From the NCBI RefSeq assembly GCF_011391645.1, contig NZ_JAABQC010000010.1, positions 1-42,943 on the forward strand: DNA of 42,943 nt. Reading direction: 5' to 3'. Origin of the DNA: Rhodoferax sp. (GTDB lineage Bacteria > Pseudomonadota > Gammaproteobacteria > Burkholderiales > Burkholderiaceae_C). Below the pieces are notes generated by a model. The model was not told where the DNA came from and searched no databases. It saw only the letters and a program-made list of their open reading frames with translations. The translations under genes were made by a program, and so were the position numbers. This document shows positions 1 to 42,943 of this stretch, in pieces (the first letter of the stretch is position 1; the number at the start of each line of letters is the position of its first letter).

Positions 1-2
1 CA

Positions 3-80
3 ATTTGGATTGTAAATCCGTCCATTATGGATTACAAAGAACTCGACAGAGACGAAATTTATCTACATCAACGGATTTGA
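3..80 (+). other. Left edge: possible 3' end of an unrecognised ORF
   Basis: The first ~100 bases are clearly more AT-rich than the rest of the window. One plus-strand frame is open from the window edge to a TGA at 78-80 and encodes about 25 residues rich in charged amino acids (it ends YKELDRDEIYLHQRI). This could be the C-terminus of a gene lying to the left, but it is too short to recognise. Bases 81-147 hold no gene I can support. Confidence 0.15.
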
Positions 81-147
81 TATCCTCCTGGCCCCAAAGG
101 CAGGGATTGATGATGGCATGAAAAGCCGCGAGTCGGGTGCGGGTTTT

Positions 148-708
148 CTAGCCCTTGGCCCCCGCCAGCGCCCGCTGCACACTGCAAATGGTCGCAAAGC
201 GGTCTTTGAGCACGGCCGCGGTGCGTGCCTTGATGTCCGCCGCCGTCAGCACCGAGCCGTCCAGATGCTGCATGTCCCAGGTCAGGGTGGCGTCCAGGCA
301 GTAGTCCACACGCCAGCCCACGTCGGAGGCGTGGCGGGTGGTGGTTTCGCAGCATTGCTCGGTGCGAATGCCGCTGATGATCAGCTTCTGGATGCCGTTT
401 TCGATCAGCCAGACGTCCAGCCCGGTCCCCACCAGCGCGCTGTGGCGGCTCTTGTGAAAGATGGCGCCGGCCTCGAACGTATGGAGCTCGGCCAGCGGCT
501 TGACGTGACCGGACTCCAGCGCAAACGCGTTGCTGGCAAGCTTGGGGCCATCGACATGAAACACGCGAACGATCGGCACACCCTGCGCCACGCAGCCGTC
601 AATCAGCGCGTTTTGCGCGGCAATGTAGGCCGGCAGGTCGGCGTCAGTGAAATAGGGCTGTTGCCTGAAGGACTCTTGTGCGTCGATCAGGATAAGACAG
701 GTCTTCAT
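148..708 (-). CDS. Cysteine hydrolase, isochorismatase-like
   Basis: A 186-residue protein of the isochorismatase-like cysteine hydrolase superfamily, whose members hydrolyse amides, ureides or vinyl ethers through an Asp-Lys-Cys triad. The expected elements are visible: Asp9 in the N-terminal strand LILIDAQESF, Lys86 in the FHKSRHSAL segment, and the nucleophile region GIRTEQCCETTTR with Cys119. The length is normal for the family. The ATG at 708 was chosen because a GGAG sits about 7 bases upstream and the catalytic strand begins right after it. The gene follows the MFS permease by about 35 bases on the same strand, so the two are probably co-transcribed; the permease may move the substrate or product. 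The substrate cannot be told from sequence. Confidence 0.85.
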   Translation of the reverse strand: MKTCLILIDAQESFRQQPYFTDADLPAYIAAQNALIDGCVAQGVPIVRVFHVDGPKLASNAFALESGHVKPLAELHTFEAGAIFHKSRHSALVGTGLDVWLIENGIQKLIISGIRTEQCCETTTRHASDVGWRVDYCLDATLTWDMQHLDGSVLTAADIKARTAAVLKDRFATICSVQRALAGAKG

Positions 709-743
709 GAAAAAACTCCAGGTTGAAAAGCCGAAACAAGAGC

Positions 744-1937
744 TTATGAGCGGCGCAGTCCGCGCGGCTGCAGTGCCAACAATGCAAGCGCCACGGCGGC
801 AAAGCCAACACCCGCCATGAAGGTGAACGAAGCTCCGAAAGATTGCCACAACCAGCCCGCCAAGCCGCTGGCGAGCAGCAGCGCAACGCCGCTGAGCAGA
901 TTGAAAAAGCCGTAGGCGGTGCCCCGCAGGTCGGCCGGCGCGGTGTCGGCCACCATGGCGGCCAGCAGACCTTGCGTCATGGCCATGTGCAAGCCCCATA
1001 ACGCCACGCCCAGCCAGAATGCCCAGCCACTGTTGCTGATGGCCAGCAACACGTCGGCGGCGATCAACAGGAGCAGGCCCCAGCCCAACAAAGTCGTGTG
1101 CCGCATTTTGTCGGCCAGCTTGCCAAACGGATAGGCGCACCCGGCGTAAACCATGTTCATGGCGATCAGGACCACAGGTGTCCAGGCCAGCGCCAGACCG
1201 CCTTGCTGGGCACGCAGCACCAAAAAAGCCTCACTGAACCTTGCCAGCGTGAACACCGCGCCCACGCCCACCACCCACCAGTAGGCAGGGCTCAAACGGG
1301 TCAGGTTGGCGCGGCTGATGGGATTGACGCGCTTGGCCGTGACGGGCCGCTCCGGCTCCTGCACGCCCCAAACCAGCAGTGCCACGCACATGATGGCAGG
1401 AACGGTGGCGACCCAGAACACGGCGCGAAAGTCATCCTGCCACAGCAGCATGAAGCCGATGGCCAGCATTGGCCCCAAAAAAGCGCCCACGGTGTCGAGC
1501 GACTGGCGCAGGCCGAAGGCGGCGCCGCGCAACTCGGGCGGCGCAATGTCGGCCACCAGCGCGTCGCGCGGTGCGCCGCGAATGCCTTTGCCGACCCGGT
1601 CTGCCAGCCGGGCGGTGACGATCCAGCCGGCTGAAGTGGCCAGCGCAAACAACGGTTTTGTGAAGGCCCCCAGTGCGTAGCCCAGCACCGCCAGCGGTTT
1701 GCGTTTGCCCCAGTAGTCGCTCAAAGCGCCCGAAAACACCTTGACAATGAGCGCCGTGGCCTCGGCCGCGCCCTCTATCAAGCCGACCACAAAAACGCTG
1801 ATGCCCAAGGTGGTGACCATGAACACCGGCAGCAGGCTGTGGATCAGTTCGCTCGACACATCCATCAGCAGGCTGACAAAGCCCAGCGCCCAGATGCCGG
1901 CGGGCAGCTTGCGCAAGGGCTGAGGTTGTGCCGACAT
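744..1937 (-). CDS. MFS transporter
   Basis: An integral membrane permease of about 397 residues, rich in hydrophobic segments and with the usual major-facilitator length for 12 helices. The early segment SLLMDVSSELIHSLLPVF and the loops SGALSDYWGKRKPLAVLGY and RLADRVGKGIRGAPRDALV (the MFS A-type Asp/Arg/Gly loop signature) are clear; the second half repeats the pattern with FGKLADKMRHTTLL. Substrate unknown. It lies upstream of and close to the cysteine hydrolase, suggesting a small operon. An in-frame ATG at 1949 is an alternative start (GGAGG lies about 15 bases before it); I prefer 1937, which has a GGA at normal distance. The difference is four residues. Confidence 0.85.
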   Translation of the reverse strand: MSAQPQPLRKLPAGIWALGFVSLLMDVSSELIHSLLPVFMVTTLGISVFVVGLIEGAAEATALIVKVFSGALSDYWGKRKPLAVLGYALGAFTKPLFALATSAGWIVTARLADRVGKGIRGAPRDALVADIAPPELRGAAFGLRQSLDTVGAFLGPMLAIGFMLLWQDDFRAVFWVATVPAIMCVALLVWGVQEPERPVTAKRVNPISRANLTRLSPAYWWVVGVGAVFTLARFSEAFLVLRAQQGGLALAWTPVVLIAMNMVYAGCAYPFGKLADKMRHTTLLGWGLLLLIAADVLLAISNSGWAFWLGVALWGLHMAMTQGLLAAMVADTAPADLRGTAYGFFNLLSGVALLLASGLAGWLWQSFGASFTFMAGVGFAAVALALLALQPRGLRRS

Positions 1938-1988
1938 GCTTACATCCATCGGCCCGACGGCGGGCCTCCAGCAAAGGCATCAGGATTG

Positions 1989-2014
1989 TTGTGGGAGCGG
2001 CGCCCTCGCCGCGA
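1989..2014 (-). repeat. REP-like palindromic repeat, copy 1
   Basis: On the minus strand this reads TCGCGGCGAGGGCGCCGCTC followed by CCACAA. GCGGCG and CGCCGC form a 6-bp stem around AGGG. The same core recurs at 33763-33789 and 41870-41895, always between genes. It looks like a member of a REP-type extragenic palindrome family. It lies between purM and the MFS gene. Confidence 0.75.
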
Positions 2015-2064
2015 TAGGTTTCGGTTCATGGAAGCGATGTCGACACCGGTTCCTGACGCTGGAC

Positions 2065-3108
2065 TCAGCGCACCAACACGGCAGCGCTGTCGCCGCGCGG
2101 GGCAATCACGCCGATCTCGTACACCGTTTCACCGGCGCTGCGCAACATGGCTGCGCAGGCCTTTGCATGGGCGTCGTCAATCACCACCACCATGCCGATG
2201 CCGTTGTTGAAGGTGCGGTTCATCTCGATGTCGTCAATGCCCGCCGTGGCCTGCAGCCAGGCAAACAACTCGGTTTGCGGCCAGCTGCCTTTGACCAGAT
2301 GGGCGGCCGTGCCGTCGGGCAGCACGCGCGGGATGTTTTCCAGCAAGCCGCCACCTGTAATGTGCGCCAGCGCCTTGATCGGGTGGGCGGCCAGCGCCGC
2401 CAGCACGTTCTTGACGTAAAGCCGGGTGGGTTCCATCAGCGCCAGCTTGAACGGTTTGCCGTCGAGGGTGGCGGGCACGGTGCCGGCACTTTCTGAGCGC
2501 TCGATGCATTTGCGCACCAGGCTGAAGCCGTTGGAATGCGCCCCGCTGGAGGCCAGGCCCAGCACCACGTCGCCGGGTTGGACCGTGGCGCCGGTCAGAA
2601 TTTTGGATTTTTCCACCGCGCCAACCGCAAAGCCGGCCAGGTCGTACTCGCCGGCCGGGTACATGCCGGGCATTTCAGCGGTTTCACCACCAATCAGCGC
2701 GCAGCCAGACAGTTCACAGCCTTTGGCAATGCCACCCACCACGGCAGCGGCGGTGTCCACATCGAGCTTGCCACAGGCAAAGTAATCGAGAAAAAAGAGC
2801 GGCTCGGCGCCTTGCACCAGCACATCATTCACGCTCATGGCGACCAGGTCGATGCCCACGGTGTCGTGCATCTGCCACTCGAACGCCAGTTTGAGCTTGG
2901 TGCCCACGCCGTCGGTGCCGCTCACCAGCACCGGTTCCTTGTACCGTTTGGGCACCTCAAACAGCGCGCCAAAGCCGCCAATGCCGGCCAGCACGCCTTC
3001 GCGCATGGTCTTTTTGGCGAGCGGTTTGATGCGTTCCACCAAGGCGTCGCCCGCGTCAATGTCAACGCCAGCGGCTTTGTAGGAAAGAGGGGTGGAGGAT
3101 TGGGTCAT
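2065..3108 (-). CDS. purM: Phosphoribosylformylglycinamidine cyclo-ligase (AIR synthetase)
   Basis: PurM closes the imidazole ring of FGAM using ATP to give aminoimidazole ribonucleotide, step five of de novo purine synthesis, in the cytosol. The 347-residue protein has the normal length and the family hallmarks: the N-terminal [17 protein letters not shown], the segment [17 protein letters not shown], the metal/ATP-binding [20 protein letters not shown], the [11 protein letters not shown] loop and the C-terminal [16 protein letters not shown]. The ATG at 3108 gives the standard MTQSS... start; a TTG seven codons upstream is less likely. It is divergent from the AI-2E permease gene across about 100 bases. 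Presence of this neighbourhood (purM next to permease-hda-pcnB-folK) is common in Burkholderiales. Confidence 0.97.
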
Positions 3109-3206
3109 GACGATGTGCAGGTGAGGCAAAAGGGTGGCTCGGGCGGGAAGCCGTAAGCCCGATAGAATTTGGCCTGATTTTAAGGGGTTGGCCTTTGGCC
3201 GTTTCT

Positions 3207-4301
3207 ATGCAATTTACTTCCACACAAAAAAGAGCTGCTGCCTGGATGGCGCTGTTGCTGGGCACCCTGACGGTGCTTTGGCTGCTGGCGCCAGTGCTGA
3301 CTCCGTTTGTGGTGGCGGCCATCTTGGCTTATGCGCTGACGCCAGTGGTCGACTGGCTCGACAACCTGGGCCGGGGTCGCATTCCAAGGTTGCTGGCGGT
3401 GGTGGTGGTGGAAGTTGTTTTCCTGCTGATGCTGCTGGCGCTGATGCTGCTGGTGGTGCCCATCCTGATCAAGCAGTTGCCGCTGTTGCGCGAGCAGGTG
3501 CCCCCGCTGTTGGACCGGTTTAACTTGTTCATCCAGCCGTTTTTGGCGCAGTTCGGCCTGCATGTGTCGTTCGACGTGGCCGGCCTCAAGGCCTTCGCCA
3601 TGGAGCACCTGAGTGCCAATTTTGAAGACTTGCTGGGCCGTTTGATGGCTTCAGCCAAGCTGGGCGGCAGTGTGGCGCTGTCGGTGATCGGCAATGCGGT
3701 GTTGATCCCGGTGGTGCTGTTTTATCTGCTGATGGAGTGGCGCCGCATCATCGGCTTGCTGCTGGTGCTGGTACCGCCCCGCCTGCGTGCAGCGGTCGAC
3801 AGCTTCACCACCGAGTCCGATGCCGTGCTGGGGCAATACCTGCGCGGCCAGATGCTGGTGATGCTGGTGCTGGCGGTTTATTACAGTGCCGGGCTGGCGC
3901 TGTTTGGCCTGGACCTTGCCTTGCCCATCGGGGTTTTTACCGGCCTGGCGGTGGCGATTCCCTACCTCGGTTTCGGGCTCGGGCTGATTTTGGCCACGCT
4001 GGCCGGTTTTCTTGAATTTTCGGCGCAGGCCGGTCAGGTCAGCGCGCTGTTGATGGTGGCCGTGGTGTATGGCCTGGGTCAGTTGATTGAGAGTTTCTTT
4101 TTGACCCCGCGCCTGGTCGGAGAGCGTATTGGCCTGCACCCGTTGGCGGTCATTTTTGCCTTGCTGGCGTTTGGCCACACGCTGGGTTTTGTCGGCGTGT
4201 TGATTGCCTTGCCGCTGAGCGCCGTGTTGCTGGTCGCCATTCGCCGGCTGCAAACAGCTTACCTGCGCAGCGCGCTTTATCAGGACTCGCCGAGCGCATG
4301 A
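3207..4301 (+). CDS. AI-2E family transporter (PerM/TqsA-like permease)
   Basis: A 364-residue inner-membrane protein of the AI-2E exporter/PerM family. Two hydrophobic hairpins near the N-terminus (roughly residues 12-45 and 58-85) are followed by an amphipathic region and four to five further helices; the C-terminal half has the family-typical segments IPYLGFGLGLILATLAG, LIESFFLTPRLVGERIGLHP and FALLAFGHTLGFVGVLIALP. The transported substrate is unknown for most members. It is the first gene of a run ending with folK; its stop overlaps the start of hda (ATGA at 4298-4301). A TTG at 3195, six bases after an AAGGGG, is an alternative start four codons upstream. Confidence 0.9.
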   Translation: MQFTSTQKRAAAWMALLLGTLTVLWLLAPVLTPFVVAAILAYALTPVVDWLDNLGRGRIPRLLAVVVVEVVFLLMLLALMLLVVPILIKQLPLLREQVPPLLDRFNLFIQPFLAQFGLHVSFDVAGLKAFAMEHLSANFEDLLGRLMASAKLGGSVALSVIGNAVLIPVVLFYLLMEWRRIIGLLLVLVPPRLRAAVDSFTTESDAVLGQYLRGQMLVMLVLAVYYSAGLALFGLDLALPIGVFTGLAVAIPYLGFGLGLILATLAGFLEFSAQAGQVSALLMVAVVYGLGQLIESFFLTPRLVGERIGLHPLAVIFALLAFGHTLGFVGVLIALPLSAVLLVAIRRLQTAYLRSALYQDSPSA

Positions 4302-4984
4302 TGCAACAACTGGTGCTGGACATGAGCCTGCCCAACGGGCCCAGCCTGGCTAACTATTGCGCTGGTACCAGCGGGGCTGCGCTGGCACATCTGAAGCTTT
4401 GGCTGGGGCGCGCGGGCAGCACGCTGCGTTCACCCGTGCCCAGCTACCTTTGGGGCGGCACCGGCTGCGGTAAAACCCATTTGCTGAAAGCCTTGCGCGC
4501 CGCGCTGCAGGACCAGGGCGACAAGGCGGGGTGGCTCGATGCCGACCTGCAGGCGCCCGCCGAGTTTGATGAAACCTGGGCCTGCGTGCTGATGGATGAC
4601 GTGCATGCCTTCAGCACGGCGCAGCAGCAGGTGGCATTCAACTGGTTTGTTCACGCGCAAACCCTGCAAATTGCGGTCTTCGCCACCGGCAGCCTGCCAC
4701 CGGCCGACCTGAAGTTGCGCGATGACTTGCGTACCCGCCTGGGCGGCGGCCACGTCTTTGCACTGCAGGCCCTGAGTGAGCCCGAGCGGCGCGCCGTGTT
4801 GCGCCAGACGGCGGATGAACGCGGTATTTTCTTGAGCGACGAGGTCATGGATTTCATGTTGACGCGCTTCAGCCGCGACCTGGGCAGCCTGATGGAACTG
4901 CTCGACCTGATGGACGGCTACGCACTGCAAACCCAGCGCGCCATCACGATTCCCCTGATCAAAGCCATGATGGACAACACATGA
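4298..4984 (+). CDS. hda: DnaA regulatory inactivator Hda
   Basis: Hda is a DnaA-related AAA+ protein that, bound to the DNA-loaded beta clamp, stimulates hydrolysis of DnaA-ATP and so prevents over-initiation of replication. The 228-residue protein starts MMQQLVLDMSLP, matching the N-terminal clamp-binding motif (QL.L.) of the family, followed by a Walker A GGTGCGKT (residues 53-60), a Walker B VLMDDVH (97-103), and the AAA+ arginine-rich segment LRDDLRTRLGGGHVFAL. It lacks the DNA-binding domain IV of DnaA, as Hda does. Start and stop are coupled by ATGA overlaps to the permease before and the phosphatase after, indicating translational coupling in one operon. Confidence 0.93.
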   Translation: MMQQLVLDMSLPNGPSLANYCAGTSGAALAHLKLWLGRAGSTLRSPVPSYLWGGTGCGKTHLLKALRAALQDQGDKAGWLDADLQAPAEFDETWACVLMDDVHAFSTAQQQVAFNWFVHAQTLQIAVFATGSLPPADLKLRDDLRTRLGGGHVFALQALSEPERRAVLRQTADERGIFLSDEVMDFMLTRFSRDLGSLMELLDLMDGYALQTQRAITIPLIKAMMDNT

Positions 4985-5652
4985 CCTGCAAATTGACTCT
5001 TTTTGACCTGGATCACACCCTGATCCCGATAGATTCTGACTACGAATGGAATGCTTTCACAACCTCGCTGGGCTGGCACAATGCGGTCGAATTCAACCGG
5101 CAAAACGACGCCTTTTATGCGCAATACCAAGCTGGCAGCCTCGACATTCACGAATATGTACGTTTTGCCACGGCTGCCTTGTGCACGCAAGGCGCGGCCA
5201 AGTCCACGGCTGCACACGCGCAGTTCATGAAAGCCGTGGTGCAGCCCGCCATCCTGCCCCAGGCCTTGAAACTGCTGCAACAGCACCAATCAGCGGGCGA
5301 CGCGGTGCTGATCGTGACGGCCACCAATGAGTTTGTCACACGTCCGATTGCCGATGCCTTTGGCGTCCCAGAACTGATTGCCGTCATGCTGGAGCGCGAC
5401 CCTGTGAGTGGCTGGTTCAGCGGCGAGATTGCTGGAACACCGTCGTTTCGCGAGGGCAAGGTGACGCGGGTGGCGCAGTGGTTGAGCCAGCGTGGCCTGA
5501 GTTGGGACTCGGTGCAGAGCACCTTTTACAGCGACTCCATGAACGACCTGCCGCTGCTGGAGAAAGTGACACACCCGGTAGCCACCAACCCCGACGACCG
5601 GCTTCGCGCGCTTGCGCTGGATCGCGGCTGGCGCATACTTGAGCTTTTTTAG
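4981..5652 (+). CDS. HAD-IB family hydrolase (phosphoserine-phosphatase-like)
   Basis: A 223-residue haloacid-dehalogenase-type phosphatase of subfamily IB. Motif I is FDLDHTL with the nucleophile Asp9 and acid/base Asp11; motif II is VTATNEF; the motif III lysine is in FREGKVTRV; motif IV is YSDSMNDLPLL. The cap between motifs I and II is all-alpha, as in phosphoserine phosphatase and the related family proteins annotated as SerB-like. The true substrate is not readable from sequence; a broad-specificity phosphomonoesterase is equally possible. It overlaps hda by ATGA and is followed 23 bases later by pcnB, a standard Burkholderiales arrangement. Confidence 0.9.
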   Translation: MTCKLTLFDLDHTLIPIDSDYEWNAFTTSLGWHNAVEFNRQNDAFYAQYQAGSLDIHEYVRFATAALCTQGAAKSTAAHAQFMKAVVQPAILPQALKLLQQHQSAGDAVLIVTATNEFVTRPIADAFGVPELIAVMLERDPVSGWFSGEIAGTPSFREGKVTRVAQWLSQRGLSWDSVQSTFYSDSMNDLPLLEKVTHPVATNPDDRLRALALDRGWRILELF

Positions 5653-5675
5653 AATAATTAAAAACACAGGCAACA

Positions 5676-7265
5676 ATGATTAAAAAATTCATCAATCGGC
5701 TTTTGGGCAAATCTGCCCCAGAAATCAAGCATCCATTCGGCAAACGCGCTGAAATCGGCCCGCAGGAACATGGCATCAACCCCAATCTGGTGGACGAGCG
5801 CGCGCTCAACGTGGTGCGCACGCTCAAACAGGCGGGTTTCGAGGCCTACATCGTTGGCGGTGCGGTGCGCGACCTGATGCTGGGCCTCGCGCCCAAGGAC
5901 TTCGATGTGGCCACCAACGCCACGCCGGAGCAGGTCAAGGGCCTGTTCCGGCGCGCCTTCATCATCGGCCGGCGCTTTCGCATCGTGCATGTGGTGTACG
6001 GGCGGGGTCGCGAGCATGAGGTGATCGAGGTGTCGACCTTCCGCGCCTATCTGGACAATGTGGCCGCCGAGCAGGTGGCGGGCAACGAGAAGACCAGCAA
6101 GAGCGAGCTGGCCGGCATGAAACACGCGGTGGACAGCAGCGGCCGGGTGCTGCGCGACAACGTCTGGGGCCCGCAGGAAGAAGACGCGGTGCGCCGCGAT
6201 TTCACCATCAACGCCATGTATTACGACCCGGAAACGCAGATCGTGGTGGACTACCACCACGGCATCAAGGACTCCAAGAACCGTGTCATCCGCATGATTG
6301 GTGACGCGCAGGCGCGCTACCGCGAAGACCCGGTGCGTATCATCCGCGCCATCCGTTTTGCCGCCAAGCTCAATGGGCTGGGTTTCAAGCTGGAGCCCAA
6401 GACGGCGACACCGCTGGTCAAGTCCAAAGCGCTGCTGCTTGAAGTGCCGCAAAGCCGGTTGTTTGACGAAATGCTCAAGTTGCTGCAAACCGGCCACGCG
6501 CTGGCTTCCATTGAGCAGCTCAAGGTGCTGGGGCTGGCGCACGGCATTTACCCGCTGCTCGATGTGGTGGTGGAGCGCGCCGAAACACCCTTTGTGCAGT
6601 CGGCCCTGCTCGACACTGACCGGCGCGTGGGCGAGGGCAAACCGGTGGCACCCAGTTTTCTGCTGGCCTGTGTGTTGTGGGCCGATGTGCGCGACGGTTG
6701 GGCCGCGCGCATGAAAAATCAGCATTCGCACCCGGCCTTGCAGGACGCCATCGAGGACGTGTTCAATGCCCGCATCGGCGACGTGTCGGGCCGCGGTAAG
6801 CTGGCCGGTGACATGCGTGAAATCTGGCTGATGCAGCCGCGCTTCGAAAAACGCGTGGGCAGCGCCCCCTTTGGCCTGGTGGAGCAACCGCGCTTTCGGG
6901 CCGCCTTTGACTTCATGCGCTTGCGCGCTGAAATTGGCGAGCTTGACGTGGTGCTGTCGGACTGGTGGGAAGCCTTCAGTCTGGCCAACGACGACCTGCG
7001 CAACGACATGGTCGATGAAGTCAAGCTGGAACAGCAGCAGCGCGTGCGGCCGCCGCGCGCCCCACGGGTGCACTCGGTGCCGGGCCGGGCGGCCAACGAA
7101 GCGGCACCGCCATCAACTGCCGACCAAGCCGCACCAGATCGGTCAGGACTGGCCACTGACTCGGTATCGGGCGATGGCTCAGACGCGCCCAGGAAACGCC
7201 GCCGGCGTCGTCGCTCGCCGGGTCGCGGCACCGGCGATGCGGCAGCGCCAGACCAGCCGGTGTGA
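5676..7265 (+). CDS. pcnB: Poly(A) polymerase I
   Basis: PcnB adds 3' poly(A) tails to RNA, marking transcripts for decay by PNPase and other exonucleases. The 529-residue protein shows the class II nucleotidyltransferase signature: the GGAVRDLMLG helix-turn (residues 61-70), the catalytic DFD at 75-77, and RRDFTINAMYYDP, followed by the tRNA-NT/PcnB RNA-binding region (QARYREDPVRIIRAIRF). The basic C-terminal tail (RKRRRRRRSPGRG) after a Pro/Ala-rich linker is typical of proteobacterial PcnB rather than CCA-adding enzymes and likely binds RNA. The stop TGA overlaps the GTG start of folK. Confidence 0.95.
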   Translation: MIKKFINRLLGKSAPEIKHPFGKRAEIGPQEHGINPNLVDERALNVVRTLKQAGFEAYIVGGAVRDLMLGLAPKDFDVATNATPEQVKGLFRRAFIIGRRFRIVHVVYGRGREHEVIEVSTFRAYLDNVAAEQVAGNEKTSKSELAGMKHAVDSSGRVLRDNVWGPQEEDAVRRDFTINAMYYDPETQIVVDYHHGIKDSKNRVIRMIGDAQARYREDPVRIIRAIRFAAKLNGLGFKLEPKTATPLVKSKALLLEVPQSRLFDEMLKLLQTGHALASIEQLKVLGLAHGIYPLLDVVVERAETPFVQSALLDTDRRVGEGKPVAPSFLLACVLWADVRDGWAARMKNQHSHPALQDAIEDVFNARIGDVSGRGKLAGDMREIWLMQPRFEKRVGSAPFGLVEQPRFRAAFDFMRLRAEIGELDVVLSDWWEAFSLANDDLRNDMVDEVKLEQQQRVRPPRAPRVHSVPGRAANEAAPPSTADQAAPDRSGLATDSVSGDGSDAPRKRRRRRRSPGRGTGDAAAPDQPV

Positions 7266-7741
7266 CAGTTCCCGATCACCCGGAGGTGGTGGCCTGGATC
7301 GCGCTGGGTGCCAACCTGGGCGACGCGCAGGCATCGGTGCTGGCAGCCATTCAGGCCATTGCGCGTTTGCCAAGCACCCGGCTCATCGCCGCGTCAAGCA
7401 CTTACCGCACAGCACCGTTTGAGGCCACCGGGCCTGATTTTGTCAATGCGGTGGTGGCTGTTTCAACCCGGTTGAACGCCCTTGCGCTGCTGCAGCATCT
7501 GCAACAACTTGAAAATGGGGCAGGGCGCCGGCGACCGCATCGCAACGCGCCGCGCACACTCGACCTGGACATCTTGTTGTACGGTGACGCCAGCATTGCC
7601 AGCCCCACGCTGCAGGTGCCTCACCCGCGCCTGTGGGAACGGGCTTTTGTGCTGGTGCCGCTGGCCGAGATTGCGCCGGACAAGGTGAGTCGCGCCCAAC
7701 TTGGCGCGGTGGCATCCCAGGGAATTGAACGGCTGACCTGA
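7262..7741 (+). CDS. folK: 2-amino-4-hydroxy-6-hydroxymethyldihydropteridine diphosphokinase
   Basis: HPPK transfers pyrophosphate from ATP to 6-hydroxymethyl-7,8-dihydropterin in folate synthesis. The 159-residue protein has the family landmarks: GANLGD near the N-terminus, SSTYRTAPF, DFVNAVV, and the catalytic ATP/Mg loop APRTLDLDILLYGD, then the C-terminal VPHPRLWERAFVLVPL. The start is GTG, positioned so that GTGA overlaps the pcnB stop by four bases; no ATG is available at a sensible position. It ends the plus-strand operon and converges on the RidA-like gene 18 bases away. Confidence 0.95.
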   Translation: MTVPDHPEVVAWIALGANLGDAQASVLAAIQAIARLPSTRLIAASSTYRTAPFEATGPDFVNAVVAVSTRLNALALLQHLQQLENGAGRRRPHRNAPRTLDLDILLYGDASIASPTLQVPHPRLWERAFVLVPLAEIAPDKVSRAQLGAVASQGIERLT

Positions 7742-7759
7742 CAGAAGTGGTCAACCGGC

Positions 7760-8215
7760 TCAGGCCAGTTCGGCAATCATCTCGATTTCAACGCAGGCCC
7801 CGAGCGGAATTTGCGCCACGCCAAAGGCGCTGCGGGCATGGGCGCCCACGGGGCCGAATATCTCGCCAAGCAACTCGCTGGCGCCGTTGGTGACCAGATG
7901 CTGCTCGGTGAAGTCGCCGGTGGAATTGACCAGCGACATCAGCTTGACAATGCGCGTCACGCGGTTCAGGTCGCCCACCGCGGCGTGCAGCGTGCCCATC
8001 AGGTCGATGGCAACCGCGCGGGCGGCGGCCTTGCCTTCTTCAGCAGTCATGTTCTTGCCAAATTGACCCACCCAGACCTTGCCATCCTTCTTGGCCAGGT
8101 GCCCGCTTAAAAACACCAGGTTACCGGTCTGGACAAATGGCACATAAGCGGCAGCGGGGGCAGCCACCGGAGGCAGGGTAATGCCGAGTTGTGAGAGTTT
8201 GGCGTAAATGCTCAT
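7760..8215 (-). CDS. RidA/YjgF family protein
   Basis: A 151-residue protein of the RidA/YER057c/UK114 superfamily. Classical RidA hydrolyses reactive enamines/imines made by PLP enzymes; other subfamilies lack that activity. The segments LVFLSGHLAKKDGKVWVGQ, the helix LMGTLHAAVGDLNRVTRIVKL, and the C-terminal HARSAFGVAQIPLGACVEIEM match the fold, with an Arg (in HARSA) and Glu (in VEIEM) at positions where the catalytic Arg and Glu normally sit. It is about 20 residues longer at the N-terminus than archetypal RidA, as in the larger YjgF-like subgroup. It follows the transglutaminase gene by 13 bases on the same strand, so it is probably the last gene of that operon; its role there is unknown. 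Confidence 0.9.
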   Translation of the reverse strand: MSIYAKLSQLGITLPPVAAPAAAYVPFVQTGNLVFLSGHLAKKDGKVWVGQFGKNMTAEEGKAAARAVAIDLMGTLHAAVGDLNRVTRIVKLMSLVNSTGDFTEQHLVTNGASELLGEIFGPVGAHARSAFGVAQIPLGACVEIEMIAELA

Positions 8216-8228
8216 GATTTTTCCTCTT

Positions 8229-9227
8229 TCAGGTTTTGTCGTAGCTTGAATTTTGACTTTGACTCTGACTCTGACTTGGCCCGAAGCCTTGACCCTGGCT
8301 CTGGCTTTGCGTTTGTCGCGCCAAGACCAGCGGCGCTGCCATCGGCTCCACGGTCACGCCCACCTTGAGCGTGTGCCTGGCGCCGCCGTGGATGACGCCA
8401 CGCATGGGCGAGACATCAGAAAAATCTCTTCCGGTGGCCAGCGTCACATAGTCTTCGCCCGGGGATGGCCAACCGGCGCGGTCGTTGGTGGGGTCCAGAT
8501 CAAGCCAGCGCTCACTCTCGGGCAGGTCAGGCAGGTACACCGCGGCCCAGGCATGCGAGGCATCACTGCCCCTGAGCTTGACCGTGCCCGGGGCAGGCAG
8601 GGTAAGCAAATAGCCGCTGACATAGCGCGCCGGCAAGCCCAGGCTGCGCAGGCACGCAATCAGAATATGGGCGAAGTCCTGGCACACTCCCTTGCGCTGC
8701 GCCAGCGCCTCCAGCGCCGGGGTATTGACCTGGGTGCTTTGGCTCTCATAGCTGAAGTCGCGGTGGATTCGGTGCATCAGGTCAATCGACGCCGCCATCA
8801 GGCCCGCGCCTGCCGTGAAACTGGGTCTGGCGTAAGCCAAAAATTCGGCGTCGCGCGGCACCATCGGCGAGACAAAAACGAATTCGTTGGCAGCATCAAA
8901 GGGGGCGCCGGCCCGATAACGAAAGTGCTCGCGCACCGCCTCCCAAGTGATGTCGCTGGTGGGCAAACGCACGGTTTGCGTGTTCACCTGGCTGGTGGCG
9001 ATCACCTGCAGCCGGGTGTGCGGGACCTGCAGCGAGAAAAAACTGCGCGTGTTGCCGAACACATCCCCGGTGGTATGCACCTGCGCCGGCTCGGGGCTAA
9101 CCTGCAAGCTGTGGCCCAGCAGGGTCTGGTTCGCGTTGTGCAGCGGCGTCAGATAAGCCATGTGCTGAGCCGTCTCAACGGCAGGCACATAGTTGTAAAG
9201 CGTCTCGTGGGTAATCTGCAACCTCAT
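8229..9227 (-). CDS. Transglutaminase family protein
   Basis: A 332-residue cytosolic protein with a bacterial transglutaminase-like N-terminal beta domain (residues 1-90) and a transglutaminase-like cysteine protease core. The catalytic triad is visible: Cys182 in GVCQDFAH, His225 in SDASHAWAAVYLP, and Asp243/Asp245 in RWLDLDPTND. It has no signal peptide. Proteins of this family co-occur with circularly permuted ATP-grasp and alpha-E proteins in predicted peptide-synthesis or modification operons, where the transglutaminase is thought to cleave or transfer an amide-linked product (established as a genomic association, not as biochemistry). Its ATG overlaps the TGA of the ATP-grasp gene by four bases. 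The C-terminus ends in a Gln-Ser/Gln-Gly tract encoded by an imperfect hexanucleotide repeat. Confidence 0.92.
   Translation of the reverse strand: MRLQITHETLYNYVPAVETAQHMAYLTPLHNANQTLLGHSLQVSPEPAQVHTTGDVFGNTRSFFSLQVPHTRLQVIATSQVNTQTVRLPTSDITWEAVREHFRYRAGAPFDAANEFVFVSPMVPRDAEFLAYARPSFTAGAGLMAASIDLMHRIHRDFSYESQSTQVNTPALEALAQRKGVCQDFAHILIACLRSLGLPARYVSGYLLTLPAPGTVKLRGSDASHAWAAVYLPDLPESERWLDLDPTNDRAGWPSPGEDYVTLATGRDFSDVSPMRGVIHGGARHTLKVGVTVEPMAAPLVLARQTQSQSQGQGFGPSQSQSQSQNSSYDKT
8249..8312 (-). repeat. Imperfect hexanucleotide repeat encoding a Ser-Gln tail
   Basis: On the plus strand the tract reads as repeated TGACTT/TGACTC units, then degenerate TGACCC/TGGCTC/TGGCTT units. Read on the minus strand it encodes two Gln-Ser runs at residues 306-325 of the transglutaminase, separated by GQGFGP. 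Such repeats can change length by slippage; a change of whole hexamers keeps the frame. Confidence 0.7.
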
Positions 9228-11872
9228 GAAGCCCCCAGGCTTTGGTTGACCAGGCCGCTGTGGGTGAAGTACGTGGTGCTGATTTCATCCGACACCACAA
9301 AACTGGCATGGCTGCACTGGTAAAGCACGTTCTTGAGCAACTCATAACGCGCCGCGCCACCGCCCGTCGACAGCACGGTGTCTGATTCTGGTGCGGGCGA
9401 GACCAAGTCGGGCGCCTTGTCGCACAACTGTGCCAGACTCCAACTGCCGGGGTGGGGGACCTTGTGCGACAGGGCGCAAAGCTGGTTGGGCTCGCTGCCG
9501 GCGAGCCGGGCCAGACGCCCCCGCAGTGTGTGGGCGATCCATGAAATCGAGCGCGGGTTGTCGCGGTCAATGACCAGCAGGTCGACCAGCGCCGTCATGT
9601 CGCGGCTTTGCTGAAACTGGGCGTGAAAGGTGATGGCGCTGTCGAACAGTTCGACCATGGCATCAAAGCCGCCATCGGTGAGCAGGCTGCCGGTGTCAAG
9701 GCCGCGCAACAAGGCCGACGACAAAAATCCCAGCCGTTCAATGTGGCGGCCGATGCTCAGCAAACGCCAGCCATCGTCACGCGTCATGCGATCGGTCTGG
9801 GCGCCCGTGATGGCGGCCATGTGGTCGCTGGTGTCCTTGAGAATCTGCAGCGCTTGAAGCGCTGAAAAATCAGCACGCTGGCGCTGTTGCGCACAGCGCG
9901 CAAACAGATCTTCTTCGCAGCGGATGATGATGCGCCAGTGCTCCTGCGACAGGCGCTCGCGCACGCTGGAGCCCACCATTTTGAGCGCGCGCAGGTAATA
10001 ACCCACGCTGGTGGCACCGGTGGTGGTGCCCAGGCCGTCGATCAGGCTGCGCTCGAACACCCGGGGCGCCTGCAAGGCCGACGGCACGCCCGGCAGCACC
10101 AGGGTGTTGGCCACTGCCATCTGGCTGAGCCAGGTCAACAAGGGCGCGGAGGATTGTTCCTCGCCATGCAGACACTCCAGCGTGAGGCGCGCCAGGCGGA
10201 TGGCGTTTTCAGCGCGCTCGGTGTAGCGACCCAGCCAAAAAAGATTTTCTGCAGCACGGCTGGTGATCATTCGCTTGCGCTGCATCAGGGACTCAGGCGT
10301 CAGGTGCGGCGCCAGCAGGGTGCTGTGATCAACCTCGCCACGGGTCATGGACCAGACGTCGGCGCTGCTGCCCCCGCGCTGCATCGACGTGATCTCTTCA
10401 CCTGCGCTGGCGACGCGGGCCAGGCCGCCGGGAAGCACGCGCCAGCCCTGGGCGCCATCTGACACCACGAACACCCGCAACATCACCGAGCGTGCCAGCA
10501 ACTTGCCGGCCTGGCCCGCGGCCACCGCGCCCGTTGCCTGCCATGTGGGCATTTGCGACAACGGGGTGTAGCCTTGCAAAGTGTATTCTTCGGCATGCCG
10601 CACGATGCGCCCGGCCCATTCATCCACCTCGCGTGGTGTGAGCCGGTTGCCCAGCACAGACTCAAAACTGCCCTGGTCGACCGAGCCCGGGTAAGTGGGT
10701 TTGATGGCGCAGTCGTTCAAGCGCGGCAGGGCTTCTTCCATGGCGCTGCGTTCACCGCACCACCAGGTGGGCAATGCCGGCAGGCTGAGTTGTTGGCCCA
10801 GCAAATGGCGTGACAGGGCGGGCAAGAAGCCGAGCAGGGCAGGCGACTCCAGAAATGCCGAGCCCGGGGCATTGGCCACCAGCACATTGCCCGCCCGGAT
10901 GGCTTGCAGCAACCCGGGCACGCCCAGCGTGGAGTCGGCACGCAGTTCAAGCGGGTCCAGATACTGGTCATCCACGCGCTTGAGCAGGCCGTGCACCGGC
11001 ACCAGCCCCTTGAGTGTTTTCAGGAACAGGCATTCGTCGCGCACCAGCAGATCACTGCCTTCCACCAGCGTGAGGCCGAGGTAGCGCGCCAGATAAGCGT
11101 GTTCGAAATAAGTTTCGTTGTAGGGGCCGGGCGTGAGCAGGGCCAGATGCGCATCAGCACCTTGGGGGCTCATGGCCTTGAGGCTGTCCATCAGGGCGCG
11201 GTAGGTGCTGGCCAGGCGCTGCACCCGCAGGCTCTGGAAGGCTCGGGGAAACTGGGCTGAAATGGCGAGACGGTTTTCCAGCAGATATCCCAAACCTGAC
11301 GGTGCCTGGCTGCGCTGGGCTTCCACCCACCAATTGCCGTCAGGTCCGCGAGCCAGATCAAAAGCTGCAATGTGCAGAAAGCGCCCGCCCACCGGCTTCA
11401 CGCCATGCATGGCGCGCAGGTAGCCCGGGTGCGCGTGCACCAGGGCAGGCGGCAAAAAGCCGTCGTGCAGCAAAGTTTGCGGCCCGTAGACATCGGCCAT
11501 CACGCGCTCCAGCAGGCGCATGCGTTGCAACACACCCGCCTCGATGCGCTGCCAGCTCTGGGGATCGACGATCAGTGGAAACAGGTCAAGCGACCAGGGG
11601 CGTTGCGGCCCGTTTTCATCGGCATAGACGTTGTAGGTGATGCCGTTGTCACGCACCTGGCGCGCCAGATTGACGGCTCGCTGGTCCATGTCGGTGACCG
11701 CGTCATTGTCCAGTGTGGAGAAAAACTGATGCCAGGCGTCTGACAGGCCGGCAGCCTTGCCGCGCAACTCGTCAAAGTGTCCGACCGTTGCCTGCGTGGC
11801 TTGAGCCAGTTCGGTCACGCTGACGGGCTTGGGTCTGGTTTCTTTTGGTTGCAAATGAAAGGCTTCGCTCAT
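9224..11872 (-). CDS. Circularly permuted ATP-grasp / alpha-E domain fusion protein
   Basis: An 882-residue cytosolic fusion. Residues about 40-500 are a circularly permuted type 2 ATP-grasp domain (former DUF404/DUF407): NGITYNVYADENG, the long AFDLARGPDGNWWVEAQR stretch, TPGPYNETYFEHAYLARYLG, and the metal/ATP segment IKPTYPGSVDQGSF followed by MLRVFVVSDGAQGWRVLPGG. Residues about 536-865 are an alpha-E domain (former DUF403), starting ITSRAAENLFWLGRYTERAE. ATP-grasp enzymes of this class are predicted amide/peptide ligases; alpha-E is an all-helical partner of unknown function. In many genomes these are two separate genes; here they are one. The ATG at 11872 was chosen because upstream codons lack family character and overlap the divergent proQ promoter region. 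The stop is coupled by ATGA to the transglutaminase. Confidence 0.92.
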   Translation of the reverse strand: MSEAFHLQPKETRPKPVSVTELAQATQATVGHFDELRGKAAGLSDAWHQFFSTLDNDAVTDMDQRAVNLARQVRDNGITYNVYADENGPQRPWSLDLFPLIVDPQSWQRIEAGVLQRMRLLERVMADVYGPQTLLHDGFLPPALVHAHPGYLRAMHGVKPVGGRFLHIAAFDLARGPDGNWWVEAQRSQAPSGLGYLLENRLAISAQFPRAFQSLRVQRLASTYRALMDSLKAMSPQGADAHLALLTPGPYNETYFEHAYLARYLGLTLVEGSDLLVRDECLFLKTLKGLVPVHGLLKRVDDQYLDPLELRADSTLGVPGLLQAIRAGNVLVANAPGSAFLESPALLGFLPALSRHLLGQQLSLPALPTWWCGERSAMEEALPRLNDCAIKPTYPGSVDQGSFESVLGNRLTPREVDEWAGRIVRHAEEYTLQGYTPLSQMPTWQATGAVAAGQAGKLLARSVMLRVFVVSDGAQGWRVLPGGLARVASAGEEITSMQRGGSSADVWSMTRGEVDHSTLLAPHLTPESLMQRKRMITSRAAENLFWLGRYTERAENAIRLARLTLECLHGEEQSSAPLLTWLSQMAVANTLVLPGVPSALQAPRVFERSLIDGLGTTTGATSVGYYLRALKMVGSSVRERLSQEHWRIIIRCEEDLFARCAQQRQRADFSALQALQILKDTSDHMAAITGAQTDRMTRDDGWRLLSIGRHIERLGFLSSALLRGLDTGSLLTDGGFDAMVELFDSAITFHAQFQQSRDMTALVDLLVIDRDNPRSISWIAHTLRGRLARLAGSEPNQLCALSHKVPHPGSWSLAQLCDKAPDLVSPAPESDTVLSTGGGAARYELLKNVLYQCSHASFVVSDEISTTYFTHSGLVNQSLGAS

Positions 11873-11940
11873 TTCTCTGAGTATGCCAGCGAAGTGGCGC
11901 TTTGGTTGACAATCACGGGTTCTTCTATTTGATCCATGCC

Positions 11941-12648
11941 ATGACCGATACCATCCAAGAACACGCCGAACCTGCCACCCAAGTACCGCAGGAGGCAGCG
12001 CCGTCTGCCGTTCCTGAAAGCCCGCAGAAGCCAACTGTGGTTGACGCGCCAGTCAGTCCTGCCAAGTCAAAAAGTCGTTTCGCCTCAGTGCAGCCTGTGC
12101 TGGAAAAACTGTTTGAGCTGTATCCGCATTTGTTTGGCGAGCGCTTCCTGCCGCTCAAGCTGGGTATTTTCCAGGAACTGCTGGCGGCCCACCCGGAGGA
12201 TTTCAAACGCGAATCGCTCAAGGCCGCCTTGGGCGTGCACACCCGCTCCACCCGCTATTTGCAAAGCGTGGCCGCGGGCCAGAAACGCCACGACTTGCAG
12301 GGCCAGCCGGTCGAAGACGTGGCACCCGAACACGTGTTTTTGTCCATCGTTGAATTGTTTCAACGCCGCCAGGCCCGCAGCACGGAAGACTTGCGGCCCA
12401 AATTGCGAAGCCAACTGCTGGCCGCGTTCGAAAAATCCGGTCTGACCCGACAAGACTACCTGGCGCGCATTGGCACTCCGACTGAAGCGGTTCAGGCGCT
12501 GCTCGACGAGGTGCTGGCCGAGGTTGAGCAGCAGCGCGCCCGGCGCACCGCATTGAAAAAGGCCTTTGAAGCCAGCGGTCAAAGCATTGAGGCGTTTGCT
12601 GACGCGCTGGGCATGCGTGTCAGCGAGGTGCAGACGGCGTTGAAATAA
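11941..12648 (+). CDS. proQ: ProQ/FinO family RNA chaperone
   Basis: A 235-residue protein with a ProQ/FinO RNA-binding domain at about residues 46-150: LEKLFELYPHLFGE, RFLPLKLGIFQEL and the helix-rich ALGVHTRSTRYLQSVAAG. Such proteins bind structured sRNAs and mRNA 3' ends. The N-terminal 45 residues are a Pro/Ala/Gln-rich flexible tail and the C-terminal part is charged and helical. The start is at ATG 11941; no Shine-Dalgarno is visible before it, while a perfect TTGACA lies at 11906-11911, only 29 bases upstream, raising the possibility of a very short or absent leader. It sits, oppositely oriented, between the ATP-grasp gene and the DUF2126 gene, splitting the peptide-ligase cluster. Confidence 0.9.
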   Translation: MTDTIQEHAEPATQVPQEAAPSAVPESPQKPTVVDAPVSPAKSKSRFASVQPVLEKLFELYPHLFGERFLPLKLGIFQELLAAHPEDFKRESLKAALGVHTRSTRYLQSVAAGQKRHDLQGQPVEDVAPEHVFLSIVELFQRRQARSTEDLRPKLRSQLLAAFEKSGLTRQDYLARIGTPTEAVQALLDEVLAEVEQQRARRTALKKAFEASGQSIEAFADALGMRVSEVQTALK

Positions 12649-12654
12649 AACGGA

Positions 12655-12689
12655 GCAGCCCCCGGGCTGCGCTGCGCTTGATCCGGGGG
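12655..12689. terminator. Possible bidirectional terminator between proQ and DUF2126 gene
   Basis: Two overlapping inverted repeats lie in the 58-base gap between convergent genes: GCAGCC/GGCTGC (12655-12660 with 12665-12670) and CCCCCGG/CCGGGGG (12659-12665 with 12683-12689). There is no T-run on either strand, so termination is only a suggestion from position and pairing. Confidence 0.35.
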
Positions 12690-12706
12690 ATGTTCAGGAG
12701 CCGGTT

Positions 12707-15700
12707 TCAGCCGCGCCGCAAATCCAACGTGAACGGAAACTCGCGGCTGGCTGGCACGTTGATGGTGGCCGGTGGCACGTTCACCTCACCTGGCGTGTGA
12801 CCGCCGGCAGTGAAGCGTGACAGGCGGCGGCTTTCGGCCTCGTTGGCGTTGACCGGCAGGCTTTGGTAACTCAAGCCGCCCGGGTGCGCCACGTGGTACT
12901 GGCAGCCGCCCAATGAGCGCTTCATCCAGGTGTCCACAATGTCAAAGGTCAGCGGCGCATGCACACCGATGCTCGGGTGCAGGCTGCTTGGCGGGTTCCA
13001 GGCTTTGTAACGCACACCGGCCACATATTCGCCTTGCACGCCAGTGGGCTGCAAAGACATGGCGCGGCCGTTGCAGGTGACCACATAGCGGCTCTCGTTC
13101 ATGCCGGTGACACGCACCTCAATGCGCTCCAGGGAGGAGTCCACATAGCGCGCGGTGCCGCCCGGGGCGCCTTCTTCACCCATCACATGCCACGGCTCCA
13201 GCGCGTTGCGCAGGGTCAGCTCGATACCTGCCGAGCAGATCGAACCAATCAGCGGAAAGCGGAATTCAACGTGCGGCGCAAACCAGCTGTCGTCAAACGC
13301 AAAACCAGCGGCGCGCATCTCGGCCATCACGTCATGGAAATCCATCTCAATGAATTTCGGCAGCATGAAACGGTCGTGCAACTCAGTTCCCCAGCGGGTG
13401 GCCGGCGCCATGTAGGGCGTCTTCCAGAAGCGGGCAATCAGCGCGCGCAGCAGCAACTGCTGCACACTGCTCATGTGCGGGTGCGGCGGCATCTCGAACG
13501 CGCGCAACTCCAGCAGGCCCAGACGGCCGGTGGCTGAGTCGGGCGAATACATCTTGTCAATCGAGATTTCGCTGCGGTGGGTGTTGCCGGTGGCGTCGAT
13601 CAGAATGTTGCGCAGGGTGCGGTCAATCAGCCACGGCGGCATCGACTGGCCGTGGATTTCGCGGTTTTTGTAGATCTGCTCGATGGCGATTTCAAGCTCG
13701 TACAACTGGTCGTTACGCGCTTCATCGACACGCGGTGCCTGGCTGGTCGGGCCGACAAACATGCCGGAAAACAGGTAGCTGAGCGACGGGTGGTTGTGCC
13801 AATACAACAGCAGGCTGGCCAGCAACTCCGGCTTGCGCAGGAACGGGCTGTCAGACGGCGTGGCACCACCCATCACAAAGTGGTTGCCACCACCGGTGCC
13901 GGTGTGGCGGCCATCGGTCATGAACTTTTCCGCCGACAGTCGCGACTCAAACGCGGCGTTGTAGAGGAACTCGGTGTTGTAAACCAGTTCTTTCCAGTTG
14001 TTGGCTGGGTGAATATTCACCTCGATCACGCCCGGATCAGGGGTCACGCTGAGCAGTTTCAGGCGCGGGTCGCGCGGCGGCGGGTAGCCTTCGATGACGA
14101 TCTGCACACCCAGCTCTTTCGCGGTGGCTTCCACAGCGGCCAGCAGGTCCAGGTAGTACTCCAAGCGCTCCAGTGGCGGCATGAAGACGTAGATGGCGCT
14201 GGATTTTTCACCCACCGCTTCGGCCTTGGGGCCGCTGGCGCGGCGCGGGTCGCGCACTTCCACACACAAAGCCGTGCGGGTGATCCAGTGGGCGGATTCC
14301 TTGCGCGCAGGGATGCGGGCAAAGTCGGTGGACTGCGGCGCGTCGACAAAGTCGGCAGGCTCAGGTTGCAAGGTACTTTGCGCGTGGCTGGCGGTGCTGG
14401 TGTGGCTGGCGAAGGCCGTGGGGTTTTGCATCAGCCGTGTGGCTTCTGTCGGTGGCAGGGAACCTGCCAAAAACGGCAGGGTCGATGACCCGGTGGCAGT
14501 GCTTGCTGCCGTAACCGCAGCCGCAGCGCGGCGCGCAGCACCCAGTGCCAGGCCAGCCATGCCGGGGGCGTGGCTGGTGGTGGCGGCGTGTCCGGGCGCC
14601 GTCTGGCCGGGCGCGTAACGGGCTGCCAGCTCGGCATACACGGGCAGGTCGCCACGCAGGGTCGAAGGATCCTGTTCGATCATGTAGGGGAAATCTGCCT
14701 CGCTGACCCACGGCAGTGAATCCAGCGGCAGGCGCAGTCCCATGGGTGAGTCGCCGGGCATCAGGTACAGGCGTTCGTCGCGCAGGAACCAGGGGCCGGT
14801 CGTCCAGGCCGCGCCATAGGTGTCGTCATAGCCCGCCACCTTGACCGGCAGCACATAACCCACGGGCGTGTCGAGTTTTTGCGTGAAAACCCGGCACAGG
14901 CGGGCGCGCTCCATTTCGTCGTCGAGCTTGGAGTTGAAGGGGTCGACGTTGACCGGCAGACGGCGTTCGCGCCACAGGTAATACCAGCTGTCTTCAAACG
15001 CGGTTTGCACGTGTTTGTCGGTGATGCCCAATTTACTCGCCAGCACGCTGGTAAAGCGCTGCGCGTCTTCGCTGGTGTAGTGGCTGGTCACACGTTCGTC
15101 GGCAAACAGCGCCGGGTCGGCCCACACCGGTTGGCCGTCGGCGCGCCAATAAATGTTCAGCGCCCAACGGGGAAGCTGCTCGCCGGGGTACCACTTGCCC
15201 TGGCCGTAGTGCAAAAAGCCACCTTCGCCATACTCTTTGCGCAATTTGTGCACCAATTCGGTGGCAAAGCCGCGTTTTGTCGGGCCAAGTGCGTCGGTGT
15301 TCCACTCTGGTGCGTCACGGTCGCTGACCGCCACAAAAGTGGGCTCGCCGCCCATGGTGAGGCGCACGTCGCTCTTCTGCAGGTCGTCATCGACCGCGTC
15401 ACCCAGGGCCATGATGTCGGCCCATTGTTCTTCGGTGTACGGCTTGGTGACGCGGGGCGACTCGTAAATGCGGGTCACCTGCATGTGGTGGGCAAACTCC
15501 ACTTCAGACTCATCGACACCGCCCTCAATGGGTGCAGCGCCTGATGGCTGCGGTGTGCAGGCCAACGGAATGTGGCCTTCGCCGGCCAGCAGGCCGGAGG
15601 TGGCATCCAGGCCGACCCAGCCGGCGCCGGGCAGATACACCTCACACCAGGCGTGCAGGTCGGTGAAGTCGACCTCGGTGCCGCTTGGGCCGTCAAGCGA

Positions 15701-16339
15701 CTTGACATCAGGTTTCAACTGAATCAGGTAGCCCGACACAAAACGCGCGGCCAGCCCGCAGTTGCGCAGTAGTTGCACCATCAACCAGGCCGAGTCGCGG
15801 CAGGAGCCGGAGCCCAGCGTCAGCGTTTCCTCGGGTGTTTGCACGCCAGGTTCCATGCGGATGGTGTACTTGATGGCTTGGTGCACCGAGGTGTTCAAGT
15901 CCACCAGAAAGATCACGCTGCGGCGCTTGGCGTAATCAATTTTGTCCAGGTAGGCCTGCACCAGCGGTGTCACCGGGTCAGGCATGAGGTACGGGGCGAG
16001 TTCCTGCTTCAGGTCGGGCTGGTAGCTGAAGGGAAACTCTTCCGCCTCAGGCTCCAGAAAAAAGTCAAACGGGTTGTAAACCGCCATGTCCAAGACCACA
16101 TCGACCGTGACCTTGAACTCTTTGGTCTTGTCCGGAAACACCAGGCGCGCCTGGTAGTTGGCAAACGGGTCCTGTTGCCAGTTGATGAAATGGCCCTCGG
16201 GCTCCACTTTGAGCGAATAGGAAATGATTTTGCTGCGACAGTGGGGTGCCGGGCGCAAACGCACCACTTGCGGACCAAGGTTGACCAGACGGTCATAACT
16301 GTAGTGGGTGATGTGATTCAGTGCAGCATGAATGGACAT
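12707..16339 (-). CDS. Transglutaminase-DUF2126 giant fusion protein
   Basis: A 1210-residue cytosolic protein. Residues 1-100 are the transglutaminase N-terminal beta domain (THYSYDRLVNLGPQVVRLRP); residues about 140-260 are the transglutaminase core with Cys180 (GSGSCRDSAWL), His229 (DLHAWCEVY) and Asp245 (GWVGLDATSG). The remainder is the large DUF2126 region, including LTMGGEPTFVAV, FLHYGQGKWYPGEQLPRWAL, the GGGNHFVMGG loop and the helical SSVQQLLLRALIARFW. DUF2126 has been predicted to be related to peptide-ligating enzymes of the glutamine-synthetase type (established prediction; no activity proven). An Ala/Ser/Thr-rich stretch of about 110 residues (roughly 575-685) interrupts DUF2126. 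It belongs functionally with the ATP-grasp/alpha-E and transglutaminase genes but is separated from them by proQ. Confidence 0.9.
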   Translation of the reverse strand: MSIHAALNHITHYSYDRLVNLGPQVVRLRPAPHCRSKIISYSLKVEPEGHFINWQQDPFANYQARLVFPDKTKEFKVTVDVVLDMAVYNPFDFFLEPEAEEFPFSYQPDLKQELAPYLMPDPVTPLVQAYLDKIDYAKRRSVIFLVDLNTSVHQAIKYTIRMEPGVQTPEETLTLGSGSCRDSAWLMVQLLRNCGLAARFVSGYLIQLKPDVKSLDGPSGTEVDFTDLHAWCEVYLPGAGWVGLDATSGLLAGEGHIPLACTPQPSGAAPIEGGVDESEVEFAHHMQVTRIYESPRVTKPYTEEQWADIMALGDAVDDDLQKSDVRLTMGGEPTFVAVSDRDAPEWNTDALGPTKRGFATELVHKLRKEYGEGGFLHYGQGKWYPGEQLPRWALNIYWRADGQPVWADPALFADERVTSHYTSEDAQRFTSVLASKLGITDKHVQTAFEDSWYYLWRERRLPVNVDPFNSKLDDEMERARLCRVFTQKLDTPVGYVLPVKVAGYDDTYGAAWTTGPWFLRDERLYLMPGDSPMGLRLPLDSLPWVSEADFPYMIEQDPSTLRGDLPVYAELAARYAPGQTAPGHAATTSHAPGMAGLALGAARRAAAAVTAASTATGSSTLPFLAGSLPPTEATRLMQNPTAFASHTSTASHAQSTLQPEPADFVDAPQSTDFARIPARKESAHWITRTALCVEVRDPRRASGPKAEAVGEKSSAIYVFMPPLERLEYYLDLLAAVEATAKELGVQIVIEGYPPPRDPRLKLLSVTPDPGVIEVNIHPANNWKELVYNTEFLYNAAFESRLSAEKFMTDGRHTGTGGGNHFVMGGATPSDSPFLRKPELLASLLLYWHNHPSLSYLFSGMFVGPTSQAPRVDEARNDQLYELEIAIEQIYKNREIHGQSMPPWLIDRTLRNILIDATGNTHRSEISIDKMYSPDSATGRLGLLELRAFEMPPHPHMSSVQQLLLRALIARFWKTPYMAPATRWGTELHDRFMLPKFIEMDFHDVMAEMRAAGFAFDDSWFAPHVEFRFPLIGSICSAGIELTLRNALEPWHVMGEEGAPGGTARYVDSSLERIEVRVTGMNESRYVVTCNGRAMSLQPTGVQGEYVAGVRYKAWNPPSSLHPSIGVHAPLTFDIVDTWMKRSLGGCQYHVAHPGGLSYQSLPVNANEAESRRLSRFTAGGHTPGEVNVPPATINVPASREFPFTLDLRRG

Positions 16340-16383
16340 GGGTTGCGTCTTTGGAATTTGAATGGAATGAGTCTGGCGAACAG

Positions 16384-16397
16384 TTGCTAACTAGCAA
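16384..16397. promoter_or_regulatory. Palindrome TTGCTA-AC-TAGCAA (candidate operator)
   Basis: A perfect 6-2-6 inverted repeat in the 142-base divergent region between the DUF2126 gene and the esterase gene, about 45 bases upstream of the DUF2126 start. Spacing and symmetry fit a dimeric TetR- or GntR-type regulator. No regulator gene is adjacent. Confidence 0.35.
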
Positions 16398-16417
16398 TGT
16401 TGGTGCCAGCAAGGTCA

Positions 16418-16429
16418 ACGACCGGTCGT
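16418..16429. promoter_or_regulatory. 12-bp palindrome ACGACCGGTCGT (candidate operator)
   Basis: A perfect 12-bp palindrome in the same divergent region, 52 bases before the esterase start. It may be a binding site for either promoter; no family assignment is possible from sequence alone. Confidence 0.3.
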
Positions 16430-16481
16430 CACCAGATTGGTTAGCATCAGGGTGAGTAATGTAACAAGATCAAGCCCCACC

Positions 16482-17447
16482 ATGAGTCACCGTAACCCGC
16501 GCGCCTTGCTCACTCCCGCCATGCACGGCGTTCTGGAGCGTATGGCTCGGGCTGGCAAAGTGCCGATGCATGCCCTGACACCGCAACAAGCCCGTACCGC
16601 CTATGAGATCAATGCGGGTGTGCTGGACCTGGTCCCGGTCAAACTGCCACGGGTTGAAAACTTCACGCTGCCTGCGCGCGACGGTTTTGAATTGCCGGTG
16701 CGCCTTTACGCCCCTGGCCATGACCCGCTGCCGGTGCTGGTGTACCTGCATGGCGGCGGGTTCACCATCGGCAGCATCGCCACGCATGACGTGTTGTGCC
16801 GTCACCTGAGCCACCTGGCGCACTGTGCCGTGCTGTCAGTGGACTACCGGTTGGCCCCCGAATACCGTTTTCCGGTGGCGTTCGAAGATGCCTGGGATGC
16901 CTTGAAATGGGTGGCGGAGCGGGGTGCCGAAAAAGGCCTGGACCCGGCACGGATCGCCGTGGGCGGCGACAGTGCCGGCGGCACGCTGGCCGCCGCCTGC
17001 GCGCTACAGGCGCGTGACTCTGGTTTGGCCCTGAAGCTGCAATTGCTCATCTATCCCGGCTGTTGCGCCCATCAGGACACGCCTTCGCACAAAACCTTTG
17101 GCCATGGCTTTGTGCTGGAAGCTGCCCACATCGCCTACTTCTTTGACCTCTACATCCCCAATCTGACAGACCGTGAAGATTGGCGCTTTGCCCCCTTGAT
17201 GGCCGACGATGTGGACGCAGTGGCGCCCGTCTGGCTGGGGCTGGCCGAGTGCGACCCACTGGTGGACGAAGGCCTGCAGTACGCCGACAAGCTGCGCGCC
17301 TCGGGGGTCGAAGTGGACCTTGATATCTACCGCGGCGTGACCCATGGGTTCATCACCATGGGCCGCGCCATTCCCGAGGCAAGCCGGGCGCACATGGATG
17401 CAGCGCGGGCCTTGAAACACGCGTTTATGTCCGACTCGCCGCCTTGA
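16482..17447 (+). CDS. Alpha/beta hydrolase, hormone-sensitive-lipase-type esterase
   Basis: A 321-residue esterase/lipase of the HSL (family IV, alpha/beta hydrolase_3) group. The oxyanion-hole motif HGGG is at residues 90-93, followed by the family's SVDYRLAPEYRFPVA; the nucleophile Ser164 is in GGDSAGG; the acid is Asp258 in LAECDPL and the base His288 in VTHGF. No signal peptide, so it is likely cytosolic. Substrates are usually short-chain acyl esters; the natural one is unknown. The ATG at 16482 is preferred over upstream in-frame starts because homologous proteins begin close to this point. It is divergent from the DUF2126 gene. Confidence 0.92.
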   Translation: MSHRNPRALLTPAMHGVLERMARAGKVPMHALTPQQARTAYEINAGVLDLVPVKLPRVENFTLPARDGFELPVRLYAPGHDPLPVLVYLHGGGFTIGSIATHDVLCRHLSHLAHCAVLSVDYRLAPEYRFPVAFEDAWDALKWVAERGAEKGLDPARIAVGGDSAGGTLAAACALQARDSGLALKLQLLIYPGCCAHQDTPSHKTFGHGFVLEAAHIAYFFDLYIPNLTDREDWRFAPLMADDVDAVAPVWLGLAECDPLVDEGLQYADKLRASGVEVDLDIYRGVTHGFITMGRAIPEASRAHMDAARALKHAFMSDSPP

Positions 17448-17491
17448 GGCGACATGGAACAAGGTCAAAAACCCGCACTCAATAAAGGGAG

Positions 17492-17507
17492 TAAGGGTAA
17501 ACCCTTA
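17492..17507. promoter_or_regulatory. Palindrome TAAGGG-TAAA-CCCTTA overlapping a -10 element
   Basis: A perfect 6-4-6 inverted repeat lies just upstream of the DUF3563 gene. It continues outward with weaker symmetry (AGGGAG to the left, TTCCCT to the right). A -10-like TATACT lies at 17506-17511, overlapping the right arm, while no good -35 is seen. The layout suggests control by a symmetric DNA-binding protein. Confidence 0.45.
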
Positions 17508-17541
17508 TACTTCCCTGACATTAACTTTACAAGGACTCACC

Positions 17542-17724
17542 ATGTCCAAACTGATAGAGCTCATCCAAGCTCTGATTCCCGGCTTTAAAACGCAACATGA
17601 AATTGATGAAGCCTTTCTTTCTGAAGCGTCGGATGCCTGCGACCTCCAACGTCGCATGCGACTGATGGACAGAGATGCCCGTGACGGCGCGCGCGGGTTG
17701 ATTTTTGGCAACCAGATGCCTTGA
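17542..17724 (+). CDS. DUF3563 family small protein
   Basis: A 60-residue protein with an amphipathic N-terminus (MSKLIELIQALIPGF) followed by the DUF3563 core: EIDEAFLSEASDACDLQRRMRLMDRDAR. Proteins of this family are short, widespread in Burkholderiales, and of unknown function. An AAGGA lies six bases before the ATG. It is followed 13 bases later by another small gene, and both sit behind a strong palindrome at 17492-17507. Confidence 0.85.
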   Translation: MSKLIELIQALIPGFKTQHEIDEAFLSEASDACDLQRRMRLMDRDARDGARGLIFGNQMP

Positions 17725-17737
17725 TGGAGAACCAATC

Positions 17738-17953
17738 ATGAACAATCTTCAAAATTCGACCAAACCGTTCGCGACTTTCACAAGCACCATGGCAACTTTG
17801 CGGAGTCTGCCGTTCGACATGGCACGCCAGCAATATGCAAACGCCGTGCAGGTGGGGCTGATCGAACGCTCCATGCTGCGTTGGGCCAAGTTTGAGCAGC
17901 AGCTTGACCGGATGGAAAAAATGACCCTCGGGCCCTTGGCGCGCCGGATCTGA
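17738..17953 (+). CDS. Small uncharacterised protein
   Basis: A 71-residue protein that I do not recognise. It has no signal peptide or membrane segment; the second half is a predicted amphipathic helix with alternating hydrophobic and charged residues (RSMLRWAKFEQQLDRMEKM) ending LGPLARRI. A GGAGA seven bases before the ATG is a good ribosome-binding site, and the gene follows the DUF3563 gene by 13 bases, so the two are probably one transcript. An upstream in-frame start within the DUF3563 gene is less likely. Confidence 0.65.
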   Translation: MNNLQNSTKPFATFTSTMATLRSLPFDMARQQYANAVQVGLIERSMLRWAKFEQQLDRMEKMTLGPLARRI

Positions 17954-17956
17954 TTT

Positions 17957-18892
17957 TTAAATGTCCGCCAGCAAGGGGTAGGGGGCCGGTTGCAGGCTTA
18001 ACAACGGACCGGTGGAACCCAGCGCACGCACGCCACCCGCTTCAAACGCGCTGATCTGCATCGACACGATGGCATCGAAACCACCTTCTGGCGCCGGTGC
18101 CGCCTGCACCACCAGCCCACAGGGCTGATTGGCGTCATCGGGGGCAAACAATTCGTCCCCGGCCTTGAATGCGTTAGCGGTATCTGCGTGCGCCAGGTAG
18201 GCGCGCCGTTTGAGCGTTCCGCGAAACTGGCTGCGCGCCACCACTTCCTGGCCCGGGTAGCAGCCCTTTTTGAAATTGACACCGCCCACTGATTCGTAAT
18301 TCAGCATTTGCGGCACAAAGGCTTCAAAAATCGGCTGCGTCACCGTGGCAATGCCACTGCGAACCTCGCCCCAGGCCCATTGCTCGGGCGTCATGACCGC
18401 ACCGGTTGGGACTGGTGAACCGGCTGGCGCCACCCACAGCGCCCGTGGTACGCCATCTGCGGGGTAAAGATTGACCAGAGTAATCGCGTTCAGATCAGAT
18501 TTGCTCCACACGCCAGCCTTGCCATCAGCCCATTCCTGGGCGGCCTCAGACACCGCTGAACCCGCCAACCCATACACCATGAATTCATGGCTGGCATCGC
18601 TGAGCTTGACTTTGGATCGAAGAACGAACATGGACAGGCGTTTCATGGTGCTTGCCAAAAGGTCTTGGCTGCATAACAACAAAATATCTGAATGAGTGCG
18701 CTTGAAGCCAATGAAGCTGGCCTGCAGTCGCCCCTTGGCGTTGCAAAAACCGGCCAGCCGCGCTTCGGACAAACCCAAAAGCGAGAAATCGCTGGTTAAT
18801 TGACTGTGCAGGAATTTGGCGGCATCTTCGCCTTGCGCGCGGATCAGCCCTGAATGTGTCAGCGGGGCAACGCCTTCGAGTGGTGTGTGCAT
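17957..18892 (-). CDS. ygfZ: Folate-binding protein YgfZ
   Basis: YgfZ (COG0354) is a tetrahydrofolate-dependent protein that supports assembly or repair of certain Fe-S enzymes such as MiaB. The 311-residue protein is related to GcvT and carries the diagnostic motif KGCYPGQE with Cys211, the residue essential in E. coli YgfZ. The folate-binding N-terminal fold is suggested by HSQLTSDFSLL and FCNAKGRLQASF. The ATG at 18892 gives the family-typical start; a much longer open frame upstream overlaps mltG and is not real. It is divergent from mltG across about 58 bases. Confidence 0.93.
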   Translation of the reverse strand: MHTPLEGVAPLTHSGLIRAQGEDAAKFLHSQLTSDFSLLGLSEARLAGFCNAKGRLQASFIGFKRTHSDILLLCSQDLLASTMKRLSMFVLRSKVKLSDASHEFMVYGLAGSAVSEAAQEWADGKAGVWSKSDLNAITLVNLYPADGVPRALWVAPAGSPVPTGAVMTPEQWAWGEVRSGIATVTQPIFEAFVPQMLNYESVGGVNFKKGCYPGQEVVARSQFRGTLKRRAYLAHADTANAFKAGDELFAPDDANQPCGLVVQAAPAPEGGFDAIVSMQISAFEAGGVRALGSTGPLLSLQPAPYPLLADI

Positions 18893-18950
18893 GGGTGAAT
18901 TATCATGCCCACTCAATTTGGTGGAAGGCAGTAGGGTTGTGCAACGTTTA

Positions 18951-19922
18951 ATGAAATTTTTTTTGGTGTTGGCGCTGGCGGCGGGGGGCTGGGCGTTTTG
19001 GTGGGTCAACCACAATCTGCCGCTCGCGTCTTCCACACTGGAGCTGACCATTGAGCCAGGCACCACACCGCGAGGCGTGGCGCAAGATACGGTGGCCAGT
19101 GGTGTGCAAACTTCGGCTGATCTGCTGTACTGGTGGTTTCGGCTGTCCGGCCAGGCACGGCAGATCAAGGCTGGCAGTTATGAACTCGAAGTGGGCCTGA
19201 CCCCGCGCACCTTGCTGGCCAAACTCACGCGCGGAGAAGAAGCCTTGCGCTCGGTGACCCTGGTGGAAGGCTGGACCTTCAAGCAAGTGCGCGCAGCACT
19301 CCTTAAATCAGAATCTCTCAAGCCGGACTCTCAGGGGCTCGAGGATCGTGTCATCATGGAAAAATTGGGTCAGCCCGGACGCCATCCCGAAGGTCGCTTT
19401 TACCCGGACACTTACACCTACGCCAAGGGCAGCAACGACATCAAATTGCTTTTGCGCGCCATGCACGCCATGGACAAACATCTTTTGACAGCATGGCAGG
19501 CGCGTGCCACTGACACCCCCCTGAAAAACCCTGACGAATTGCTGATTCTGGCCAGCATCGTCGAAAAGGAGACCGGCCAGGCCAGTGACCGGTCGCTGGT
19601 TGCTTCGGTTTTCATCAACCGTCTGCGCCTGGGCATGTTGCTGCAAACCGACCCCACGGTGATTTACGGAATGGGTGATCGTTTTGACGGCAACCTGCGC
19701 CGGCGCGATTTGCTGGCCGACACGCCCTGGAACACCTACACCCGCGCCGGTCTGCCGCCAACACCGATCGCCATGCCCGGCAAGGCCTCGCTGATGGCCG
19801 CAGCGCAACCTGTGGCCAGCAGCGCCCTGTACTTTGTGGCGCGCGGCGATGGCAGCAGCCAGTTCAGTGACAGCCTGGACGCGCACAATCGTGCGGTGAA
19901 CAAATACCAACGCGGACAGTAA
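18951..19922 (+). CDS. mltG: Endolytic murein transglycosylase MltG
   Basis: MltG is an inner-membrane lytic transglycosylase that cleaves nascent glycan strands and so sets their length. The 323-residue protein has one N-terminal membrane helix (about residues 3-20), a LysM-like region ([16 protein letters not shown]) and the YceG catalytic domain with the motif [10 protein letters not shown], in which Glu205 is the expected catalytic residue, followed by [19 protein letters not shown] and [17 protein letters not shown] at 18939 (four codons upstream, with GGAAGG ten bases before it) is an equally reasonable start. It opens the mltG-tmk-holB-tatD run, the standard order in proteobacteria. 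Confidence 0.94.
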
Positions 19923-19930
19923 ACACCAGC

Positions 19931-20575
19931 ATGACAAGCGGACTTTTCATCAGTTTTGAAGGCATTGACGGCGCCGGAAAATCAACCCATATCGACGGCT
20001 TGGCGCAAGCTTTCAAGGCACAGGGCAGGGTGGTGCGGCTGACCCGTGAGCCCGGGGGAACCCCCTTGGCGGAAAAGTTGCGCACCCTGGTGCTGAACGA
20101 ACCCATGGATGCCATGACCGAAGCCTTGCTGGTCTTTGCTGCAAGGCGCGACCACCTGCAGCAAGTGATCGAGCCGGCGCTGGCACGCGACGAGGTGGTG
20201 CTGTGTGACCGCTTTACCGATGCCACCTTTGCCTACCAGGGCGGCGGGCGGGGTTTTGATCTGACCACCCTCACATTCTTGGAGCAACTGGTGCAGACGG
20301 TGAAGTTGCCCCCAGCTGACTTTGTTCGGGAACCTGATCTGACGATCTGGTTTGACCTGGCTCCCGAGATCGCCGCCGGGCGCCTGATCGGCGTGCGCGC
20401 ACCTGACAAGTTTGAAGCCGAACCTCTGACATTTTTCGCCCGGGTGCGCGCGGGCTATCAGGCGCGTTTTGATGCTGCTCCCCAGCGTTTTGCACGCATT
20501 GCTGCAGAGCAGGAGCGCGCGGCGGTGTGGCAGCATGTGCTGAGCAGCGTCAAGCAACGGGGCTGGCTGGCATGA
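19931..20575 (+). CDS. tmk: Thymidylate kinase
   Basis: Tmk phosphorylates dTMP to dTDP for DNA synthesis. The 214-residue protein starts with the P-loop [11 protein letters not shown] (residues 9-19), followed by [14 protein letters not shown], the [16 protein letters not shown] motif with the catalytic/Mg Asp-Arg pair and the dTMP-binding loop. The LID region lies around [15 protein letters not shown]. It starts eight bases after mltG and its stop overlaps holB (ATGA at 20572-20575). Confidence 0.96.
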
Positions 20576-21579
20576 GCGAGCCATCGGTCGCTGCCAGCAA
20601 GGTCGCGCCCTGGATTGCTGCTCAAACGCAATCCCTGCTGGCACAACGCGGCCACGCCTGGCTGCTGGCCGGGCCGTCCGGCCTGGGTCAGTACGAGCTG
20701 GCGCTGGCGCTGGTGCGCGCCTGGCTGTGCGAACACGCCACGGCACAGGGCGCTTGTGGCAGCTGTGGCAGTTGTCACGCGATTGAGGTGCGCGCCCATG
20801 CTGATCTGTGTGTGCTCATGCCCGAAACCGTGATGCTGGCCCTGAATTGGCCGCTCAGCGAAAAGGCGCAGGATGAGATTGACAGCAAGAAGCGCAAACC
20901 CAGCAAGGAAATCCGGGTCGACGCCATGCGCGACACGGTGGAGTTTGCCCAGCGCACCAGCGCCCGCGGCCGCGGCAAGGCGGTGCTGGTGTTTCCGGCC
21001 GAGCGCATGAATGTCTACACCGCCAACGCCTTGCTCAAGACCCTGGAGGAGCCTGCGGGCGACGTCAAGTTTGTGCTGGCTTCTGACGCCGCCCACCAAC
21101 TGCTGCCCACCATTCGCAGCCGCTGCCTGGGTCACACCATGAACTGGCCCGATCAGTCGACCGCCATGGCCTGGCTGCGGGAGCAGGGTGTTTCCACTCA
21201 ACAGGCCAGCGTGATGCTGCGCGCCGCCGGCGGGCGACCGCAGGATGCGCTGCAGTTTGCCCCGATTGCGGCCCTGTGGCCACGCCTGCCGCGTGCGGTG
21301 CAAGCCGGGGATGTCAACGTTTTCAAGGACTGGACACCGGCGCAAACCGTCGATGCCCTGCACAAGCTGTGCCATGACCTGATGGCGGTTCACAGTGGCG
21401 CCGCGCCGCGTTTTTTCGAGCAGGACGATTTGCCAAAAGCCGGGGGCTGGCAAAGCCTGAGTCACTGGGCCAAGAGTTTGTCAGACACCATGCGCACGGT
21501 CGAGCATCCTTTCAACGCGGGCCTGATGGTCGAGGCTTTGGTCAGCCAGGCCCAATTGGCACTTCACTCAAAAGCATGA
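20572..21579 (+). CDS. holB: DNA polymerase III subunit delta'
   Basis: Delta' is the stator subunit of the DNA polymerase III clamp loader. The 335-residue protein has the AAA+ fold with a degenerate P-loop ([12 protein letters not shown], no Lys-Ser/Thr), as expected for delta', and a zinc-binding Cys cluster ([20 protein letters not shown]). The sensor/arginine region [18 protein letters not shown] and LPTIRSRC (SRC motif) are intact. A charged insert around [20 protein letters not shown] is typical of betaproteobacterial HolB. Translationally coupled to tmk before it and tatD after it by ATGA overlaps. Confidence 0.95.
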
Positions 21580-22376
21580 TGTTCACAGATTCCCATTGCC
21601 ACCTGAATTTTCCCGAGTTGCTCTCGAAACTGCCGGCCATACGGCAAGCCATGGCGCAGGCCCATGTGGGGCGCGCCCTGTGCATCAGCACGACGCTTGA
21701 AGAATTTGGCGCAGTTCATCAGCTTGCCCTTGATTTTGATAATTTTTGGGCTACCGTGGGGGTGCACCCCGACAACGAAGGGGTGAGGGAACCCACACTC
21801 GATGATTTGCTGACCTTGGGCATTTTGCCGCGGGTAGTCGGCATTGGTGAGACCGGCCTCGACTACTACCGGCTCAATGGCCGCACTGTGGCTGACATGG
21901 CGTGGCAACGCGAGCGTTTTCGCACCCACATTCGGGCCGCGCGGCAATTGCAAAAGCCCCTGGTGATTCATACCCGGCAAGCCTCCGAGGACACCTTGGA
22001 GATTTTGCGCGAGGAGGGTGAGGATGGGTCTGCGGGCAGTGCTGGCGGTGTGTTTCACTGCTTCACCGAAGATGAAAACGTGGCGCGCCAGGCCCTTGAG
22101 CTGGGTTTTTATATTTCTTTTTCGGGCATTTTGACGTTCAAGAGTGCCCAGAGTTTGCGCGACGTGGCGGCCATGGTGCCATTGGACCGCTTGCTGATCG
22201 AGACCGACAGCCCCTACCTGGCCCCCATGCCTTATCGCGGAAAAACCAATACTCCGGCCTATGTCCCATGGGTTGCCAAGCAATTGGCTGAGATCAGGCA
22301 CTGCTCGGTCGAGGCCATTGCCCAACTCACCAATCAGAACTTTGATGACCTATTCAAAGGGGTTCGAGCATGTTGA
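21576..22376 (+). CDS. tatD: TatD family metal-dependent hydrolase (DNase)
   Basis: A 266-residue TIM-barrel metallohydrolase of the TatD/YcfH group, which act as Mg-dependent 3' to 5' DNases and possibly in DNA repair or D-Tyr-tRNA handling. Metal ligands are visible: DSHCHL (His7, His9), Glu in GIGETGLDYY, His in VIHTR, His in FHCFTED, and Asp in IETDSPYLAP. Immediately downstream of holB it is the YcfH-type paralogue. Its end overlaps the next gene by seven bases (ATGTTGA). Confidence 0.93.
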   Translation: MMFTDSHCHLNFPELLSKLPAIRQAMAQAHVGRALCISTTLEEFGAVHQLALDFDNFWATVGVHPDNEGVREPTLDDLLTLGILPRVVGIGETGLDYYRLNGRTVADMAWQRERFRTHIRAARQLQKPLVIHTRQASEDTLEILREEGEDGSAGSAGGVFHCFTEDENVARQALELGFYISFSGILTFKSAQSLRDVAAMVPLDRLLIETDSPYLAPMPYRGKTNTPAYVPWVAKQLAEIRHCSVEAIAQLTNQNFDDLFKGVRAC

Positions 22377-23053
22377 AAACCTGCTTTATAAACTTTACAA
22401 GATACTTTAAGTTAGTCTTTTATATTATTGTTTCTACAGGCTTTATAAATTCTCACGCCGGTTCTTTTGAAGACTTCTTCAGAGCGGTTGTTCAAGACGA
22501 TGCCAAAGCCGTGGCAGCCTTGCTAAGCCGCGGCTTTGATCCGAATACCGTCAATACCGATGGCATGCCAGGCTTGTTTTTGGCAGTCAGGGAATCGTCT
22601 TTCAAGGTGGCCACCGTTCTTCTTGACAGCCCGAAGATCAAAGCTGAAGTGCGCAACACAGCCGACGAAAGCCCTTTGATGCTGGCAGCGCTTAAGGGTG
22701 AACTTGAGTTGTGCCAACTGCTGATCAAAAAGGGAGGGTATGTCAACAAACCTGGCTGGGCCCCTTTGCACTATGCGGCCACCAACGGTCATTTGGCCGT
22801 CATGCAGTTGCTGCTTGATCAGCACGCCTACATTGATGCGTCTTCGCCCAATGGCACCACCCCTTTGATGATGGCTGCGCATTACGGGACAGCGGAAGCT
22901 GTGCGACTCTTGCTGGATGCCGGTGCCGATGTGTCGATCAAAAACGAGCTTCAGTTGACCGCACTCGACATGGCCCTGCGCGCCAATCGCGCTGATGCCG
23001 CAGCGGTGATTGCGGCCTTTGTCCGTAACAAGCAACCCAAAGGGACTTGGTAA
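22370..23053 (+). CDS. Ankyrin repeat protein, probably secreted or membrane-tethered
   Basis: A 227-residue protein with a hydrophobic N-terminal segment (FKLVFYIIVSTGFINSHAG, residues about 13-31) that may be a signal peptide or anchor, followed by about five ankyrin repeats; clear ones include WAPLHYAATNGHLAVMQLLL and TPLMMAAHYGTAEAVRLLLD. The partner is unknown. It overlaps tatD by seven bases and so belongs to the same operon, an arrangement seen in other Burkholderiales. The first ~90 bases are far more AT-rich than the repeats, partly because they code for a Phe/Ile/Lys-rich signal region. Confidence 0.88.
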   Translation: MLKTCFINFTRYFKLVFYIIVSTGFINSHAGSFEDFFRAVVQDDAKAVAALLSRGFDPNTVNTDGMPGLFLAVRESSFKVATVLLDSPKIKAEVRNTADESPLMLAALKGELELCQLLIKKGGYVNKPGWAPLHYAATNGHLAVMQLLLDQHAYIDASSPNGTTPLMMAAHYGTAEAVRLLLDAGADVSIKNELQLTALDMALRANRADAAAVIAAFVRNKQPKGTW

Positions 23054-23130
23054 CACTGCAGCTTGACTGCTGATTGGATAGTCGATTACCTTAATTAAAT
23101 CAATATATAAGAATTGTTTCTTAAAGTGAT

Positions 23131-24036
23131 TTATCGATTATTTTCCAGATCAAGATGTTTGTCCAGCAAGACGTCCTTGTCGGCCCACAACTGGTTGACC
23201 CAGCCTTGACACAGCTCGCGCAGTGCCTGCGATGCGTCTGTCGTTGAGCTGGCGGCAAGTCGCGGCACGGGCAGGGTGCGGGCCTGCACAATGACCCGTG
23301 GCACGCGACCCTGCAAAAATTGCCAGAAATTGGGCGCGCCGTCCGGGTAGGCAATGGTGATGTCAAGCACCGCGCCAAATTTTTCACCCATGGCATCCAG
23401 CGCCAAGCTGATGCCGCCGGCCTTGGGTTTGAGCAGATGCCGGTAGGGCGATTGTTGGCGCTGCTGTTTGGCCCGGGTGAAGCGCGTGCCCTCCACAAAA
23501 TTCATCACGCTGGTGGGCACCAGTGCATATTTTTCGCAAGCCGCACGGGTAGTGGCAGCGTCCTTGCCACGCTCTTCTGGGTGCTTTTGCAGAAAAGCCT
23601 CGCTGTGCCGGCGCATGAACGGGAACTCCAGCGCCCACCAGGCCAGTCCCATGATGGGCACCCAAATCAATTGCTTTTTCAGAAAAAACTTGAGCAGCGG
23701 GATACGCCGGTTCAACACATGCTGCAACACCAGGATGTCAACCCATGACTGGTGGTTGCAGATGACCAGGTACCACTGGCGCGGATTTAGATCTTGCAGG
23801 CCGCTGACCTCCCATTGCAGCGGTTGCGTCAGCCGCATCCAGCCGCTGTTGCCGGCAATCCAGGCCTCGGCAATCTGCAGCAGCAGCGGGTCAATGATCA
23901 GGCGCACCCGTTTGAACGGCAGCAGCAGTTTGACCGTGGCCACCAGCAACAAAACCGGTACCCAAAACAAAATATTGAGCAGCATCAGTGTGCTGGCAAT
24001 GGCACCGTTGATCGGCGCTGGCAAAAAATGAAGCAT
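23131..24036 (-). CDS. Lysophospholipid acyltransferase family protein (YihG-like)
   Basis: A 301-residue membrane acyltransferase of the PlsC/YihG type, which acylates lysophosphatidate or related lysolipids. The N-terminus has a hydrophobic anchor (MLLNILFWVPVLLLVATVKLL in part), then the catalytic NHQSWVD (His-x4-Asp motif), FFLKKQLIWVPIMGLAWW, and the FVEGTRFTRAK motif that binds the glycerol phosphate. E. coli YihG has the same layout. The ATG at 24036 was chosen because residues upstream lack family similarity and would overlap the divergent oxidoreductase. No Shine-Dalgarno is evident. It converges on the ankyrin gene across a 77-base AT-rich gap. Confidence 0.9.
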   Translation of the reverse strand: MLHFLPAPINGAIASTLMLLNILFWVPVLLLVATVKLLLPFKRVRLIIDPLLLQIAEAWIAGNSGWMRLTQPLQWEVSGLQDLNPRQWYLVICNHQSWVDILVLQHVLNRRIPLLKFFLKKQLIWVPIMGLAWWALEFPFMRRHSEAFLQKHPEERGKDAATTRAACEKYALVPTSVMNFVEGTRFTRAKQQRQQSPYRHLLKPKAGGISLALDAMGEKFGAVLDITIAYPDGAPNFWQFLQGRVPRVIVQARTLPVPRLAASSTTDASQALRELCQGWVNQLWADKDVLLDKHLDLENNR

Positions 24037-24112
24037 GGCCAAATTGTGCGCGATTTGCGTCTTGGTAATTTGTTGGTAATCCCCTGGTTGCATTTTCGGT
24101 GATGATTCGGGC

Positions 24113-25240
24113 ATGCAACATAAGCCAATATCCACGCATGCCACCCAATATGCGCCCCTGCGCGTCGCCCTGATCGGCTACGGCGGAGCGGGTCGCATCT
24201 TTCATGCTCCGCTTCTCGCCGGCGTGCCCGGACTGCATCTGGCCTGCATTGTGACGCGCCAGGCAGACGCAGTGCAACGCGACTGGCCCGACGTGCGCTG
24301 CCAGGAGTCGCCGGGCGCGGCTCTGGCCGACCCTGCCATTGACCTGGTGGTGATTGCCACGCCCAACGACAGCCATTTTGAATTGGCCCGGGCCGCGCTG
24401 CGGGCAGGCAAGCATGTGGTGGTCGACAAACCCTGCACCGTCACACTGCCTGAAACCGAAGCCTTGCTCGCGCTGGCACATCAGCAGGGCAGGGTGCTCA
24501 CGGTGTTTCAGAACCGCCGCTTCGACAGCGATTTTTTGGCCCTGCAGCAGGTTATTGCCAGTGGACAACTGGGGCGCGTGGTGCAGGTGGACTCGCACTT
24601 TGACCGTTACCGGCCAACCGTGCCGCAGCGCTGGCGTGAGCAAAACCTGCCCGGCTCAGGCCTCTGGCTCGACCTCGGGCCGCATCTGGTGGACCAGGCC
24701 CTCCTGCTCTTCGGCCAGCCCGATGCCCTGTTACTGGAGTTGGCCAGCGTGCGCGAAGGCGCACAGGTGAACGACTGGTTTCATGCCGTGCTGCGCTATG
24801 ACACGCCGCTGGGTGGCCTGCGCGTCATCCTGCACGCCAGCACGCTGGTGGCCGAACCGGGACCGCGCTGGGTTATGCACGGCACCCGGGGCAGCTTTAC
24901 CAAGTTTGGACTCGACGTGCAGGAGGATGCCTTGAAAGCGGGCCAGCGTCCGCAATTGGACGCGCTCCACGACTGGGGTCAGGACCCGCAAGCAGGCCAA
25001 CTTTTGCGCATGGAAAACATGGCCGGTGTGGCGGCGCCGGTCTCGGTGCGCAGTGCTGCCCCCAGTCCGCCCGGCAACTACCTGGCCTTTTACGCCCAAT
25101 TGCGCGACCACCTGTGGGGACTGCAGCCGCAGGCTGGTGTCGCACCCGCGCAGGTGCATGCCGTGATGCAACTGCTGGCTCTGGGGGAACAAAGTGCCGC
25201 ATCAGGCCGGTTTGTCGAGGTCCCTCCGGCACAGGCTTGA
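24113..25240 (+). CDS. Gfo/Idh/MocA family oxidoreductase
   Basis: A 375-residue NAD(P)-dependent oxidoreductase. The Rossmann motif is ALIGYGGAGRIFHAPLL near residue 20; VVIATPNDSHFELARAALRAG and the catalytic-lysine motif VVDKPCTVT follow; the C-terminal half is the beta-sheet domain with SGLWLDLGPHLVDQAL (the conserved Asp/His segment). This is the layout of the YdgJ-like subgroup. The sugar or other substrate cannot be predicted. It is divergent from the acyltransferase gene and convergent with the Lon-domain gene. Confidence 0.92.
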   Translation: MQHKPISTHATQYAPLRVALIGYGGAGRIFHAPLLAGVPGLHLACIVTRQADAVQRDWPDVRCQESPGAALADPAIDLVVIATPNDSHFELARAALRAGKHVVVDKPCTVTLPETEALLALAHQQGRVLTVFQNRRFDSDFLALQQVIASGQLGRVVQVDSHFDRYRPTVPQRWREQNLPGSGLWLDLGPHLVDQALLLFGQPDALLLELASVREGAQVNDWFHAVLRYDTPLGGLRVILHASTLVAEPGPRWVMHGTRGSFTKFGLDVQEDALKAGQRPQLDALHDWGQDPQAGQLLRMENMAGVAAPVSVRSAAPSPPGNYLAFYAQLRDHLWGLQPQAGVAPAQVHAVMQLLALGEQSAASGRFVEVPPAQA

Positions 25241-25258
25241 CTCTGGTCAGGCGGCCAC

Positions 25259-25918
25259 TCAGGAGGCGATGCCGTTGCGCTCCAGCAAATCGCTCACCAG
25301 TTCAAGCCGCAGCAGCGGGTTGTCGAGTGTCATCAGGCGGTGCTTTTGCGGCAGCGACATGGGCAGCAAATCGCACCAGCGGTTGGCCACCCAGGCACAA
25401 TCATGCAGCGCATAAGGCGGCTGAATCGGCATCTGCTCGGGCGTCATGCCCTGCGCCCTCAGGGTATCGAGCACGCGCGCGAGGGCGCTTGCCACGGCGG
25501 TCAAATCTTCCGGAATGGGCACGCTCTGGTCATCGGGTAACAGCTTCGCACTGCCAGTCCACAAACCATGCTTGAGCAATTCAGGCTGCTTCAATTCAAA
25601 ACGTTGCGCACCCGTGCAAGTGATCATGATCAAGCCTGACTGTGGCCGGCTCAGCCGGGTGATGCGCGCCAGGGTGCCCACCGGGTAAAAGACCTCCTGA
25701 CTTTTGCTGGCAATGCCGGCCTGGTCGGCGGCCGCAGAGCGCACCTCGGAGCCCTGGACGAGTGTGACAATGCCAAAGGGCGTGCCCGCCTTGAAGCATT
25801 TGCTGACCATATCGAGGTAGCGTACCTCAAAAATGCGCAAAGGCAGGTGGCCACCCGGAAGCAACACCAGGTTCAGCGGAAACAGTGGCAGTGAATCGAA
25901 AGATAGGGTGTCAGTCAT
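25259..25918 (-). CDS. LON peptidase substrate-binding domain protein
   Basis: A 219-residue protein consisting of a stand-alone Lon N-terminal (substrate-binding, PUA-like) domain without the ATPase and protease parts. The hallmark FPLNLVLLPGGHLPLRIFEVRYLDMV is at the N-terminus, then FGIVTLVQG and the mid-domain YPVGTLARITR. Function of these stand-alone proteins is unknown; substrate recruitment or RNA binding have been suggested. The start at ATG 25918 gives the family-typical MTDTLSFDSLPLFPL. Confidence 0.88.
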   Translation of the reverse strand: MTDTLSFDSLPLFPLNLVLLPGGHLPLRIFEVRYLDMVSKCFKAGTPFGIVTLVQGSEVRSAAADQAGIASKSQEVFYPVGTLARITRLSRPQSGLIMITCTGAQRFELKQPELLKHGLWTGSAKLLPDDQSVPIPEDLTAVASALARVLDTLRAQGMTPEQMPIQPPYALHDCAWVANRWCDLLPMSLPQKHRLMTLDNPLLRLELVSDLLERNGIAS

Positions 25919-26138
25919 GAACCGGTCAGAAAAATTGAGCCTGGAAGCCATTCAACCAGAGCGAATTCTGGCCTGCGGGCATGTTAACGCAGGCAGGTTG
26001 ATGTTGTTGACCGCTTCAATACCCCCTTGCCTTGGTCATGGCATCTCGCCTGTTGGTGCGGCGCCTTCCGGCAAAGACCTTGACGCGAACGTTTAAAGCC
26101 CCAAAACCTTACACTCTGCTCCTTCCCCCTGACCCTGA
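25919..26138. other. 220-base divergent intergenic region
   Basis: The gap between the Lon-domain gene and the ygiQ locus must hold both promoters. I see -10-like TACACT at 26110-26115 and a TTGACG at 26080-26085, but their spacing (24 bases) is too long for a standard sigma70 promoter. No convincing small gene or RNA is visible. Confidence 0.4.
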
Positions 26139-28478
26139 ATGTCCATGAACGCCCCCGTTGACGTCTCTTTTTTCCCGCGCGCCGCCAAGCCGCTGTCCAG
26201 TTACCGCAAGTTCTGGGCGGCCCGCTTCGGCACGGCACCGTTCCTGCCGATGAACCGCGCCGAGATGGATCAACTCGGCTGGGACAGCTGCGACGTGGTG
26301 CTGGTCACCGGTGACGCCTATGTGGATCACCCCAGCTTTGGCATGGCGGTGATCGGCCGCATGCTGGAAGACCAGGGCTTTCGGGTGGGCATCATCGCCC
26401 AGCCCGACTGGCAAAGCGCCGAGCCCTTCAAGGCACTGGGCAAACCCAACCTGTTCTGGGGTGTGACGGCGGGCAACATGGACAGCATGATCAACCGCTA
26501 CACGGCTGACCGCAAAATCCGCACCGACGACGCCTACACCCCCGGCGACGTCGGCGGCAAGCGGCCTGACCGAGCCGCCATCGTCTACAGCCAGCGCTGC
26601 CGCGAGGCGTACAAGGACGTGCCCATCATTCTGGGCGGCATCGAGGGCAGCCTGCGCCGCATCGCCCACTACGACTACTGGAGCGACAAGGTGCGCCGCT
26701 GAATCGTGGTGGACGCCAAGTGCGACCTGCTTCTGTACGGCAACGCCGAGCGCGCCATTGTTGAAATTGCCCACCGCCTGAGTCGTCGCGAACCGGTGGA
26801 GCACATCACCGACGTGCGCGGCACCGCCTTTGTGCGCCGCACCGACGACGACACCCGACTGGGCTGGTTCGAGATCGACTCCACCGACGTCGACGTGCCC
26901 GGTCTGGTCGAGTCCCACATCAACCCCTACCAGACCACCAGTGAACAGGCGGCAGCGCAGGGCACGACGTGCAGCAAGGAAGATGACAAAGCTCCGGCCG
27001 TCATGGATCGCACTGATGTCATCAAACCCCTCACCTTCATGCCCAACCCCGCGCTGCCGCGGCGTGCGGGCAAACAAAACCTGCCCCCGCGTGACCGCAC
27101 CGTCATCCGGCTGCCCAGTTTTGAAGCGGTCAAGTCCGACGCGGTGCTCTACGCCCATGCCAACCGCGTGCTGCACCTTGAGACCAACCCCGGCAACGCC
27201 CGGGCGCTGGTGCAGGCGCACGGGGAGGGCGCTACCGCGCGCGATGTGTGGATCACGCCACCGCCGATTCCGCTCACCACTGCCGAGATGGACCAGGTCT
27301 TTGGCCTGCCCTATGCGCGCAGCCCGCACCCGAGTTATGCCGACGCCAACGGCAGCCACGACCACGCCACCAAGATCCCGGCTTGGGAAATGATCCGCTT
27401 CAGCGTCAACATCATGCGCGGCTGCTTTGGCGGCTGCACCTTTTGCTCCATCACCGAGCACGAGGGCCGCATCATCCAGAGCCGCTCCGAAGAATCGGTC
27501 ATCAAGGAAATCGAGGACATCCGCGACAAGGTCAAGGGCTTCACCGGCACCATCTCGGACCTGGGCGGGCCGACTGCCAACATGTACCGGCTGGGCTGCA
27601 AAAGCCCCGAGATCGAGGCCGCCTGCCGCAAGCCCAGCTGCGTCTTCCCCGGCATCTGCTCCAACCTGGGCACCGACCACCAACCGCTCATCGACATCTA
27701 CCGCCGCGGCCGCGCCTTGAAGGGTGTCAAGAAGATTCTGATCGGCTCCGGCGTGCGTTATGACCTGGCGGTGCAAAGCCCCGAATACGTCAAGGAACTG
27801 GTGCAGCACCACGTGGGTGGCTACCTCAAGATTGCGCCGGAACACACCGAGTCTGGCCCGCTTTCCAAGATGATGAAGCCCGGCATGGGCACCTATGACA
27901 AGTTCAAGACGCTGTTTGACAAGTACACGGCAGAGGCCGGCAAAAAGCAGTTTTTGATCCCGTACTTCATCGCCGCCCACCCCGGCACCAGCGACTCCGA
28001 CATGATGAACCTGGCGATCTGGCTGAAGAAAAACGGCTTTCGCGCCGACCAGGTGCAAACCTTCTACCCCAGCCCCATGGCCACTGCCACCGCCATGTAC
28101 CACACCGACCTGAATCCGCTCAAGGGCATTCACCGCGACGACCGGGGTGAAAAGGTTGACGTGGTGCGCGGTGAACGGCGCCGCCGCCTGCACAAGGCCT
28201 TTTTGCGCTACCACGACCCCAACAACTGGCCGCTGCTGCGCGACGCCCTCAAGGCCATGGGCCGCGCTGATTTGATCGGCAATGGCAAGCACCACCTGAT
28301 TCCCACGTTTCAGCCCATGACGGACGGCAGTTACACCAGCGCCCGGCGCAAAAATTCAACCACGGTGGCGGTCAAGACGCCCCAACCCGGTCAGCTGTTG
28401 ACGCAGCACACCGGCCTGCCGCCGCGCGTGACGGGCCTGAAACCAGCCAAAAACTTCAACAACCATCGACCCCGTTAG
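26139..28478 (+). pseudogene. ygiQ: YgiQ family radical SAM protein, interrupted by in-frame TGA
   Basis: YgiQ proteins (UPF0313) are radical SAM enzymes of unknown reaction, about 720-780 residues. Here the reading frame is split by TGA at 26700-26702 into a 187-residue N-terminal part (26139-26702, through [11 protein letters not shown]) and a long second part (26703-28478, from [21 protein letters not shown]). The frame is the same on both sides and the sequence joins seamlessly; related proteins have Ser at this position, so one C-to-G change (TCA to TGA) would explain it. The radical SAM cluster motif [11 protein letters not shown] (Cys-x3-Cys-x2-Cys) lies in the second part and is intact, as are [10 protein letters not shown] in the first part and [14 protein letters not shown]. 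The second part could be re-initiated at GTG 26706 or 26709, giving a 590-residue protein, but lacks the N-terminal domain. Confidence 0.85.
26700..26702 (+). other. In-frame TGA inside ygiQ
   Basis: The only interruption of an otherwise intact 780-codon frame. It replaces a conserved Ser codon between KVRR and IVVDAK. No frameshift is needed to restore the protein. Confidence 0.85.
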
Positions 28479-28491
28479 GTTCAGGGTCTGG

Positions 28492-29826
28492 TTAACTTAC
28501 TTTGGCAAGCTTCAAGCGGATATTGACGCTCAAGCCGCCGCCGCTGGCGTTTTTGAGTTCCAGCGTGCCGTCCATGCGCGAAATGATTTTCTGGACAATG
28601 GCAAGCCCCAGTCCTGTGCTGTTGGCGGCCGTGCGGGCGGTCTCACCGCGAAAAAAGGGCGTGGTCAACTGGGCCAACTGATCTTCAGGCACACCCGGGC
28701 CGTGGTCGCGCACGCGCAGCAGCACAGTGGTGTCCATCCGGTGCGCTGTCACTTCAACCAGCGCCTTGCCGGTACCGGACGATTTGCCGTAACGCGCCGC
28801 GTTTTCGATCAGGTTGGTGAAGACGCGCTGCAGTTCCACCGCGTCGGCCTGCACCATCAGGTCGGGCTCAATCGTTACCTTGAGGTCAAGCTCGGGGCGA
28901 TGGCGAAGCGTGGCCAGGCACTGTTCCAGCAGCGGGTTGAGTGCCACCGGGCTGAATTTGATCTGTCCCGGCCGGGCGTAATCCAGGAATTTGCTGATGA
29001 TGGCATCCAGTTGCGCAATGTCATTGGCCATGTTCTCGCGGGCCGTTTCGTCAGTGACGCTGAGCTCGGTCTCCAACCGCAACCGAGCCAGCGGTGTGCG
29101 CAGGTCATGCGAAATGCCAGCCAACATCACCGCGCGCTCCTCTTCAATCTTGGCCAGTTTTTGCGTCATGCGGTTAAAGCCGATGTTGACCGCCCGAATC
29201 TCGCTGGTGCTCACGGATTCATCAAGCCGGCTGGCCTCAAAGTCGCCTTCGCGCACCCGCTTGGCGGCAAACGACAGGTCTTTCAGCGGGCGATTGATCA
29301 AGCCCGCAATCCAGGCTGCGCCCAGCAGTGATAGCGCGACCGCGGTGGTGAGCCAGACCAGCCAGGTTTTGGCCCTGGGCTGGTCAAAGCGCGACAGATC
29401 GGTCTGCAGCCAGAACTTGTCCTTGTTGATGTCAAAGCCAATCCACAGGCCCGACTCGCCATTGACGCGTTCCGCCACCGGTGTGTTTGACCCGAGCCGT
29501 TGTTTGAGTTCGTTTTCGATGTAGCGGTTGGTCTCATCGGGCTTCAGGGCTTGAACCACATCGTTGGGTTCGCGCGGCTTGATCACCACCGACTCCTGGT
29601 CCTTCATGGTTTTGAACAGCGACACCTTGGTGATCCCGTCGGAGTGCATCACCGCCGCACGGCTCATGTTGACCAGCGAGGCAATCTGCCGCGCGGTCTG
29701 GATGGCGCGCGGTTCGGCTTCAAGTTCATTGAGAATTTGCGTCCAGGCCAACACGCTGCCCAGCAGCAGCAGCGTCAGCAGCACAAAGGTGCGCCAGAAC
29801 AGGCTCAGGCCGGATTTAGTTGCCAT
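28492..29826 (-). CDS. envZ: EnvZ-type sensor histidine kinase
   Basis: A 444-residue inner-membrane sensor kinase. Two membrane helices (about residues 12-28 and 155-176) flank a periplasmic domain of about 125 residues; then HAMP (178-230), the phospho-acceptor helix ISHDLRTPLARLR with His240, and an HATPase domain with the N box NLIENAARYG, G1 RDHGPGVP and G2 STGLGLAIV. It pairs with the OmpR-like regulator directly upstream; its ATG overlaps the regulator's last codons by 11 bases. Betaproteobacterial EnvZ/OmpR pairs show the same arrangement. The stimulus is not evident from the sequence. Confidence 0.92.
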   Translation of the reverse strand: MATKSGLSLFWRTFVLLTLLLLGSVLAWTQILNELEAEPRAIQTARQIASLVNMSRAAVMHSDGITKVSLFKTMKDQESVVIKPREPNDVVQALKPDETNRYIENELKQRLGSNTPVAERVNGESGLWIGFDINKDKFWLQTDLSRFDQPRAKTWLVWLTTAVALSLLGAAWIAGLINRPLKDLSFAAKRVREGDFEASRLDESVSTSEIRAVNIGFNRMTQKLAKIEEERAVMLAGISHDLRTPLARLRLETELSVTDETARENMANDIAQLDAIISKFLDYARPGQIKFSPVALNPLLEQCLATLRHRPELDLKVTIEPDLMVQADAVELQRVFTNLIENAARYGKSSGTGKALVEVTAHRMDTTVLLRVRDHGPGVPEDQLAQLTTPFFRGETARTAANSTGLGLAIVQKIISRMDGTLELKNASGGGLSVNIRLKLAKVS

Positions 29827-30544
29827 CGGGCACAAAGACGTAGCCAACACCCCACACGGTCTGGATGAAGCGTGGCGCTGTGGCGTCTTCCTCGATGAGC
29901 TTGCGCAAGCGCGACACCTGCACGTCCAGGCTGCGGTCAAACGGCTCAAAGTCGCGCCCGCGCGCCAGTTGCGCGAGCTTTTCTCGCGACAGCGGTTGCC
30001 GCGGGTGCCTGACCAGCGCCTTGAGCATGGCAAATTCGCCCGTGGTCAGCATCAGTTCTTCATTGTCCTTGCGCAGAATGCGCGCACCCAGGTCGAAGCT
30101 GAAAGGGCCAAAAGTGACGGTTTCGTTATCGGCTGAGGGCGAGCCCGGCGCTTCCACCTGCGGGCGCCGGCGCAGCACGGCATGAATGCGCGCCAGCAGT
30201 TCCCGTGGGTTGAAGGGTTTGCCAAGGTAGTCGTCGGCACCCACTTCGAGCCCCACAATGCGGTCGATGTCCTCGCCCTTGGCCGTCAGCATGATGATGG
30301 GTGTGCGATCATTGGCACCGCGCAGCCGCCGGCAGATTGACAAGCCGTCTTCACCTGGCATCATCAGGTCAAGTACGATCAAATCAACGGGCTCGCGCTG
30401 CAACACGCGGGTGAGAGCCTTGCCGTCTTCGGCTTGCAGCACCTCGAAACCTTCTTGCATCAAATAGCGACGCAACAGGTCGCGAATACGTGCGTCGTCA
30501 TCAACGACCAATATTTTGTCAACTCGGTCAGATTTTGCGGACAT
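29816..30544 (-). CDS. ompR: OmpR-type response regulator
   Basis: A 242-residue response regulator with a receiver domain (acidic pocket Asp15-Asp17, phospho-acceptor Asp59 in VLDLMMPGEDG, the Thr in IIMLTAKGED, and Lys in LGKPFNPREL) and a C-terminal winged-helix OmpR/PhoB domain (LTTGEFAMLKALVRHP, REKLAQLARGR, SLDVQVSRLRKLIEED, VWGVGYVFV). The N-terminal RVDKILVVDDDARIRDLLRRYL closely fits the OmpR subgroup. Operon with envZ downstream. A TTTGTAACA box lies 18 bases upstream of the ATG, with an inverted copy in front of the divergent SIMPL gene, suggesting autoregulation. Confidence 0.94.
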   Translation of the reverse strand: MSAKSDRVDKILVVDDDARIRDLLRRYLMQEGFEVLQAEDGKALTRVLQREPVDLIVLDLMMPGEDGLSICRRLRGANDRTPIIMLTAKGEDIDRIVGLEVGADDYLGKPFNPRELLARIHAVLRRRPQVEAPGSPSADNETVTFGPFSFDLGARILRKDNEELMLTTGEFAMLKALVRHPRQPLSREKLAQLARGRDFEPFDRSLDVQVSRLRKLIEEDATAPRFIQTVWGVGYVFVPDGN

Positions 30545-30561
30545 ACTTCGTTCCAGGGCAA

Positions 30562-30570
30562 TTTGTAACA
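30562..30570 (+). promoter_or_regulatory. Candidate OmpR half-site TTTGTAACA
   Basis: This 9-base box lies 18 bases from the ompR start in the divergent ompR/SIMPL region and is exactly the reverse complement of TGTTACAAA at 30631-30639. TGTAACA-type cores are typical of OmpR binding sites in enterobacteria; use of the same motif here is inferred. Confidence 0.45.
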
Positions 30571-30621
30571 ACCATGATTTTGCGTGTTTGATTTTGCGCT
30601 TCAGGTGTTTTTATGGCGGTA

Positions 30622-30650
30622 TTGACATGCTGTTACAAAGTTTTTGATTT
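30622..30650 (+). promoter_or_regulatory. Candidate promoter of the SIMPL-domain gene
   Basis: A perfect -35 TTGACA at 30622-30627 is followed 17 bases later by a weak -10 (TGATTT at 30645-30650). The spacer contains the TGTTACAAA box (30631-30639), suggesting control by the adjacent OmpR regulator. Confidence 0.4.
30631..30639 (+). promoter_or_regulatory. Candidate OmpR half-site TGTTACAAA
   Basis: Inverted copy of the TTTGTAACA box at 30562-30570, about 50 bases upstream of the SIMPL gene start and inside its candidate promoter. Confidence 0.4.
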
Positions 30651-30679
30651 GACCCAAACCGTATCCAAAAGGAGAAAAT

Positions 30680-31390
30680 GTGAAAAATTTAATGAAGTCC
30701 ATCGTTTTTGGCGCGCTATTGATCGGTGCTGCGCCGGTTTTTTCTCAAAGCATGGTCCAGCCCCTGCCGAGCCAGCGGGTGAGCTTGTCGGCCAGCGCCA
30801 CTGTGCAGGTGCCGCAGGATGAACTGACCCTGACGCTGAGCACCCAGCGCGAAGGCAGCAACGCGCAGGAGGTGCAAACCCAGCTCAAGACCACACTGGA
30901 TGCGGCGCTGACTCTGGCCAGACGCCAAGCCCAGAGTCCCTTGATGAGCGTCAGCACCGGCCGCTTTGGACTGTCGCCGCGGCATGATCGCAACGGCAAA
31001 TTGGTCGGCTGGCAGGGTTCGGCCGAACTGGTGCTGCAGGGTCGTGATTTTGTGCGTATCAGCCAGACGGCTGGACAGTTGCAGACTTTAACCGTGTCCA
31101 GCGCCAGTTTTGGTCTGAGCGCGCAAGTACGCCAGGAGGCGCAATCGCAGGCCCAAAGCCAGGCCATTGAACAGTTTCAGAAAAGTGCCGCCGAGATCGC
31201 CAAGGGCTTTGGCTTTGGTGGCTACACCTTGGGCGAGGTCCAGATCAATGCCAATCAGGTGGGCCCCGTGCGGCCCTACATGATGGCGGCCAGCGTCAGA
31301 TCTGCCTCCGACGAGACGGCGCCCGTGCCGCTCGAAGCCGGTCTGAGCCAGGTCAGCGTCAACGTGTCGGGCTCGGTGCAGCTGAAGTAA
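30680..31390 (+). CDS. SIMPL domain-containing periplasmic protein (DUF541)
   Basis: A 236-residue exported protein. The first ~23 residues form a signal peptide (basic start, hydrophobic core IVFGALLIGAAPVFSQS with a likely cleavage after FSQ). The rest is the SIMPL/DUF541 domain of the BP26/OMP28 type: VSLSASATVQVPQDELTLTLST, the helix-rich centre and the final SVNVSGSVQL strand. Family members are periplasmic or outer-membrane associated and of unclear role, with links to oxidative stress. The GTG at 30680 is chosen because GGAG is placed five bases before it; an ATG four codons later is the alternative. It diverges from ompR. Confidence 0.9.
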   Translation: MKNLMKSIVFGALLIGAAPVFSQSMVQPLPSQRVSLSASATVQVPQDELTLTLSTQREGSNAQEVQTQLKTTLDAALTLARRQAQSPLMSVSTGRFGLSPRHDRNGKLVGWQGSAELVLQGRDFVRISQTAGQLQTLTVSSASFGLSAQVRQEAQSQAQSQAIEQFQKSAAEIAKGFGFGGYTLGEVQINANQVGPVRPYMMAASVRSASDETAPVPLEAGLSQVSVNVSGSVQLK

Positions 31391-31414
31391 GAAATCAAGG
31401 CGGGGTTGGGGTTT

Positions 31415-31456
31415 ACACGCGTAGGCAAGGCCATAAGCCTTGCCTAATATACGTGT
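31415..31456 (+). terminator. Long hairpin downstream of the SIMPL gene
   Basis: A perfect 10-bp stem TAGGCAAGGC/GCCTTGCCTA (31422-31431 and 31437-31446) with a 5-base loop, extended by outer arms ACACG (31415-31419) and CGTGT (31452-31456). There is no T-run, so it may be a Rho-independent terminator of weak type or a regulatory/3'-stabilising hairpin. It stands between the SIMPL gene and the lipoprotein gene 30 bases later. Confidence 0.5.
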
Positions 31457-31485
31457 CCTTACTCAATCGACTGGAAACCAAGCCC

Positions 31486-31914
31486 ATGAACCGCAGAACC
31501 CTATTCCTTGCCGTCGCCATGACTGGCGCCACCCTGTTGGCCACCGGCTGTGCCAGCACACCGCCCGCACCCGCACCCCGGATCGTGATGCAGGTCAGTG
31601 ACGGCGATGCCGCCAAATGGAACCTGGCTCTGAATGTCGCCAACAACGCGCAAAAAGAGCTTGGCGCGGACAAGATTCAGGTGGAGATTGTGGCCTTTGG
31701 GCCAGGCATTGGCATGCTCAAGTTCGATGCGGTCACGGTCAACCGGGTCAACGACGCCATCAAGGCAGGCGTCAAGGTGGTGGCTTGCGAAAACACCATG
31801 GGCGCCCAAAAATTGGTCAAGGCCGACATGAATCCGGACATCAGCTACGTGCCCGCCGGGGTCATCCAAATCATGAACCGCCAGCAGCAGGGCTGGGCCT
31901 ACGTTCGCCCCTGA
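31486..31914 (+). CDS. DsrE/F-like lipoprotein
   Basis: A 142-residue protein with a lipoprotein signal: the hydrophobic start ends in LLATGC, giving Cys22 as the lipidated residue. The mature part resembles the DsrE/DsrF-like fold family (VMQVSDGDAAKWNLALNVANNAQKEL, VEIVAFGPGIGMLKF, VKVVACENTMGAQKL), which includes periplasmic relatives of sulfur-relay subunits. A single cysteine in VVACENTM is where DsrE-type proteins often carry an active Cys. The function of the lipoprotein members is unknown. It converges on the 3-hydroxybutyrate dehydrogenase gene three bases away. Confidence 0.85.
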   Translation: MNRRTLFLAVAMTGATLLATGCASTPPAPAPRIVMQVSDGDAAKWNLALNVANNAQKELGADKIQVEIVAFGPGIGMLKFDAVTVNRVNDAIKAGVKVVACENTMGAQKLVKADMNPDISYVPAGVIQIMNRQQQGWAYVRP

Positions 31915-31917
31915 CCC

Positions 31918-32688
31918 CTACTGCGCCGTCCAGGCGCCATCCATGTTCCACGCCACGCCGCGCACGTTGTTGCCGGCAGGCGAGCAGAAAAATACCGCCA
32001 GCGCGCCCAGCTCTTCGGGCGTGGTGAACTGTTGCGAAGGCTCTTTTTCTCCGAGTAGCAGCTTTTTGGCATCGTCATTGGACAGGCCCAGGGCGGCAGC
32101 CTTGGCGTCCACCTGCTTTTGCACCAGCGGCGTCAACACCCAGCCCGGACAAATCGCGTTGCAGGTCACGCCGGTGGTGGCGTTCTCCAGCGCGGTGACC
32201 TTGGTCAGGCCGACCACGCCGTGTTTGGCCGCGACATAGGCCGATTTTTCGGCCGATCCCACCAACCCGTGCACCGACGCCACATTGATGATGCGTCCCC
32301 AGCCCGCGGCCTGCATGGCGGGCAAGGCCAGTCGGGTGGCATGAAAGGCACTGCTCAGGTTGATGGCCATGATAGCGTCCCAGCGCTCAGGTGGAAAGTT
32401 TTCAATCCGCGCCACATGCTGAATGCCCGCGTTGTTCACCAAAATGTCGACCCGGCCGAACTGCTCGGCGGCGTAGCTCATCATGGCCGCTATCTCTGCC
32501 GGTTGGCTCATGTCAGCGCCGTGGTAGGTCACTTTGACGCCAAGCGCAGTGATTTCGGCCTTGGGTCCAGCCACGTCGCCAAAGCCATTCATGATAATGT
32601 TGGCCCCTTGGGCAGCCAGGGCCTTGGCAACGCCCAAGCCGATGCCGCTGGTGGAGCCGGTGACAAGCGCTGTTTTACCTTTGAGCAT
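31918..32688 (-). CDS. hbdH: 3-hydroxybutyrate dehydrogenase
   Basis: A 256-residue short-chain dehydrogenase that interconverts D-3-hydroxybutyrate and acetoacetate with NAD, the last step of polyhydroxybutyrate breakdown. It carries the NAD motif TGSTSGIG, NNAG in LVNNAGIQHV, the catalytic Ser in NVASVHG and YVAAK (Tyr-x3-Lys), and the family-specific ICPGWVLTPLVQKQ and NVRGVAWNMDGAWTAQ end. The last strand and length match the PHB-type 3HBDH family closely. A GGAG lies eight bases before the ATG. Confidence 0.93.
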   Translation of the reverse strand: MLKGKTALVTGSTSGIGLGVAKALAAQGANIIMNGFGDVAGPKAEITALGVKVTYHGADMSQPAEIAAMMSYAAEQFGRVDILVNNAGIQHVARIENFPPERWDAIMAINLSSAFHATRLALPAMQAAGWGRIINVASVHGLVGSAEKSAYVAAKHGVVGLTKVTALENATTGVTCNAICPGWVLTPLVQKQVDAKAAALGLSNDDAKKLLLGEKEPSQQFTTPEELGALAVFFCSPAGNNVRGVAWNMDGAWTAQ

Positions 32689-32838
32689 GGGAAATTCTCC
32701 GAAAAAATAATTGAATCCATCGAGCCGGCACGAGATGGACCTGTGTTTGCATTAGGATCATGCCATGTGCCGCCCGGATACCAAGCGCACATGCCACCCG
32801 GTCATTATCCAGCCTCCCTTCAGATTGCAGACTTCATC

Positions 32839-33744
32839 ATGTCAGAGCCCACCCTTGAATTTGTCAGTTGCCCCGATGCCCAGGGCGGCCACCGCATGGC
32901 CTACTGGCAATGGGGCCAGCCAGACAGCTGCCATGTGGTGCTTTGCGTCCATGGTCTGACGCGCCAGGGGCGAGACTTTGACGTGCTGGCTCAAGCCCTT
33001 TGCGCGCATGCCGCCAGCGGCGGTCAGAGCCTGCGTGTGGTGTGCCCGGACGTTGTGGGGCGAGGCAAGAGCGACTGGCTCAAAGACGCCACCGGGTATC
33101 AGATTCCTCACTACGCGGCCGACATGCTGGCCTTGCTGCAACAACTGCAACCCGACACACTCGACTGGCTTGGCACCAGCATGGGCGGCCTGATCGGCAT
33201 GGTGGTGGCAGGCTTGCCCAACGCCCCGGCCTTTGCCAAAGTGCGCCGCCTGGTGCTCAACGACGTCGGACCGGTGATCGAGGCGCAGGCTTTGCAGCGC
33301 ATTGGCCAGTATCTGGGCAAAACGGGGGCCTTTGACTCGGAGCAGCAAGCCGCCGACGCCTTGTGGGCGGTTGCCAGCAGCTTTGGGCCGCACAGCCCGG
33401 CGCAATGGCTGGCGCTGACCCGCCCCATGCTCAAACCCCTGGGCGATGGCAGTGGTCGCTTGACCTTGCACTACGACCCGGCGCTGGCCGAGCCGTTCAA
33501 GGTGATCACGGCCGAATCCGCCGCCCAGAGCGAGGCCTTGATGTGGCAGGCCTACGACCGCATCACTGCCCAAACCCTGCTGATTCGCGGCGCTGATTCG
33601 GATTTGCTGTCACCCCGGACGGCACTCGCCATGACCGGGCGCGGCCCCAGGGCCCGCCTGCTTGAATTTGCCGGCGTCGGCCATGCGCCCACCTTTGTCG
33701 CCAAAGACCAGGTCAACGCCGTGGTGTCGTTTTTGCTGGATTGA
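32839..33744 (+). CDS. Alpha/beta fold hydrolase
   Basis: A 301-residue alpha/beta hydrolase. The oxyanion strand is VVLCVHGLTRQGRDFD, the nucleophile elbow GTSMGGLIGM (Ser in GTSMG), and the acid/base appear as Asp in IRGADSDLLS and His in VGHAPTFV. No signal peptide. The substrate is unknown; it is divergent from hbdH, and links to PHB or ester metabolism are possible but unsupported. The ATG at 32839 was chosen over upstream frames, which overlap the hbdH promoter region. Confidence 0.9.
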   Translation: MSEPTLEFVSCPDAQGGHRMAYWQWGQPDSCHVVLCVHGLTRQGRDFDVLAQALCAHAASGGQSLRVVCPDVVGRGKSDWLKDATGYQIPHYAADMLALLQQLQPDTLDWLGTSMGGLIGMVVAGLPNAPAFAKVRRLVLNDVGPVIEAQALQRIGQYLGKTGAFDSEQQAADALWAVASSFGPHSPAQWLALTRPMLKPLGDGSGRLTLHYDPALAEPFKVITAESAAQSEALMWQAYDRITAQTLLIRGADSDLLSPRTALAMTGRGPRARLLEFAGVGHAPTFVAKDQVNAVVSFLLD

Positions 33745-33762
33745 GCATGAAGTCCAAAGCCG

Positions 33763-33789
33763 TCGCGGCGAGGGCGCCGCTCCCACAAA
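33763..33789 (+). repeat. REP-like palindromic repeat, copy 2
   Basis: Core TCGCGGCGAGGGCGCCGCTC followed by CCACAAA, matching copy 1 on the minus strand at 1989-2014. It forms the left arm of a paired element in front of relA. Confidence 0.75.
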
Positions 33790-33816
33790 ATCCCTGCTGC
33801 CCTGCATTTGTGGGAG
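33780..33816. repeat. Inverted pair CTCCCACAAA / TTTGTGGGAG (BIME-like)
   Basis: A 10-bp perfect inverted repeat (33780-33789 and 33807-33816) separated by 17 bases. It joins REP copy 2 to a divergent second element (33807-33838, TTTGTGGGAGGGCAGCCCCC...) of opposite orientation, resembling a bacterial interspersed mosaic element. It lies in the 107-base gap upstream of relA. Confidence 0.65.
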
Positions 33817-33851
33817 GGCAGCCCCCGGCCCGATGGCTGTAAGGTGACTTC

Positions 33852-36077
33852 ATGAAAAGCCAAGCAACAGCCAACACTGACCAGCCCGCCGCCGGCAAAC
33901 CTGTCCTGCCGGTGGTGGCCGCCACGGCCGACAGCTTGCCGGAGCAAGCCCACGCGCTGGCGCGCGCCCGTGCCTTTGCCGAGCCACTGCTGGCCACTGA
34001 ACTGCTCGACACTGGTGAAAATATTTTGGCCCATGCTGATGCCGTGGCCGCCATTTTGCGCAGCATTGGTGGCTCCGAAGCCATGCAGTCGGCCAGCTAC
34101 CTGGTCTATGCCTGCGACCACCTGAACCGTCCGCAGGAAGTGATTGCCAAGGCTTTTGGCGACAATTTTGCCGCCCTGGCCATGGAAACCACCAAACTGG
34201 TGCGGGTGCAGCGCCAGGCCCGGCTGGTGCGGGCACGCGGCCACGCCGCAGGCCTGCAGCCTGTTGCCATGCAGACCGAGAATGTGCGCAAGATGCTGCT
34301 GGCGTTTTCGCGCGACCTGCGCGTGGTGATGCTGCGCCTTGCCTCGCGTCTGCAAACCCTGCGCTTTTTTGCCGCCACCAAATTGCCAGTGCCCGAAGGC
34401 ATCGCGGCCGAGGCGCTGCAGGTCTTTGCGCCGCTGGCCAACCGGTTGGGCATCTGGGAAATCAAGTGGGAAATGGAAGACCTGGCGTTTCGTTTCCAGG
34501 AGCCCGACACCTACCGCCAGGTGGCCAACTGGCTTGATGAAAAACGCACCGAGCGCGAAGCCTACGTCGAACGCCTGCGTGCCCGGCTGCAAGCTGACCT
34601 GACCGCCAACGGCATCCGTGCCACGGTGTCGGGCCGGCCCAAGCACATCTACAGCATCATCAAGAAAATGCGCGGCAAGGGCCTCGACTTTGAGCACATT
34701 TACGACGTGCGCGCGCTGCGCATTGTGGTGGCCAGCGTGCCTGAGTGCTACGCTGCCCTGAGCTGGGTGCACAGCAGGTTTACACCACTGCCGGAAGAAT
34801 TCGACGACTACATTGCCAAGCCCAAGGTCAACGGCTACCAGTCGCTGCACACCGTGGTGCGCGACAGCGAGGGCCAGGTCTGCGAGATCCAGATCCGCAC
34901 CCAGGCCATGCACGACCACGCAGAAAACGGCGTGGCCGCCCACTGGGCCTACAAGGAGGCTGGCGCCAAAGGTTACGCCGGGGTCTCGGCGAGCGGCGCC
35001 TACGACGCCAAAATCGCCGTTTTGCGGCAACTGCTCGAATGGGAGCGCGACCTTTCGGGCACCCAAACGCAGGGCGTTTTCGACGATCTGATTTATGTTC
35101 TGACACCCGAGGCCGCCATTGTCGAACTGCCCCAAGGAGCCACTGCGGTCGACTTCGCCTACAGCGTGCACACCAGCCTGGGCCACCGCTGCCGTGGCGC
35201 CCGTGTGGACGGCGTCATGGTGCCGCTCAACACACCGCTCAAAAACGGCCAGACAGTCGAGGTCATCACCGCGAAAGAGGGCGGGCCGTCGCGCGACTGG
35301 CTCAACCCCGACCAGGGCTACCTGGTCAGCCACCGCGCGCGCACCAAGGTGCGGGCCTGGTTCAACGTCCTGGCCATGGCCGAGACCGTCGCCAAGGGCC
35401 GTGAGGCGGTCGAAAAGCTGCTCCAGCGCGAGGGCAAAACCGCCCTCAAGCTCGACGACCTGGCCGCGCAACTGGGGTTCACCTCGGCCGATGCGTTGTT
35501 CGAGGTGGTGGGCAAGGAAGAGTTTTCACTGCGCGCCATCGAACAGCTGTTGCGCCCGGACGAGCCGCCGCAGCAAGACCTTGAGGCGCCGCTGATCCGC
35601 AAGCCGCGCAGCGACAACAACCCCCGCAAGGGTGGTTTGCTGGTGGTCGGGGTGGACTCTCTTATGACCCAAATGGCCAAGTGCTGCAAGCCGGCGCCGC
35701 CCGATGCGATCTGCGGCTTTGTCACTCGTGGCAAGGGCGTCAGCGTGCACCGCACCGACTGCCCCAACCTGAAGGAAATGGTTGCCAAAAACGGCGAGCG
35801 CCTGATCGATGTCGATTGGGGTCTGAACCAGGCCGCCGGCGGCTCGGTGTTTCCGGTCGATGTGGCGGTGCAGGCACAAGACCGGCAAGGCCTGTTGCGT
35901 GACATCTCCGAGGTCTTTACCAAAGAAAAAATGAACGTCATCGGGGTGCAAACCCAGTCGATCAAAGGCACGGCCTGGATGACATTCACGGTGGAGGTCG
36001 CCGACTCCGGCCGTCTGCACAAGGTGCTCGGCCTGGTCGCGGAATTGCCTGGCGTGCGTTCCGCGCGGCGGCGCTGA
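33852..36077 (+). CDS. relA: RelA-type (p)ppGpp synthetase
   Basis: A 741-residue long RSH protein that makes (p)ppGpp on starved ribosomes. The N-terminal HD-like domain (about residues 50-200) lacks the HDxxED hydrolase residues (the segment reads YLVYACDHLNRPQEVIAKAFG), so it should be synthetase-only. The synthetase domain follows (GRPKHIYSIIKKMRGKG, EHIYDVRALRIVV, PKVNGYQSLHTVV, EIQIRTQAMHDHAENG, AHWAYKE), then TGS (YVLTPEAAIVELPQGATAVDFAY), a helical region, the conserved-cysteine/zinc-finger domain (AKCCKPAPPDAICGFVTRGKG, with HRTDCPNL) and a C-terminal ACT domain (VQAQDRQGLLRDISEVFTKE). AAGGTG lies just before the ATG. Confidence 0.95.
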   Translation: MKSQATANTDQPAAGKPVLPVVAATADSLPEQAHALARARAFAEPLLATELLDTGENILAHADAVAAILRSIGGSEAMQSASYLVYACDHLNRPQEVIAKAFGDNFAALAMETTKLVRVQRQARLVRARGHAAGLQPVAMQTENVRKMLLAFSRDLRVVMLRLASRLQTLRFFAATKLPVPEGIAAEALQVFAPLANRLGIWEIKWEMEDLAFRFQEPDTYRQVANWLDEKRTEREAYVERLRARLQADLTANGIRATVSGRPKHIYSIIKKMRGKGLDFEHIYDVRALRIVVASVPECYAALSWVHSRFTPLPEEFDDYIAKPKVNGYQSLHTVVRDSEGQVCEIQIRTQAMHDHAENGVAAHWAYKEAGAKGYAGVSASGAYDAKIAVLRQLLEWERDLSGTQTQGVFDDLIYVLTPEAAIVELPQGATAVDFAYSVHTSLGHRCRGARVDGVMVPLNTPLKNGQTVEVITAKEGGPSRDWLNPDQGYLVSHRARTKVRAWFNVLAMAETVAKGREAVEKLLQREGKTALKLDDLAAQLGFTSADALFEVVGKEEFSLRAIEQLLRPDEPPQQDLEAPLIRKPRSDNNPRKGGLLVVGVDSLMTQMAKCCKPAPPDAICGFVTRGKGVSVHRTDCPNLKEMVAKNGERLIDVDWGLNQAAGGSVFPVDVAVQAQDRQGLLRDISEVFTKEKMNVIGVQTQSIKGTAWMTFTVEVADSGRLHKVLGLVAELPGVRSARRR

Positions 36078-36121
36078 CGCGCCAGGCCGGTGCGTTTTTT
36101 GATTGGGGCCAGCGTCAACTT

Positions 36122-36150
36122 TGAAAGCGTGGTGTTCAGGGCCTAAGATA
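36122..36150 (+). promoter_or_regulatory. Candidate sigma70 promoter of the cytochrome b / FeS module
   Basis: TTGAAA (36122-36127) and TAAGAT (36145-36150) are separated by exactly 17 bases, placing the start of transcription near 36157. It lies in the gap after relA. Confidence 0.45.
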
Positions 36151-36165
36151 GGGCACGCACGGAAA

Positions 36166-36180
36166 AGGTGTCACACCTTG
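36166..36180. promoter_or_regulatory. Perfect palindrome AAGGTGT-C-ACACCTT (candidate operator)
   Basis: A perfect 7-1-7 inverted repeat located just downstream of the inferred transcription start and directly before the GAGG ribosome-binding site of the cytochrome b gene. This is a typical repressor position; alternatively it may form a 5'-leader hairpin that masks the ribosome-binding site. Confidence 0.45.
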
Positions 36181-36190
36181 GAGGATGAAC

Positions 36191-36871
36191 ATGGACTTGC
36201 TCGATTTTGCCCGTGGGCCCGCACTGACCGTCTCGCTCGCCATATTCGTTTTGGGCACGCTGTGGCGTCTGCTCGGCGTACTGCGGCGCCCGCGAATGCC
36301 CGATCGCTCACCGCCACGCGCGGGTGCGTCTTCCAGGCTGGCGGGTGCCACGCGGGCCATTGTGCGCGGCATGTGGCCGCGCAAGGAGTTTCGGCGCACG
36401 GCGCTGTACACGGCGATCAACGGGTATGTCTTCCATATCGGGCTGGCGCTGGTGTTTTTTGGCTACGCGCCGCACATCGCCTTCATCCACCGCGTCACCG
36501 GGCTGTGGTGGCCCGCCTTGCCCGATTCGGTGATGTACCTTGCGGCGGCTGCCACCATCCTGTCGCTGCTGCTGGCGCTGTTGTTTCGCCTGACCGACCC
36601 GGTGCGCAAGATGATCTCCAACGCCGATGACATGATCAGCTGGACCATCACCTTCCTGCCCATCGTCACCGGCATGGCCGTGCTGAGTGAACCCTCCGCT
36701 GCCGTGCTGGCGCGTGACCACGCGATTTACCCGACCCCGCTGGCGGTGCATTTGCTGTCGCTGGAGGTGCTGCTGATCTGGTTCCCTTTCGGCAAGCTCA
36801 TGCACGCTTTCCTGTTCTTGTTCTCACGGGGCGCCACAGGCATGCGCTTCAGTCATCGGGGGGTCGAGTGA
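36191..36871 (+). CDS. NarI/DsrM-like membrane cytochrome b
   Basis: A 226-residue inner-membrane protein with about five hydrophobic helices, resembling the gamma subunit of respiratory nitrate reductase (NarI) and DsrM/HmeC/HdrE. Histidines placed in or near helices could bind heme b: His82 (YVFHIG), His95 (YAPHIAF), His187 (LAVHLLS) and His205 (GKLMHAF). It would exchange electrons with the quinone pool. The ATG at 36191 is chosen because GAGG (36181-36184) is six bases before it; an ATG two codons earlier lies too close to the site. Its stop overlaps the next gene by one base (TGATG), so the two proteins are almost certainly a complex. Confidence 0.88.
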   Translation: MDLLDFARGPALTVSLAIFVLGTLWRLLGVLRRPRMPDRSPPRAGASSRLAGATRAIVRGMWPRKEFRRTALYTAINGYVFHIGLALVFFGYAPHIAFIHRVTGLWWPALPDSVMYLAAAATILSLLLALLFRLTDPVRKMISNADDMISWTITFLPIVTGMAVLSEPSAAVLARDHAIYPTPLAVHLLSLEVLLIWFPFGKLMHAFLFLFSRGATGMRFSHRGVE

Positions 36872-38175
36872 TGAGCACTGCAGCCAAATTGCCGTCCAAC
36901 TTTGACCAGCAGGGCGACCAGAGCGATGAGGCCAGGGTCGATGCGGCCTTGCGCAGCTTTGTGTCCGAGTTCGGTGTCACCACCGCGCTGCACATGGAGT
37001 CCTGCGTGCACTGCGGCCTGTGCGCGCAGGCCTGCCACTTTCATGTGGCCACCGGCGATCCAAAATACACGCCAATCCGCAAGCTTGAACCGTTCCATCG
37101 TACCTACTTGCGCGAGGCCAGTGCGTTTGCGCCGCTGTTTCGTGCGTTCGGTTTGGTCAAAAAACCGAGCATTGTTGATTTGCAGCAGTGGCAGGAGTTG
37201 CTCTACGACTCCTGCACCATGTGCGGCCGCTGCACGCTGGCCTGCCCGATGGGCATTGACATTGCCGAACTTGTCAAGGAAGCCCGCCACGGCATGTTCA
37301 AGGCCGGTCTGGTGCCGGACCGGCTGGCGCTGATGGACCGCACCGCGAGGCAATGGGGCAGCACCGCAACGCCGGGCGATGACCTGCCGGATATCCTGGC
37401 CGAGGTGGCACGGGAGCATGGCGTTGAAATACCTTGTGACCTTGAAGCCGCCGACATGCTGGTCACCGCCGCGCCGGCAGAGCTCGGCGAGCACACCAAG
37501 GCGCTGGCGGACGCCGCCAAAATTCTCAACCACATCGGGGTGAAATGGACCATGCACCAGGCTGGCTTCGATGCGGCCAACATCGGTTTCAACAATGGCG
37601 ACCTTGAACTGCAAGAGAGACTGACGCGGGCGCTGATCGACACCGCTGTCAAGATTGGCGCCAAAACGGTGCTGTTGCCAGAATGTGGTCATGCCTACGG
37701 TGCGGCGCGCTGGGAAGCCGCCAAGTGGTATCGGCAGGCGCTGCCGGTGCGCATCCTCCACATGACCGAATTTCTGGATGAACTGATCGAAACCAAGCAG
37801 ATCCGTGTCAACAAAATCAGTGACACCGCCACCTTTCATGACCCCTGCCAGATCGTGCGCCGCGGCGGACTGGAAGCCGCGGCGCGCCGTGTGCTGGCAG
37901 CCCTGGGCGTCGAACTGATCGAGCTCGAAAACCATGGCTTGACCGGTTATTGTTGCGGTGGCGGTGGCGGCGTGGTCTCGAACCAGCGTGCCGCGCCCTT
38001 GCGCAACAAGGTCTTTGAGATGAAGAAACTACAGGTTGAAGCGACCGGTGCCAAACGCCTGATCACGAGCTGCGGCCAATGCCTGATCACGCTCGAAATG
38101 GGGGCGAAGAATGCACGCTGGGACAAGCGGCCCGAGAGCTTGCTCGAACTCGTGGCTGACAACCTGGCAGATTGA
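36871..38175 (+). CDS. DsrK/HdrD-like (Fe-S)-binding protein with CCG domain
   Basis: A 434-residue cytosolic or membrane-bound iron-sulfur protein. Two [4Fe-4S] ferredoxin motifs are at Cys45/48/51/55 (CVHCGLCAQAC) and Cys115/118/121/125 (CTMCGRCTLAC). The C-terminal CCG domain is complete, with Cys326, Cys361-Cys362 (GYCCGGGGG) and Cys401/Cys404 (CGQC), the pattern that binds a non-cubane [4Fe-4S] cluster in heterodisulfide reductase. The first CCG domain is degenerate, keeping only ECGHA, as in DsrK-type proteins. Together with the upstream cytochrome b it forms a DsrMK-like quinone-linked oxidoreductase of unknown cytoplasmic substrate, possibly a thiol/disulfide couple. Confidence 0.9.
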   Translation: MSTAAKLPSNFDQQGDQSDEARVDAALRSFVSEFGVTTALHMESCVHCGLCAQACHFHVATGDPKYTPIRKLEPFHRTYLREASAFAPLFRAFGLVKKPSIVDLQQWQELLYDSCTMCGRCTLACPMGIDIAELVKEARHGMFKAGLVPDRLALMDRTARQWGSTATPGDDLPDILAEVAREHGVEIPCDLEAADMLVTAAPAELGEHTKALADAAKILNHIGVKWTMHQAGFDAANIGFNNGDLELQERLTRALIDTAVKIGAKTVLLPECGHAYGAARWEAAKWYRQALPVRILHMTEFLDELIETKQIRVNKISDTATFHDPCQIVRRGGLEAAARRVLAALGVELIELENHGLTGYCCGGGGGVVSNQRAAPLRNKVFEMKKLQVEATGAKRLITSCGQCLITLEMGAKNARWDKRPESLLELVADNLAD

Positions 38176-38192
38176 TGCCTGCGGCAGGCATC
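38174..38192. terminator. 19-base palindrome at the end of the FeS gene
   Basis: GATGCCTGC-G-GCAGGCATC overlaps the stop codon of the FeS gene and lies eight bases before the convergent suhB stop. It could act as a bidirectional terminator, though no T-run follows. Confidence 0.4.
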
Positions 38193-38200
38193 GCCGCCGC

Positions 38201-39139
38201 TTAAAAAGGCGCGTCAGGCAACTTCAGCGTGGATGCCGATGCTGCGGTTTCTTCGGCCACCCTGGCGGTGTCGGGGGCCCGAGTCAGCTCGGCCACTGCC
38301 GCGCGCACCGCGGCCTTGTCACCGGCGCCGGCAAATTTGCTGTATCTGCCAAGAATGGCGACCATTTGCCCGTAAATGCGCGGGTTGGCGGCCATGCATT
38401 CTTTTTGCTCCAAGAAGTTGGAGTCGCCCGAGAAATTACCGACCAGGCCACCGGCCTCGGTGATCAGCAGCGAGCCCGCGGCCACATCCCACGGTTGCAG
38501 GCCAAGCTCAAAAAAGCCATCGGTGTAACCTGCGGCCACATAAGCCAGGTCCAGTGCGGCGGCACCGGGGCGGCGCAAGCCGGCGGTGCGCGCCATCATG
38601 TCGCCCATCAGACGCAGGTAGGTGTTGATGTCGTCTTCCTGGCGATAGGGAAAACCGGTGGAAATCAGGCACTCCTGCAGGCGGGTGCGTTTGGCCACGC
38701 GCAGGCGGCGGTTGTTTTGGTAGGCACCGCGCCCCTTGGTGGCGGTAAAAAGGTCGTTGCGACTGGGGTCGTAAATGACGGCCTGCTCCACTTTGCCCCT
38801 GACGGCCAGGGCGATGCTGACGCAGTAGACGGGCAGGCCGTGAATGAAATTGGTGGTGCCATCCAGCGGGTCGATGATCCAGACAAACTCGGAGTCTTGC
38901 GCGCCGTGCACACGGCCTGATTCTTCGGCCCAGATGGCGTGGCCGGGGTAGGCGGTGAGCAGGGTTTCGATGATGGCCTCCTCAGAAGCCTGGTCCACCT
39001 CGGTGACGAAGTCATTGACCTTTTTCTCCGAGACACGGACTGATTCCACATCGAGAGCAGCGCGGTTGATGATGGCGCCAGCAGCGCGGGCGGCCTTCAC
39101 GGCCACGTTGACCATGGGATGCAAGTTGGAAGGATTCAT
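38201..39139 (-). CDS. suhB: Inositol monophosphatase family protein SuhB
   Basis: A 312-residue Mg-dependent phosphatase. The metal-binding motifs are present: Glu-Glu in [15 protein letters not shown], and [16 protein letters not shown]. coli SuhB also joins the rRNA antitermination complex; whether this one does is unknown. The C-terminus is about 45 residues longer than E. coli SuhB and rich in Ala/Thr ([18 protein letters not shown]). The ATG at 39139 matches the family N-terminus ([21 protein letters not shown]). It diverges from trmJ, the order known from many proteobacteria. Confidence 0.93.
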
Positions 39140-39261
39140 ATCGATTGTGGTGAGACGGACGGGTGGGCCGGAGTCTGTGTGAGGGAAGAGCCAAGCGCTG
39201 CCAGGCGATGCGGGCAGCGACAATGGCGTTATTTTAACGGCTTGTGCAAATAGAGATTCCC

Positions 39262-40017
39262 ATGCAGACGCGCTTTATCCTGATCAACACCAGCCACGCC
39301 GGCAATGTCGGCGCAGCCGCACGGGCCATGAAAACCATGGGTTTTGATGACCTGGTGCTGGTGGCGCCGCGCTGGGCCAACGTGCTCAACCGCGAGGAAA
39401 CCATCCAGCGCGCCAGCGGCGCCACCGACGTGCTCAAAAAGGCTCGCATTGTGGCAACGCTTGATGAAGCGCTTGATGGCATGACGCACCTGTGCGCCAC
39501 CGCCATGACGCCGCGCGACTTCGGCCCGCCCACGGTGGCGCCGCGCGCGCACTTTGATGCGCTCCTGAAAGCTCCCGACGCCAGCCAGACCGGTGTGGCC
39601 TTTTTGTTTGGCTCTGAGCGTTTTGGCATGGCCAACGAAGACGTGTACCGCTGCCACGCTGCCTTGAGCATTCCGAGCAACCCCAAGTTTGGTTCGCTTA
39701 ACCTGGCTGCGGCGCTGCAGGTGATTGCCTACGACTGGCGTGAGGCGCTGGGGGGCTACCCGGTGCAGGCGGCCACAAGCCCGGCGCAGTTGGCCGACGC
39801 GGCGCAGGTGGCCGGTATGTTGACCCATCTGGAGCAGGCGCTCACCAGCATTGGATTTCTGGACCCGCAATCGCCCAAGAAACTCATGCCGCGGCTAAAC
39901 CAGTTGTTCAACCGCGCCTCTGTCACCCAGGAAGAAATTCACATTTTGCGCGGCATGGCCAAGATGATGATGAAACCGCAGCCCCTGCCAAAGTCAGAGG
40001 TTTGCACCAAAGAATAA
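39262..40017 (+). CDS. trmJ: tRNA (cytidine/uridine-2'-O-)-methyltransferase TrmJ
   Basis: A 251-residue SPOUT-fold methyltransferase that 2'-O-methylates the ribose at position 32 of tRNAs using SAM. The N-terminal [23 protein letters not shown], the SAM-binding knot [15 protein letters not shown] and [22 protein letters not shown] in part are family hallmarks; a helical C-terminal extension is present as in TrmJ. The IPSNP motif replaces the more usual IPT-type loop. It is followed nine bases later by cysE. Confidence 0.92.
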
Positions 40018-40026
40018 ACTCGACCC

Positions 40027-40800
40027 ATGTTTTCAAGACTCAAATCTGACGTTCAATGCATTCTGGAGCGCGATCCGGCGGCGCGCAGCGCCTGGGAAGT
40101 GCTGACCTGTTACCCCGGCGTGCACGCGGTGTTGCTGCACCGTCTGGCGCACGCGTGCTGGACCCACAACCTCAAATGGCTGGGGCGTTTTATCTCGCAC
40201 CTGGCGCGCTTCTTGACTGGCATCGAGATCCACCCCGGCGCCAAAATTGGCGAACGGGTGTTTTTTGACCATGCCATGGGCGTGGTGGTGGGCGAGACCG
40301 CTGAAATTGGCGACGACTGCACCATTTACCAGGGCGTGACGTTGGGTGGCACCTCGCTGTACAAGGGCGCCAAACGCCACCCCACCCTGGGCCGGGGCGT
40401 GGTGGTGGGCGCCGGGGCGCAGGTGCTGGGCGGGTTTACTGTGGGCGATGGCGCCAAGGTGGGATCGAATGCCGTGGTGACCAAGCCGGTGCCCGCCGGT
40501 GCCACCGCCGTGGGCAACCCGGCGCGCATCATTCAGGCCGAGCTTGACGTCAAGCGCGAGGAGGTGGCCTCCAAAATGGGGTTTTCGGCGTACGGTGTCA
40601 CGCAAAACGACGATCCGCTGAGCCAGGCCATGCGCGGCCTGATCGACAACGCCGCCACCCACGAGCACCAGATCGCCATGATCTGGAAAGCCATCGAACA
40701 GCTCAATTGCCCGCGCCAGGTAGCCTCCATCGTGCCGTTGGATGCGGCCAGGCAAGAGCACTTTGAGGCCGACAAGCTCAACCAGCTGGTGGGCAAATAG
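40027..40800 (+). CDS. cysE: Serine O-acetyltransferase
   Basis: CysE acetylates L-serine with acetyl-CoA, the first step of cysteine synthesis. The 257-residue protein has the N-terminal helical domain (short type) and the left-handed parallel beta-helix of hexapeptide repeats: [39 protein letters not shown] (in parts), the active-site loop with DHAMG and the His in KRHPTLG, and [24 protein letters not shown] in parts. The C-terminal tail of about 80 residues is longer than usual. Likely co-transcribed with trmJ; its stop abuts the convergent reductase stop. Confidence 0.94.
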
Positions 40801-41844
40801 TTATTGCACCCCGAGCCGCTGCTGCAGCAGCGCGCTGCTGGTGGTGTATTGCAACACGCCGGAACTTTGCGGATTCAGATAACTGGCGGCGGCAAAGGCT
40901 GCCAATGTGGCTTCGTGAAAACCGCAAACGATCAGCTTTTTCTTGCCGGGGTAGCTGTTCACATCACCCACCGCGTAGATGCCGGTTTCACTGGTGGCAA
41001 AACTGGCTGGGTCCACACTGAGCTGCTTGCGCTCCATGGCCAGTCCCCATTCGGCAACCGGTCCCAGTTTGGGGCTGATGCCCAGATGAACCAGCAAGAC
41101 ATCCAGTGTCAGGCTCAAGGTCTGGTCATCGGGGGTGGCGACTGACACGCCGGTGAGGCAGTCACCATGGGTTTCAATGCCGCTGACCTGTCCGGCCACA
41201 AATCTGATGCGGCCACTGGCTCGCAACTCGGCCAGGCGGGCCAGGGCCTGCGGACCGGCTTGCAACGCATCGCGTCGATGTAGCAGGGTGACGTTGGCCG
41301 CCTGCTGCGGTCCTTCGCTAGCCAGCGCAATGGCATTGTCGACCGCAATCTCTTCGCCGCCGACCACCACCACATGCCGACCTTTAAGACGTTCCGGGCG
41401 GGGCATACGGTAAAAGAGCTGGGTGCCGGTGAACACCGCCAGCCCTTCCAGCTTGAGTTCTTTCGGCACAAAGGCGCCGACACCTGCGGCAATGAACAGG
41501 GTGCGCGTCAGGAATTGCTCCTGTGGTGTGGAAACGAGCCATTGGCCATCGGCCTGGCGGCTGATTGCGCTGACTTGCTGGTTGAAATGAAACTCCGGTT
41601 TGAAGGGCGCCACCTGTTGCAGCAGCCGCTCCGTCAGGTCGCGTCCAGTGCTGCGCGGCAGGCCCGGAATGTCATAGAGTGGTTTCTCGGGATAAAGCTC
41701 AATGCACTGCCCGCCGGCCTGATCCAGCACGTCGACCACCTGCGCGTGAATGCCCTGCAGGCCGAGTTGAAACACCTGAAACAAGCCCACCGGCCCAGCC
41801 CCAATGACCAAGGCGTCGGTCTGGATGAAAGGGGTATTGGTCAT
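40801..41844 (-). CDS. Ferredoxin--NADP+ reductase, thioredoxin-reductase-like type
   Basis: A 347-residue FAD flavoprotein of the TrxR-like FNR class (no CxxC redox pair). The FAD motif ALVIGAGPVGLFQVF opens the protein, followed by LDQAGGQCIELYPEKPLYDIPG and, at the C-terminus, the FAD-binding IYAVGDVNSYPGKKKLIVCGFHEA. The NADPH motif is unusual, VVVVGGEEIAVDNAIALA rather than the common GGGDSALDW form, but the HRR phosphate-binding motif LLHRRDALQAG is intact. It lies downstream of fdxA, its likely electron partner, with a REP copy between. Confidence 0.92.
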   Translation of the reverse strand: MTNTPFIQTDALVIGAGPVGLFQVFQLGLQGIHAQVVDVLDQAGGQCIELYPEKPLYDIPGLPRSTGRDLTERLLQQVAPFKPEFHFNQQVSAISRQADGQWLVSTPQEQFLTRTLFIAAGVGAFVPKELKLEGLAVFTGTQLFYRMPRPERLKGRHVVVVGGEEIAVDNAIALASEGPQQAANVTLLHRRDALQAGPQALARLAELRASGRIRFVAGQVSGIETHGDCLTGVSVATPDDQTLSLTLDVLLVHLGISPKLGPVAEWGLAMERKQLSVDPASFATSETGIYAVGDVNSYPGKKKLIVCGFHEATLAAFAAASYLNPQSSGVLQYTTSSALLQQRLGVQ

Positions 41845-41869
41845 GGCCTGCTGTGTGGATCAAAGTCCA

Positions 41870-41895
41870 TCGCGGCGAGGGCGTCGCTCCTACAA
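41870..41895 (+). repeat. REP-like palindromic repeat, copy 3
   Basis: TCGCGGCGAGGGCGTCGCTC followed by CTACAA, matching copies at 1989-2014 and 33763-33789 except for two C-to-T differences. The stem GCGGCG/CGTCGC still pairs through one G-U. It lies between fdxA and the reductase gene. Confidence 0.75.
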
Positions 41896-41923
41896 GGTGC
41901 AGGCATGAGAATCAATATCTGGA

Positions 41924-42253
41924 TCAGCGGATCAGCATGGACAGCTTGCCGGTTTTGTCTTTCCACTCTTCAGCCTCTGGCAGCGCGGGTTTGCGTTTGG
42001 TGATGCTTTTCCAACTGGGCAGCTTGGCCAGCTCGGCGTTGAGCTTGGTCATGTGGCGCTGGTCCTTGGGCACATCTTCTTCAGCATAAATGGCGTTGAC
42101 CGGGCACTCGGGGATACAAACCGCGCAGTCAATGCATTCATCGGGGTCGATGGTCAGAAAGTTGGGGCCTTCGCGAAAACAGTCCACAGGGCAGACATCG
42201 ACACAGTCGGTGTACTTGCACTTGATACAGGCTTCGGTGACGGTATGGGTCAT
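41924..42253 (-). CDS. fdxA: Ferredoxin FdxA (7Fe-8S type)
   Basis: A 109-residue electron carrier. The N-terminal motif [18 protein letters not shown] has the spaced Cys pattern of a [3Fe-4S]-plus-[4Fe-4S] ferredoxin, and [13 protein letters not shown] gives the second cluster; the C-terminal extension ([20 protein letters not shown]) is characteristic of the FdxA family. Probably donates to or receives electrons from the adjacent FNR-type reductase. It starts after an unstructured gap from cysN. Confidence 0.95.
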
Positions 42254-42353
42254 TTTGGTATTTCTTCGGTTGAATGCAAATGCGGGATTTTAAAGGCTCA
42301 GGTTCAAGGGCCTGCAGCATAGTGGCATTGCGTCCGTTGAGCCTTGATTTGAG

Positions 42354-42943
42354 TCAATTGACCAAGGCCGCCCCCGCCGTTCTGTGGCTGGCGGTGTCGA
42401 CCAGAACCAAAGCGCCGAGCACGCGCGACTCATTGAACGGCAGCACGGCAAGCGGTTCCTGCAACAGCAGTTCGACGTGGCCGATGCTGTTTGCGGGCAG
42501 CGCCGCAGCGTCTTCCTCGGCCAACGTGTTGATGTCGAGCCGGTGCACCACGCGTTTGACCCGCGCCTTGACCCAGCGGTGGCCATGCAGCGCCCAGTAG
42601 GTGCGCCCGGCCACCAGTGGCTCGTCGTCCATCCAAGCCACCGTGACCGAAAGTTCCCGGCTGGCAGGCGCCGATTCAACGGCCAGCAGCCAGTCGCCCC
42701 GCGACACATCGACCTCGCGGTCGAGCACGATGCCGGCGCTATGACCTGCGGGCACGCTGCGCGGCAAACGGGTGTGGCCCAGCACTTGCGCAACGGTGGC
42801 AGTTTGCCCGCTGGGCAGCACCTTGACGGCTTGGCCGACCCGGGCAGTGCCCGCGCCAACCCGGCCCCAGAACACCCGGCGGCCTTGCGAGGTGTCGGCG
42901 CTGGCAGAAAACTTTTCGACCCATTGCACTGGAAAAGCCAACG
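42354..42943 (-). CDS. cysN: Sulfate adenylyltransferase subunit 1, C-terminal part (partial)
   Basis: A partial gene running off the right edge; 196 C-terminal residues are seen. CysN is the GTPase subunit that with CysD activates sulfate to APS. The visible part is the EF-Tu-like domain 2 and domain 3: FPVQWVEKFSASADTSQGRRVF, WGRVGAGTARVGQAVKVLPSG, AGIVLDREVDVSRGDWLLA, then the C-terminal barrel ending AALVN. The GTPase domain lies beyond the edge. I cannot tell whether it starts as CysN alone; there is no APS kinase domain at this end, so it is not a CysNC fusion. Confidence 0.88.
   Translation of the reverse strand, partial: LAFPVQWVEKFSASADTSQGRRVFWGRVGAGTARVGQAVKVLPSGQTATVAQVLGHTRLPRSVPAGHSAGIVLDREVDVSRGDWLLAVESAPASRELSVTVAWMDDEPLVAGRTYWALHGHRWVKARVKRVVHRLDINTLAEEDAAALPANSIGHVELLLQEPLAVLPFNESRVLGALVLVDTASHRTAGAALVN

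Follow-up and report, generated by a model that had tools for sequence, protein, structure and literature searches.

A Rhodoferax CP ATP-grasp/alpha-E/transglutaminase/DUF2126 locus with a sigma-54-type promoter, a degenerate-looking fused ATP-grasp and a RidA-like neighbour

Three questions are raised by a cluster of minus-strand genes in Rhodoferax sp. that encodes a circularly permuted (CP) ATP-grasp fused to alpha-E, a transglutaminase (TG), a TG-DUF2126 protein and a RidA-like protein: which product might form an amide bond, whether the RidA-like gene belongs with the others, and under what condition the set would be used. The window, meaning the whole stretch of DNA analysed, covers positions 1 to 42,943 of contig NZ_JAABQC010000010.1; family, order and class below denote Burkholderiaceae_C, Burkholderiales and Gammaproteobacteria as defined in GTDB. 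Its features are collected in Table 1.

Table 1. Features of the Rhodoferax locus
Feature	Positions	Strand	Remarks
RidA-like gene (Rid family)	7760..8215	-	PF14588; ends its unit and converges on folK (HPPK)
Transglutaminase (TG)-like protein	8229..9227	-	PF08379 and PF01841
Fused CP ATP-grasp and alpha-E	9224..11872	-	CP_ATPgrasp_2 PF14403, 459 bits; Alpha-E PF04168, 174 bits; reading frame open to TTG 12034, ATG 11872 (882 aa) the probable start as judged from sequence
ProQ/FinO gene	11941..12648	+	PF04352; between the two units; reading frame listed from TTG 11902, probable start ATG 11941, stop 12648
Terminator-like stem-loop	12655..12670	-	directly 3' of the TG-DUF2126 stop; pattern match only
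TG domain fused to DUF2126	12707..16339	-	1210 aa; PF09899, 1314 bits
Sigma-54-type -24/-12 site, TGGCACCAACATTGCT	16393..16408	-	11/12 match; 53 bp upstream of the TG-DUF2126 ATG

Domain content places the locus in the known CP ATP-grasp/alpha-E/TG/DUF2126 family: a fused CP_ATPgrasp and Alpha-E protein is encoded, and all domain matches exceed curated cut-offs. Amidoligase systems of this kind were reportedly described by Iyer et al. in 2009. The Rhodoferax locus has the same domains and the same set of TG-DUF2126, fused ATP-grasp-alpha-E and TG, but it is split by ProQ and has a Rid gene after TG; the sigma-54-type promoter and the degenerate ATP-grasp site described below are results of the present analysis. 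Where one contig carries both TG-DUF2126 and the separate TG, as in 83 family genomes, the two always share a strand and lie within 17.0 kb of each other; 8 further family genomes have them on different contigs.

The initial annotation described four linked minus-strand genes, one encoding a 1210-residue transglutaminase-DUF2126, with an ATGA overlap coupling the fused gene to TG (9227-9224) and 13 bases (8216-8228) separating TG from the RidA-like gene. All of this is confirmed; what had been overlooked is a ProQ/FinO gene on the plus strand that splits the set. Among the best RidA matches, which make up the 80 named loci, ProQ takes the same position in 8; it is not a member of the module. 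With ProQ intervening between TG-DUF2126 and the fused gene, and a terminator-like stem directly 3' of TG-DUF2126 (20 such stems occur across the whole stretch, versus 10.2 in shuffles), the four minus-strand genes probably form two transcription units. On the same two features we reject a single four-gene operon.

The fused ATP-grasp, one of the supposed ligases of the set, looks catalytically degenerate when its sequence is aligned with those of split homologs. In a comparison of 86 fused rows, in which the window gene appears twice, with 96 split proteins, an E-D-N motif is invariant in 96/96 split ATP-grasps, while its E and N are absent from 86/86 fused rows. These mostly read [S/G/A]-[Q/D]-R, and the window protein reads A-Q-R, at residues 239 to 241 in 936-aa numbering. 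Loss of an intact active site from every fused row marks a fused subfamily, rather than excluding the Rhodoferax locus from the family. The nearest structural reference is 3n6x, a solved CP ATP-grasp from Methylobacillus flagellatus, which shares 29% identity over 485 alignment columns and the same, glutathione-synthetase-like fold (TM 0.88 by target length), but carries E-D-N where the fused rows do not. By comparison with glutathione synthetase, we take E-x-N to be metal-binding. An hhalign comparison of the split ATP-grasp family with E. coli Gss, made to locate metal ligands, gave no significant match (E 0.38), and a literature search on glutathione synthetase Glu144/Asn146 found nothing useful.

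The initial annotation proposed that this protein ligates amino acids, which would now call for an active site with rearranged ligands. We consider such an enzyme improbable, even though the fold is retained and D226, K445, R520, D559 and W561 (936-aa numbering) are kept in 82, 77, 85, 86 and 86 of the 86 fused rows. Against it, besides the missing E and N, stand the split-protein residues D441 and N472, each found in 0 of 86, K480 in 30, and glycines 387 and 390 in 2 each; moreover, neither the phmmer alignment to 3n6x nor the hhalign alignment to the split family has a gap in the E-D-N stretch. With the fold kept and E-x-N lost, the fused protein is likely no normal ligase, and a role as scaffold, carrier or altered enzyme would be the more likely one. 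The initial annotation had let its functional idea depend on retention of the ATP-grasp site residues; that objection now applies to the fused protein, whereas amide synthesis through DUF2126 is not weakened by it.

TG-DUF2126 offers a predicted alternative. The predicted structure of DUF2126 (pLDDT 69) retrieves by Foldseek 42 best PDB chains that are all of glutamine-synthetase type, with a best E of 2.4e-3 and none below 0.001; a glutamine-synthetase-like amidoligase is thus predicted with moderate confidence. Given that no fused row retains E or N of the motif, DUF2126 is a more likely seat of any ligation than the fused protein. The transglutaminase domain of the same protein has the triad C180/H229/D245, invariant within its protein family, and the separate TG has C182/H225/D245, conserved at 95% or more in 80 rows. 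The triads and, at its moderate confidence, the DUF2126 model support the earlier description of the cluster as an amide or peptide synthesis or modification system. TG-DUF2126 would then be a ligase and amidase in one: its glutamine-synthetase-like domain would use ATP to make an amide, which the cysteine transglutaminase-like domain would cleave or transfer. The separate TG may be a second amidase or transferase.

The cluster had also been described as lacking Anbu. None was found in the window, but the rest of the genome does encode one: its only proteasome-family matches are HslV on contig C116, beside HslU, and Anbu on contig C19 (E 6e-90 to designed Anbu, 1.5e-81 to natural Anbu). The genome encodes a split ATP-grasp/alpha-E pair as well. 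Anbu operons, consisting of ATP-grasp, alpha-E, TG and Anbu in the portions of PMC6376114 and PMC5666114 used here, share three protein families with the Rhodoferax locus, which differs in that ATP-grasp and alpha-E are fused and Anbu is absent. Among 80 class alpha-E regions, 45 contain Anbu. The expectation that Anbu accompanies the split pair and not the fused module agrees with the class, where 2/16 fused-module regions have it, but not with the order, where 8/19 do; in order regions L262, L268 and L275, Anbu directly adjoins the TG of the fused module.

These distributions bear on a proposal already published for Anbu operons (PMC6376114, in part), namely protein tagging and degradation, by which the module would put amino acids on proteins and an Anbu encoded elsewhere would strip off or degrade them. 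Co-occurrence of Anbu with the split pair in one genome, and its frequency in the class alpha-E regions and in the order fused-module regions, speak for this explanation. The rarity of Anbu beside class fused modules and its separate contig in Rhodoferax speak against it, as does the same source, whose available portion reports neither peptidase activity of Anbu nor a specific complex with operon proteins. We regard it as unlikely here.

Sigma-54-type promoters are often employed in nitrogen starvation. With a site defined by at least 10/12 matches and a GG/GC core, 20 of the 22 named family loci have one 5' of TG-DUF2126, versus 1.8% of random windows. These loci do not count as independent, since six of Limnohabitans type have the same sequence. 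Outside the family such sites form a minority, at 5/15 order regions (1.9% of random windows) and 7/34 class regions (0.85%). Later genes have next to none: TG 0/52 and RidA 0/80 in the family, alpha-E 0/76 and Anbu 1/45 in the class. In the sister module, where the split ATP-grasp comes first, that gene has a site in 17/47 class regions. No site was found for the window's fused gene-TG-RidA unit, which ProQ separates from TG-DUF2126, and an NtrC palindrome 5' of TG-DUF2126, at 9/12 or better, appears in 3/22, below the control rate of 29%.

Published expression data on relatives disagree, as far as the excerpted reports go. Expression of Burkholderia cenocepacia I35_5080-5083 (DUF404/407, DUF403, TG and a large TG protein) is lower by log2 6.0 to 9.4 when ntrC is mutated, and these genes are counted among the targets common to sigma-54 and NtrC (PMC5491218). 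Wild-type Pseudomonas putida raises PP_2686-2688 11- to 15-fold under nitrogen limitation, but the increase is 14- to 20-fold when rpoN is mutated, and urt genes rise there as well. This argues against a need for sigma-54 in that species, and the NtrB/NtrC entry in the table was assigned by the authors as putative (PMC7801951). Nitrogen control, with NtrC acting in Burkholderia, is supported by papers on relatives.

The RidA-like protein is the sole Rid-family match found in the genome. Its nearest solved relative is the uncharacterised 3d01, followed by PA0814; PA0814 and ACIAD3089, both among the four solved relatives found, are Rid1 imine deaminases in the excerpt of PMC5619798, which takes the equivalent of E. 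coli RidA Arg105 as a criterion for this type. The Rhodoferax protein conserves that arginine, in HARSA, and differs from the two in gene context. The initial annotation read the gene as a possible pathway member that removes a reactive imine or enamine arising in amide synthesis, to be judged by its placement in related genomes. Adjacency is indeed common close by, with RidA adjoining TG on the same strand in 45/99 family genomes that have both genes and in 51/80 named loci (the best RidA matches), but no Rid gene was found in 80 alpha-E regions outside the order with a model that detects E. coli RidA at 1.6e-6. In the other 54 of the 99, the two genes are close together on opposite strands (25) or on the same strand (2), far apart (6), or on different contigs (21).

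RidA occurs in 147/150 family genomes (one by a weak match) and TG in 100/150, such that RidA accompanies TG in 99/100 and is retained without it in 47/50 (48 with one weak match; Fisher test, p 0.1-0.26). DUF2126 is present in 3 of those 47; one family genome (G229) has TG without RidA, and one (G159) has neither. In an order sample, by contrast, PF14588 is associated with alpha-E (34/63 with, 8/57 without, p=4e-6), as it is with the fused module (15/21 versus 27/99, p=2e-4), these p values being uncorrected for kinship or genome size. A quick-method DNA tree of RidA (81 rows) is weakly resolved, and cluster-adjacent and cluster-free rows interleave, with 11 changes each (starred branches force no fewer than 4 and 6 of them) and shuffled means of 21.3 and 16.3. 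Such a tree is in keeping with repeated cluster loss while RidA was retained, and also with adjacency inherited clade by clade.

A functional part in the pathway gains from the adjacency, the retained arginine, the order-sample association and the P. putida gene with the next locus number, PP_2689, an annotated endoribonuclease whose expression in nitrogen-limited chemostats goes up 1.7- to 2.5-fold (PMC3325844, in part). It loses from the opposite-strand, distant and other-contig placements, the lack of a sigma-54-type site of its own, and the module genes, among which no oxidase or PLP enzyme was seen. We judge it quite unlikely. Because RidA is nearly universal without TG, adjoins it in fewer than half of the genomes with both, is missing from the 80 alpha-E regions beyond the order and has no other Rid protein found beside it in the genome, a housekeeping role as imine deaminase is more likely, with its position owed to neighbourhood and lineage history; the chance association that would undo the pathway idea has thus largely been found.

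Taken as a whole, the locus may be a module under sigma-54 control whose products make and break a glutamyl-type amide, with nitrogen limitation as the probable setting. We advance this explanation tentatively, at slightly less than even confidence, our estimate having been lowered by the P. putida induction in the rpoN mutant. The same observation also weighs slightly on a broader reading that we hold doubtful: that the fused proteins serve as pseudo-ligase scaffold or carrier for TG-DUF2126, and that across GTDB Gammaproteobacteria, beta-proteobacteria included, the system is a sigma-54 nitrogen-starvation response storing or salvaging nitrogen as a glutamyl amide. If true, the broader reading would give an orphan family its first testable physiological role. 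The sigma-54-type promoter, with the published NtrC dependence of a relative, points to nitrogen starvation as the condition; the lost ATP-grasp residues point to TG-DUF2126, rather than the fused protein, as the first protein to assay; and the RidA neighbour cautions against reading chemistry from gene adjacency.

The four cluster genes lie on the minus strand where the initial annotation placed them, and the ATGA overlap and 13-base gap between them were both verified. Its picture of a linked four-gene set therefore holds as to gene positions, but it overlooked a plus-strand ProQ/FinO gene (PF04352; see table), which is divergent from the gene fusing a circularly permuted ATP-grasp to alpha-E and convergent with the gene for the 1210-residue transglutaminase-DUF2126 protein (TG-DUF2126). 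Because of this orientation, and of a terminator-like stem at the 3' side of TG-DUF2126, there are probably two units, TG-DUF2126 by itself and fused ATP-grasp/alpha-E with the separate transglutaminase (TG) and RidA. The closest named relative, Rhodoferax MAG L165, has an identical gene order, ProQ included, with protein identities of 80-91% for the five genes, which suggests a Rhodoferax-like member of the Comamonadaceae as the source of the window. ProQ occupies the same place in 8 of 80 named loci, a biased sample consisting of best RidA matches; the eight records are from Rhodoferax, Comamonadaceae or beta-proteobacteria.

Features located in the window, elsewhere in its genome and in related loci
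Feature	Position	Strand	Remark
Sigma-54-type -24/-12 site TGGCACCAACATTGCT	53 bp before TG-DUF2126		11 of 12 match
ProQ/FinO gene (PF04352)	11941-12648	+	between TG-DUF2126 and fused ATP-grasp gene
MoxR-like, DUF58-like, membrane transglutaminase (TgpA-like) and lytic transglycosylase genes	L007 2375-8436 (contig C126)		from translations
Second, shorter, standalone DUF2126-like ORF	G000:C160:8145-10148		716 aa
Sites before fused genes	L105 6280; L111 6283; L123 6332		positions are starts of fused-gene matches; site 59-66 bp upstream
Site before fused gene	L104		219 bp upstream

Scanning the whole window for sigma-54-type sites gave 27 matches, below the shuffle mean of 40, so the single match before TG-DUF2126 means little and the weight rests on conservation. 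The site is present in 20 of the 22 named family loci with a placeable TG-DUF2126 start (not independent of each other; six share one sequence), in 5/15 order regions and in 7/34 class regions, where random 250-base control windows give 1.8%, 1.9% and 0.85%, respectively. It is almost absent before TG (family 0/52, order 1/22, class 0/16), and was found before none of 80 RidA genes and no alpha-E gene (0/7, 0/12 and 0/76 for family, order and class). Before the fused gene it occurs in 4/44 family loci (in one, L105, the fused gene lies 2.4 kb from TG-DUF2126) and elsewhere in 0/17 and 0/13; Anbu has it in 1/8 and, in the class, 1/45. For the split ATP-grasp gene, which opens the sister module, the counts are 1/8 family, 5/9 order and 17/47 class cases. 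NtrC palindromes were not found upstream of TG-DUF2126 in family loci.

Published expression studies bear on nitrogen control in relatives. Burkholderia cenocepacia I35_5080-5083, by annotation DUF404/407, DUF403, TG and a large TG protein, are listed as shared sigma-54 and NtrC targets, and when ntrC is mutated they fall by log2 8.2, 9.4, 9.4 and 6.0 (PMC5491218). In wild-type Pseudomonas putida, nitrogen limitation raises PP_2686-2688 11- to 15-fold; in an rpoN mutant these genes still rise 14- to 20-fold, and urt genes 7- to 17-fold (PMC7801951), which speaks against sigma-54 dependence in P. putida. Chemostat growth under nitrogen limitation raises PP2685-2687 7- to 11-fold (PMC3325844), and marine metagenomes associate the module's domains with urea domains (PMC3597751).

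The predicted model of the fused protein (pLDDT 87) combines a 3n6x/glutathione-synthetase-like ATP-grasp with a helical part. Loss of ATP-grasp site residues, which the initial annotation named as counting against its functional idea, shows in an alignment of 86 fused rows (window gene twice) with 96 split ATP-grasp rows. In glutathione synthetase, E-x-N binds magnesium. E174-D175-N176 is invariant in 96/96 split rows; the fused rows have S42/G22/A17/D3/T2, Q53/D30/other 3 and R84/L1/H1 in these columns, so that E and N occur in 0/86. This stretch aligns gap-free and in the same way both with 3n6x (phmmer) and with the split family (hhalign). D441 and N472 are likewise kept in none and K480 in 30; D157 (82), K381 (77), R443 (85), D481 (86) and W483 (86) are kept. 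These losses make it unlikely that the fused ATP-grasp works as a normal ligase. TG residues C182, H225 and D245 are at least 95% conserved over 80 aligned rows, and C180, H229 and D245 of TG-DUF2126, with very many other residues, at least 97% over 70. For a DUF2126 model (pLDDT 69), the 42 best PDB matches were all glutamine-synthetase-type chains, the best at E 2.4e-3 and none under 0.001.

Anbu is missing from the window, as initially annotated, but not from the genome (a 2.74 Mb draft, 93% complete): contig C19 encodes it (E 6e-90 against designed and 1.5e-81 against natural Anbu), so its absence from the locus is a question of place. HslV, so assigned from its neighbour HslU, is on C116, and on C126 a split ATP-grasp and alpha-E pair adjoins comEC (assigned from translation), with the four L007 gene types tabulated beside it. 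Frames like the short DUF2126-like ORF (704-751 aa) occur in only three further genomes of 150 in the family (G239, G169, G182). Among 80 class alpha-E regions (genomes outside the order, matches on six contigs left out, some regions ending at contig ends), 45 contain Anbu; 16 contain the fused module, two of these with Anbu. Order regions with the fused module have Anbu in 8/19, in three (L262, L268, L275) directly beside the module's TG, an arrangement found in none of the window's own family loci. A fused module without adjoining Anbu is thus common, yet not a universal rule.

RidA was proposed as a possible pathway member. The genome has no other PF01042 or PF14588 match, and the protein keeps the deaminase-marking arginine. 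RidA matches occur in 147/150 family genomes (one weak), TG (E<=1e-40) in 100 and DUF2126 in 95. Where RidA and TG co-occur (n=99), they are adjacent on one strand in 45, within 20 kb on opposite strands in 25 or one strand in 2, on different contigs in 21 and far apart in 6; TG and DUF2126 on one contig share a strand within 17.0 kb in 83/83 genomes (row count). The RidA-selected named loci have TG adjacent in 51, no cluster gene in 18 (17 with at least 5 kb upstream seen, one with less), RidA transcribed divergently to comEC and the split pair in 7, TG elsewhere in 1, and too little sequence in 3. Rhodoferax antarcticus L121 and R. ferrireducens MAG L139 keep RidA at fetched loci without cluster genes. 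An Ideonella locus (L128) holds RidA, comEC, split pair, TG-DUF2126 and fused gene together, which suggests that the adjacency arose out of an ancient neighbourhood. That RidA functions in the amide system is unlikely: common family adjacency favours it, as do order-sample associations of PF14588 with alpha-E (34/63 against 8/57 without) and the fused module (15/21 against 27/99), uncorrected for kinship and genome size, but 47 further family genomes keep RidA without TG, three carrying DUF2126, and the 80 class alpha-E regions hold no match to a Rid profile able to recover E. coli RidA at 1.6e-6. The profile's one match in 20 order regions (19 genomes) lies in a second stretch of a contig, fetched because Rid was already found there. 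P. putida PP_2689, an annotated endoribonuclease with the next locus number after the ATP-grasp/alpha-E/TG genes, is possibly an independent Rid neighbour; PMC3325844 and PMC8125075 give changes for it.

The kind of locus is already known. It was reportedly predicted in a 2009 paper. Literature searches, confined to open-licence PMC papers, turned up no mention of the sigma-54-type promoter's conservation or of the degeneration of the fused ATP-grasp site. Our best reading, held with slightly more doubt than confidence, is a system under sigma-54 control in which TG-DUF2126 would make and cleave a glutamyl-type amide, the fused ATP-grasp/alpha-E protein would be its partner, and the separate TG may act as a second amidase.
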